From positions 1-41,860 of IMG/VR virus record IMGVR_UViG_3300036861_000334: 41,860 nucleotides of DNA. The stretch is one strand, 5' to 3'. Of this stretch, positions 1 to 41,860 are shown one piece after another. Below the pieces are notes generated by a model that searched no databases, was not told the origin of the DNA, and saw only the letters and a list, made by a program, of their open reading frames with translations. A program made the translations under genes and the position numbers. Numbering within the stretch: the first letter of the stretch is position 1; each line of letters opens with the position of its first letter. This stretch comes from a virus.

Positions 1-122
1 TCTGTCTACTTATGAACATTCTCGGGCATCAGACGCCTGTCTGGGTGCCCCACACGGACCTAACCGCCGCATAATGGCGATCGGTCCGGCAGCGCGTGGG
101 AAAATCCGTAAATCAAGGGCGG

Positions 123-362
123 CTACTTCGCCTCCAGCAACTCCGCGATCCGCTCCCTCAGTTCCTGCACCTCCAGCAGTGTCCGTATCAGCAGCGCATC
201 CCGAGGCGAGACATCAGCTTCGCCCCGGCTATACCGTCCCGCTGTAGCTGCTGGAATGAGCAGCGCCGTCACGGCGCCATAGGTCGGAGAAATCCCCAGC
301 CGACGACACGCCTCCCTGTATTGGGAGGCGGTCATGGGTTGGGAGGGATCCATGATTGTCAT
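123..362 (-). CDS. Small HTH-like protein
   Basis: This 79-residue ORF is the last of five small leftward genes. Residues 10-60 (SQYREACRRLGISPTYGAV and on to SPRDALLIRTLLE) resemble the small phage helix-turn-helix proteins that begin with a 'reefing' REA..RLG helix and end in a leucine-rich helix. The middle lacks the usual WxxG recognition helix, so DNA binding is only an inference. The start at 362 lies 10 bases after the stop of the upstream gene and has no obvious ribosome site; an ATG three codons later is an alternative. The C-terminus (LLEVQELRERIAELLEAK) is a probable amphipathic helix or short coiled coil. Confidence 0.6.
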   Translation of the reverse strand: MTIMDPSQPMTASQYREACRRLGISPTYGAVTALLIPAATAGRYSRGEADVSPRDALLIRTLLEVQELRERIAELLEAK

Positions 363-371
363 TAGCGGGCG

Positions 372-596
372 TCAGGCCGGAAGCGGGATAACGACATACC
401 CGCCGAGCCGCTTGTACTTGTGGAGGGCCTGTGCGTCCCGCAGGCCCCATGCCGTGCGGGTCAGCAACGCCGGCCCTGATGACCCCGGCCACATGGCATG
501 CAGGACGTCACGGCCCGCATCGTCGGTGACGGTCACGGTACGTGACCATCCGGGATGGCCGCAGCGGTAATGTACGTCAGTGATCTCGGTATGCAT
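372..596 (-). CDS. Hypothetical protein, 74 aa
   Basis: This is a 74-residue protein that I do not recognise. It holds a CGHPGW segment near residue 12 and a basic middle (ALHKYKRLGG), and no membrane segment. The start is well supported: the leftward strand reads AAAGAGGAAATCACA just before the ATG. It sits in a series of small leftward genes of presumably early or accessory function, and the leader in front of it is a copy of the leader of the next gene upstream. Confidence 0.6.
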   Translation of the reverse strand: MHTEITDVHYRCGHPGWSRTVTVTDDAGRDVLHAMWPGSSGPALLTRTAWGLRDAQALHKYKRLGGYVVIPLPA

Positions 597-597
597 T

Positions 598-651
598 GTG
601 ATTTCCTCTTTCTGTAATGAAGGGGCTGGGGCCCCTGATGGGGATTAGGCG
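598..651 (-). repeat. Intergenic leader repeat A, copy 1 (hairpin plus RBS)
   Basis: Read leftward, this spacer runs from the stop region of the 82-aa gene to the ribosome site of the 74-aa gene. It matches the spacer at 895-956: both share the stop-proximal CCCCATC block, a G/C hairpin (here GGGGC at 622-626 with GCCCC at 631-635) and a ribosome site of the type GAAA(GA)GGAAATCAC. Conserved spacing in front of two unrelated ORFs suggests a control or RNA-processing element. Confidence 0.6.
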
Positions 652-893
652 GCGGCGCTCCAATGCGGAGGCGTCGTGTCGTCATGAACCACGATATACC
701 GATGCGTAGGAGATATGTGATAGGAGCGCACCGGCATGACGCAGTATGAGAGCCACCCAGTGCCATCGTGCACGATGGGTGTGTGGTGCGAGTACAGGCC
801 GCTCTCGGCATCCACCTCGTGAATTGGATAGCGGTAGGTGCTCTCACGTGTGAGAGGCGGGATATGGAATGAACCGCACGAGGGATCGTACAT
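645..893 (-). CDS. Hypothetical protein, 82 aa
   Basis: This is an unrecognised 82-residue protein beginning MYDPSCGSFHIPPLTRES. It is rich in His and Tyr (several HH, YSHH and HISPTHRYIVVHDD stretches), which could mean metal binding, but no family is evident. I chose the start at 893 because the leftward strand carries AGAAAGGAAATCACC directly upstream; a longer reading to 1031 would run through the repeated leader and into the neighbouring gene. Confidence 0.6.
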   Translation of the reverse strand: MYDPSCGSFHIPPLTRESTYRYPIHEVDAESGLYSHHTPIVHDGTGWLSYCVMPVRSYHISPTHRYIVVHDDTTPPHWSAAA

Positions 894-894
894 G

Positions 895-956
895 GTGATT
901 TCCTTTCTCTGAATTGGTCGGGGCCGGGCTGCGGCCCCTGGGATGGGGATCAGGCG
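895..956 (-). repeat. Intergenic leader repeat A, copy 2 (hairpin plus RBS)
   Basis: This is the second copy of the leader described at 598-651. Its hairpin is a perfect 6-bp stem (GGGGCC at 920-925 with GGCCCC at 933-938) around a 7-base loop, followed in the leftward direction by AGAAAGGAAATCACC and the ATG at 893. The repeat starts at the stop codon of the upstream 140-aa gene. The loops and flanks differ between the copies while stem and ribosome site are kept. Confidence 0.6.
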
Positions 957-1372
957 AGAATACGGAGCAACGTGCGAGCCTCGCCCCGCGAAAGCGAGGA
1001 CATATCCTGCTTGGGATTGTCGCTCTCGCAAGGAGTGCGTCCGAAAAGGGCGCGGAAGGCGCGGACCACACCGCGATCATCGGCGGCGGCGAGCAACTCA
1101 CGCGCCCGGCGGATATCCTCAACGGCGGCGGTCGATGCTGCCGCCATCTCCTGTCGCTCCAGCCGGGCGGTGTATTCCGGAGGCGGTGCGTCATGCCACG
1201 CCCCGTCATATCCGTATCGGGGACGGCAGCCCGTCCCTACCGGAGTGGCGGTCAGCACATCGGTGCTGCTCACGCCATACGCGGCCAGAGCGGAGTCTCC
1301 GACCTGGTCACAGACGCCCACTAGCCGGCGGGTCATGGCACGGTCCGCATAAGCAAAAATCTGATAGGCCAT
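950..1372 (-). CDS. Hypothetical protein, 140 aa
   Basis: This unrecognised protein begins MAYQIFAYADRAMTRRL. Residues 70-110 (ARLERQEMAAASTAAVEDIRRARELLAAA) form a long probable helix. The start at 1372 is favoured by GGGGAGAG seven bases upstream; the reading frame is open to 1579, but that stretch is the leader repeat and has no better start. Its own leader is a copy of the leader before the 90-aa gene at 1488-1760. Confidence 0.6.
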   Translation of the reverse strand: MAYQIFAYADRAMTRRLVGVCDQVGDSALAAYGVSSTDVLTATPVGTGCRPRYGYDGAWHDAPPPEYTARLERQEMAAASTAAVEDIRRARELLAAADDRGVVRAFRALFGRTPCESDNPKQDMSSLSRGEARTLLRILA

Positions 1373-1383
1373 TTGATCTCTCC

Positions 1384-1435
1384 CCTTGTCGCCTACTGCT
1401 CCCCCGAGGCGCGGGGTCAAGCCATCTGACTTGAC
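1384..1435 (-). repeat. Intergenic leader repeat B, copy 1
   Basis: Read leftward, this spacer contains GATGGCTTGACCCCGCG and then CGACAAGG leading into the ribosome site of the 140-aa gene. The same two blocks occur at 1769-1799, where they are directly joined; here about 18 extra bases (around 1392-1409, C-rich) separate them. It is a second duplicated leader family in the same small-gene series. Confidence 0.55.
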
Positions 1436-1487
1436 GTCGGCTTGGTTGCCGCTGGACAGGTCGCCGGAGCGGCCTGTCGGGTGGCAA

Positions 1488-1760
1488 TCAGTCCGCCTGG
1501 TCCGGCTCACGCCGGCCTGACAAGAGGCCGGGCAGTCGCTGGTCCATATCGACCTGAGCCGCGTGTCGGGCAAGCTCACGGCCTAGCCGTACGGAAGGCC
1601 CATCGCCCTTCGGCGCGACGGCAACGGCGCGGTCATACGCCGCCCTCCGTAGAGCGAGTTTGCCCTGCTCGTAGCCGGCGCCGTACCGGCCTTGGCCGGG
1701 CTTGGGGGCTTCGGGACGTCCGGCAAGGGCGTCGTCGTAACCAGTCTGATACCGGGGCAT
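1488..1760 (-). CDS. Hypothetical protein with YxxGYxDA motif, 90 aa
   Basis: This 90-residue protein begins MPRYQTGYDDALAGRPEAP and later has YGAGYEQG. Paired Tyr-Gly-Tyr motifs of this type occur in many small phage proteins of unknown role. The start is supported by AAGGAGAAACAG just upstream. It is the first gene of the leftward series and lies directly beside the A/T-rich control region at 1801-1872, from which the series is probably transcribed. Confidence 0.6.
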   Translation of the reverse strand: MPRYQTGYDDALAGRPEAPKPGQGRYGAGYEQGKLALRRAAYDRAVAVAPKGDGPSVRLGRELARHAAQVDMDQRLPGLLSGRREPDQAD

Positions 1761-1768
1761 CTGTTTCT

Positions 1769-1799
1769 CCTTGTCGCGGGGTCAAGCCATCGGCCTGAC
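1769..1799 (-). repeat. Intergenic leader repeat B, copy 2
   Basis: This is the short copy of leader family B. It contains CCTTGTCGCGGGGTCAAGCC on the plus strand, matching the two blocks at 1384-1391 and 1410-1425. It precedes the ATG at 1760 by eight bases and supplies the AAGGAG ribosome site of the 90-aa gene. Confidence 0.55.
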
Positions 1800-1808
1800 A
1801 CTCATGAC

Positions 1809-1846
1809 TATACATCACCAGATGTATAAGTCTATAGAGCTATAAT
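1809..1846. promoter_or_regulatory. Divergent promoter/operator region with two palindromes
   Basis: The perfect inverted repeat TATACATCACCAGATGTATA lies at 1809-1828 and a second one (TATAG-AG-CTATA) at 1833-1844. The second overlaps a perfect sigma-70-type -10 box, TATAAT, at 1841-1846 on the plus strand; I see no good -35. The stretch is strikingly A/T-rich for this genome and sits between the leftward small genes and the rightward ribbon-helix-helix gene. From the -10 box, transcription would begin near 1853, at or next to an ATG. Autoregulation by the adjacent ribbon-helix-helix protein is an inference. Confidence 0.6.
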
Positions 1847-1872
1847 CACGAAATGTTACAGCCTCGCCCGAA

Positions 1873-2280
1873 ATGACCAAAGACACCCGGCTCTCCATCC
1901 GCATGACCGCCGATCTTGATGCGTGGCTCGACGCTGAGGCTTGCTCGCGCGGCCTCGATAAGGCTGCGTTTGCGCGCATGGTGCTGTTCGAGAGGATGAA
2001 TGGACGGGTGGCGGCGCCAGTTGCTGGTCCGCATGAGCCGGCCGCCGGCCCTGATGCTGGCGAGCATGTGTGGATGGAGCTGCAAGATGACACCATCGAC
2101 ATCGAATCCATCGTCGCTCAACGTGTCGCCGAGGCCCTCGCCCGTCAGCAGCCGCAATCCTACGCCGAGGGCGATACCGGCATGACCGCTCATCGCCGCG
2201 GCTCGCTGCCGCTCAATGGCGGCACGCCAGGCGGCGGCATTGCCACGCGCGTGCAGCGGCACGCTGTTTTCGGGGCGTAA
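1873..2280 (+). CDS. Ribbon-helix-helix regulator-like protein, 135 aa
   Basis: Residues 1-45 (TKDTRLSIRMTADLDAWLD, then a second helix ending FARMVLFERMNG) follow the ribbon-helix-helix pattern: a short basic strand, helix A, turn and helix B. Such proteins dimerise and bind palindromic operators. The C-terminal 90 residues are unassigned. It sits directly downstream of two palindromes and may repress its own promoter. The start has no good ribosome site; a 7-codon frame starting at 1853 ends in an ATGA overlap with it, which hints at coupling or a leaderless message. Confidence 0.6.
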   Translation: MTKDTRLSIRMTADLDAWLDAEACSRGLDKAAFARMVLFERMNGRVAAPVAGPHEPAAGPDAGEHVWMELQDDTIDIESIVAQRVAEALARQQPQSYAEGDTGMTAHRRGSLPLNGGTPGGGIATRVQRHAVFGA

Positions 2281-2334
2281 CCGACATGCAACACATCAGA
2301 ATCTGTATCACTTCACCCGCAGGACTCACGTGCA

Positions 2335-2799
2335 ATGGGCGTTCTCAACAACCCCAAGCATGAGAAGGTCGCGCAGGAGCTCGCGAAATTCAAGTCGCCA
2401 GTCGAAGCCTCGCAGGCAGCCGGCTATCCGCCAGGATCGTCCTTCGCCGCCAACGCCCGCAAGCGTGTCCAACGACCCGACATCCGCGCCAGGGTCAAGG
2501 AAATCCAGACTGTCAGTGGCGTGATGGCGGCGGCCGACAGCGCCTATATCCAGCGCAAGCTGATCGAGATGACGGAAATCCCGCTCGACGAAGAGCAGGT
2601 CAATCCGGCCGTCCAGCTCAAGGCTCTCGAAATGCTCGGTCGCATCATCGACGTGTTCGCGCCGGAGAAGATCAAGGCGGAACTGAATATCTGGAATGAT
2701 TTCAGCCCAGACGATCAGCGCGCTCTCGCAGCAGCTCTTAGAGCAGGTCTCGCCGGCCGGAGTGAAACTCCTGACGACGAAGCTGGAGACGATAGCTGA
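2335..2799 (+). CDS. terS: Terminase small subunit
   Basis: This 154-residue protein precedes the large terminase and has the typical small-subunit layout. Residues 8-45 form a helix-turn-helix-like DNA-binding region (KVAQELAKFKSPVEASQAAG, then YPPGSSFAANA), followed by RPDIRARVKEIQ and a helical oligomerisation middle, as in Terminase_2-like proteins. It would recognise phage DNA and recruit the large subunit. Its 3' end overlaps the annotated start of the next gene by about 100 bases, so the large-subunit start may be further in. Confidence 0.75.
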   Translation: MGVLNNPKHEKVAQELAKFKSPVEASQAAGYPPGSSFAANARKRVQRPDIRARVKEIQTVSGVMAAADSAYIQRKLIEMTEIPLDEEQVNPAVQLKALEMLGRIIDVFAPEKIKAELNIWNDFSPDDQRALAAALRAGLAGRSETPDDEAGDDS

Positions 2800-3538
2800 G
2801 CAGCGTGAGAAACTGCTCGCCGCGCAGCGCCAGATCCACAGGTACTATCCCGATGATGGACCGCTGCGGCGCGAACTCTATCCGCGCCACATGGCCTTCT
2901 TCGCCGCCGGCGGCGAGCACGATCCGATCGGATGTTGGTGCCCGGAGAACTGCGACGGCTCCCCGCACCGGGAGCGCCTGGCGCTGTGCGCCAATCGCGT
3001 CGGCAAAACTGTAGGGATGGGCGGCTACGAGACCGTCCTGCACCTCACTGGACGCTATCCGTCGTGGTGGGCGGGTCATCGGTTCGATCACCCGATCGAA
3101 GTGTGGGCGGCCGGCAAGAAGAACGAGACGACCCGCGACATCATCCAGAAGGAGCTGTTCGGCCCGGTCAAATGGCGCGGCCGGACCAAGCATGTCGCGG
3201 GCACTGGGCTGATCCCAGCCGAGGACATCGGCGACATCACCTGGAAACGGGGCATCCCGGATTTCATTGATACGGCGCAAGTCAAGTCGAAGTTCGGCGG
3301 CTGGTCAACCATCGGCCTCAAGTCATATGAGCAGGGCCGCGGCGCATTCGAGGGTACGGCCAAACACCTGATCTGGCTCGACGAGGAATGCGACCTCGAC
3401 GTCTACAGTGAGTGCCGCATCCGGCTCATGGTCTATCGCGGTCATGCGCTGCTGACGTTTACGCCGCTGGAAGGGATGACGCAGCTTGTGCAAGCGTTCC
3501 TGCCGGGCGGCGTACTGCCGGGAGAGGTGAGTTTCTGA
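2696..3538 (+). CDS. terL: Terminase large subunit, ATPase half (separate ORF)
   Basis: This 280-residue ORF contains the whole packaging ATPase domain and nothing of the nuclease. A Walker A-type P-loop (NRVGKT) lies at residues 100-105, a Walker B (LIWLDEE) at 225-231, and a coupling motif (LLTFTP) at 252-257. In related podovirus terminases these continue in the same chain into the nuclease. Here the frame stops at 3536-3538, right after the ATPase, and the nuclease is encoded in the -1 frame. The start is uncertain: ATG 2696 overlaps the small-subunit gene, and GTG 2762 is an alternative. Confidence 0.8.
   Translation: MISAQTISALSQQLLEQVSPAGVKLLTTKLETIAEQREKLLAAQRQIHRYYPDDGPLRRELYPRHMAFFAAGGEHDPIGCWCPENCDGSPHRERLALCANRVGKTVGMGGYETVLHLTGRYPSWWAGHRFDHPIEVWAAGKKNETTRDIIQKELFGPVKWRGRTKHVAGTGLIPAEDIGDITWKRGIPDFIDTAQVKSKFGGWSTIGLKSYEQGRGAFEGTAKHLIWLDEECDLDVYSECRIRLMVYRGHALLTFTPLEGMTQLVQAFLPGGVLPGEVSF
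3521..3530 (+). promoter_or_regulatory. Strong internal ribosome site for the nuclease half
   Basis: GGAGAGGTGA at 3521-3530 is a near-perfect Shine-Dalgarno sequence (the run GAGGTGA fully matches) seven bases before the ATG at 3538. It lies inside the last codons of the ATPase ORF, and the stop and start share one base (TGATG). This decides the start of the nuclease ORF and argues for reinitiation rather than a chance frameshift. Confidence 0.75.
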
Positions 3539-4305
3539 TGGATGAGCCGCAGCAACTTGAAAAGCGCTCCCGCTTCGTGGTCATGGCGGGCTGGAATGAC
3601 GTCCCGCACATCACCCCCGAGATGATCGCCGAGGAGATCAAGGGCTTGCCACCGCACGAGATCGAGGCCCGCTCCACCGGCAAGCCATCGCTCGGCGCCG
3701 GCGCGATCTATCCGGTCCCGGAGAATGACATCCTATGCGATCCATTCCAGATCCCGGAGTGGATGCCGCAGTGCTACGCCCTCGACGTCGGTTGGAACAG
3801 GACGGCGGCAGTCTGGGCGGCCTGGAATCACGAAGACGATATTGTCTACCTCTACAGCGAGCACTACCGCGGCCAGGCCGAACCGGCCGTCCATGCGCAG
3901 GCGATCCACGCCCGCGGCCGATGGATACCGGGCGTCATCGATCCAGCCTCGCGCGGCCGCGGTCAGAAAGACGGCAAGCGGCTGCTGACCGAATATCAGC
4001 AGCTCGGCCTCGATGTCAGCCTTTCCGAGAATGCGCTCGAAGCTGGCATCCTTGCCGTCTGGCAGCGGCTCTCGACCGGACGCCTGAAGGTGTTCCGCAC
4101 GCTGCTCAATTGGATCAACGAGTATCGCTTCTATCAGCGCGATGAGAAGGGGCAGGTCAAAGATGGCCAGAAGGACCACCTGATGGACTGCACCCGCTAC
4201 ATCGTTCTGTCCGGGCTGGCGCGCGCGACGCTGCGGCCGGCCAACCAGTGGACGCTGGGCCAGCAGTCCGGCTTCCGCGCCGAACATAATCCGCTCGACC
4301 TATGA
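3538..4305 (+). CDS. terL: Terminase large subunit, nuclease half (separate ORF)
   Basis: This 255-residue ORF carries the RNase H-like terminase nuclease. The opening FVVMAGWNDVPHI is the usual linker found after the ATPase domain. Acidic residues at the expected places are D83 (YALDVGW), D135 (GVIDPAS) and D213/D217 (KDHLMDCTRY). It would cut concatemers during packaging. It overlaps the ATPase ORF by one base and has its own strong ribosome site. Together the two ORFs total 535 residues, within the usual range of a single-chain large terminase. Whether they act as a two-chain enzyme or are joined by frameshifting cannot be told from sequence. Confidence 0.8.
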   Translation: MDEPQQLEKRSRFVVMAGWNDVPHITPEMIAEEIKGLPPHEIEARSTGKPSLGAGAIYPVPENDILCDPFQIPEWMPQCYALDVGWNRTAAVWAAWNHEDDIVYLYSEHYRGQAEPAVHAQAIHARGRWIPGVIDPASRGRGQKDGKRLLTEYQQLGLDVSLSENALEAGILAVWQRLSTGRLKVFRTLLNWINEYRFYQRDEKGQVKDGQKDHLMDCTRYIVLSGLARATLRPANQWTLGQQSGFRAEHNPLDL

Positions 4306-4550
4306 TCCCGCATAAGATACCGGCCCGCATCGATGTCCCGCAGATGCCGCAGCAGCCGGTCAGGATCGCGGCCGAGCAGCGGCTGAATGAATGCGGCTAT
4401 CTGATCGGGCGCTATCGGGCGCCAGCCGATCAGGCTGAGAAGATCATTGCTGGCCTCTCTCTCGCCGACCGCACGCTGCTCGCCCTGGAGATGCGCGAGC
4501 GCGAGCGGGCGAGCTACGTATCCGATTATGAGCCATTTGAAGGTCTCTGA
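4302..4550 (+). CDS. Hypothetical protein, 82 aa
   Basis: This unrecognised 82-residue protein starts in an ATGA overlap with the terminase nuclease ORF, so it is probably translated by coupling. Residues 20-75 are mostly helical and charged (LSLADRTLLALEMRERERA). There is no membrane segment. Its position between terminase and portal suggests a packaging-related or accessory role, but nothing in it identifies one. Confidence 0.6.
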   Translation: MIPHKIPARIDVPQMPQQPVRIAAEQRLNECGYLIGRYRAPADQAEKIIAGLSLADRTLLALEMRERERASYVSDYEPFEGL

Positions 4551-4811
4551 ATGCCTGATGTCCGTCTGGCGCTGATCGGCGCCGCTATCGTCTTCACGGG
4601 ACCGCTGTTCCTGACCCTGGTCTTCGTTGCGGCGATCCTCGACCACGCCATAGTCGCGCGCGACACGGCGCTGGCTGCGCTCGGCGTAACGTATTTGTCC
4701 TATGTCGTTCAATGGCCGCCGGCGGCAGCGAGGGCCATTGTGATGTTCCTGGTCGCGCTCTCGATCATCCTCGGCGCTGCGGCCGGCCTCTTGCTCCTGA
4801 TTGGAATGTGA
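4551..4811 (+). CDS. Small membrane protein (possible holin)
   Basis: This 86-residue protein is almost entirely hydrophobic. Segments at about 6-28 (LALIGAAIVFTGPLFLTLVF) and 62-85 (IVMFLVALSIILGAAAGLLL) are clear membrane helices, and residues 38-55 may be a third. It starts directly after the stop of the upstream gene. Size and topology would suit a holin, but it lacks the charged C-terminal tail typical of holins and no endolysin is adjacent, so this is only a possibility. Confidence 0.6.
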   Translation: MPDVRLALIGAAIVFTGPLFLTLVFVAAILDHAIVARDTALAALGVTYLSYVVQWPPAAARAIVMFLVALSIILGAAAGLLLLIGM

Positions 4812-4812
4812 C

Positions 4813-5046
4813 ATGGGCGGCCTCTTCGCTCCCGACGTCCCGACGCCTCCGACTCCTCCTCCTCCGCCGCCTCCAGCGGCGACGATGCCATTGTACGCCA
4901 ATGCCAACGTGAAGAATGCAGGCGCTGCCGTGCGCAATCAGGCAGGCGGCGTCGGCGGCATGGGCGGGACGCAGAAGACGGCGCAGGATCAGCCGCTGGT
5001 CAAGCCGCCGACGGCGAAGGCCAATCTACTTGGGGAGTCCGGATAA
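4813..5046 (+). CDS. Small Pro-rich protein, 77 aa
   Basis: The preferred start is the ATG at 4813 (MGGLFAPDVPTPP); an ATG at 4801 in the same frame overlaps the upstream gene. The N-terminus has a PTPPTPPPPPPPAA tract, followed by a Gly/Ala-rich low-complexity middle. Short proteins of this type, beginning MGGLF with a proline tract, are common immediately before podovirus portal genes; their role is not known to me. It ends directly at the portal start. Confidence 0.6.
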   Translation: MGGLFAPDVPTPPTPPPPPPPAATMPLYANANVKNAGAAVRNQAGGVGGMGGTQKTAQDQPLVKPPTAKANLLGESG

Positions 5047-6885
5047 GTGCCTCCCTCAGACGTTGTCTTCTACGAGCGGGCTTCGACCTCCCTGCTGTGC
5101 CGGACCCCAGCGATTCTGCTGCCAGATGACCGGCAGAACCAGGACTGGGAAGACTTTCGAAATTATTTAGAAAACCGCCTCGCCGCGCTGCGCGACTGGC
5201 GCATCTCGTGGTGGGCGCATTGGGCCGACCTTGCAGCCAACATCCTGCCGCGGCGCTATCACTGGCTGATCACGGCCAACACAATGATCCGCGGGCGCGA
5301 GATCAACCGCAACATCGTCGATACGACCGTCGTCAAGGCATTCCGCATCTGCTGTGCGGGGCTGATGTCGGGCCTCACGTCGCCGACGCGGCCATGGTTC
5401 AAGCTCGGGATTGGGTCGTTTGAGCAGGACCAGGTGCCGCGCGACTGGCAGCTCTGGCTCGATGAAGTCGAGCGCCGCATCTACAAAGTCATGTCGTCGT
5501 CCAACTTTTACGACAGCCTGATGCAGATGTTCCAGGACCTGGTCTGCTTCGGCACGGCCCCGATGCTGATCTACGAGGACGCCCAGGACATCATCCGTTG
5601 CTACAACCCATGTGCGGGTGAGTACTACCTCGCCAATGGCGGCGACCTGCGGGTCAACACATTCTACCGCACCTTCAACATGTCGACCATGCAGATGATC
5701 GACTTCTTCGGCGCGGACGCCATGCCGAATGAAATCCGCACGGGCTGGAATACGAAAGGTGCGCGGATCGACCAGGAATACGTTGTCGCCCACGCCATCG
5801 AACCGAATTTCGCGGCAACCCGGCCACAGGACCCCAACAAGAAGCTCGGCGTCGTCAATGGCGGCTACGACTACCGCGAGGTCTACTGGCTGTTCGGCCG
5901 CTCGACGGCGGAGCCGATTTCCATCCGCGGCTTCTACGACAAGCCTTACATCGCGCCGCGCTGGGAGACGACATCGAACGATCCCTATGGCCGCAGCGTC
6001 GGCATGGACGTGCTGCCCGACGTGAAGCAGCTGTACCTGATGCAGAAGCGGCTGGCCGAGGCGATCGAGAAGCAGATCAGGCCACCGATGCAGGCCGATG
6101 TCGGCCTCAAGAATCATCCCGCGGCGATCACGCCCGGCGCCGTCACCTACGTGGCGGACGTGGCCAAGGGTGGCATGCGGCCGATCTACGAGGTCAATCC
6201 GCAGATCGAAGGCATGCTGTCGCAGATCCAGGCGCTGCAGGAGCGCGTCAAGGACGGATTCTACAACAATCTGTTCATGATGATTTCCCAGATGGAAGGC
6301 GTTCAGCCCCGCAACGAGATGGAAATCACGGAACGCAAGAACGAGCAGATGCAGGAGCTCGGACCGGTCATCGAAAAGTTCCAGAACGAGGGCGCGGGAC
6401 CGGCGATCACCAGGATCTATTCGATCCTGAAGCGCAACCGGCTGCTGCCGCAGATGCCCGACAGCATGCAGGGCCATCCGATCACGATCAACTACGTCAA
6501 CATGCTGACGATCGCGCAGCGCTCGGCGAAGACCGCCGGCATGGAGCGGGTGCTCAACGTCGCTGGCGGCTTCCTCAAGGCCGGCAAGCCGCAGGCGCTC
6601 GACATCATCAATGAAGACGAGTTCATGTGCGAATATGCCAACGACATGACGCTGCCGACGAAGGTGATCAACGGGCGGGACGAGATCAAGCAGATGCGGG
6701 CTGCGCGGCAGAAGGCACAGCAGGGCGCGAACGCGATGCATGGCGCGGCGCAGATGGCCCCGGCGCTGGCGGACGCCTCGACGGCGGCCAAGAACTTCTC
6801 CGAGGTGAGTGAGAGCGGCGGCATGGACGCGGTCGCCAGGATGCTCGGGCCAAGTGGCGTGCCGAATGCGGGAGTGATGCAATGA
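5047..6885 (+). CDS. Portal (head-to-tail connector) protein
   Basis: This 612-residue protein has the size, position and sequence style of the podovirus head-tail connector family (T7 gp8-like). Characteristic stretches include WWAHWADLAANILPRRYHWL near residue 55, AGLMSGLTSPTRPWFKLG near 105, and the helical tail after NEMEITERKNEQMQELGP near 424. Twelve copies would form the portal ring through which DNA is packaged and ejected. It starts with GTG directly after the previous stop, with GGGGAG about 12 bases upstream. The C-terminus is Ala/Met-rich low complexity. Confidence 0.85.
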   Translation: MPPSDVVFYERASTSLLCRTPAILLPDDRQNQDWEDFRNYLENRLAALRDWRISWWAHWADLAANILPRRYHWLITANTMIRGREINRNIVDTTVVKAFRICCAGLMSGLTSPTRPWFKLGIGSFEQDQVPRDWQLWLDEVERRIYKVMSSSNFYDSLMQMFQDLVCFGTAPMLIYEDAQDIIRCYNPCAGEYYLANGGDLRVNTFYRTFNMSTMQMIDFFGADAMPNEIRTGWNTKGARIDQEYVVAHAIEPNFAATRPQDPNKKLGVVNGGYDYREVYWLFGRSTAEPISIRGFYDKPYIAPRWETTSNDPYGRSVGMDVLPDVKQLYLMQKRLAEAIEKQIRPPMQADVGLKNHPAAITPGAVTYVADVAKGGMRPIYEVNPQIEGMLSQIQALQERVKDGFYNNLFMMISQMEGVQPRNEMEITERKNEQMQELGPVIEKFQNEGAGPAITRIYSILKRNRLLPQMPDSMQGHPITINYVNMLTIAQRSAKTAGMERVLNVAGGFLKAGKPQALDIINEDEFMCEYANDMTLPTKVINGRDEIKQMRAARQKAQQGANAMHGAAQMAPALADASTAAKNFSEVSESGGMDAVARMLGPSGVPNAGVMQ

Positions 6886-7106
6886 TTATACCGACATTTC
6901 GCGCCAATTGGGAACTCAAGCAACTGCCGCGCAGTATGCGGCGAGAGACCTGGAAAGCCCTTTGGCGGCAACTTCGCGTCGTCAATCGTGAAGCATCGAA
7001 GGCGCTTGAGGATTGCCTCCTGTTTGGGTCCGGCGCGTGCTGCGTTGGCGAGAACGTTCCCGACTTCATCCGTCATGTACCGTTGCATGAAATGGTGTTG
7101 GCATGA
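6882..7106 (+). CDS. Hypothetical protein, 74 aa
   Basis: This unrecognised 74-residue protein starts in an ATGA overlap with the portal gene and ends in an ATGA overlap with the next gene. It is basic in the N-terminal half (PRSMRRETWKALWRQLRVV) and contains adjacent cysteines (GACCVGE) near residue 52. Coupling on both sides makes it likely to be expressed with the head genes. Confidence 0.6.
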   Translation: MIIPTFRANWELKQLPRSMRRETWKALWRQLRVVNREASKALEDCLLFGSGACCVGENVPDFIRHVPLHEMVLA

Positions 7107-7687
7107 CCGACGACGCCGCGCCTCCTCGCATCTCGGTCGCCGAGCCCGAATCTGTATACGCGCCTCCGACGCTAGAAGACGGCTCGCCCGACGACGATGC
7201 CCAGAATAACCTGATCGTCCGCGACGCCAATGGCGACCCGCTGCCCGATCCCAACTCCGTCGTCATGCGCGAGCGCGACAGCTATGAGCGCGTCGTTGAA
7301 GGCCTCGCCATCGCCGCAGACCGGGCGAAGCACTGCGGACGCGGCGAGCCGATGCGGATGGCGATGTGGAACGCCCTCGCTCACAAGCTCGACCTCGTGC
7401 GCAAGGTCGCGCTTGAGATGGCCGGCCTACCAGGAAAGCAGTCGGGTGACGTGCGCGGCGAAGCCATCGACTGGCTGACCGCCAAGCGCCAGTTCAGTGA
7501 GGGACTGAAACAGGCAGCCGGCGGCGCGCGGCAGATCGCGGTCGTTCATCGGGGCGATGTCATGTGGCTGAAGATCGCGCGCCAGATCGATCAGCTTGCG
7601 GACAGTGCTAAGCGCTCGCCGATCCTGCGGCCTGATGCGCGTGGGCTGCTGCTGCCGCCGGGACAGTTCTCACGGACGATTCACTGA
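7103..7687 (+). CDS. Hypothetical protein, 194 aa
   Basis: This 194-residue protein is not recognised. The first 50 residues are acidic and Pro-rich (ESVYAPPTLEDGSPDDDAQ), probably disordered; residues 60-190 are mostly helical with basic patches. It overlaps both neighbours (ATGA before, TGATG after) and lies between portal and exonuclease genes, a position often held by uncharacterised conserved proteins in BPP-1-like phages. Confidence 0.6.
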   Translation: MTDDAAPPRISVAEPESVYAPPTLEDGSPDDDAQNNLIVRDANGDPLPDPNSVVMRERDSYERVVEGLAIAADRAKHCGRGEPMRMAMWNALAHKLDLVRKVALEMAGLPGKQSGDVRGEAIDWLTAKRQFSEGLKQAAGGARQIAVVHRGDVMWLKIARQIDQLADSAKRSPILRPDARGLLLPPGQFSRTIH

Positions 7688-7848
7688 TGGCAAACGCCGT
7701 TGATGATGATCCATTCCGGCGTGCCATGGTCGCCATGCAGAAAGACGCGAAAGAGCGCGGAATGCTCGACCTGGCCGTCGTTTACGGCTGGTCTGCGATC
7801 CGCCGCGGCCAGGAAATCATCGATGAGCAAATGAAGCTTATAAAGTGA
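7687..7848 (+). CDS. Hypothetical small protein, 53 aa
   Basis: This small ORF starts with the ATG of a TGATG overlap and ends in a GTGA overlap with the next gene, so it fills the gap exactly. It reads MANAVDDDPFRRAMVAM, then a charged helix and EIIDEQMKLIK at the end. The perfect tiling with both neighbours is the main support. Function unknown. Confidence 0.65.
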   Translation: MANAVDDDPFRRAMVAMQKDAKERGMLDLAVVYGWSAIRRGQEIIDEQMKLIK

Positions 7849-8246
7849 CCCACCTCCTGACCGCCGTCCCCGATCACCTGTCGTTCGAGGCCTTCGATCG
7901 CCGCATCCGTTTCGCTCTCACCCACGCGAGTAAGTGCGCCGGCGCCAAGGCCGAGCGGCTGATGCGCAAGGCGCTGACGGACGGGCCGTCGAAGCGCGGC
8001 GCGGCCGAGGCGCAAGCCTGGTACGGCGACAAGCTGCCGGCGATCCTCAGGCTGCTCGATCCAATGATCATCGCGCTGAACAACGGCATCCCCGGATTCA
8101 GCGAATGGCTCGACCGTACCGGCTACGGCAATGACTGCACGATGATCCGGGCGCTGGTGGCGTGGACGGATCACTCGACCGGGACAGTCCCGGTCTTCCA
8201 GGAACTCTCTGACCGAATGAACCACGCATTGCGGAGTTTGAATTGA
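7845..8246 (+). CDS. Hypothetical protein, 133 aa
   Basis: This 133-residue protein starts with GTG in a GTGA overlap and ends in a TGATG overlap. It is helical and mildly basic, with no membrane segment or recognised motif (LRLLDPMIIALNNGIPGFSE near residue 65). Nothing indicates a specific role beyond co-translation with the head operon. Confidence 0.55.
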   Translation: MTHLLTAVPDHLSFEAFDRRIRFALTHASKCAGAKAERLMRKALTDGPSKRGAAEAQAWYGDKLPAILRLLDPMIIALNNGIPGFSEWLDRTGYGNDCTMIRALVAWTDHSTGTVPVFQELSDRMNHALRSLN

Positions 8247-8875
8247 TGGCTGATGTTCATGTAATGCTCGATCTCGAAACCTGGGGCACACTCCCCGGCT
8301 GTGCGCTGCGCTCCATCGGGGCTGTCACCTTCGATCCGTTCGGCGAAAAGGATCTGGACTATTGCTTCTACGCCAACATCGATCGCGTTTCGTGCGAGAC
8401 GGTCGGACTGAAGATCGACCCGGAGACCGAGGCGTGGTGGGGGAAGCAGCCGCCGGAAGCGCAAGACGCTCTCGCATATGATCCCTGGGCGCTCTCCTAC
8501 GCTGCCGCCATGTTCGACGCATGGTGGGTGGAGCAGAAGGCCACGCATCTGTGGAGCAATGGCGCGTGCTTCGACGAGCCGATTCTGCGTGTTGCTTTCG
8601 ATGCGGTAGCCCGCCGGATCCCCTGGAAATACTGGAACGTCCGCGACACCCGTACGATCTGGGATATCGCGGGCCTCGATCCGCGCAACGTCCAGCGCGC
8701 CGGGCCCGCACATCATGCGCTGCACGATGCTCGGCATCAGGCGCGATGCGTGACGCTGGCCTATCAGCGGCTCGGGCTGCGGCCGCCGATGCGTGGACCT
8801 GTCACCTTGAGGAATTGCCCTGTCGCGATCACGCCGGGAGTGATCACCGAAGCGGCCGTAAGCGATGGTCGGTGA
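8246..8875 (+). CDS. DnaQ-like 3'-5' exonuclease (DEDDh)
   Basis: This 209-residue protein has the DEDDh exonuclease residues in order: D9 and E11 in MLDLETW, D110 in ACFDEPIL, and H156 and D161 in HHALHDA. The pattern matches the Rv2179c/DexA-like 3'-5' exonuclease group, acting on RNA or DNA 3' ends with two metal ions. The ATG at 8246 overlaps the previous stop (TGATG). Its place within the head operon, rather than with replication genes, is unusual for a nuclease but seen in related podoviruses; it may degrade host nucleic acid or trim DNA ends. Confidence 0.8.
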   Translation: MADVHVMLDLETWGTLPGCALRSIGAVTFDPFGEKDLDYCFYANIDRVSCETVGLKIDPETEAWWGKQPPEAQDALAYDPWALSYAAAMFDAWWVEQKATHLWSNGACFDEPILRVAFDAVARRIPWKYWNVRDTRTIWDIAGLDPRNVQRAGPAHHALHDARHQARCVTLAYQRLGLRPPMRGPVTLRNCPVAITPGVITEAAVSDGR

Positions 8876-9350
8876 AATCCCGGCCGAGAAGCCGGAAGCT
8901 CTCCCCGAGCAAGCTCCCGTCTCCTTCTCGGGCCTGACTGACGAGTTCGGCCGCATCAAGCCGGAGTTCCTGGAGCAAGAGCGGCGTGAGGCGGGCTACA
9001 ACGCCGCCGATCCAAGACAGATCGAAGCCGCCCGGCGCGAAGCCGGCCAGGCCAAACGCGAAGACGCCGACTTCTGGCGCGTGGCGATGGCGACGCCGCA
9101 GCGGCGGGCAGCGCTCTACCGGCTCCTGGAAAGCTGCTCGATCTATGGGACGGCGGCCGACTTCGGAACGGCGAGCAGCGGCAGCGATGCGTTGCGGACG
9201 TATTTCAATCTCGGCCGCGAAGACGTCGGCAAGCGCATCATGGTGGCGGCGATGGAGGCAAGTCTCGACCTCTACCTCACCATGATGAAGGAACACAAGG
9301 CGGCGGAAGACAGCCGCGAGCGAAAGAATTCAGGGAAAGACAATGCCTGA
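8865..9350 (+). CDS. Bbp19-like head-region protein
   Basis: The core (FWRVAMATPQRRAALYRLLE at about residues 66-85, then a variable loop and YFNLGREDVGKRIM near 115) matches the Bbp19-type domain found just before scaffold and capsid genes in BPP-1-like podoviruses. The N-terminal 60 residues and the C-terminus are charged and likely flexible. The exact function is not established; position suggests a role in head assembly. It overlaps the exonuclease gene by 11 bases and the scaffold gene by 8. Confidence 0.65.
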   Translation: MVGEIPAEKPEALPEQAPVSFSGLTDEFGRIKPEFLEQERREAGYNAADPRQIEAARREAGQAKREDADFWRVAMATPQRRAALYRLLESCSIYGTAADFGTASSGSDALRTYFNLGREDVGKRIMVAAMEASLDLYLTMMKEHKAAEDSRERKNSGKDNA

Positions 9351-10191
9351 CGAAATCGCAGCAGCAATCGCAGACACAGGCGCAGCGCCGCCGGCCGTCG
9401 ATGCCGCTCCGGCCACAGCGCCCGACGCTGCTCCCGCTGCCCCAGATTCACCCGCCCCGTCCGGCGCCCCCGAGGCGACGACAGAGGCGATTGCGTCCCC
9501 GTCCCTGCTCTCGACGGCGGATACCACCAAGATTGACGGCAAGGCTCCAGAAGCTGAAACCGCCAAGCCGGATACGGCTAGCACCGAGGCGGCAAAGGAT
9601 GCGGCGAGCGAGGCAAAGCCCGACGCCAAGTCCGATGCAGACAAGCCCGCTGCTGACGCCGTCCCGGCAGACAAGGCCCCGCCTCAAGAGGCACAGGCCC
9701 GTACGTATGAAGCGTTCAAGACTCCGGAAGGCGTCACGCTAGCGCAGAAGGAGACCAAGGAGTTCACGGACCTGCTCGACGATGGGAAACTCTCCCATCA
9801 GGAGCGCGCCCAGAAGCTCGTTGACCTCTATGTGCGCGAGTCACAGCGCTTCACCAAAGATCTACGCGCCCAGCAGACCAAGGCGTGGAACGATTTCACC
9901 GAGGGGCTGAAGGCCGATTTCAAGGCCGATCCTGTCCTTGGCGGCAATCGTCAGGACACTGTGCTCGGGACCGCCAAGGCCGTCATCGAACGGTTCGGCG
10001 GCGATGATGCGCAGAAATCCGACCTCTACGCGATGCTGGATCATACCGGCATGGGCAATCACAAGGGCCTCGTGCGCGTCCTGAACAACATCTTCGAGAC
10101 GTACATGCGCGAGCCGTCCTCCGCCGTGCCGGGCACTCCGCCCAGCCTCCGCAATGGCAAAGGCCGCATCGAAGCTTTCTACGGCGACTAA
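9343..10191 (+). CDS. Probable capsid scaffolding protein
   Basis: This 282-residue protein is directly upstream of the major capsid gene and has the usual scaffold composition. Residues 1-125 are very rich in Ala, Pro, Asp and Lys and surely disordered; residues 125-280 are helical and charged, with a C-terminal end (PSLRNGKGRIEAFYGD) that could contact capsid. The start has AGGGAAAG seven bases upstream. Note the last residues AFYGD, similar to the ALYGD endings of two small proteins near 14 kb. Confidence 0.7.
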   Translation: MPDEIAAAIADTGAAPPAVDAAPATAPDAAPAAPDSPAPSGAPEATTEAIASPSLLSTADTTKIDGKAPEAETAKPDTASTEAAKDAASEAKPDAKSDADKPAADAVPADKAPPQEAQARTYEAFKTPEGVTLAQKETKEFTDLLDDGKLSHQERAQKLVDLYVRESQRFTKDLRAQQTKAWNDFTEGLKADFKADPVLGGNRQDTVLGTAKAVIERFGGDDAQKSDLYAMLDHTGMGNHKGLVRVLNNIFETYMREPSSAVPGTPPSLRNGKGRIEAFYGD

Positions 10192-10257
10192 GGCCGCGCG
10201 GGCTGACCTCAATATCGTGGCACGCGCAGGAGCGCGCGCTGAAAGCCTACCCTTACA

Positions 10258-11295
10258 ATGGCGAATGTTTCGCTGGTCGATCTTGGCCGCCGCATGGATC
10301 CCGGCGGCAAGCTCATGTACATGAGCGAGCTTCTCTCTCAGTCGAACGAGATCATCGACGACCTGCCCATGGTCGAGGGCAACCTGCCGACCGGGCATCT
10401 GTGCACGCTGCGGACCGCGCTGCCCAAGGGCACCTACATCCGGTTCTACCAGGGCACGCCCTACACCGCCTCCCGCGCTGCCCAGGTGCAGTTCGGCTTG
10501 TCATTGCTGCGCGCCTATTCCCAGGTGGACAAGCGCATGGCGATGATCGGCGGCAACGAGAAGGCGCTGCGCGAACAGGAAGACCTTGCTCACTTCGAGG
10601 GCTTCTCCCAGCAGCAGAGCGGCACCACGATCTACGGCAACACGTGGGCGAACCCGGAGCAATTCACGGGATTCATGCCGTACTACAATACAGTATCACT
10701 GGCGACCGCGCAGTCCGCGCAGAACGTGTTCGATGCCGGCGGCACCGGCAACTCGAATGCCTCCGTCCTGCTGCTCGGCTGGGGCGAACGGACGGCCTTC
10801 GCCATCTATGGCAAGGGCAGCAAGGGCGGCCTCGTCTTCGAGAATAAGGGCGACGTGGTTCCCGGTTTCGATGCGAGCAACAACCGCTTCGAGGCCTTCA
10901 CCTCCCTGATCGAATGGGAGATGGGACTCGCCATCCCCGACTGGCGCTACAACGTCCGTGTCGCCAACATTGACACCACCACGGCAGGCCTTGCCGGCGC
11001 GTCTCCGCCGGACATCTTCGCGATCCTGTCCAAGGTCGTGATGCGGCTGCCGACCGCCGGCCGGCGCGTCTCGGGCGTCACCAAGACCGATGCGCCCAAC
11101 GGCTACGAGCCGCCGGTCCGCCTCAAGTTCTACTGGAACAGGACCGTCGCCGAATACGCCGCGATCCAGGCCATTCGGGACAAGAACGTGCTGATCGGCA
11201 GCAAGGAGTATTCCGGCGCGCCGATCCTCGATTTCCGCGGGATTCCGTTCGGCATCAATGACCAGATGCTTAACACGGAAAGCCGCGTGGTCTGA
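10258..11295 (+). CDS. Major capsid protein
   Basis: This 345-residue protein resembles the BPP-1 Bbp17 / 'gp7-like' major capsid group of the HK97 fold. Typical stretches are LMYMSELLSQSNEIIDDLP near residue 20, SLLRAYSQVDKRMAMIGG near 83, and the C-terminal LKFYWNRTVAEYAAIQA. It would form the icosahedral shell with the cement protein encoded next. The ribosome site is weak; a small hairpin (CGCGC at 10223-10227 with GCGCG at 10232-10236) lies in the 66-base gap before it. Confidence 0.85.
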   Translation: MANVSLVDLGRRMDPGGKLMYMSELLSQSNEIIDDLPMVEGNLPTGHLCTLRTALPKGTYIRFYQGTPYTASRAAQVQFGLSLLRAYSQVDKRMAMIGGNEKALREQEDLAHFEGFSQQQSGTTIYGNTWANPEQFTGFMPYYNTVSLATAQSAQNVFDAGGTGNSNASVLLLGWGERTAFAIYGKGSKGGLVFENKGDVVPGFDASNNRFEAFTSLIEWEMGLAIPDWRYNVRVANIDTTTAGLAGASPPDIFAILSKVVMRLPTAGRRVSGVTKTDAPNGYEPPVRLKFYWNRTVAEYAAIQAIRDKNVLIGSKEYSGAPILDFRGIPFGINDQMLNTESRVV

Positions 11296-11337
11296 GCGTT
11301 TCCTGTCCTTCTTCTCCAATCGAAAGACATCATCATC

Positions 11338-11901
11338 ATGTTGATGGATAAGCTTTCTCAGTTCTCGTCGGCGCAGAATGTCTTCACGGGTACTCCGCTG
11401 ACGATTGTTTCGACGTTCGCCTATGATCTGCTAGCGGGCGCGCCGATTGCGACGACTCCCGGCACCTATACCCTTGCGTCCGCGCTGCCAGTCATCATCG
11501 GCAACGCCACGACGTTCGGCATGGACTTCGGTATCGGCTCGACGTCGCCGACGCCGCATGTCGTGGGCGAAGCAATCCAGGCGTTCGCCGGCGGCACCTC
11601 GGTGCAGGTGCAGTTCGTGGGTCAGGCCGATCCCAACACGGGCACGCTCGGGACATGGGTGATTTACGGTCAGACCGATACCATCGCGACATCACTGCTG
11701 ACGGCCAATACCCGTATCTTCGGGTTCGACTGGCCGCAGCGCAAGATCGGCGCGGCGCTGCCGCGGTTCGTCGCTCTCAGATACGTGGTGGCAGGCACGA
11801 TGACGGCCGGAACCATCACGGCCGACAATGTCATCGGCGGTTCCGATGATGCCCTCGGAACGCTCCAGCAGTATCCGGCCAACTTCACGGTTGCGGCATA
11901 A
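11338..11901 (+). CDS. Bbp16-like capsid cement protein
   Basis: This 187-residue protein directly follows the capsid gene, as the Bbp16 capsid cement (decoration) protein does in BPP-1. It is beta-rich and low in charge, with the family-like opening MDKLSQFSSAQNVFTGTPL and the ending ALRYVVAGTMTAGTITADNV. It would bind the outside of the capsid and stabilise it. Two ATGs in frame (11338 and 11344) could serve as start; neither has a strong ribosome site. Confidence 0.8.
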   Translation: MLMDKLSQFSSAQNVFTGTPLTIVSTFAYDLLAGAPIATTPGTYTLASALPVIIGNATTFGMDFGIGSTSPTPHVVGEAIQAFAGGTSVQVQFVGQADPNTGTLGTWVIYGQTDTIATSLLTANTRIFGFDWPQRKIGAALPRFVALRYVVAGTMTAGTITADNVIGGSDDALGTLQQYPANFTVAA

Positions 11902-11913
11902 GGGAGGCGCAAG

Positions 11914-12525
11914 ATGGAAGACTTCGACCGTCTCCCCCACTTCTACGAATCCGACGGCGGGGCGCGCATCGAGCGCCCCGTCTATCTCCTGCTCGCAGAC
12001 TGCTTCCTGGGCCGTCCCGGTGGCCCTCCTGCCTATTGGGAGGCCGGCACCGAGCTTGAGACGGACCTCGTGCCAAACGAGCACATGAAGCCGCTCAACC
12101 GCGCGGCCGGCATCGCCTTCGCCAATTGGGAGGCTTCGCTGCCACCGCCGGCATCAGCCGTCACGCCTGATGAGCTGATGGAGGCGGCCAACATCCTGAT
12201 GAAGTCGCGCAAGCCGGAAGACCCGGAGATCCCGTACGAGATCTGGCGTGGAACGGTCTATCAGCTCGCCATGGACCTGAAGACCCGCCGCGGCGGCCGG
12301 GCGCCGGTCCCGCCGCCCTCAACCGCCATCATCGCGCCGGTCCATGGGCGGCCGGTCCCGCCGATGTCCGCGGGCGACTTCAAGGACGTGACACATCGTG
12401 ATCCGTCGATCACGGGCTTGACGGCCCATCCGCAGAACGCGGCGGCGAAGCGCCACCGGCGGCCGACCGCGCCGGCAATGTCGACTGAGCCGAAGCCGCC
12501 CGCGGGCGATGCGGTCGGGATGTGA
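11914..12525 (+). CDS. Hypothetical protein, 203 aa
   Basis: This 203-residue protein has an N-terminal half with AYWEAGTELETDLVPNEHMK near residue 38, suggesting a small beta domain, and a C-terminal third rich in Pro, basic residues and Ala that is probably disordered. A good GGGAGG ribosome site precedes it. It follows the cement gene directly and is likely virion-associated or assembly-related, but I do not recognise it. Confidence 0.6.
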   Translation: MEDFDRLPHFYESDGGARIERPVYLLLADCFLGRPGGPPAYWEAGTELETDLVPNEHMKPLNRAAGIAFANWEASLPPPASAVTPDELMEAANILMKSRKPEDPEIPYEIWRGTVYQLAMDLKTRRGGRAPVPPPSTAIIAPVHGRPVPPMSAGDFKDVTHRDPSITGLTAHPQNAAAKRHRRPTAPAMSTEPKPPAGDAVGM

Positions 12526-12539
12526 GGGGAGGACAAGGG

Positions 12540-13040
12540 ATGCGAAATCTTATTAGCCGATATTGGTTGATGACGGTTGGCCTGCTCGCTGTCGTGGCGG
12601 GAGGCTATGCCTGGGCGCAAGGAATCATTCCGCTGGCGTCTCCGGTAGGAACGGAACTGCTGACGGTCTATCCGCTGGCGCCGGGCGGCGGACTTGGCGG
12701 CGGGCAGGCGCAGATCAACATCAACCAGATCCGCAATGCGACCGGCTATCAGCTCTCTTCTTTGACATCGGGCGCGTTGACGCTGCCGACGAGCACCAAT
12801 CGTCTGATCCTGACTGCCGTCGTTTCCGGCGCATTGGCTGTCACAACACCTGCATCGCCGTTTGATGGCGAAATGGTTGAAATTGTCAACGGGAGCGGTT
12901 CTGCGTTTACCGCGACTGTGACTTTGACGGCCAACTCTGGTCAGACCGTGAATAGTGGAGCGGTTGCCACCCTTGCGGCAAACGCCAGCGCCGAATGGCA
13001 GTATGTATCATCCACGACGACTTGGTATCGCCTGAGGTGA
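12540..13040 (+). CDS. Secreted-looking beta protein, 166 aa
   Basis: The chosen ATG at 12540 has GGGGAGGA nine bases upstream; a GTG at 12522 would add six residues. The N-terminus is a signal-peptide-like segment (MRNLISRYWLMTVGLLAVV, ending AWAQ at about 27). The rest is Thr/Ser/Ala-rich with alternating beta pattern and contains a small head or tail-fibre type domain (GEMVEIVNGSGSAFTATVTL near 102). It has no cysteine. It is one of four proteins in the window with Sec-type N-termini. Confidence 0.6.
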   Translation: MRNLISRYWLMTVGLLAVVAGGYAWAQGIIPLASPVGTELLTVYPLAPGGGLGGGQAQININQIRNATGYQLSSLTSGALTLPTSTNRLILTAVVSGALAVTTPASPFDGEMVEIVNGSGSAFTATVTLTANSGQTVNSGAVATLAANASAEWQYVSSTTTWYRLR

Positions 13041-13043
13041 GAA

Positions 13044-13292
13044 ATGAGCATTCAAGCAACAACAGTCTTCCTCTCGAATGTGGAACCGAGCGCAATTTCG
13101 ATTGCATATGCAAAGGCGGGAGATAAAGTCGTTTCTGCGCAGGCAATCAGCAATAACAGTGCTTTCGCGGTCGGCACTGATATGTCATCGTATTTTGAGT
13201 CCGTCATTTCTGTTGACGGCCAAATATCGCAGCTCGCAGAAATCGCGAACGGCAATCTTGCCGTTATGCTTCTTATCGCTCGCGGCGTTTAG
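13044..13292 (+). CDS. Hypothetical protein, 82 aa
   Basis: This short, beta-rich protein begins MSIQATTVFLSNVEPSAISI and is not recognised. It has no membrane segment or cysteine. It starts three bases after the previous stop. The DNA here, together with the second half of the preceding gene, is clearly richer in A/T than the flanking genes, which suggests a recently acquired segment. Confidence 0.5.
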   Translation: MSIQATTVFLSNVEPSAISIAYAKAGDKVVSAQAISNNSAFAVGTDMSSYFESVISVDGQISQLAEIANGNLAVMLLIARGV

Positions 13293-13295
13293 ATT

Positions 13296-14081
13296 ATGAC
13301 CCGCCGCCTTCTCTCCGCTCTCGCGGTCCTCCTTGCGCTTGCCGCTCCAGCGGCGGCACAAGTCAATAGCGTGGCCGGCAGCCAAGTCGTTGTTACGCCC
13401 AATGCGGCGGCCTACGTAGCCGGCAACTGCCTTGGTGGCGTGCTCACGGCTCCCGGTCTTGTGCGATCGCATGGGCCGGGCGGCGCGATCCTGACCGGGA
13501 TCAACTTCGTCGATCCGGCCACCCAGACCGGAACGAACGACGCGCAGACGATCCTCGTTTTCAATACTGCGCCGGTCGGAACCTACACGGATCACGCCGC
13601 GTGTTCGCTCGCACCGGCCGACATCCCAAACCTTGTCGGTACCATTTCCATTCCGGCGGCGAACTGCACGCAGCCTCCATCTCCGGCCGGCGCGACGATC
13701 TGCACGGTTTCGCCTGTCTTCTCCGTTCCACAGGCCACTTCCTCCTATTCGCTTGCGACAAGCGCCACGAGCGCAGCAGGGACATTCGTCCTCACCTTCA
13801 CGTCCGTGCCGTCCTACATCACGGTCGGTATGCTGGCGACCGATACGACGGCTGCCGTCATTCCGAACGGTGCGACCGTCACGGCGACGACCTCCACAAC
13901 GGTCACGATCAACCAGGCGATCACTGGCGCGGGTGTCGGCAATGGCGACAACATCACGTTCACTCGCACGGCGCCGACAATCAACAGCGCGCTGTGGTTC
14001 ATACCGATCATTGCAGCGACGCCGACGTATGGCGCGAACAAGCTCACCTATACGTTCATGACGCAGCCGTTCGGCAACTGA
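13296..14081 (+). CDS. Secreted-looking Thr/Ala-rich protein, 261 aa
   Basis: This protein begins with a textbook Sec signal peptide (MTRRLLSALAVLLALAAPAA, cleavage likely after APAAA before QVNS). The mature part is rich in Thr, Ala and Pro, of beta character, and contains four cysteines, an even number that could form disulfides. No family is recognised. Its position among late genes suggests a virion decoration or adhesin; export of such a protein during infection would be unusual. Confidence 0.6.
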   Translation: MTRRLLSALAVLLALAAPAAAQVNSVAGSQVVVTPNAAAYVAGNCLGGVLTAPGLVRSHGPGGAILTGINFVDPATQTGTNDAQTILVFNTAPVGTYTDHAACSLAPADIPNLVGTISIPAANCTQPPSPAGATICTVSPVFSVPQATSSYSLATSATSAAGTFVLTFTSVPSYITVGMLATDTTAAVIPNGATVTATTSTTVTINQAITGAGVGNGDNITFTRTAPTINSALWFIPIIAATPTYGANKLTYTFMTQPFGN

Positions 14082-14084
14082 CCG

Positions 14085-14282
14085 ATGCCCTGGACCGCCC
14101 GCTCGTTCGCCAAACATAATCACAAGCTCAAAGGCAAAGCCCTGTCCAAAGCCGCCTCCATGGCAACCGCAATGGTGCGCGAAGGCGTGGACGAAGGCAT
14201 TGCCATCGCTACGGCGAACAAGCGGGCAAAGAGCGCATCCGAGCATTCCGACAAGCGGCGCAAGGCGCTCTATGGCGACTGA
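14085..14282 (+). CDS. Small basic protein ending in KALYGD, 65 aa
   Basis: This 65-residue basic protein begins MPWTARSFAKHNHKLKGKAL and has a helical middle (GIAIATANKRAK). Small proteins of this kind are common in phages of alpha- and betaproteobacteria, without an assigned role. Its end, HSDKRRKALYGD, closely matches the ending of the gene at 14450-14653. It overlaps the next gene by 11 bases. Confidence 0.65.
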   Translation: MPWTARSFAKHNHKLKGKALSKAASMATAMVREGVDEGIAIATANKRAKSASEHSDKRRKALYGD

Positions 14283-14475
14283 GAAAGCCACCAAGGCCGA
14301 AGTCAATTACCGCGAAGGTACGGCGCGCCGCTATTGCGGCATTTGCACGAAGTTCATCCGCCCGCATGGCTGCAAAGGCGTCGCCGGCAAGATCAACGCA
14401 GGTGATATCTGCGACCGGTTCGTCAGGAAGACGCGGCAGGAGACTCTCTATGAAGAGCAAAAAGTGGATGTCTAA
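14272..14475 (+). CDS. Cys4 protein (HiPIP-like or zinc-binding), 67 aa
   Basis: The start at 14272 gives a 67-residue protein with four cysteines at 22, 25, 34 and 47 (YCGIC, HGC and DICDRF). The order CxxC...C...CD.F after EVNYRE is the layout of small phage and bacterial proteins annotated as high-potential iron-sulfur-like, although zinc binding is equally possible from sequence. It overlaps the preceding and following small genes, so the group is probably co-translated. No redox partner is visible nearby. Confidence 0.65.
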   Translation: MATEKATKAEVNYREGTARRYCGICTKFIRPHGCKGVAGKINAGDICDRFVRKTRQETLYEEQKVDV

Positions 14476-14653
14476 GGCCTTCGCTGGCTCGCATGGCCAG
14501 TTCAAGGCCAAGGCCCAACGCGCCGGCAAGTCCACGGCTGCCTTCGCCGCTGAGCACGAGCACGACAGCGGCAAGACCGGTCAGCAGGCCCGCCTTGCGG
14601 AAGTCGGCATGCACGCCAATCACAAGCGCCACAAAGCCCTTTACGGAGACTGA
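14450..14653 (+). CDS. Small basic protein ending in KALYGD, 67 aa
   Basis: The start at 14450 (MKSKKWMSKAFAGSHGQFKA) has a GGCAGGAGA ribosome site upstream and overlaps the Cys4 gene by 26 bases. The protein is basic and helical, and its last residues, NHKRHKALYGD, repeat the ending of the gene at 14085. The shared tail in otherwise different proteins suggests a common binding partner such as capsid or scaffold. Confidence 0.65.
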   Translation: MKSKKWMSKAFAGSHGQFKAKAQRAGKSTAAFAAEHEHDSGKTGQQARLAEVGMHANHKRHKALYGD

Positions 14654-14658
14654 TCATC

Positions 14659-15033
14659 ATGGCTGAACGCGAGAACTCCGCCGAACATAACGAGAAGCGC
14701 CGCGAGGCGATGTATGACAAGAATCCTCCGAAGGGAAAAAAGGAGTCCAAGGGCGAGGTGAAAGGCGATGCCGGCGAGAAGGAAGATCCTCGCGCCGCAA
14801 TGCACGCGCGCCACAAGCGCGAGCGTGATGACGCTCATGGCCGCCACGCGAGCGAGCGGGACGACATGCACAAGCGCCATACCAGCGACCACGAGCAGTT
14901 GAGCGCCCGGCAGGAAGAAGAACTGGCCGCGATGGATCAGGCGCAGGCCGGCGCGCCGATGGCGGATCAGGCTGCGATGGCCGCGGCGAATACGCCGATG
15001 GCCGCCGCTGCTACTCCTGCGGCTGCGGCGTAA
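14659..15033 (+). CDS. Charged His-rich low-complexity protein, 124 aa
   Basis: This protein opens with MAERENSAEHNEKRREAMYD, which again resembles the KRRKALYGD tail of the two small neighbours, here at the N-terminus. Residues 45-90 are a highly charged helix with repeated RH and HA steps (RHKRERDDAHGRHASERDD), and the last 30 residues are Ala/Met-rich. It is probably an extended helix with a flexible tail. Function unknown. Confidence 0.6.
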   Translation: MAERENSAEHNEKRREAMYDKNPPKGKKESKGEVKGDAGEKEDPRAAMHARHKRERDDAHGRHASERDDMHKRHTSDHEQLSARQEEELAAMDQAQAGAPMADQAAMAAANTPMAAAATPAAAA

Positions 15034-15045
15034 GGAGCAGGATCG

Positions 15046-15462
15046 ATGTTCCATGGCATGATCGACATGTCTCTCGCGCCGTCCGAGGCGAAGGACGAGT
15101 TTCCCACTGCTCCGATGCTGGAGGCGAAGCAGTCCGCCCCCGTCTATCCCTATGGGCTCTGCATCTCGCTCGAAGACGAACAGCTTGAGAAGCTCGGTCT
15201 TGAAGGCGATCTGCCCGAAGTCGGCGAACTCGTCCATCTGATGGGCATGGCGCGCGTGACCTGCGCCAGCGAGCAGGAACGGATTCTTCCCGACGGCTCG
15301 AAGAAGAAGTGCTCGCGTGTAGAACTTCAAATCGTGGCGCTGAAAGCCGAGGACGAGGACCGGGAAGATCCTGAAGAGCGCCTTGAGCGCCGGGAAACCC
15401 GCGACAACACGCGCCGCAGCTCTTTCTACGACGAGAAGGAAGGCGAAGATGGCGAGGTATAG
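15046..15462 (+). CDS. Capsid staple-like protein
   Basis: The 138-residue sequence resembles the capsid staple proteins of podoviruses: a short N-terminal extension, then YPYGLCISLEDEQLEKLGL near residue 36, a beta segment with VGELVHLMGMARV near 60, and RVELQIVALKAE near 92. Staple proteins bind across capsid subunits. The C-terminus is strongly charged. A good AAGGAG ribosome site precedes the start. Assignment is by eye. Confidence 0.6.
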   Translation: MFHGMIDMSLAPSEAKDEFPTAPMLEAKQSAPVYPYGLCISLEDEQLEKLGLEGDLPEVGELVHLMGMARVTCASEQERILPDGSKKKCSRVELQIVALKAEDEDREDPEERLERRETRDNTRRSSFYDEKEGEDGEV

Positions 15463-15652
15463 GCTGCTCGAAGCCGTCATGCTCGATGGAGCGATCGTCG
15501 TAGCAGGGACCATCATCGAGCGTCCCGACGATTGGGACGGCCCGCGCCGCGCCGTGCGGAAGTCTCACGACCGCATCGACGTCGCCAATGACGACAGGCG
15601 TCTGATTGGCGAGCAGGTGGACGAACTGATGTACGTGCGGGTCGAGGACTGA
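15449..15652 (+). CDS. MARYRLL-family small protein, copy 1
   Basis: This 67-residue protein starts MARYRLLEAVMLDGAIVVAG and continues with TIIERPDDWDGPRRAV. It is clearly paralogous to the product of 20009-20290, which shares MARYRLL, DGA, AG-I-E and DW-GP-R at the same spacing. It overlaps the staple gene by 14 bases. The role is unknown; the pair flanks the tail adaptor and nozzle genes. Confidence 0.65.
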   Translation: MARYRLLEAVMLDGAIVVAGTIIERPDDWDGPRRAVRKSHDRIDVANDDRRLIGEQVDELMYVRVED

Positions 15653-15655
15653 TCT

Positions 15656-16456
15656 GTGGTTTCGCAAGTAGACATTTGCAATCAAGCTTTGGATTCCATT
15701 GGCGCAGGGCTGACCTTGACATCGCTGACGCCGCCTGCGCCGATGCCCAACGCGGCAGTCGTCGCCCGAAATTATTTCCCGAAGATCAACGCGCTGCTCA
15801 ACTCGGCCCACTGGAATTTCGCCCGCAAGCAGGCTGCTCTCAATCTTCTCAAGGCCGCCGCCGGCACCCCGGAAAATCTCAACGGCACGACGCTGCCGAT
15901 CCCGCCGGTCCCCTGGCTCTACGAATACGAATACCCGGAGGACTGCATCACGGCGCGGTTCCTCATTCCCGATCCGCCGCAGACGAGCGGCACGACCCCG
16001 CCGATCTTCCCGCAGACGACAGGCGTCCAGTTCACGGCCTTCGGCAGCATGCCGTGGAAATTCGTCGTCGGCATCGACAAGGACTCGAACGGCAACAACG
16101 TCAAGGTCATTCTGACCGACCTTGAATTCGCCGACCTCGTCTACACGATGCGTGTCGAAGATCCCGACTTCTGGGATGCGGGCTTCATGCTGGCGGCTCC
16201 GGCCTATCTCGGCGCATGGCTGGTCAATCCGACCAATCGCAACGCCATCATCTTCAAGGAGATGACGGGGATTGCCAGCGCCGCCGTGATGCAGGCGCGG
16301 ATTTCGGACGGAAATGAAGGATTTACGACGATTGACTCGCTGCCCGATTGGATGAGGGTGCGGGAATCGTGGGGCATCGGGTGGGGGCCCGCCGGTCTCG
16401 GGCAATGCTTCTATGGCTGGGGAACCCTGGCGCTTCCCGGCGGGAGCTTCGTCTGA
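15656..16456 (+). CDS. Tail adaptor (T7 gp11-like tail tubular protein A)
   Basis: This 266-residue protein opens VSQVDICNQALDSIGAGLTL and has SAHWNFARKQAALNLL near residue 50, the hallmarks of the T7 gp11-like tail tubular A family that docks below the portal. WLYEYEYPEDCITARFLIPD near 82 also fits. It starts with GTG, four bases after the previous stop, with GAGGA upstream. It precedes the nozzle gene, the usual order in podoviruses. Confidence 0.8.
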   Translation: MVSQVDICNQALDSIGAGLTLTSLTPPAPMPNAAVVARNYFPKINALLNSAHWNFARKQAALNLLKAAAGTPENLNGTTLPIPPVPWLYEYEYPEDCITARFLIPDPPQTSGTTPPIFPQTTGVQFTAFGSMPWKFVVGIDKDSNGNNVKVILTDLEFADLVYTMRVEDPDFWDAGFMLAAPAYLGAWLVNPTNRNAIIFKEMTGIASAAVMQARISDGNEGFTTIDSLPDWMRVRESWGIGWGPAGLGQCFYGWGTLALPGGSFV

Positions 16457-16731
16457 TGGCCGCCCTCAAGCGCAAGTCCTTCACCCTGACCGACGCCGAG
16501 CGCGTCCGCTTCGCCGCCATCTGCCGCGCCACGTGGCCGCGCGAGGGCTACGCCGCCGGCTTCTGGCGCGAGGTCGCCGCCGCCCGCGGTCTTGATCCGG
16601 CAACCGTCATCGGCAACGTGGACAATCCATCCACCTTCACGGCGCTGCCCTGGAACCACGGCATGTGGTGGTGCTGGCCCCATCCGTTGCGGATCGGCCG
16701 GCAACCGCTTGAGCTTGTGACGCTGCACTGA
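16456..16731 (+). CDS. Hypothetical protein, 91 aa
   Basis: This protein starts in a TGATG overlap with the adaptor gene, which fixes the ATG at 16456. It is basic at the N-terminus (MAALKRKSFTLTDAERVRFA) and Trp-rich at the end (MWWCWPHPLRIGRQ). No family is recognised. Position between the adaptor and nozzle genes suggests a tail-related or accessory role. Confidence 0.55.
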   Translation: MAALKRKSFTLTDAERVRFAAICRATWPREGYAAGFWREVAAARGLDPATVIGNVDNPSTFTALPWNHGMWWCWPHPLRIGRQPLELVTLH

Positions 16732-16734
16732 CGC

Positions 16735-19700
16735 ATGTCCCAGCCTTTCATCAAATCCACCTTCAGTGCAGGGGAAGTGTCGCCCGCCTTCTATGGCCGG
16801 GTGGATCTTGCGCGCTGGCATGCCGGCTGCTCGGTCGCGCGCAACTGCTTCGTGAACTACAAGGGCGGACTTTCCTCGCGCGCCGGTACGGCGCTATGCG
16901 GCATGTCACAGCAGCCGGCTTCCGCTTCCTCCGTCCCGCCGCGGCTGATCCCGTTCAAGTTCTCGCTGTTCCAGTCTTACTTCCTGGAATTCGGCGAGCA
17001 GTACATGCGGGTAGTGGCGAATGGGGCCTATGTGACGGAAGCCCCGTTCAGCATTACTGCCATCACCCAGGCGCTGCCGGCCCAGGTCACGGCGCCGGGG
17101 CACAACTACGTCAATGGCGACTGGGTGTTCATTGCCGACGTGCTCGGCATGACGGACGTCGATGGCGAAACCTTCATCGTGCAGAACGTCGCGGGCGATA
17201 CCTTCACGCTCCAGGATACATTCGGCGGTCCGATCGATTCCCGCAACTTCGACGCCTATGCGGGAGGCGGCGCGGTCTCGCGGCTCTTCACGCTGCCGAC
17301 GCCCTATCATGCGGCTGATCTGCCTTATCTCAAGTTCGAGCAATCGGCGGACGTGCTTTCTCTCTGCTGCGTCAACCAGCAGACGTTCGTCGAATATGCG
17401 ACCTATGATCTGACGCGGCTTGCAGCCAATAGCTGGGCGCTAACGCCGACGAACTTCGATCCGCTTATTGCTGCGCCGACGGGTGTGACGGCGGTTCCCT
17501 CGACCAGAGTTTCCAATCTAGCCAGCGTCAATAACGCTCCGGCCGCGCAATATGCCTATGTAGTCACGGCGGTTGATGCGAGCGGCAATGAAAGCATCGC
17601 GTCTCAGCCGGCCTTCACGCCTTCAACTGACGACACTTCGCAATCCGTCGACATCTCACTTACGGCGGGTTCGATCACCATCACATGGTCGCCTGTTGCG
17701 GGCGCTGCGAGCTATAATGTTTACAAAGCCCCGCCGGCTGTGTGGAATACCGGCACAGGCACGCCGGTCAATGCAGCTCAGCAAGTTCCTGCCGGTTCTT
17801 CCTATGGCTTCGCCGGCCAAGCCTTCGGCACTCAGTTCATCGACCAGAATGTGATCCCCGATCAGGTGACGACGCCTCCCCTTCACAATAACCCCTTCGC
17901 CCGCAGCCAGGTCACCGGCGTGACGCCCGGCGCGGGTGGCTCGGGTTATGCGCAGAGCACCACGACGGCCTCAGCCGCCAGCGCGACAGGCTCCGGCGCG
18001 GTCATCCTTCCTGTCGTTGTGTCGGGCGCCGTTGTTTCCTACATCGTGCAGATGGCCGGCGGCGGCTATCTGCCGGGTGACGCGCTTGTGGTTTCCGGGG
18101 CCGGCTCGGGCGCGACCGGGACGCTCAAGATCGGCCCTCAAACCGGCACCTATCCCGGCGAGGTCGCCTATTTCCAGCAGCGCCGCGTCTACGCCTACAC
18201 GATCAATGCGCCCGACACCTACCAGATGTCCCAGCCGGGAGCTTACACCAACTTCGATTCAGCGGACCCTCCGATCGATTCCGATGCCATTACCGGCACG
18301 CCGTGGGCGCAGCAGGTCAACGGCATCCAGTGGCTATCGCCGATGCCGGGCGGTTTGATCACAGGGACGGGACAGAATGTCTGGCAGGTGTCGGGCACCG
18401 GCGGTGCCGGCTCGCCGATCTCGCCGGCCCAGCAGTCGGCGGTGGCGCAGGAAAGCCACGGCTTCTCGCCGACGCTGGAGCCGTTGCGCATCGGACCCGA
18501 CATTCTCTACGGCCAGGCGCTGGGATCGATCGTGCGCGATCTCCAGTATTCGTTCTACACCAACATCTATTCCGGCCAGGACACGACGATTCTCTCCAGC
18601 CACCTGTTCGACAATCGCACACTGGTGCAATGGGGCTGGGCGGAAGAACCCTACAAGGTGATTTGGGCGATCCGCGATGATGGCCGCCTGCTCGGGCTGA
18701 CCTGGATCAAGGACCAGGAAATCGCCGGCTGGACGCGGCACGACACCAACGGCCTGTTCACCTCGATTGCCTGCGCCACTGAGCCGCCGGTGGTCGCCGT
18801 CTATGTCATCGTCAAGCGGTACATCGTCGGCAAGGGCCAGTGGGCCTATTTCGTCGAGCGGATGGACAACCGGTTGTGGGGATCGAACGCCGAAGCCGTC
18901 TGGGCGGTCGATTGCGGTCTGGCGCTGGCGCAGCCGCAGCCGCAGGCGACGCTTTCAGCCTCGACGGCGTCGCTGCTCGGCGGCATCGCTGGCGGCAACG
19001 TCATCCTGGGTGGGTCGGGCTATACGGCGCCGGCCGGAGCCATCGTTGATCCGACCGGGCTGGGTTCCGGCGCCGTCGTCAATCTCACTGCTGCCGGCGG
19101 CGTCATTACCGGCATGACATGCAGCCCGGAAGGGCAGGATTATCAGCCGGGCAGCTACGTCGTGGTCACGGATGCGACCGGCTCGGGGGCGATCATCTCG
19201 CTGAACTTCGATAATCCCGTCGTGTTCAGCGCAGACCAGCCGGTCTTTTCCGGCGGCGACATCGGCAAGATCATCCGCATGGGCGGCGGCATTGCCGCGG
19301 TCACAGGTTTCGTGAATTCCCAGAGCGTCAATGCGCAGATGCTGGCGCCGATCGCGGCGACGATCCCGAACGATCCGAACGACATGGCTGTGCCGGCCGG
19401 GCCCGGGCAGTGGACGCTGACAGCGCCGGTGTCCGTGATCGGCAACCTGGGCCACCTGGAAGGCATGGTGGTGACGGGCCTCGCCGATGGCAACGTCATC
19501 GATCCGGTGATCGTCTCGGGCGGCAAGATCACGTTGCCGGCGCCGGCGAGCTCCGTCACGGTAGGCCTTGGCTTCATCGCCCAGGGCCAGACGCTCCATG
19601 CCGACCTGCCGGGCGAGATGATCCAGGGCAAGTCCAAGAAAGTTTCCGCCGTCACGCTGCGGGTGGAGAACTCGCGCGGCATCGAGGTCGGGCAGGATCA

Positions 19701-19998
19701 GCCGATCGCGGCGGCGACGGCTTTCCAGAAAGAGGCGCCGTGGGGCCGGATTCCCTATGGCGCGCTGGTTCCGAGCGAGGACCGTCTGTTTGGCAATACC
19801 GGCGCCAATGCGGTCAATGCCGGGCAAGCCATTCCGCTGTTCACGGGCGATATCCGGATCCCGATTACGACATCGGACTGGAACACGCCCGACGGCCAAA
19901 GGTCGCCTGGGATGGTGGCGTTCCAGCAGCGCTATCCGCTTCCACTAAACGTGGTCGCCTGCATTCCCGAGTTGAATGTTGGGGACACCAACGGTTAA
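16735..19998 (+). CDS. Tail nozzle protein (T7 gp12-like tail tubular protein B)
   Basis: The 1087-residue protein begins with the typical nozzle opening (FIKSTFSAGEVSPAFYGRVD, then RNCFVNYKGGLSSRAGT). An FCCH-like beta insertion follows at about 100-210 (NGDWVFIADVLGMTDVDGET), then FSADVL-type strands. A fibronectin type III-like domain lies at about 248-345 (YVVTAVDASGNESIASQP). Two copies of a GSGY...GSGA beta module occur at about 396-470 and 750-825. The protein is longer than T7 gp12 (794 aa) because of these insertions. It would form the tail tube tip and ejection channel. Confidence 0.8.
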   Translation: MSQPFIKSTFSAGEVSPAFYGRVDLARWHAGCSVARNCFVNYKGGLSSRAGTALCGMSQQPASASSVPPRLIPFKFSLFQSYFLEFGEQYMRVVANGAYVTEAPFSITAITQALPAQVTAPGHNYVNGDWVFIADVLGMTDVDGETFIVQNVAGDTFTLQDTFGGPIDSRNFDAYAGGGAVSRLFTLPTPYHAADLPYLKFEQSADVLSLCCVNQQTFVEYATYDLTRLAANSWALTPTNFDPLIAAPTGVTAVPSTRVSNLASVNNAPAAQYAYVVTAVDASGNESIASQPAFTPSTDDTSQSVDISLTAGSITITWSPVAGAASYNVYKAPPAVWNTGTGTPVNAAQQVPAGSSYGFAGQAFGTQFIDQNVIPDQVTTPPLHNNPFARSQVTGVTPGAGGSGYAQSTTTASAASATGSGAVILPVVVSGAVVSYIVQMAGGGYLPGDALVVSGAGSGATGTLKIGPQTGTYPGEVAYFQQRRVYAYTINAPDTYQMSQPGAYTNFDSADPPIDSDAITGTPWAQQVNGIQWLSPMPGGLITGTGQNVWQVSGTGGAGSPISPAQQSAVAQESHGFSPTLEPLRIGPDILYGQALGSIVRDLQYSFYTNIYSGQDTTILSSHLFDNRTLVQWGWAEEPYKVIWAIRDDGRLLGLTWIKDQEIAGWTRHDTNGLFTSIACATEPPVVAVYVIVKRYIVGKGQWAYFVERMDNRLWGSNAEAVWAVDCGLALAQPQPQATLSASTASLLGGIAGGNVILGGSGYTAPAGAIVDPTGLGSGAVVNLTAAGGVITGMTCSPEGQDYQPGSYVVVTDATGSGAIISLNFDNPVVFSADQPVFSGGDIGKIIRMGGGIAAVTGFVNSQSVNAQMLAPIAATIPNDPNDMAVPAGPGQWTLTAPVSVIGNLGHLEGMVVTGLADGNVIDPVIVSGGKITLPAPASSVTVGLGFIAQGQTLHADLPGEMIQGKSKKVSAVTLRVENSRGIEVGQDQPIAAATAFQKEAPWGRIPYGALVPSEDRLFGNTGANAVNAGQAIPLFTGDIRIPITTSDWNTPDGQRSPGMVAFQQRYPLPLNVVACIPELNVGDTNG

Positions 19999-20008
19999 GG
20001 AGAACATC

Positions 20009-20290
20009 ATGGCCCGTTACCGCCTTCTCGCCGCCGCGCAGATCGACGGCGCTCTGCATGCTGCCGGATCGATCGTCGAAAAGGCCGAAGACTGGATCGG
20101 TCCGCATCGCGCGCATGTTCCGCATGCTGAGACGCTGGCCGAGGGCGGCGCAGCGCCGGGGCATGATCAGCCGCTGTATGAGCGGCTGCCGGACGAAGAA
20201 GACGCTGTGGAAGTGGACGCCGGGACGGATGAGGAGGCGAAGGCCGCCGCTGAAGCTGCGCTGGCGTATGGCGTCACCAGCGGCGCCTGA
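20009..20290 (+). CDS. MARYRLL-family small protein, copy 2
   Basis: The ATG at 20009 follows a perfect AAGGAG ribosome site; the same frame is open further upstream but overlaps the nozzle gene. The 93-residue product starts MARYRLLAAAQIDGALHAAG and is a paralogue of the protein at 15449-15652. After about residue 45 it diverges into an acidic tail (EEDAVEVDAGTDEEAK). The duplication brackets the adaptor, 91-aa and nozzle genes. Confidence 0.65.
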   Translation: MARYRLLAAAQIDGALHAAGSIVEKAEDWIGPHRAHVPHAETLAEGGAAPGHDQPLYERLPDEEDAVEVDAGTDEEAKAAAEAALAYGVTSGA

Positions 20291-20749
20291 ATGCCTGACT
20301 GCCGGATCGTCCCCGCCGAGCCTGAACATTGTGCGCTGCTGGCCGCCAATATGCGCCATGACGACGCCGAAGAATGCCGCGCCATCGGCTTGTCGCGCAT
20401 CCGGGTGCTCAACCGCGCCTTCCGGGGAAGCATCATGTGCCGCACGGCATTCGTTGATGGGGACATCGCGGCCATGTGGGGGCTAGGTGGAAACCTGCTG
20501 TCCAATGTCGGTCATCCCTGGCTACTGACGACGCCGGCCGCCGAGCGTTCGCCATTCCTGTATGTGCGAGTGGCGCGGCAGCAGTTGGCGGACATGCTGG
20601 CGCTGCGGCCGGTGCTCTATGACTACGTGGCAGCCAAATACACCCGCGCCATCCGTCTCCTGAAGCTTTTGGGGTTTACCGTGGGCGATCCGGTGCCGAT
20701 TGGCCGCCATCAGGCGCTGTTCTGCAAGTTTGAAATCAGGGCGGCATAA
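20291..20749 (+). CDS. T7 gp13-like protein (GNAT-related fold)
   Basis: This 152-residue protein has the layout of the T7 gp13/DUF2833 group: RIVPAEPEHCALLAANMR at the start, GDIAAMWGLGGNLL near residue 57, and the C-terminal KYTRAIRLLKLLGFTVGD, which is like the last helix and strand of GNAT acetyltransferases. T7 gp13 is needed for internal virion protein assembly. It starts immediately after the previous stop and is followed by the gp14-like gene, the same order as in T7. Confidence 0.7.
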   Translation: MPDCRIVPAEPEHCALLAANMRHDDAEECRAIGLSRIRVLNRAFRGSIMCRTAFVDGDIAAMWGLGGNLLSNVGHPWLLTTPAAERSPFLYVRVARQQLADMLALRPVLYDYVAAKYTRAIRLLKLLGFTVGDPVPIGRHQALFCKFEIRAA

Positions 20750-21259
20750 ATGGGCGCAGCGATCGTACCTCTTGCTCTTGCCGGGAGCGCCATTTCCGCC
20801 TTCGGCGCCGTCGAGGGCGGCGCGGCGGGCAAGAATGCGGCCGACTATCAGGCGCAGGTCGCGCGCATCAATGCAGGCATCGCCAAGCAGAACGCTTCCG
20901 CCGAGATGGCGGCGGGCGAAACCGCGGCCGGCAATGTCGAGATGAAGACCCGCGCGGCGGTTGGCCAGACAAAGGCCGGCCAGGGCGCGGCCGGGGTCGA
21001 TGTCAATTCGGGATCGTTCGTGCAGGCGCGGGCTTCCGAGGCCGAACTCGGGATGCTCGATGCTCTGACGACGCGCGCGAATGCCGCGCGGAAAGCCTAT
21101 GGCTACGAAGTCGAAGCGACGAGCCAGGAAGCCCAGGCGAAGCTCGACGAGATGCAGGGCAAGCAGGCCGAAGAGGCGGGGTGGATTTCCGGGTTCGGGT
21201 CGCTGATTACCGGGGCGTCCGGAGCCGGGGTCAACGCCAAGAAGTTGGGGCTGTTCTAG
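20750..21259 (+). CDS. Internal virion / ejection protein (T7 gp14-like)
   Basis: This 169-residue protein has a small hydrophobic N-terminus (IVPLALAGSAISAFGAVEGG), a long Ala/Gln-rich helix with QARASEAELGMLDALTTRAN, and a Gly-rich C-terminal hydrophobic patch (WISGFGSLITGASGAG). This is the pattern of T7 gp14-like proteins, which are ejected first and insert in the outer membrane. It lies directly after the gp13-like gene. The two larger ejection proteins follow only after the antirepressor cassette. Confidence 0.7.
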   Translation: MGAAIVPLALAGSAISAFGAVEGGAAGKNAADYQAQVARINAGIAKQNASAEMAAGETAAGNVEMKTRAAVGQTKAGQGAAGVDVNSGSFVQARASEAELGMLDALTTRANAARKAYGYEVEATSQEAQAKLDEMQGKQAEEAGWISGFGSLITGASGAGVNAKKLGLF

Positions 21260-21297
21260 GCCGCTCGCTCCCTTTCCGAATTCACATCAATTCCTCG

Positions 21298-21412
21298 CAA
21301 CCACGAGGATTTAGCGCGAGACGAAACATCAGGGCTCCATCGGCCCCGGTGATGCGTTCTCGCATCCCCCCGCTTCGCGCTTGGGTCGTGGTTGACCGGG
21401 CGCCGATGGAGG
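21298..21412 (+). ncRNA. Structured antirepressor leader, C4/CI antisense-RNA-like
   Basis: A 16-bp stem with one bulged base forms between CTCCATCGGCCCCGGT (21335-21350) and ACCGGGCGCCGATGGAG (21395-21411). Inside it is a perfect hairpin, GATGCG-TTCT-CGCATC (21351-21366), and an unpaired stretch. That stretch holds TCGCGCT (21375-21381) and TCGTGGTTG (21386-21394), exact complements of AGCGCGA (21313-21319) and CAACCACGA (21298-21306) just upstream, in nested order. The ribosome site of the antirepressor gene, GGAGG at 21408-21412, lies in the 3' strand of the stem. This is the arrangement known from P1/P7 c4 RNA and P4 CI RNA, with paired a/b and a'/b' elements. Assignment to RF01695 is an inference. 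Confidence 0.6.
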
Positions 21413-21423
21413 CATGGAAGAAA

Positions 21424-22263
21424 ATGAATGAACTGATCCCTGTCATTGTGACTGAAATCGCCGGTCGGCTGAGGCAGGCCGTCAACCTCCGGGAGTTGCA
21501 CGGCCGTCTGGAAGTAGGGCGCGACTTCTCCAATTGGGTCAAGGATCGCATCTCAAAGTACGGTTTTACCGAAAAACAAGACTATGTAATAATTGAAGGT
21601 TTGGTCTCGCCAAATTTGGCGACGTCAAAATCAAGAGCGCGGACTACCATCGAATACCACGCAACCGTTGGTATGGCAAAAGAGCTTGCCATGGTCGAGA
21701 ACAACGAAATCGGCCGTTCGATCAGGCGCTATCTGATCGATTTTGAAGAGCGATCACGCCGGCCTCTTCCGCCGGATTTTAACGAAGAATGGCCTCGTGT
21801 GGTCGGCATGGTGAAGACCTGCGTGCACAAGATCACTGAACATGAGCACGTCATTGAACACCTGAAAGCCGCCAGCGAATTGGGCATGGAGCGGCTGATT
21901 GAATTGTCGATGCAGGTTAAGGCGCTTGGTGCGCCAGCTCCGGACCTGATGCTGGCACGTGATTATGTCCCGGCGTTCGAAGTCGTCGCCGAAATGGCGA
22001 AAGTGCCGGAAGGGAAGCGCTATCCCGCTTTATGCACCTGGGTATCAAAGCATCTCCGCGTCTTCTGCGGCGACCGCAATCTGAAAAAGCTGCCGACCTA
22101 TCCAGGAACCAAAGATGCTTTCCCGCGCGATGCTGCCCACGAGTGGCTTGAGAAAGGCGGGCGTGAATTGATCTGGATTCGCGTCAACGAACATCAGGCC
22201 GGAAAATCCGGACAGAACGTCCTGCCATTCCCGTCGAATAGTCCCACGAAGCCGGGAGCGTAA
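21424..22263 (+). CDS. AntA/AntB-type antirepressor
   Basis: Residues 15-110 match the AntA/AntB antirepressor domain: VNLRELHGRLEVGRDFSNWV, then KDRISKYGF, TTIEYHATVGMAKELAMVE and RRYLIDFEE. Such proteins inactivate phage repressors and favour induction. The C-terminal part (about 170-279) is a separate domain (FEVVAEMAKVPEGKRYPALC, then WVSKHLRVFC), unassigned. The start at 21424 follows GGAGG and GGAAG. The gene is richer in A/T than its neighbours and sits between ejection protein genes, so it looks inserted as a cassette with the structured leader at 21298-21412. Confidence 0.8.
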   Translation: MNELIPVIVTEIAGRLRQAVNLRELHGRLEVGRDFSNWVKDRISKYGFTEKQDYVIIEGLVSPNLATSKSRARTTIEYHATVGMAKELAMVENNEIGRSIRRYLIDFEERSRRPLPPDFNEEWPRVVGMVKTCVHKITEHEHVIEHLKAASELGMERLIELSMQVKALGAPAPDLMLARDYVPAFEVVAEMAKVPEGKRYPALCTWVSKHLRVFCGDRNLKKLPTYPGTKDAFPRDAAHEWLEKGGRELIWIRVNEHQAGKSGQNVLPFPSNSPTKPGA

Positions 22264-22277
22264 TCGGTTAACCGCCA

Positions 22278-24815
22278 ATGGCCCAAATCCTCGACTTCAA
22301 CACCCCTTCAGTCAACCCGAGCGGCGCTCCGCCGAATGACTACCTGCGCATCCAGGCCAACCCGAACATGTTCGGGGCGCAGACAGGGCAGGCGTTAGAG
22401 AAGCTCGGCGGCGCATTCGAGAAGGCCAGCAATGCGGCGACCGAAGTCGTTCAGTTCCAGCAGCGCATCGACGTTGACGACCAGACCAACAAGTTCCTCG
22501 ACGCTCGCAATAAGCTCCTGTACGGCGATCCGAGCAAGCAGCTTATCGGTCCGGACGGCAAGCCGACGATCGACCGCGGCTTCATGGGCCTGGAAGGCCG
22601 CGCCGCCTCCGATGCGCGCGACGGCATGCTCAAGTCACTTGAGGAAGTCCGGCAGGCTGGCAAGAACAACCTCCAGAACCCGATGGCGCAACTGGCCTAT
22701 GACCAGCAGACGCGCCGCATCTACAACGAAGCCGAAACCCACGTCGGCTCTCACACCGACCAGCAATGGAAAATATGGGCCGGCGGCGTCAATGCGGCCG
22801 GGGCGGCCCATGAACTGAACGACTTCGTCAATGCCATCGGCGATCCGGCGAAGATGGAAGGCTACGCCCACAACTACATCAGCTTCAAGGTCCAGCAGGC
22901 GCAGCTCAAGTTCGGAGATGATGCGGGGATCAAGAGCCAGGCCGAAGCGCAGGCGAAGGTCGAGCTGCTGGAAGCGCATGTGAATGCGGTGGCGGTCAGG
23001 GATCCTGACAGGGCGCTCCAGATCCTGGAATCGAACAAGAATACGGCCGGCGTCAAGTACGATGACATGTACAACCGGCTGCGTGACCGCGCCGATGCAC
23101 AGGTCGGCGCGAAGGTCGGGGAAAATGTATGGAACCGGACCGGCGGCAAATTCTCTGCCCCGGTCAATGATGCGATCACAGGCGCAGCGCAGCGTTACGG
23201 AATTGATCCGAACACGCTGCGCCGTGCAGCGCAGATCGAAAGCAGCGGCAATCCGAATGCCGTAACCGGTTCCTACAAAGGATTGTTTCAACTTTCCCAG
23301 GCCGAATTCCAGAAATACGCCCCTGCGGGGGGCGACATCTACAATCCGGCCGACAACGCTCTTGCCGCCGCCGCCAAGATGAAGGCGGAAGGCGCCGCCT
23401 TCGCCAGCCAGTTCGGCCGCCAGCCGAGCGGCTTCGACAGCTATATGATCCACCAGCAGGGACTGGGAGGCTATTCGGCGCATCTCGCCAATCCGGCTTC
23501 GCCAGCCTGGCAGAACATGGCGGCGACGGGCGAGGGCCGCCAGAAGGGCGAGAACTGGGCCAAACAAGCCATCTGGGGAAACATCCCGGATCAGTACAAG
23601 GCCATGTTCGGCTCGGTCGATAACGTGACGAGCCGTGATTTCATCGCCATGTGGGCGGTGAAGTTCGGGGCGCAGCCACCGCCTTCGGCAAGCGCAGGCG
23701 CTGTTGCTTCCGGTCAGCCGACCTGGGAGGAAAAGAAGGTCAGCGCACTGCGCGACCTGATCGACGATCCTGATCTGCGCGATCGTCCGCGAGCATTCGC
23801 AACAGCCTGGGCGGAAGTTGAGAAGCGCGCCCAGATCGAACATGCCACGGCGATCGACACTGACCGCGCCGAAAAGCTCGCCGAGAAAGCCCGCAAACAG
23901 CAGTCGTTGGCGGTCGAAGATGAATATCTGAAAGACGCCTACGATGCGAATCCACAAAAGACCGCCGTCGATGTCGTCAATGATCCGCGGTTGGTGAACG
24001 ATCCGGAGACACGCAAGAAAATCATCGCGTTTCAGGAGCGCGCCAACAAACCTGATCCGATTGCGCCGATTTCACAGAAGATGACGCGGCAATTGTTCGA
24101 CCGCATGCGGCTTCCTGATGGCGATCCGAACAAGATCAAGGATCTGGGACCGATCAATACCGCGATGAGCGAAGGCAAACTGACCCGGGCAGACTACGAC
24201 TGGGTCACCAACCAGTTCAAGAACAGCGAGACGCCGGACGGCGAAAAACTGGTGAAGCGCAAGACAGAATTCCTCAAGGGCGTCGCGCCGCAGATCGACC
24301 AGACCGATATGAATCTTGGCATCAAGGATCTGGGAGGGCAGGAGCGATTTTACCGGTTCGAGTGGGACCTCGACCACCTGATGGAAGAGGACCGGAAGGC
24401 CGGCAAGAATCCGTGGAACCGCCTCGATCCGACCAAGCCGGAATACATGGGCCGGCCGGAAGCGCTCGCGCCCTACCGGAAGACAACCGAGCAGATCATG
24501 GCGGAATGGGGAACGAACCATCCGGCTCCCGCAGCATCGCCGGAACAGCCGGGCTTCTTCAGCCGGTTGTTTTCATCTGCGCCGGCCCCGGCGTCCGCAG
24601 GCGCGCCCGCTACCGCTGCGCCAACGCCAGCCGCTCCGCAATTCAATCCCGCTTCCGTCAAGAATCTTGCCGAGCTTCAGGCCGCCTTTGGATCTGGGCG
24701 TCTCTCGCGCGAGCAAGCCATGCAGTTGGCCGTTGAACGCGGCTGGGCCGTGCGCAAGCCGGCCGCGCCGCCTGCGGCAGGGCCGCCCGCAATGCACGTT
24801 CCGTTGAGCCAGTAA
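22278..24815 (+). CDS. Ejection protein with lytic transglycosylase domain
   Basis: This 845-residue internal virion protein carries an SLT-type lytic transglycosylase domain at about 295-460. The catalytic glutamate is probably E321 (AAQIESSGNPNAV), followed by SYKGLFQLS and SYMIHQQGLGGYSAHLANP. It would cut peptidoglycan to let the DNA channel cross the cell wall, like T7 gp16. The N-terminal 290 residues and the C-terminal half are helical, and the last 120 residues are Pro/Ala-rich. It ends in a TAATG overlap with the next gene. Confidence 0.8.
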   Translation: MAQILDFNTPSVNPSGAPPNDYLRIQANPNMFGAQTGQALEKLGGAFEKASNAATEVVQFQQRIDVDDQTNKFLDARNKLLYGDPSKQLIGPDGKPTIDRGFMGLEGRAASDARDGMLKSLEEVRQAGKNNLQNPMAQLAYDQQTRRIYNEAETHVGSHTDQQWKIWAGGVNAAGAAHELNDFVNAIGDPAKMEGYAHNYISFKVQQAQLKFGDDAGIKSQAEAQAKVELLEAHVNAVAVRDPDRALQILESNKNTAGVKYDDMYNRLRDRADAQVGAKVGENVWNRTGGKFSAPVNDAITGAAQRYGIDPNTLRRAAQIESSGNPNAVTGSYKGLFQLSQAEFQKYAPAGGDIYNPADNALAAAAKMKAEGAAFASQFGRQPSGFDSYMIHQQGLGGYSAHLANPASPAWQNMAATGEGRQKGENWAKQAIWGNIPDQYKAMFGSVDNVTSRDFIAMWAVKFGAQPPPSASAGAVASGQPTWEEKKVSALRDLIDDPDLRDRPRAFATAWAEVEKRAQIEHATAIDTDRAEKLAEKARKQQSLAVEDEYLKDAYDANPQKTAVDVVNDPRLVNDPETRKKIIAFQERANKPDPIAPISQKMTRQLFDRMRLPDGDPNKIKDLGPINTAMSEGKLTRADYDWVTNQFKNSETPDGEKLVKRKTEFLKGVAPQIDQTDMNLGIKDLGGQERFYRFEWDLDHLMEEDRKAGKNPWNRLDPTKPEYMGRPEALAPYRKTTEQIMAEWGTNHPAPAASPEQPGFFSRLFSSAPAPASAGAPATAAPTPAAPQFNPASVKNLAELQAAFGSGRLSREQAMQLAVERGWAVRKPAAPPAAGPPAMHVPLSQ

Positions 24816-27800
24816 TGCCCGACAGCCTTCCCGACGCCGAATCGCTCTTCCCTCCGGAAGCCTCGACAGGCGGCCAGCAAGGCGCGCTTCCCGATGCGGA
24901 GACGCTCTTTCCTGCCCATGTCGAGGAAGAGAACGAGCGCCGCCGCCAACGCGTCATCAATACCGGTTCGGCCAACCCCTCTCCGCTTCAGGATTTCCTG
25001 TTCAGCAATGAAGGGCCGGTCGGGACAGCCTATCATTCGGCTGGCCGCATCCTGCATGCCTTCGGGCACGGCTTCGACGAGGCCTTTCCCAAGAAGCCGA
25101 CCGGTGGATATGTGCCGGCCGGCATTCCGCAGGAAGAGTACGAGAAGCTGAAAGACTGGTCCGGATTCAAAGACTGGTCGGAGACATCGCAGAACATCGC
25201 CAAGGCGGCAAATCAGGTTCTGTTGCGGCCGGCCGCCTATGACCTCGCCATGGCATCGCGCAGCTTCATGGGCGCTTTTACGGGCGCCCAGGCGGCCGTG
25301 GCGCAGTTGGGAGAAGAAGTCGGACAGCCGAAGCTTGGCCGCGAACTTGCGGCCGTCCCGGAAGCCTTCATGGGATCCCCGCATTTTACGGGAGTCCCAG
25401 GCCGAGGCATTGCGGAGGCGGCTCGCGCGCGCTCGGTCGCTGACGCCGTGGAAGGCCGCCGGTTCGCCTTGCCTGACGAAGTCGCCCAGGCGCGCGCCCT
25501 CAATGTCATCGGACCGGATGGTGAAGCCGGATGGAAAGGAACTGCAAAGCCATCAGAGGAAGCAGCGAAAACGACGCAGCCGCGGTCGGTAGAAGAGTCC
25601 CAGGTCGAGCAGCCTCCGCCCTCGACGCCTGCGCGACTGCCTGCTGAAACAGCACCTCCCGCCGACCTCCATGTCGCTGCTCGCCAGATCGATCCCGATA
25701 CCTTCCGTGATTACGACGCGCTGACCCAGCGTCGCGATACCTTCCGCCGCTGGATCGAGGAATTGCGCGAGAGCCGCGACCAGCGCGCCGCCGAGGAAGC
25801 CCCGCACGCAGACGAGATTGCCAATCTCCAGGGTCGCATCGCCAATCCTGATACGACGCGCCGCCTGCGCAAGAAATATGAGGAACGGCTCGCCCCGCTG
25901 CTCGAGGAAAACGAAGCCTGGACCGCCGAGCGCACGGCCGCCGATTCTCGCGACATGGCGAACATCCGCCAGCGATTGCAGGCCGTCGATTACCAGATGC
26001 GCGACCTTGCGGCAAAGGTGTCGTCTGCATACCGGACGGCGGATGAACGATTCCCGGAACTGCGGCCGAAGGAAGAAGTACGGGCGGCAGAGCCGAGAAT
26101 CGCGGCGGCGGAACTGCGAAGTGTCCGGGCGCGAGGCGAACAGGAGCACGCGCTATCGCCTGAATCCATGATGAATCCTGAACCGTATCATGGTTTCCAC
26201 GATGTGGCGCAAGCGCTGCCGGATGACGTCAATGCGCAATTCCAGGTTCATGGCCTGCTGGCCGGCGATCGTGACGCCAACCTGATCGATCTGCTGGAAC
26301 ACGGCATCGATCCGAATCGGGAATTCCATGCCGGCACGCCGCGCGGCGGCGCACATGGAATCGACAGCACCCGCACTTTCGGTGCGCCCTATCTGCTGCT
26401 CTCCGACCGCGGAAAGACGTTGCGCGAGACGGGCGTCAAGAATGTCGTGCTCAATGGGCCAGCCGAAGCGAATATCGACGCACTGCGCAAGGCTTATCCG
26501 AATGTGAACTTCATGACTGCGTCGGAAGCCGACGAGTTCATGAAGACAGGGAAAATACCGGAAGCGGTGAGAGAAGCGCCGCCGGCGCCCCTCCCCGCGC
26601 TCGCGGAGCCGCCTGCCGCGCCCGAGCGTCCCACAACGCAAGCCGTCCAGGAAGAGCTTCCCGGCGTTCCGCCTCCCGCCGTTCCTGCACAAACTCCTCG
26701 AACTCCTGCTGCGTCTGCTGGTGCGCCGGCCGGGCCTCTGGTTTCGTCGGGTAATTACGATATCATCGAGCATCCAAGCGGTGGCTTCCTGCTGAAGCCA
26801 AAGGGCATGGAAGCAACCGAAGGCGCTAATACGACCGGAATCCATTTCGATCTCAATCCGGATCGAGTCAGGATTACGGGTTCTTTCCTGCCCGAAGCCG
26901 AACGAGGCAAGGGTAGCGGCCTTGCGATGTACAAAGAGCTGATCCGCATCGCCTCTGAGCGCGGCTTGCCCGTGTTCAGTGATGGTGACGTATCGGCGCA
27001 GGCGAAGCGTGTTTACGAGCGTCTGAAAGACGAAGGCTACAAGGTCGAATTTGCGCCGGGATTTCACGAGGGGACGGACAGCGGCTTCCCCGGAAAGTAT
27101 GTTGCGGGTGAGAACGATAGCTTTACCATCCGCATTGATCCTGGTGTCCCGGCTAAAGCCACCCCATCTCCCGTTCGCACCATCGAGGAACAGCGCGACT
27201 TCATCCGCAATGACGTCGCCCGCCAGTTGATCCGTGCCGGCCGCCCGAAAGAGGAAGCCGAAACTGCTGGCGCGCTCATTGCCGCCCGCTATGAGACACG
27301 GGCCGCCCTCTTCAAAGGCGCACGGGGAACGGCGGAAGATCTCTATCGGGAGGAAGGCGCGGAGATCCTTGGTCCCGGCATGCGGCCAGGACAGCCTGTC
27401 GTCCGGCCGCCGACGCGTCCCCGCGCGGTCAACGAGGAAAAGCTTTCTCTGCTTCAGTTCCTCGCTCATCGCGGCGGCTTGAAGCGGACGGCTGATCTTG
27501 AGGCGATGCTCGGCAAGGATTCCCGCCTGTTCCGTGAAGACGGCATGACGGAAGACCGGGCAAGGGAAGCCGCTTCCGAGGCCGGCTATCTCGCCGAGAA
27601 TGTCGAGCGGACCGGCAATCAGGCAAGCCTGCGGGATCTGCATGCTGCCATCAGTACTGAATCACGCGGTCGCAAGGTGTATCGGCCCGGGATGGAGCCG
27701 AAAGCGAAGGCGGAAGGCGCAGAGCCGACGGCGGAAGATATCGCGTTCGAAGAAGGACGCGCGCGCGTACCGGAAGATGAATCGCTGCTGAGCGAGGAAG

Positions 27801-30800
27801 ACAAGGAAGCTCTGGCGAGCGGGGAACTGTTTCAGTTCGTCGGTGAGCGCGCCGCAACTGCCAATACCGACGTACTCGCCAAGGCCCGCCAGATGGCAGA
27901 CGAAGGCTACTGGCCCCAAGACATCTGGGAACAGACCGGCTGGTATCGCGGGACCGACGGAAAATGGCGGTTCGAGATTTCAGACGACAAAGCAGTGTTG
28001 GGAAAACTCCCGGAATTCGGTGTCGATCGCACACTGGGGGAAGTTCTCATACATCCTCAATTGTATGAGGCTTATCCGGAACTCGCGAACATGCGGGTCT
28101 ACACAGTCAAGGGACTCGGGAGCGCCTACCTTCATCCGGATGCGACCGGCGCCGGAGAGGCGATCAGGCTTCAAGGGGCGCATCCTGACCTCAAGTATGA
28201 CATCCGCTCACATCTGCTTCATGAGGTGGAGCATGCAATCCAGCGCCGTGAAGCATTTGCCCAGGGCGCTGAAGAGGAAAAAGCGGGTCCGGACGTCTAT
28301 CACAGGACGGCAGGCGAAGTCGAAGCGCGCAACGTCGAGCAGCGTAGAGATATGACGCCTGAAGAACGTCTCGCCAATCCTCCATGGCGGACGGAAGACG
28401 TCCCGATGGGACAGCAGATCGTGGGAGCAGAAGGAAAGGAACTTCTTCAGCCCGCCCGCGGCAAGATCAATCTCAATCCCCAAGGAACTCCCGGCCGCAA
28501 CTTCCTGGGCGAAGAAGGCGTTCGTCCCATCATCACCCTGATGAAGGACGCCAATGCCTCGACCTTTATCCATGAATCCGGCCATCAGTTCCTGGGTGAA
28601 CTGCTTCGTGACGCAGAGCATGAAGCCGCTCCGGATCAACTGAAAGCCGATGCACAGACAACGCTCAAGTGGCTCGGCATCGAGAAGACCGAAGACCTGA
28701 AAACCAGTCATCATGAGAAATTCGCCCGCGGCTTCGAGCAGTATCTGCGAGAGGGAACGGCGCCATCGGCCGGTCTCGCCAGGGTCTTCGCCCAGTTCAA
28801 GCAGTGGTTGTCAAAAATCTATGAGACCATCAAAGGATTGGGGAAGCCGATCAATGAGGACATTCGGCAGGTATTCGACCGGATGTTGGCGGAAGAACCA
28901 CAGCGGACTGTGATTGCGCCGGAGCGGGAGATTCCAAAGACTTTTGCGGATCTCCATGAGGCAGATGCAGAGACCGTTCCCCCGGAGCACGCCCATCCGG
29001 CCGCCGAAGCGGTCCAGCAAGAAAGGGATTCCATTGCCGCTGAAAAGCTGGTAGAGGAAAACAATGCCAGACTTGAAAACATTGGAAATGAAACTCGCGG
29101 GCGCGAGGCAGGAAGTGCGCAATCTCCAGGTCCTGGGAATGAGACCCAACCTGTCGCACGAGAAGGCGGAGACCATCCGGCACCTGGAGCGGAGCGCCCG
29201 GGCGGAGGTGAAGCTCAGGGTGAAGGCGCTGGAATATCAGCGGAGCCTCGAAAAGCAGCCGGACTCGTAAAGTCCGAGCCGCCGACCGGCGCCCATGAGG
29301 CATTCAAGCCCGTCGAGCGCCTGGTCGACAAGGCCGGCAACTTCCGCCTCGAAAACATCAGCGACAGCGAAGACATCCGGCAGGCCATCCGGGAGTCCGT
29401 CGAGCGTAACAATGCGTACGTCGACGAACGGCGCGGCGTCCTTGGCGATGCTGAGGCCCTCGACCTCGCCGATGCGATGGGTCTCAAGCCGAGTGATCTC
29501 AATCGCCGGGCGATCGGGGAAGCCTGGAACAAGGAACAGATCATTGCGCTGGAAAAGCTGCTGATCCAGTCGGCGGCCAGGGTCAGCGACGCTGCCAAGG
29601 CGGCGGCTGAAGCCGGAACTGAGGAAGCCTTTCTCGCTTATGGCGAGGAAGAAGCCCGCCAGCAGATGATTATGGATAAGGTGGCCGCCCATGCCTCGGG
29701 CGTGCGCGCTGAAGCCGGTCGGGCACTTCAGGCCTACAATGCCCTCAAGAAGATGACAGGCAGCTTTGAGGCTCACGCCGTGGCGGATGTCCTCAAGAAA
29801 TCGACCGGTCAGGACTTGTTCCAGCTACAGCAGCGCGCCAGAGCCATCGCTGGGCTTCAGACGCCGGCCCAGGTCGCCGGCGCACTCGCTCAGATGAGCA
29901 AGCCCGGCCTCGGGACTATGGCGCTGGAAATCTACAAAAACTGGCTGATCTCTGGTCCGATCACCCATACCACCTACCACATCGGCAGCCGGATGCTGTC
30001 GCTCTACAAGGCGACGATCGAGACCATCGGCCAGGCGGCCGCCAGCCAGGTCCGCGAAGCGATCACAGGTGAGCGGGGAACCCGCGTCTATTACGGAGAG
30101 GTTGGAGCCCAGCTCTATGCTATCTTCTTCGGCGAACGCGACGGCTGGCGCGCGGCTTGGGATTCCTTCAAGACCGGCCAGACGATGAAGTTGCCGTTCG
30201 AAGAACTCGACAAGATGACGGCGGCCGAGCGCGCGCGCTATGACACTCTGATAAGCCATGGCGCCGGTACCGTCACCCACGAGCAGGCTATCGCCCGCCT
30301 CGGCATCGGAGGCTCGACTACGCCATTCACCAATACGCAGGCCGTTCCGGGCATCGCGGGAACGATCGTGCGGATCCCCGGCGAGCGCATGGTAGCGCCG
30401 CTCCATAGCTTCGGCCGCACGGTTGGCTACATCCAGTCGATCGCCCGACAGGCCTACCGGCAGGCCGCCAACGAAGGCCTGACGGGGAATGCGTTCCGGA
30501 CCCGGATGGCGGACCTTCAGGCGAGGCCTTCGGAAGAGATGATGACGACGGCCCGCAATGAGGCGACCGAGCAGATGCTGATGGGACATGGCGGTGAGTT
30601 CACGAAGCGGGTTTCCGCCTTCGTAAACTGGGAAGCCAACCTGCCGCGCCCGATTGGACCGACGAAGCCGATCTCCTTCATCGATCCGTTCGTTCACATC
30701 GCATCGAACATCATGAAGCAGGCCGTAGTCGAGCGCAGCCCGATCGGACTATTAAGCCCGCAGTTGCGCGCCGACATTACCGGCACGAACGGGCGGTTGG

Positions 30801-31741
30801 CGCAGGATAGCGCCATCGGTCGCATGATGGCAGGAACATCGCTGAGTATCGTCAGCGGCGGTCTGGCAATGGAAGGACTGATTACCCCGTCAGCGCCCTC
30901 CGATCATAACGAAGCGGCGCTGACCGAGATGGTCAATGGAACGCCGCATTCGCTGCGCATCGGCGATCTGTCGATTGAGCTCAATCGGCTTGGCGTCTTG
31001 GGCCTTCAAATGGGAATTGCCGCCGATCTCTATCACGTTGCCGATCGCATCGGGAAAGACGAGGCGACGGAAATTGCCTCGCTGCTTGCACACTCCTTCG
31101 CGCATAATTTCATGGACGAAGGATTCATGCGTGGCCCGTCAGATATCCTCAAGGCGATCCACGATCCGGACCGCTATGGCGCAACTTATGTCCGGAATTT
31201 CATCACCTCTTTTGCGGTGCCGTACTCAGTCGGAATGTCCCAGATCGCGCGCCGGATCGATCCCTACTCAAGACAGGCGCGCACGACGCTCGACGCCATG
31301 AAGGCCAAGGTGCCATGGCTTTCAGAGACGCTGATGCCGCGCCGCGACATCTGGGGCGAGCCGGTCCTCAGTCGCGAGTACTGGGGCGTCTATGTCGAGC
31401 GGCTGAGCAACGATCCCGTCAACCGGACGCTCAAGGAGATCGGCGTGTTTCCATCTCCGGTGAAACGAGACATCCGCGGCGTCGATCTGACGGACGAACA
31501 GTACGACGAATACGCGATGATGGCCGGCCGGCTGGCAAAGCTGCAATTGAATACACTGATTGGCTCTCCTGGCTTCGGCGGCCTGCCCGTCGGTCAGCAA
31601 GCGATGCTGGTCAACAAGATCATCACCAGGGCGCGCGAGACCGCCGCGACCCGAGTCATGATGATGTGGCCCGATATTCTTAGGGAAGCCACTCAGTCAA
31701 AGGTCGAGAACCTTACCGGGGCGCCTGAGACGGTGCATTAG
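24815..31741 (+). CDS. Giant polyvalent ejection protein, 2308 aa
   Basis: This is the largest gene. Residues 4-34 hold a short duplicated motif (LPDAESLFP, LPDAETLFP). A coiled-coil-like region lies at 290-420. A GNAT-like segment follows at about 640-760, with the acetyl-CoA loop RGKGSGLAMY starting near 697. A domain at 1030-1190 resembles large polyvalent protein-associated domains and has HEVEH at 1136-1140; a second zincin-type HESGH stands at 1253-1257. The C-terminal 700 residues are helical, with a hydrophobic segment near 2010-2030, as in other podovirus ejection proteins. It probably enters the host with the DNA, acting as a channel and effector carrier. Domain names are by eye. 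Confidence 0.75.
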   Translation: MPDSLPDAESLFPPEASTGGQQGALPDAETLFPAHVEEENERRRQRVINTGSANPSPLQDFLFSNEGPVGTAYHSAGRILHAFGHGFDEAFPKKPTGGYVPAGIPQEEYEKLKDWSGFKDWSETSQNIAKAANQVLLRPAAYDLAMASRSFMGAFTGAQAAVAQLGEEVGQPKLGRELAAVPEAFMGSPHFTGVPGRGIAEAARARSVADAVEGRRFALPDEVAQARALNVIGPDGEAGWKGTAKPSEEAAKTTQPRSVEESQVEQPPPSTPARLPAETAPPADLHVAARQIDPDTFRDYDALTQRRDTFRRWIEELRESRDQRAAEEAPHADEIANLQGRIANPDTTRRLRKKYEERLAPLLEENEAWTAERTAADSRDMANIRQRLQAVDYQMRDLAAKVSSAYRTADERFPELRPKEEVRAAEPRIAAAELRSVRARGEQEHALSPESMMNPEPYHGFHDVAQALPDDVNAQFQVHGLLAGDRDANLIDLLEHGIDPNREFHAGTPRGGAHGIDSTRTFGAPYLLLSDRGKTLRETGVKNVVLNGPAEANIDALRKAYPNVNFMTASEADEFMKTGKIPEAVREAPPAPLPALAEPPAAPERPTTQAVQEELPGVPPPAVPAQTPRTPAASAGAPAGPLVSSGNYDIIEHPSGGFLLKPKGMEATEGANTTGIHFDLNPDRVRITGSFLPEAERGKGSGLAMYKELIRIASERGLPVFSDGDVSAQAKRVYERLKDEGYKVEFAPGFHEGTDSGFPGKYVAGENDSFTIRIDPGVPAKATPSPVRTIEEQRDFIRNDVARQLIRAGRPKEEAETAGALIAARYETRAALFKGARGTAEDLYREEGAEILGPGMRPGQPVVRPPTRPRAVNEEKLSLLQFLAHRGGLKRTADLEAMLGKDSRLFREDGMTEDRAREAASEAGYLAENVERTGNQASLRDLHAAISTESRGRKVYRPGMEPKAKAEGAEPTAEDIAFEEGRARVPEDESLLSEEDKEALASGELFQFVGERAATANTDVLAKARQMADEGYWPQDIWEQTGWYRGTDGKWRFEISDDKAVLGKLPEFGVDRTLGEVLIHPQLYEAYPELANMRVYTVKGLGSAYLHPDATGAGEAIRLQGAHPDLKYDIRSHLLHEVEHAIQRREAFAQGAEEEKAGPDVYHRTAGEVEARNVEQRRDMTPEERLANPPWRTEDVPMGQQIVGAEGKELLQPARGKINLNPQGTPGRNFLGEEGVRPIITLMKDANASTFIHESGHQFLGELLRDAEHEAAPDQLKADAQTTLKWLGIEKTEDLKTSHHEKFARGFEQYLREGTAPSAGLARVFAQFKQWLSKIYETIKGLGKPINEDIRQVFDRMLAEEPQRTVIAPEREIPKTFADLHEADAETVPPEHAHPAAEAVQQERDSIAAEKLVEENNARLENIGNETRGREAGSAQSPGPGNETQPVAREGGDHPAPGAERPGGGEAQGEGAGISAEPRKAAGLVKSEPPTGAHEAFKPVERLVDKAGNFRLENISDSEDIRQAIRESVERNNAYVDERRGVLGDAEALDLADAMGLKPSDLNRRAIGEAWNKEQIIALEKLLIQSAARVSDAAKAAAEAGTEEAFLAYGEEEARQQMIMDKVAAHASGVRAEAGRALQAYNALKKMTGSFEAHAVADVLKKSTGQDLFQLQQRARAIAGLQTPAQVAGALAQMSKPGLGTMALEIYKNWLISGPITHTTYHIGSRMLSLYKATIETIGQAAASQVREAITGERGTRVYYGEVGAQLYAIFFGERDGWRAAWDSFKTGQTMKLPFEELDKMTAAERARYDTLISHGAGTVTHEQAIARLGIGGSTTPFTNTQAVPGIAGTIVRIPGERMVAPLHSFGRTVGYIQSIARQAYRQAANEGLTGNAFRTRMADLQARPSEEMMTTARNEATEQMLMGHGGEFTKRVSAFVNWEANLPRPIGPTKPISFIDPFVHIASNIMKQAVVERSPIGLLSPQLRADITGTNGRLAQDSAIGRMMAGTSLSIVSGGLAMEGLITPSAPSDHNEAALTEMVNGTPHSLRIGDLSIELNRLGVLGLQMGIAADLYHVADRIGKDEATEIASLLAHSFAHNFMDEGFMRGPSDILKAIHDPDRYGATYVRNFITSFAVPYSVGMSQIARRIDPYSRQARTTLDAMKAKVPWLSETLMPRRDIWGEPVLSREYWGVYVERLSNDPVNRTLKEIGVFPSPVKRDIRGVDLTDEQYDEYAMMAGRLAKLQLNTLIGSPGFGGLPVGQQAMLVNKIITRARETAATRVMMMWPDILREATQSKVENLTGAPETVH

Positions 31742-31983
31742 ACAATCCCATAGCCGCGGCGTCGCTCCAGCCACATGTTGGCAAGGAATCCAGGTACCAG
31801 CAAAACGATGATCGTCGTCCACATGCTGGGGATCCGGAACGGATCGGCGGAGGCAAGAACGTTGTTGATTCCGCTCCAGACAGTCTCCGCCCCGATAATC
31901 TGGCCGCAGATGCTAACGAGCGTGAAAATCAGGACGAACCAAATCCAGGTTTTGACGAAAAGCTCCAACGCTTTGTTGAACAT
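31738..31983 (-). CDS. Small two-helix membrane protein, 81 aa
   Basis: The start at 31983 has AGGGGAAAATC upstream. The protein has two membrane segments at about 11-32 (WIWFVLIFTLVSICGQIIG) and 52-70 (WTTIIVLLVPGFLANMW), with a basic C-terminus (LERRRGYGIV). It lies alone on the opposite strand, and its stop overlaps the stop of the giant gene by four bases. Topology would permit a holin or superinfection-exclusion protein; no evidence decides. Confidence 0.65.
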   Translation of the reverse strand: MFNKALELFVKTWIWFVLIFTLVSICGQIIGAETVWSGINNVLASADPFRIPSMWTTIIVLLVPGFLANMWLERRRGYGIV

Positions 31984-32024
31984 GATTTTCCCCTGAAGTT
32001 GAACGGCAAGATTTAGCAAGAACC

Positions 32025-32183
32025 ATGGCCGAAAGCAAATCACCCACAGCCCGCGCGCCCGTTGCCCGTCCCCCACGCCAGAAGAAGCCCGACCGCGACC
32101 TCAACACGCCCCGCGCCCCCTTTCTTCCCGCCGAGCCTCATCCTCACGGGTGGCTCGCCAAAAAGTCCCTGAAGCCCAAGTAA
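32025..32183 (+). CDS. Small Pro/Lys-rich protein, 52 aa
   Basis: This ORF begins MAESKSPTARAPVARPPRQ and ends HGWLAKKSLKPK. It is strongly basic and Pro-rich, so likely disordered. It is divergent from the membrane protein gene, 41 bases away, and ends ten bases before the tail fibre gene. The ribosome site is weak. Its support is position and even tiling. Confidence 0.5.
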   Translation: MAESKSPTARAPVARPPRQKKPDRDLNTPRAPFLPAEPHPHGWLAKKSLKPK

Positions 32184-32193
32184 GGCCTCCTCC

Positions 32194-34215
32194 ATGATGC
32201 GAAAGCTCTACCGCTTCCTTGGCGCGGCGCTCGCCGTCCTTTGCCTTGCCGAAATCGCCGATCTTGTCTGGCTCGCGTCAAGCCGGGCCACCATCAACAA
32301 TTCCATCAATAAGATCACGATCGCCGGCAATGGCGCGCAGACGTCATTTGGCTTCTCCTTCATCGGCGTGACGGCTTCCGACATCTCGGTGACGTTCACC
32401 AGCGCCGCCGGCATCGCCACGGTGCTGGCGCAAGGATCGGGACCGACACAGTACCAACTGACGCTCAATCCTGCCTCTCCGGGCCAGCTATGGGGCGTCG
32501 GTGGAACTGTCGTCTACAATCCCTCCGGGACGCCAATTCCCTCGGGATCGACGCTGACGATCCTGCGGACGGTCCCGCTGCAGCAGACCGTCTCCCTCAA
32601 CAATCAGGGCGCATTCTTTCCGTCCGCGGTCGAAATGGGCCTCGACTTGTTGGACATGCAGATCCAGCAGCTCGCCGAGCTGTATGGCCGCGCCATCGTC
32701 GCGCCGCCGTCCGATCCCCCTACGGTCAACCTGACGCTGCCGCCGGCGGCGCAGCGGGCCAACACCGGCCTTGCCTTCGATGGGTCGGGCAATGTCATCG
32801 CGGGCGTCACGCCGTCGTCCGGGACGATTTCCAGCGCCATGCAGCCGGTGGTCAATGCGGCTTCGCTCGCTGCCGGCCGTACCGCCTTCGGCCTCGGCAC
32901 GATGGCGCAGGAGAACATCAACGGCGGCACGTGCGGCGGGGCAACGATCCGGGACGACGGATCGGGGAATGCCAGGGTGGTGTTCCAGACGGTCCCGGAC
33001 GCCAGCAATCAGGCCGTCACTTGCGCCTTCCACGGTCAGGTGCACACGGCGACCGGAGCGCTGATCTACACGCTGCCTCGCGCCAATACGCTGTTCAACG
33101 GATTCGGCTTCTGGGTCTATGCGCTCAACAATTCCGTCACCTTCGCCGTCAATGCGGCCGACGGCTTTTCCGGAGGAGCCTCCGGCGCGTCGATGGTGAT
33201 CCCGCCGGGATCACAGGCCTATGTCTCGACCGACGCGGCAGGGTCGGGGACGTGGTTCCTCAATATCCAGAACAACACGGGACTCAACGTACCGTTCAAC
33301 CTCTCGATCGCGTGCAGCACGGCGTCAAACGCGCTGACCTGCGCGCTGAAAGATCGCAACGGCAATGATCCGTCGTCGGCCTCGCCGGTCCTGCTGGCGA
33401 TCCAGTTCGGCACCAGCACGGCCCAGGTTGCGCCAATCGCCATCACCGCGCCGCTGTCGATTACGGCTCCGGCCGGCGCGACGCTCGGCACCGTCAACAA
33501 TCAGACCAACCGGCTATGGATCGGATTGTTCAACAATGCCGGCACGCTGGCACTGGGCTTCTACAACTCGCTCAACACGACCGGGCCGAACATAAAGTCC
33601 TGGGACGAAACAACCGGAGCCGTCGGTACCGCCATCAGCGCCGGTTCTATCAGCCCGCAGACCTGGTACACACAAGGCGCGATCACTGCCGCATTCCGCA
33701 TCATCGGCTATGTCGAGTCGAAGCAGTCAACAGCGGGACAATGGGCGGCGACGCCTGCCACAAAGCTGTTCGGGCCGGGAGTGAAGCGGCCGGGGGAATC
33801 GGTTCAGAAAGTCACTTCGGTTGTCAACATTGCATCTAATGTAACCTCGACAACCTTTGTTGTCTTTGCATTTCACAGTGCAGCGATTACGCCGCAGTCG
33901 GCGGCCAATCTGATTGGTGTGCGTGTCAGCGGGGCGATGTTAGCAACAGGATCTGGAGGCGATTTCGAGCTTTCATTGTCTCGGGGCATAACGAATAACA
34001 CTGGCTTATTTGGCGGCCGCACGGGTCTATCCGCTGCGAATGTTGGTAATGCATCTGCCGCTGTCCTAGAGGGCTACGATATGCCCAACACGACGGGCAG
34101 TGTGGCATATGCGGTGCAAGGGAGATCTCCTGGCGGCATTACGCTTACCTTCAGCAAGATCAACAACATCGCTTCAGAACCGGCGCAGTACACGCTTGAA
34201 GAGATTCAGATCTGA
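32194..34215 (+). CDS. Tail fibre with T7-like N-terminus and signal-like segment
   Basis: Residues 40-175 match the T7 tail-fibre N-terminal anchor domain: KITIAGNGAQTSFGFSF, LTILRTVPLQQTVSLNNQG and AVEMGLDLLDMQIQQLAELY. This part would bind the tail nozzle. The rest is beta-rich and ends in a different, visibly more A/T-rich stretch (about 33,810-34,110), likely the exchanged receptor-binding tip. Unusually, residues 1-28 (MMRKLYRFLGAALAVLCLAE) look like a signal or membrane segment placed before the anchor domain. Four cysteines lie after it. Confidence 0.75.
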   Translation: MMRKLYRFLGAALAVLCLAEIADLVWLASSRATINNSINKITIAGNGAQTSFGFSFIGVTASDISVTFTSAAGIATVLAQGSGPTQYQLTLNPASPGQLWGVGGTVVYNPSGTPIPSGSTLTILRTVPLQQTVSLNNQGAFFPSAVEMGLDLLDMQIQQLAELYGRAIVAPPSDPPTVNLTLPPAAQRANTGLAFDGSGNVIAGVTPSSGTISSAMQPVVNAASLAAGRTAFGLGTMAQENINGGTCGGATIRDDGSGNARVVFQTVPDASNQAVTCAFHGQVHTATGALIYTLPRANTLFNGFGFWVYALNNSVTFAVNAADGFSGGASGASMVIPPGSQAYVSTDAAGSGTWFLNIQNNTGLNVPFNLSIACSTASNALTCALKDRNGNDPSSASPVLLAIQFGTSTAQVAPIAITAPLSITAPAGATLGTVNNQTNRLWIGLFNNAGTLALGFYNSLNTTGPNIKSWDETTGAVGTAISAGSISPQTWYTQGAITAAFRIIGYVESKQSTAGQWAATPATKLFGPGVKRPGESVQKVTSVVNIASNVTSTTFVVFAFHSAAITPQSAANLIGVRVSGAMLATGSGGDFELSLSRGITNNTGLFGGRTGLSAANVGNASAAVLEGYDMPNTTGSVAYAVQGRSPGGITLTFSKINNIASEPAQYTLEEIQI

Positions 34216-34916
34216 TGGCCGTCTCCCGCGCCTACCTCTCCGGCGACATCCCGATCCTTGGTCCGATCGGCGTCGCCGTCACAGGCATCAGCAATACGCC
34301 AATGGCGGCCATCGCCGCGGATTCGTTGCGCCATGGGATTCTGTTCTTCAACCCGAACCCGGCCACGGTGCTGCGCATCCTTCCGGTCGGCGCGACGCTC
34401 GTCTCCGGAAGCGGCGGCATTGCGATTGAGCCGTTCAGCTATTTCGAAATCTATGACTCCGATGGCGGCAACCTCGGCGCCGGCAATGGCCTCATCCGCG
34501 TCAACTGCGCCTGGAACGTCGTTGCTGATACGGCGGGATCGTTTGGGCTGACGATCTGGAATTTCACGGACAACAATCAGTCCGTTCCCGCTCCGGCACC
34601 CGTTGCCTACGTCAACACCGACATCGACATCTCTTCGCCGACAGCGCTCACGACCTCGGCGCTGACAACGGCATCGTCGGCGCTGGCGGCATCGAACGCC
34701 AATCGTCGCGGCATCCTATTCCACAATCCTGGCACCCAGAACAAGGCGATCGCGCCAGCCAATCTGGCAGCGTCGCTGACGGCCGGAAGCATCATCCTGC
34801 TGCCGAAGTCGGAAAAACGCATCGACGCGCGCGGCAAGGTCCGCATCAACTGCGGCTTCAATGCACTGACCGCCAATAACAGCGACGGCTCTCTGTCCGT
34901 CCTCCAGTTCGTCTAG
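34215..34916 (+). CDS. Internally duplicated tail protein, 233 aa
   Basis: The protein contains two copies of one domain. The first, residues 39-101, has RHGILFFNPNP and GLIRVNCAWN; the second, residues 164-217, has RRGILFHNPGT and GKVRINCGFN. Each ends in a cysteine-containing strand. The pattern suggests a small beta-sandwich used in tail or fibre decoration. It starts in a TGATG overlap with the fibre gene and precedes the tailspike gene, so it may connect or chaperone these. Confidence 0.6.
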   Translation: MAVSRAYLSGDIPILGPIGVAVTGISNTPMAAIAADSLRHGILFFNPNPATVLRILPVGATLVSGSGGIAIEPFSYFEIYDSDGGNLGAGNGLIRVNCAWNVVADTAGSFGLTIWNFTDNNQSVPAPAPVAYVNTDIDISSPTALTTSALTTASSALAASNANRRGILFHNPGTQNKAIAPANLAASLTAGSIILLPKSEKRIDARGKVRINCGFNALTANNSDGSLSVLQFV

Positions 34917-34929
34917 CTTAGAGGCATCC

Positions 34930-36831
34930 ATGAACATCAGGGTTTGGGCCGCGCTTGTCGCGGGAGCGCTCTCGCTTTGGCTCAATGGCTTTGCGGCAGC
35001 GCAGAACTACACCTGTCCGACGCAAGCCGTAGGCGACAGCCAGCAGCTCTGCGCCTCGACGGAGTTCGTGCAGCAGAACATCGGTTCTCCAACGAACATG
35101 TCGACGGCGCTCGACAATGCTTTCGGCTCGACGCGCGGCAGCATCCTAGAGCGCGGGTCCGCTGGTTGGGTCATCAGGACTCCCGGAACATCAGGCTTCC
35201 CTTGGGTGAGCAATGGGGCGGGAGCAGATCCGGGCTATCAGGCGCTGACGGCTGCGGGAATTGCAGCGGCGACGATTACCAGCACACAGATTGCTTCTGG
35301 AACGATCACGGGCGGTAACATCGCCTCGGCTACGGTAGCCAATTCCAACCTCGCCAACATGGCGGCGGGGACGGTCAAGTGCAATTCCACGAGCAGCAAT
35401 GGACCGCCGCAGGATTGCAATTATCCGCTCTATAACGTCCGCGATCCAGCGTTCGGCGCGATCCCCGATGGAACGACCGACAATACGACGGCTATCCAAA
35501 ACGCCACGACTGCGGCCATCGCCGCGCACGGCTGCGTCTATTTTCCTGGGGCAACGTTGCCCTATCTCACCGGCCAGATCACGGGCGCGTCGCTCGCTTG
35601 CTGGCTTGGCGATGCGCCGAATCTCACCATCATCAAGCTGAAGAACGGAGCGAACACCGGCATCTTTACCGCCGGCACCACTGGAACCGAGGCGGCCGAC
35701 GTGACGGTCGCGAATCTGACGCTCGATGGCAACCGCGCTAATAACACCGGCGGCATCACGTTGAACGTTTATGGTCCGCGGCCACGATTTCAGAACATCA
35801 ACATTAATAACTCAGGCGGCATCGGTATCACGACCAGCCTCAACACAAGCGACGGCGATCTCACCGATTCTATCGAAGGATTCTTCGAGAATATAAGGCT
35901 TGACAGCATCTCGCAGACGGGGTGGGACTGTCATGGGCCGAATGACAGCTATTTCGGCAAGATTGCCATCTTCGATGCCGGGATCGCGACCGACAACACC
36001 TATTACGCCTTCCGCGCCAATGCGGCCGGTGGCACGACGACGCTCTGTAACGGCCGCTTCATCGACTATCACAGTTTCAGTCGAGACGGCACGACGAACA
36101 CGCCGATCTCGACGCAGATCGACACGACCGGAAACAATTTCGTCCACTCGCATTTCGAGAGCGGACATACGCCACTTGTCGTGGCAGGCGCCAACAATCG
36201 CATTGATGGCGCAGCATATGGCACTCGTGGCACCTTTGCGGCATCTGTTACCGGATCGGGGAACATCCTTGATCTTGAAGTCGGCCTCAACGCCGCTTCT
36301 GCCAATCCGAATTACAAGTGCCTCAACCTAGCTGGTTCGCTGAATATTATCCGCTTGACGTCGGGCATCTGCAACAACGGTATCATTGACTTCACGAGCG
36401 ATGGCGGCCTTAACCAGATTACGATCACGACGTTCAACGGTGCCAGTATCGTCAATGAATTCGTCGGGACGCCAGCCGCGAATGATTTCGTGATCATTCA
36501 GGCGTCGGGGACCAGCCCCAAGCAATACACGCAACTTCCAGGTCATCCGGCATTTACGGGTGGCGGCCCCGCTCCGACCCTTAGTTCTTGCGGCACGAGC
36601 CCGAGTATCATTGGTAGCGACGCGTCGGGCATCATTGGCACCGGCACCGGAGCGACGGCTTGTACGCTCACATTCGGGATAGCATATGTAAATGCGCCAT
36701 TCTGCGTAGTGAGCGCGCAAGCCAAGGCCAGCAACCTTGATTACTCTCGCAGCACAACGGCGCTAACCCTCAGCGCGGCGAGCGCCAGTGCGTTCTATCA
36801 CTACCACTGCCTCGCGCAGTCGGGTGGTTAA
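34930..36831 (+). CDS. Tailspike / pectate-lyase-like depolymerase with signal peptide
   Basis: The first 25 residues are a Sec-type signal peptide (MNIRVWAALVAGALSLWLNG, cleavage near FAAA/Q). Residues 165-400 have the opening of the pectate lyase superfamily beta-helix (FGAIPDGTTDNTTAIQNA) and many G-x-N/D turns expected of a right-handed helix, so it is a likely polysaccharide depolymerase. The mature chain has 14 cysteines, high for a phage protein and even in number, consistent with disulfides. The ribosome site is GAGG. Its stop overlaps the opposing methyltransferase stop. Confidence 0.7.
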   Translation: MNIRVWAALVAGALSLWLNGFAAAQNYTCPTQAVGDSQQLCASTEFVQQNIGSPTNMSTALDNAFGSTRGSILERGSAGWVIRTPGTSGFPWVSNGAGADPGYQALTAAGIAAATITSTQIASGTITGGNIASATVANSNLANMAAGTVKCNSTSSNGPPQDCNYPLYNVRDPAFGAIPDGTTDNTTAIQNATTAAIAAHGCVYFPGATLPYLTGQITGASLACWLGDAPNLTIIKLKNGANTGIFTAGTTGTEAADVTVANLTLDGNRANNTGGITLNVYGPRPRFQNININNSGGIGITTSLNTSDGDLTDSIEGFFENIRLDSISQTGWDCHGPNDSYFGKIAIFDAGIATDNTYYAFRANAAGGTTTLCNGRFIDYHSFSRDGTTNTPISTQIDTTGNNFVHSHFESGHTPLVVAGANNRIDGAAYGTRGTFAASVTGSGNILDLEVGLNAASANPNYKCLNLAGSLNIIRLTSGICNNGIIDFTSDGGLNQITITTFNGASIVNEFVGTPAANDFVIIQASGTSPKQYTQLPGHPAFTGGGPAPTLSSCGTSPSIIGSDASGIIGTGTGATACTLTFGIAYVNAPFCVVSAQAKASNLDYSRSTTALTLSAASASAFYHYHCLAQSGG

Positions 36832-37502
36832 GCGCGCCGAATTTCGACCTTGTACCAGTCGTGGCCGGAAGCTTTGACATGCACGCTGTCGCCAAGCGCT
36901 GATTGAAGCGACGTGGCTTGGTTGTCGGGCTGCCAGACGACCAGATCTCCGTTGTCCAGCGGCATAAAATTCCACTGGTGCAAACCATCGCCATTCTGTT
37001 TGACGGACTCGTTAACGCTGCCTTCGAGCCACACAACACCGTCCGGCTTGCAGACCGCCAACATCTCGCGGATGACTCGGATTGGATCATAAGCATGATC
37101 GAGCGCGTTGCGGCTGTGGACCAGATCAAAGAGGCCAAGGCCGAGCTCTGAAAGGCGCTCGCCTTCGCCTTGGAGCGTCCGGAGGTGCGGTGTGAGCCCG
37201 GCTTCCTGCAGCAGCTTGCCATAGGCATCGCCGAGCGGATCAATGGCGATGATCTCGATATGCGGCGGAGCACCAACAGGACCGATAGTCGTCGCCGGCC
37301 CCGATCCAACGTCGAGAATGCGGCAGGCGCGGTCCGGCAGGTGGGCGGCCAGATGGCCGGGGAAAGGATAGTCGCCGGCCACGCGGCGGCGCATCTCATC
37401 GACCCATTCCTGGTTCGGGAATTTGCCGCTAATGATTTGGCGCCAGAATTCTACTTCTTCCGGCAAGGCGGCCTGCCATTGCTCACGCGCGGCGATGTTC
37501 AT
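36828..37502 (-). CDS. SAM-dependent methyltransferase
   Basis: This 224-residue protein has class I methyltransferase motif I at 61-68 (RILDVGSG), an acidic residue after strand 2 (D88 in IIAIDPL) and motif VWLEGSVNES near 155. LFDLVHSRNALDHAYDP near 122 is the typical post-II region of small-molecule or glycan methyltransferases. It is leftward, opposite the tailspike, with GGGGAGGGGAT as ribosome site and a 17-base motif shared with the next leftward gene. It may modify a surface sugar with the neighbouring glycosyltransferase-like protein (inference). Confidence 0.75.
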   Translation of the reverse strand: MNIAAREQWQAALPEEVEFWRQIISGKFPNQEWVDEMRRRVAGDYPFPGHLAAHLPDRACRILDVGSGPATTIGPVGAPPHIEIIAIDPLGDAYGKLLQEAGLTPHLRTLQGEGERLSELGLGLFDLVHSRNALDHAYDPIRVIREMLAVCKPDGVVWLEGSVNESVKQNGDGLHQWNFMPLDNGDLVVWQPDNQATSLQSALGDSVHVKASGHDWYKVEIRRA

Positions 37503-37521
37503 GGATCGAATCCCCTCCCCT

Positions 37522-37538
37522 ACAGAAACATCACCTTA
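37522..37538 (-). promoter_or_regulatory. Conserved leader motif, copy 1
   Basis: Read leftward this is CTATAAGGTGATGTTTC, 20 bases before the methyltransferase ATG. A near-identical sequence lies at 38519-38535 in front of the glycosyltransferase-like gene (15 of 17 bases the same). I did not find it elsewhere in the window. It may be a promoter or a leader element for the cargo genes. Confidence 0.5.
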
Positions 37539-37560
37539 TAGACACAACTGAGGCGGGAGT

Positions 37561-38469
37561 CTAGCTGCTGATCCGCATCAATAAAGCCTTCGTCCGTGTG
37601 CGCAATCTCAACCGGTAACGCAGCCGCATGAACCGTCTACGCGGTCCAAGCCAGTGTAGAAACGCAAACAATGTCGGCGGCAGGATGAGGCGGAGTCTTT
37701 CAACGAAAGGCGTCGCCTGAAACATCGCCGCCGCACCAGCGCGCAAGACGGTCTCGACATCAGGCGTCGTGATGGTGACGGTCTGGCGGCGCTTGCGAAA
37801 GTTCGCCGGCCATCCGACGGCCATCTTGTAGATATCGGTGTCGCGGGCTTCCTTGGTATTGCCGATGATCTTCCAGAACCGGCGGCCGTTGGCCTGCCAC
37901 TGCGCCATATTCCAGTTGAGCGGATGGACCCGGTGAAGGAGCAGAGGAACTTCCAGCGTTTCGATTTGCGCGCCGGCTTTCTGGCACGCATAGGGGAACC
38001 ACAAGTCCCACCATGTCTCGCCGATGTGAAAACCTGCGTCCTCTTCCGGCAGGACCGTCGTATCGAAAAAGAAGGCGTCGTAGCCGTAGCGCATCGCCGT
38101 GACGCGGTCGGCTCCTTCGTCGAGCCGCCAGGCCAGCACCAGACGCCGATCGAGGCGAGAGGCGAGATTGCTGGCGATGCCGCCCGGATACCCGATGATT
38201 CGGCAATCGCTGTTGATGATGCCAGCAAAACGGACACCGCTGGCGCGGATGGCTTGGAGAAATGCGCCGATGCGCGGCTTGCCATCGGCCGGCAGCGTGG
38301 CGAACTCGACGGGAAGATCGATCCCGCGAAGCTTCTTGATCTCGCTGGGGCCACTCAGGGCGACCGGATCGAAGCCGGCCGCTCGCCATGAACTGAGGCA
38401 ATCGCGGAGATAGGAAAGCTCGCCGTCATTCGACGGCGGTTTGATCGATGTGAAAAGTGGAAATGACAT
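37561..38469 (-). CDS. Glycosyltransferase-like protein, 302 aa
   Basis: The start at 38469 has a strong GGAGGGGGG ribosome site; a longer frame to 38517 has none. The N-terminal half has a nucleotide-sugar transferase feel: FTSIKPPSNDGELSYLRDCL, a strand ending INSDCRI near residue 110 (a DxD-like SDC), and YDAFFFDTTVLPEED near 150. The C-terminus is basic (LRYRLRLRTRTK) and might touch membranes. I cannot assign a GT family. Next to a methyltransferase it may alter the host surface polysaccharide. Confidence 0.5.
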   Translation of the reverse strand: MSFPLFTSIKPPSNDGELSYLRDCLSSWRAAGFDPVALSGPSEIKKLRGIDLPVEFATLPADGKPRIGAFLQAIRASGVRFAGIINSDCRIIGYPGGIASNLASRLDRRLVLAWRLDEGADRVTAMRYGYDAFFFDTTVLPEEDAGFHIGETWWDLWFPYACQKAGAQIETLEVPLLLHRVHPLNWNMAQWQANGRRFWKIIGNTKEARDTDIYKMAVGWPANFRKRRQTVTITTPDVETVLRAGAAAMFQATPFVERLRLILPPTLFAFLHWLGPRRRFMRLRYRLRLRTRTKALLMRISS

Positions 38470-38518
38470 CGTTAAATCCCCCCTCCAGGGAAAGAGTCTC
38501 CTCTCGCTCGCCCTCAAA

Positions 38519-38535
38519 GAAACGTCACCTTATGG
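38519..38535 (-). promoter_or_regulatory. Conserved leader motif, copy 2
   Basis: Read leftward this is CCATAAGGTGACGTTTC, 50 bases before the ATG of the glycosyltransferase-like gene. It repeats the motif at 37522-37538. In both copies a stop codon follows in the frame (M/T)FL-stop, so a short leader peptide is another possibility. Confidence 0.5.
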
Positions 38536-38605
38536 TCCATGCCACGATGAAGCTGGCCCACCTTCTCAAGAAGTAATATGCGCGCTTGAACACGTCTTTG
38601 ATTCC

Positions 38606-38767
38606 TCACAGATAGGCCGCGGCCGGGGCGACGTTCGGAAGCTCGCCTTCGGCTGGGGGCTTGCGATCGGGCGTGATCAGCGGCCGGTAGAAGCGGCGGG
38701 CGGGATGGCTGTCACCGGGCTTTGGGGGTGAAGAGGGGTCGGGTAAGGCGGGCTTGTTTTCTTCCAT
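38606..38767 (-). CDS. Small Pro-rich protein, 53 aa
   Basis: The ATG at 38767 has an excellent ribosome site (AAAGGAGGATCAC). The product begins MEENKPALPDPSSPPKPGDS and is Pro-rich and charged throughout, so probably disordered. A good leftward -10 box stands 35 bases upstream. It is divergent from the XRE gene and may belong to the same control circuit. Confidence 0.6.
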   Translation of the reverse strand: MEENKPALPDPSSPPKPGDSHPARRFYRPLITPDRKPPAEGELPNVAPAAAYL

Positions 38768-38801
38768 TTGAGTGATCCTCCTTTGGGGGCATTTCCTCCC
38801 C

Positions 38802-38829
38802 ATTGTAGACAAGTTCGCCCCTAGTGCAA
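38802..38829 (-). promoter_or_regulatory. Leftward sigma-70-type promoter
   Basis: Read leftward, TTGCAC (38829-38824) and TACAAT (38807-38802) are separated by 16 bases; the -10 matches five of six consensus bases and the -35 three. The inverted repeat GCAAC-C-GTTGC (38826-38836) overlaps the -35. Transcription would serve the 53-aa gene and possibly the cargo genes beyond it. Confidence 0.5.
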
Positions 38830-38843
38830 CCGTTGCTAGTTCT

Positions 38844-38858
38844 CTGCGTTTTACGCAG
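38844..38858. promoter_or_regulatory. Palindrome, candidate XRE operator
   Basis: CTGCGTTTTACGCAG is a perfect 6-bp inverted repeat around three T. It lies 17 bases before the XRE start and 15 bases beyond the -35 of the leftward promoter, the usual place of an operator shared by divergent genes. Binding by the neighbouring XRE protein is an inference. Confidence 0.5.
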
Positions 38859-38874
38859 GAACACGGCGACGGAG

Positions 38875-39120
38875 ATGAAGGCGAAGGAACGAGGGTCGCC
38901 GCAGCATGACGATCTGCGGCGCTTGTTGAAAGAACGGCGTCAGCGGGCCGAACTGACCCAACGGGCGCTGGCCGATCGCCTCGGCTGGGATCACAAGACC
39001 ATTTCGAGCCTGGAACGCGGATCGAAACGGTTGACCGTGCTGGAGTTGATCGAACTCGGAAAAGCGCTTGAGTTCGACCCGGCGGCCGCCGTCAGGCGCG
39101 TGATGAAGGTGAAGGATTAG
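38875..39120 (+). CDS. XRE-family regulator, 81 aa
   Basis: Residues 14-73 form a complete XRE/Cro-type helix-turn-helix: LRRLLKERRQRAELTQRALA, DRLGWDHKTISSLERGSKR and LELIELGKALEFDP. Such small proteins bind palindromic operators as dimers. I chose the ATG at 38875 because the domain begins soon after; a GTG frame reaches back to 38824, across the palindrome. It is the only rightward gene in this part. Its stop overlaps the opposing 56-aa gene by four bases. Confidence 0.75.
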   Translation: MKAKERGSPQHDDLRRLLKERRQRAELTQRALADRLGWDHKTISSLERGSKRLTVLELIELGKALEFDPAAAVRRVMKVKD

Positions 39121-39287
39121 CTTCGGTCGCCGAACTCAAACAGACGCAGCGCCCGCGCAACTTTCCCGGCGAGCGCTGCGATGCATCCCTGGTCCCTGCC
39201 ATCGGCTGGAAAGGCGCGCAAGGCATCAAGCAGAATGCGCGTCTCGTGCTCTGAGAGTTCCAGATGAAGATGCAGGGGGCCATCCAT
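39117..39287 (-). CDS. Hypothetical protein, 56 aa
   Basis: This small ORF starts MDGPLHLHLELSEHETRILL and continues as a two-helix protein (ALAGKVARALRLFEF near the end). The ribosome site AAAGGAGACAGACC is strong. It lies 23 bases after the zinc-ribbon gene and is probably in the same leftward operon. Function unknown; the LSEHETRILLDALR pattern is common in small phage helical proteins. Confidence 0.65.
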   Translation of the reverse strand: MDGPLHLHLELSEHETRILLDALRAFPADGRDQGCIAALAGKVARALRLFEFGDRS

Positions 39288-39310
39288 GGTCTGTCTCCTT
39301 TATGCGGGGA

Positions 39311-39457
39311 CTATCCCTCGCATTTCAGGCAAACATAGACCCAGGCCCACTTGCCGCCAATCTTCCTCTTGACGTAGGTCATCTGCGAACCACAGACGGG
39401 GCATTTTTTGGGATTGCTCTCGGCGAAGTGAATCGTGGTACTGATGGCGTCAGCCAT
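39311..39457 (-). CDS. Small zinc-ribbon protein, 48 aa
   Basis: The ATG at 39457 has a perfect GAGGAGGTTACA leader. The 48-residue product has two cysteine pairs, C19/C22 (CPVCGSQM) and C43/C46 (CLKCEG), on either side of a basic beta hairpin, the classical zinc ribbon. It could bind nucleic acid or protein. It belongs to the leftward early-looking operon after the P63C gene. Confidence 0.7.
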   Translation of the reverse strand: MADAISTTIHFAESNPKKCPVCGSQMTYVKRKIGGKWAWVYVCLKCEG

Positions 39458-39487
39458 TGTAACCTCCTCGACAGGTTGTGATGGTCA

Positions 39488-39545
39488 GGGCCGGCTTGGC
39501 ACTGGCATGCTTCGCCGGCCCGCTCGTTATCCGGCTCGGGGCCGG
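39488..39545. repeat. Alternative inverted repeats in the gap after the P63C gene
   Basis: GGGCCGGC (39488-39495) pairs with GCCGGCCC (39514-39521), and the latter can instead pair through CCGGCC with GGCCGG (39540-39545). The hairpins exclude each other. No T-run follows, so a simple terminator is not supported; in a GC-rich genome chance is possible. Confidence 0.3.
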
Positions 39546-39551
39546 AATTGG

Positions 39552-40466
39552 TTAATCATCAAGGGGCATTTCGATCGTGCTACCTTTCTTCGGGAATGCC
39601 CGTCGGATCAGGCGATAGAATGCTTCCCAGGTCGAAGAGGCTTTCATCAGCGCGATCACGGCATGAAGGTGTTGCGCGAGCGCGGGATTGCCGACGTCCG
39701 TGGTCAACCACTGATGATGTTTCGCCAACCGCTGACCTTGTTCGTCCTTTGGATTGCGAGTCTGGAGTTCCTCAAGGAGACCAGGGGCTAATCGCTCGTA
39801 GACCAGATCATTGGTCCAATGGCCGACGACTTGTGGGCGATTAACCTTCATGCCCTTCCAGTCCCAGCCCTTGAGGCGGAACATCTCGCGATAGAATTCG
39901 TCTGGGAAGCGCTTCGCCCATGCCGCGAGTTCCTTTCGCAGGTAGGCATCAAGGATGGCCTGCAGGGCAAGCTTGTCGCGGACTTCCTGGTAGCCGGTAG
40001 CTTCATCGACCAGGGCGATAATACCGCTATGCGCCAAGCCACGCATGAGAAGGTCTGCGCGTTCGGCTACCGGCTTCTGAATTTTGGTAAGCGCACCTGC
40101 ATCGCGGGCGCGCAACCATACTTCGCAGACTTTGGGCAGAAGCGTCGCTTCGAATCCAACACGGATCGGTCCGCCCCGCGGATCGTGATATTTCCTAGGA
40201 GTGGACACCAGAGTGCGTAACTCTTCGGAAATAAAAGGCTTTAGTGATTTTGCGACCAAGAAAGCCGGCAAATCACCAGAGTCGTCGACTGTGGCGCGCT
40301 GACGTTGCTGCCAGCCGCCGGTTACCGGACCGAAGGCGGTTGTGACGCCGCCCTGGGACAGAAGTCGGGTGCCGTCCGGCAGGACGGCGCAAGGCAGACT
40401 CAAATCGCCGATCTTCAGTTCGCCGATGTGAGTTGCCTTTGGAGGAGGATTGCTCGGCTTGGTCAA
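39552..40466 (-). CDS. P63C-domain protein
   Basis: The 304-residue protein has a P63C domain at about 155-275: ALVDEATGYQEVRDKLALQA, then FYREMFRLKGWDW, HWTNDLVYERLAPGLLEEL and HHQWLTTDVGNPALAQHLHA. The N-terminal part (20-60) holds a beta hairpin with PDGTRLLSQGGVTTAFG. P63C proteins occur in phages and mobile elements; their function is not established. The start is TTG at 40466, with AGGAG eight bases upstream that overlaps the end of the upstream gene. It shares an operon with the RecT-like gene. Confidence 0.8.
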   Translation of the reverse strand: MTKPSNPPPKATHIGELKIGDLSLPCAVLPDGTRLLSQGGVTTAFGPVTGGWQQRQRATVDDSGDLPAFLVAKSLKPFISEELRTLVSTPRKYHDPRGGPIRVGFEATLLPKVCEVWLRARDAGALTKIQKPVAERADLLMRGLAHSGIIALVDEATGYQEVRDKLALQAILDAYLRKELAAWAKRFPDEFYREMFRLKGWDWKGMKVNRPQVVGHWTNDLVYERLAPGLLEELQTRNPKDEQGQRLAKHHQWLTTDVGNPALAQHLHAVIALMKASSTWEAFYRLIRRAFPKKGSTIEMPLDD

Positions 40467-40476
40467 TGTCTCTCTC

Positions 40477-41619
40477 CTATTCCGCCGCTTCCCGATAGCG
40501 GCGAAGATTGCGGGGGATGTCCAACCCGTCGTCCTTCGGCGGCGCTGAATGCTCCGGAAGTTCGTCGAAAGGCCCGAACCGCGGGTAGTCGGTATGGGGA
40601 GGCGGTTCCGGCGCGGTGAACAAGCCGAAACGTCCGGCGGGCAGCGGCGCCCTGGCGTGGATCGCCCGTTGTGCGATCGAATGCGGCTTCAGGCTGGCCA
40701 GCTTGTTCGTATAGGCCATCCGTAGCGCCGCCTTCCGGCCCTCGGGCTGAAGGGCGATGCGGTCCTGGTTGTCGTCGCCCCACTGGTGGAGAACTTGGAC
40801 GGAGCCGCAGCGCTCAAGTTCGTCACGGAGGCAGTTGAAGTCTGCCGCGAGCTCAAGTTCGAGCTTCTTCGCCCGGCGTTCGGCTTCCGGGTCGGCGTCG
40901 GCCGCGACGGCAGGATCAAAGGCAAGGTGCTTGCGATCCTGCCGGATCATCTCCTCGTAGCGATAGTCAATCTTGCGGTCGGCCGCGACGCCGCGGCGGC
41001 GCTTCTTGATCGGCGCGCAGGAAACAGCGGTTTCAGTCTTCGTGTCTGGCGCATTCTCTTGCGTTTCCAGTTGATTGACTGGCGCGCAGCACTCTTGATC
41101 GGGATTTGACGGAACCTGCCGCTTGGTGCTGGCGGGAATGTCTTCTACCTCGGTCTCGTCCAGGAACCCGAGACCACAGATGGAGAGCGTAGCCCGCCGC
41201 TTCGCCTTGGTGACGGCCTTCAGGATCGCGTTAGCGCGGTCCTGGGCGCGGTTTTCCGGCGGCAGCACCACGACGCCGAAGTCTTCGTCTTCGCGCCCAG
41301 AGGCGTCTTTGGCCTTGACGTGGACCGTATAGAGGTCGCCGTCCAGATCGTGGCTCAGGATGGAAATCGAGACGCCGTGGATCTGGCGGAGCTGGTCCGT
41401 GCAGGCCTTCAAGGCATACAGCGTCAGTTTGCCGTTCAGTTCGATGTAGGCGAACGGCCGCGTCAGCGGATTGAGACCTGCGGTCTGGCAGATCGCGTTG
41501 TGATACGTGACGCGCTCGGCTTCCTTGAGGTATCGCAGATCACCCTTGATCAGGACGGTTTCCATGATCTCCCCCGCGATCGCGGGGGAGAAGTCACGGA
41601 TGAGAGCAGGGGCATTCAT
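40477..41619 (-). CDS. RecT/Bet-like single-strand annealing protein
   Basis: The N-terminal 180 residues resemble RecT/Bet-type annealing proteins: YHNAICQTAGLNPLTRPFAY near residue 38, a beta segment with GKLTLYALKACTDQLRQIHG, and the signature NRAQDRANAILKAVTKAKRR followed by ATLSICGLGFLDETE. These proteins anneal single strands in phage recombination. Residues 200-380 are charged, low-complexity and helical and not conserved. The ATG at 41619 overlaps the upstream stop (ATGA). A matching exonuclease is not in the window and may lie beyond the right edge. Confidence 0.7.
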   Translation of the reverse strand: MNAPALIRDFSPAIAGEIMETVLIKGDLRYLKEAERVTYHNAICQTAGLNPLTRPFAYIELNGKLTLYALKACTDQLRQIHGVSISILSHDLDGDLYTVHVKAKDASGREDEDFGVVVLPPENRAQDRANAILKAVTKAKRRATLSICGLGFLDETEVEDIPASTKRQVPSNPDQECCAPVNQLETQENAPDTKTETAVSCAPIKKRRRGVAADRKIDYRYEEMIRQDRKHLAFDPAVAADADPEAERRAKKLELELAADFNCLRDELERCGSVQVLHQWGDDNQDRIALQPEGRKAALRMAYTNKLASLKPHSIAQRAIHARAPLPAGRFGLFTAPEPPPHTDYPRFGPFDELPEHSAPPKDDGLDIPRNLRRYREAAE

Positions 41620-41860
41620 TCCCAATCTCCATGCCGCTCACGCTCCGCCCGCTGGCAGGCGAGGTCATAGCCTTCATCCGCCAGCCAGTTCTCCGCCATG
41701 AGCTTGAGTTCAGCCGCCGACGGTCGCTCAAGGTCAGCCTCGGTGACAGGATCTCCGGGCTTGCGTCCGTCGATGAGGACGACGGAGAGGAGATCAAGCT
41801 CAGCAGGATCCGGCGGCCATCCCGGATCGCCATTGCGATGCGTTCGGACGCCTGGATTGC
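41616..41860 (-). CDS. Hypothetical protein, 5' end cut by window edge
   Basis: The leftward frame open from the right edge ends at 41616 in an ATGA overlap with the RecT-like gene. About 80 residues are visible, including WPPDPAELDLLSVVLIDGRK and the C-terminal LMAENWLADEGYDLACQRAE. It is acidic and not recognised. Coupling with the RecT-like start supports this frame over the overlapping ORF beginning at 41833. Confidence 0.6.
   Translation of the reverse strand, partial: NPGVRTHRNGDPGWPPDPAELDLLSVVLIDGRKPGDPVTEADLERPSAAELKLMAENWLADEGYDLACQRAERERHGDWE

Follow-up and report, generated by a model that had tools for sequence, protein, structure and literature searches.

In the IMG/VR virus record IMGVR_UViG_3300036861_000334, whose 41,860 bases were analysed as a whole and are called the window here, the start of an antirepressor gene carries, judging from its sequence and that of its relatives, a real folded RNA of C4-like build. 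We propose, with a probability of roughly 55%, that this RNA is a conserved translation-controlling leader built like C4, in which the ribosome site would be opened by pairing in cis and closed by a stem, a state that RNA acting in trans would favour. The element in the window is real and not a product of chance, because about 30 homologous leaders exist and their paired segments covary.

Structure of the element in the window

Read directly, the whole element occupies positions 21289-21411 of the plus strand, 5' of the antirepressor gene, and its parts follow one another as the P0 hairpin with a, then b, the 5' arm of the P1 stem, P2, P3 with b', a', and the 3' arm of the P1 stem; all features described in this section lie on this strand unless stated otherwise. 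P0 (TCCTCG-CAACCA-CGAGGA, 21292-21309) displays a in its loop and is kept in all homologues, with 95% of cells paired and compensatory changes in 5 of its 6 pairs. The P1 stem, of 16 bp with one bulge, is built from a 5' arm (CTCCATCGGCCCCGGT, 21335-21350) whose CTCC pairs with the Shine-Dalgarno GGAG, and from a 3' arm (ACCGGG-c-GCCGATGGAG, 21395-21411), supported by folding and by the homologues, in which C21401 is bulged and which ends in that Shine-Dalgarno (21408-21411); 99.8% of P1 cells are paired and 8 of the 16 pairs are double-changed. Between the arms lie P2 (GATGCG-TTCT-CGCATC, tetraloop TTCT, 21351-21366), with double changes in 5 of 6 pairs, and P3 (21367-21385), a short, weak CCC/GGG stem with b' in its loop that is 87.5% paired and has a double change in one of two modelled pairs. 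An earlier, sequence-only reading had proposed such a stem, enclosing a hairpin and an unpaired segment, and direct reading finds it where it was claimed; of the GGAGG which that reading assigned to its 3' strand, GGAG is paired whereas the fifth base, 21412, lies just outside the stem.

The enclosed part carries two segments that are exactly complementary, in nested order, to two segments upstream. Element a' (TCGTGGTTG, 21386-21394), in the junction between P3 and the P1 stem, matches a (CAACCACGA, 21298-21306), and b' (TCGCGCT, 21375-21381) matches b (AGCGCGA, 21313-21319); all four are read directly and covary with their partners, which bears out the 9 + 7 base nesting proposed from the sequence. 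Elements a and a' are the sole two copies of CAACCACGA in the window, and when the 77 nt upstream were put through 4000 dinucleotide shuffles, a nested exact 9 + 7 match arose once. The 85-nt element has a folding energy of -46.1 kcal/mol (z = -3.0), and none of 200 shuffles was equally stable.

The gene behind the element (21424-22263, 279 aa) begins with ATG at 21424 after a 12-nt spacer from GGAG and encodes an AntA/AntB antirepressor, with an AntA domain (PF08346, E 8.4e-22, 78 bits against a cut-off of 27) and a match to phrog_5817, anti-repressor Ant (E 1.1e-39). It lies inside a virion operon, between the gene for an internal virion protein and a transglycosylase-type virion gene, and its neighbours in the window encode internal virion, tail and connector proteins of podovirus type; a search for relatives through the upstream virion gene returned none. 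Elsewhere in the window, two overlapping plus-strand frames (2696-3538 and 3412-4305) match positions 221-402 and 421-590 of phrog_2, the terminase large subunit; since these are successive parts, the gene is split, through a frameshift, a programmed shift or an assembly error. Near the right end, 39552-40466 on the minus strand encodes another protein whose C-terminal part resembles an antirepressor (phrog_2384, E 7e-113; phrog_2899 Ant, E 1e-13).

Homologous leaders and covariation

The homologous leaders come from IMG/VR viral contigs, from prophage-type genome loci and from one Rhodoplanes serenus plasmid. The first pattern run against IMG/VR described the bare outer stem (CTCCATCGGC, 45-75 nt, GCCGATGGAG) and returned six stretches, five of which have the full anatomy, including the upstream a and b that were absent from the query. 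Further leaders were collected with more patterns and with two covariance models, R1 and R2. Model R2 matched 6 of 397 genomes of the order to which genome G107 belongs; 385 genomes of the class added just one. One of these genomes, G560, has a 16S gene 92% identical to Phyllobacterium/Sinorhizobium, which together with Rhodoplanes suggests, from a thin host sample, that the hosts are probably Hyphomicrobiales. Two pattern matches (L015 and L026) were judged to be chance when read, and two weak genome matches (L048 and L049) were likewise discarded on reading.

Searches with blastn found no true element among the named phages of INPHARED or the plasmids of PLSDB; the Rhodoplanes serenus plasmid, the sole named record, was reached through its cargo gene and model R2. 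The element is absent from the AntA relatives found elsewhere (L002-L005) and from the phrog_4652 relatives checked in Rhodobacterales and Gordonia, and hence it does not simply travel with the gene. No description of this leader family was found in the open-access papers searched, and it appears to be undescribed.

To assess the agreement between the arms of each stem, we scored 30 stem pairs across 28 distinct leaders. Standard pairs make up 97.5% of stem cells, and compensatory double changes occur in 19 of the 30 pairs, compared with 10.7 in shuffles. There are 125 double-changed stem cells against 31 in shuffles, representing fewer independent events than cells because some leaders are closely related; for both measures, none of 500 shuffles was as high. 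Our alignment was fitted to the structure, a bias in favour of covariation that is guarded against by slid controls, showing only 4-6 pairs with double changes, and by arms that can be read independently. In 22 leaders we assigned the a/a' and b/b' registers manually: pairing reaches 93% for a/a', where 5 of 8 positions show double changes, and 99% for the b/b' core, where all 5 positions show them. The covariation that the sequence-only reading had named as a check is thus present in the stem and in both long-range pairings.

Several pair types are found at each position of a/a' and b/b'. For b/b' they include GCGCGA/TCGCGC, AGACGC/GCGTCT, GATGCG/CGCATC and TAGTGCA/TGCACTA, and for a/a' CAGCCAC/GTGGCTG, GGCCAAG/CTTGGCC and CGACCAAG/CTTGGTCG, so that at least eight, and about ten, separate a/b types can be distinguished. 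These patterns indicate that evolution keeps a/a' and b/b' matched.

The ribosome site and the genes behind it

In every leader the P1 stem ends in GGAG or GAGG, and in 27 of 29 a start codon follows 3-12 nt past the stem; in one the distance is 20 nt, and in another (L085) a GTG lies about 6 nt past the stem, in a frame under the length cut-off used for this count. The suggestion that the stem itself could switch translation is supported by the presence of the ribosome site inside the stem in all homologues.

The genes that follow are unrelated across leaders; therefore the stem is conserved around the Shine-Dalgarno and not around a coding sequence. Antirepressors stand behind the element in five cases, namely AntA in the window, Bro-N (L018), Bro-N with KilAC (L068), a phrog_63 protein (L019) and the product in L077, which appears Bro-like by sequence resemblance only. 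A phrog_4652-like cargo recurs (L020, L047, L066, L067, L071, L073-L075, L078, L081 and likely L016), and other cargo comprises a HicB/Arc-like protein, a sigma-70 region 4/HTH protein, a DndB-like protein and proteins of unknown function. Mycobacteriophages and Gordonia phages also have homologues of the phrog_4652-like protein; the element is absent from the single Gordonia record that was checked. In L021, about 2.4 kb downstream of the element, a late-operon frame contains a LAGLIDADG-like motif (LVKYLAGLLDADGCLSF) and possibly encodes a homing endonuclease.

Upstream, in most leaders with a long upstream frame, the stop codon of that frame lies 3-41 nt before P0, and no conserved promoter-like sequence was found upstream among the leaders compared. 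Because the stop is so close in most leaders, this layout would leave little room for a promoter supplying a trans-acting RNA in a lysogen.

Relationship to C4 and other phage RNAs

C4 RNAs are cut from longer transcripts by RNase P to give an RNA of about 77 nt that acts in trans, and their a'/b' loops set specificity, a 4-nt difference separating P1 from P7 (PMC5320573). In the Rfam C4 consensus a bulged outer stem is combined with two hairpins, one closed by a tetraloop and the other by a 12-nt loop, and with 7 unpaired nt, and the distance from P2 to the P1 3' arm is 28 nt in the window versus 29 in the model. Our element shares with the C4 RNA of P1/P7 (RF01695) and its a1-b1 target RNA (RF03163) the bulged outer stem, the P2 tetraloop, b' in the P3 loop and a' in the junction, although P3 has only 2-3 bp in many leaders. 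Also common to both are an a displayed in a hairpin loop and followed by b upstream, the link to an antirepressor, and type specificity borne by a'/b'. The annotation of the phage P1 record has the same order, with a1 at 48255-48261, b1 at 48269-48276, C4 at 48343-48419 and a2/b2 further downstream.

In spite of this likeness, there is no covariance-model similarity in either direction. The window gave no Rfam 15 match at the gathering score, the element region none at E ≤ 5, and RF01695 none on the whole record at E ≤ 10, whereas the phage P1 C4 control scored 68.8 bits; the tested homologues likewise gave no Rfam match, and our model R2 did not match phage P1 C4. The sequence-only reading had named a cmsearch with the C4 model as a check, and membership of the Rfam C4 family is not supported. 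Placement of the target also differs: a' and b' match upstream sites on the same transcript, with downstream a2-b2 sites in three phages only, and the ribosome site of the controlled gene lies in the P1 stem rather than at a2 and b2. In these leaders the gene follows directly, there is no icd, a2-b2 is usually missing and the cargo is diverse. Of the C4 logic recognised by the sequence-only reading, the three-stem architecture and the nested, covarying a and b stand, and the family model and target-site placement do not; because both of the latter fail, we place the element outside the Rfam C4 family. In plan it would be C4-like, with another route to the ribosome site.

Other phage systems share single features. 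The P4 CI RNA with seqA and seqC is likewise a leader RNA complementary to upstream and, as in three of our phages, downstream sites (PMC4825925), but P4 uses premature transcription termination in an untranslated leader, whereas here the ribosome site lies in the stem. IsrK/anrP of Salmonella Gifsy-1 also involves a prophage RNA, one that switches a leader between two alternative folds and thereby uncovers or buries a ribosome site upstream of an antirepressor (PMC4825925); its fold differs, IsrK activates through orf45, and no sequence relation was seen. P22 sar controls translation of the antirepressor ant by antisense pairing (PMC12197685), but it is a simple antisense RNA without a C4 fold or ribosome-site lock.

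Stand-alone a-b sites and possible action in trans

Scanning for hairpin-a-b arrangements, we found additional same-strand sites 397, 923 and about 1106 nt downstream of the element in L017 (4389-4412, minus strand), L021 (6574-6598, minus strand) and L022 (4246-4268, plus strand), respectively. Each hairpin sits at the 3' terminus of the final cargo gene, ahead of the virion gene that follows, and has no b'-a' of its own nearby; in a scan of the whole collection for one form of such sites, stand-alone copies occurred only in these three. They resemble a2-b2 of phage P1 and seqC of P4. The genes of L017 and L022 end in ...PQPRD* and ...PQPRG* within the hairpin, which in L022 is followed by a terminator-like hairpin. 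The window scan gave no clear second site; the end of ant (22235-22263, CCCACGAAGCCGGGAGCGTAA) matches in part (CCACGA...AGCG) and might be what remains of an a2-b2 site, and this candidate (CCCACGAAGCCGGGAGCG), being a partial match only, was not counted. Only a separate or distant RNA could act on the stand-alone sites, and they are the best hint of trans action.

Such sites also fit the classical C4 mode, in which an antisense RNA of about 75 nt is cut from the operon transcript and silences the gene in trans through the a-b sites of its own leader and a2-b2 where present, the stem only making RNA and mRNA mutually exclusive products. The fold plan, the upstream a1-b1 as in phage P1, the additional sites that three phages have ahead of the next virion gene, and the processing and 4-nt specificity of known C4 RNAs speak for this account. 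We nevertheless consider it somewhat unlikely: the C4 model finds no match, a2-b2 is absent from most members, no promoter is conserved, and excision would destroy the start of the mRNA because the P1 arm ends in the ribosome site.

Predicted folding and a proposed mechanism

Minimum-energy folding, a thermodynamic prediction rather than a kinetic one and thus a crude guide to folding during transcription, gives two mutually exclusive states for the growing RNA of the window. Until the P1 3' arm is complete, the predicted fold is the cis pairing of a/a' and b/b' (17 bp); once the arm is complete, the P1 stem (about -49.6 to -54 kcal/mol) replaces this fold and the ribosome site is paired. Before the 3' arm, at least 6 a/a' pairs are predicted in 12 of 21 leaders, and the other 9 lack a predicted cis-first state. 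Predicted duplexes between a-b and b'-a' range from -22 to -30 kcal/mol.

If all of this pairing took place in cis alone, a/a', b/b' and the P1 stem could form a pseudoknot, riboswitch-like or protein-binding, that sets translation, for instance in response to translation of the upstream gene. In every leader a-b lies close upstream of the P1 stem, and the nearby upstream stop in most leaders and the absence of a conserved promoter would suit such an arrangement. It is improbable, however, for all helices together look strained, since the P1 stem abuts a' (0-1 nt) and the a-b/b'-a' pairing crosses the P1 stem; moreover, unlike those of a ligand pocket, the a and b sequences are free to differ from type to type, and stand-alone a-b sites exist. 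That the hairpins are borders of a mobile gene cassette, with the RNA incidental, we regard as highly improbable: unrelated cargo occupies late operons, in L017 and L022 at a place that terminase and prohead protease flank, and three phages have a2-b2 hairpins that close the cassette, but the stem uses G-U pairs freely, the Shine-Dalgarno and its spacing are conserved, and in most members no 3' border was found.

Under the reading that we prefer, a-b of the nascent RNA would pair first with b'-a' in cis, leaving the ribosome site open, and the emerging P1 3' arm would then let the P1 stem take over and close it. The downstream gene, here the antirepressor, would be translated only in the first, cis-paired state. 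Copies of the RNA acting in trans, from other transcripts or from a resident prophage, would occupy a-b and favour the closed state, so that silencing of the gene would scale with the amount of RNA already there and show a type specificity like that of the P1 and P7 C4 RNAs. Tentatively, and at less than even odds, we suggest that the element is a self-sensing lock, a single module that would be both antisense effector and ribosome-site lock, with a-b serving as cis key and trans address and with interchangeable specificities placed before unrelated, often regulatory, genes.

Implications

Only a few RNA immunity repressors are known from phages, the C4 and CI RNAs among them. Another family that has the C4 plan, no detectable sequence relation to C4 and a built-in ribosome site would suggest either repeated origin or very far divergence. 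Because the leaders offer numerous natural a/b specificities, and stand-alone target sites in some cases, simple reporters make it possible to test directly what role a1-b1 plays upstream of C4. The module also serves as a marker of regulatory genes in phages with otherwise uncharacterised regulation.
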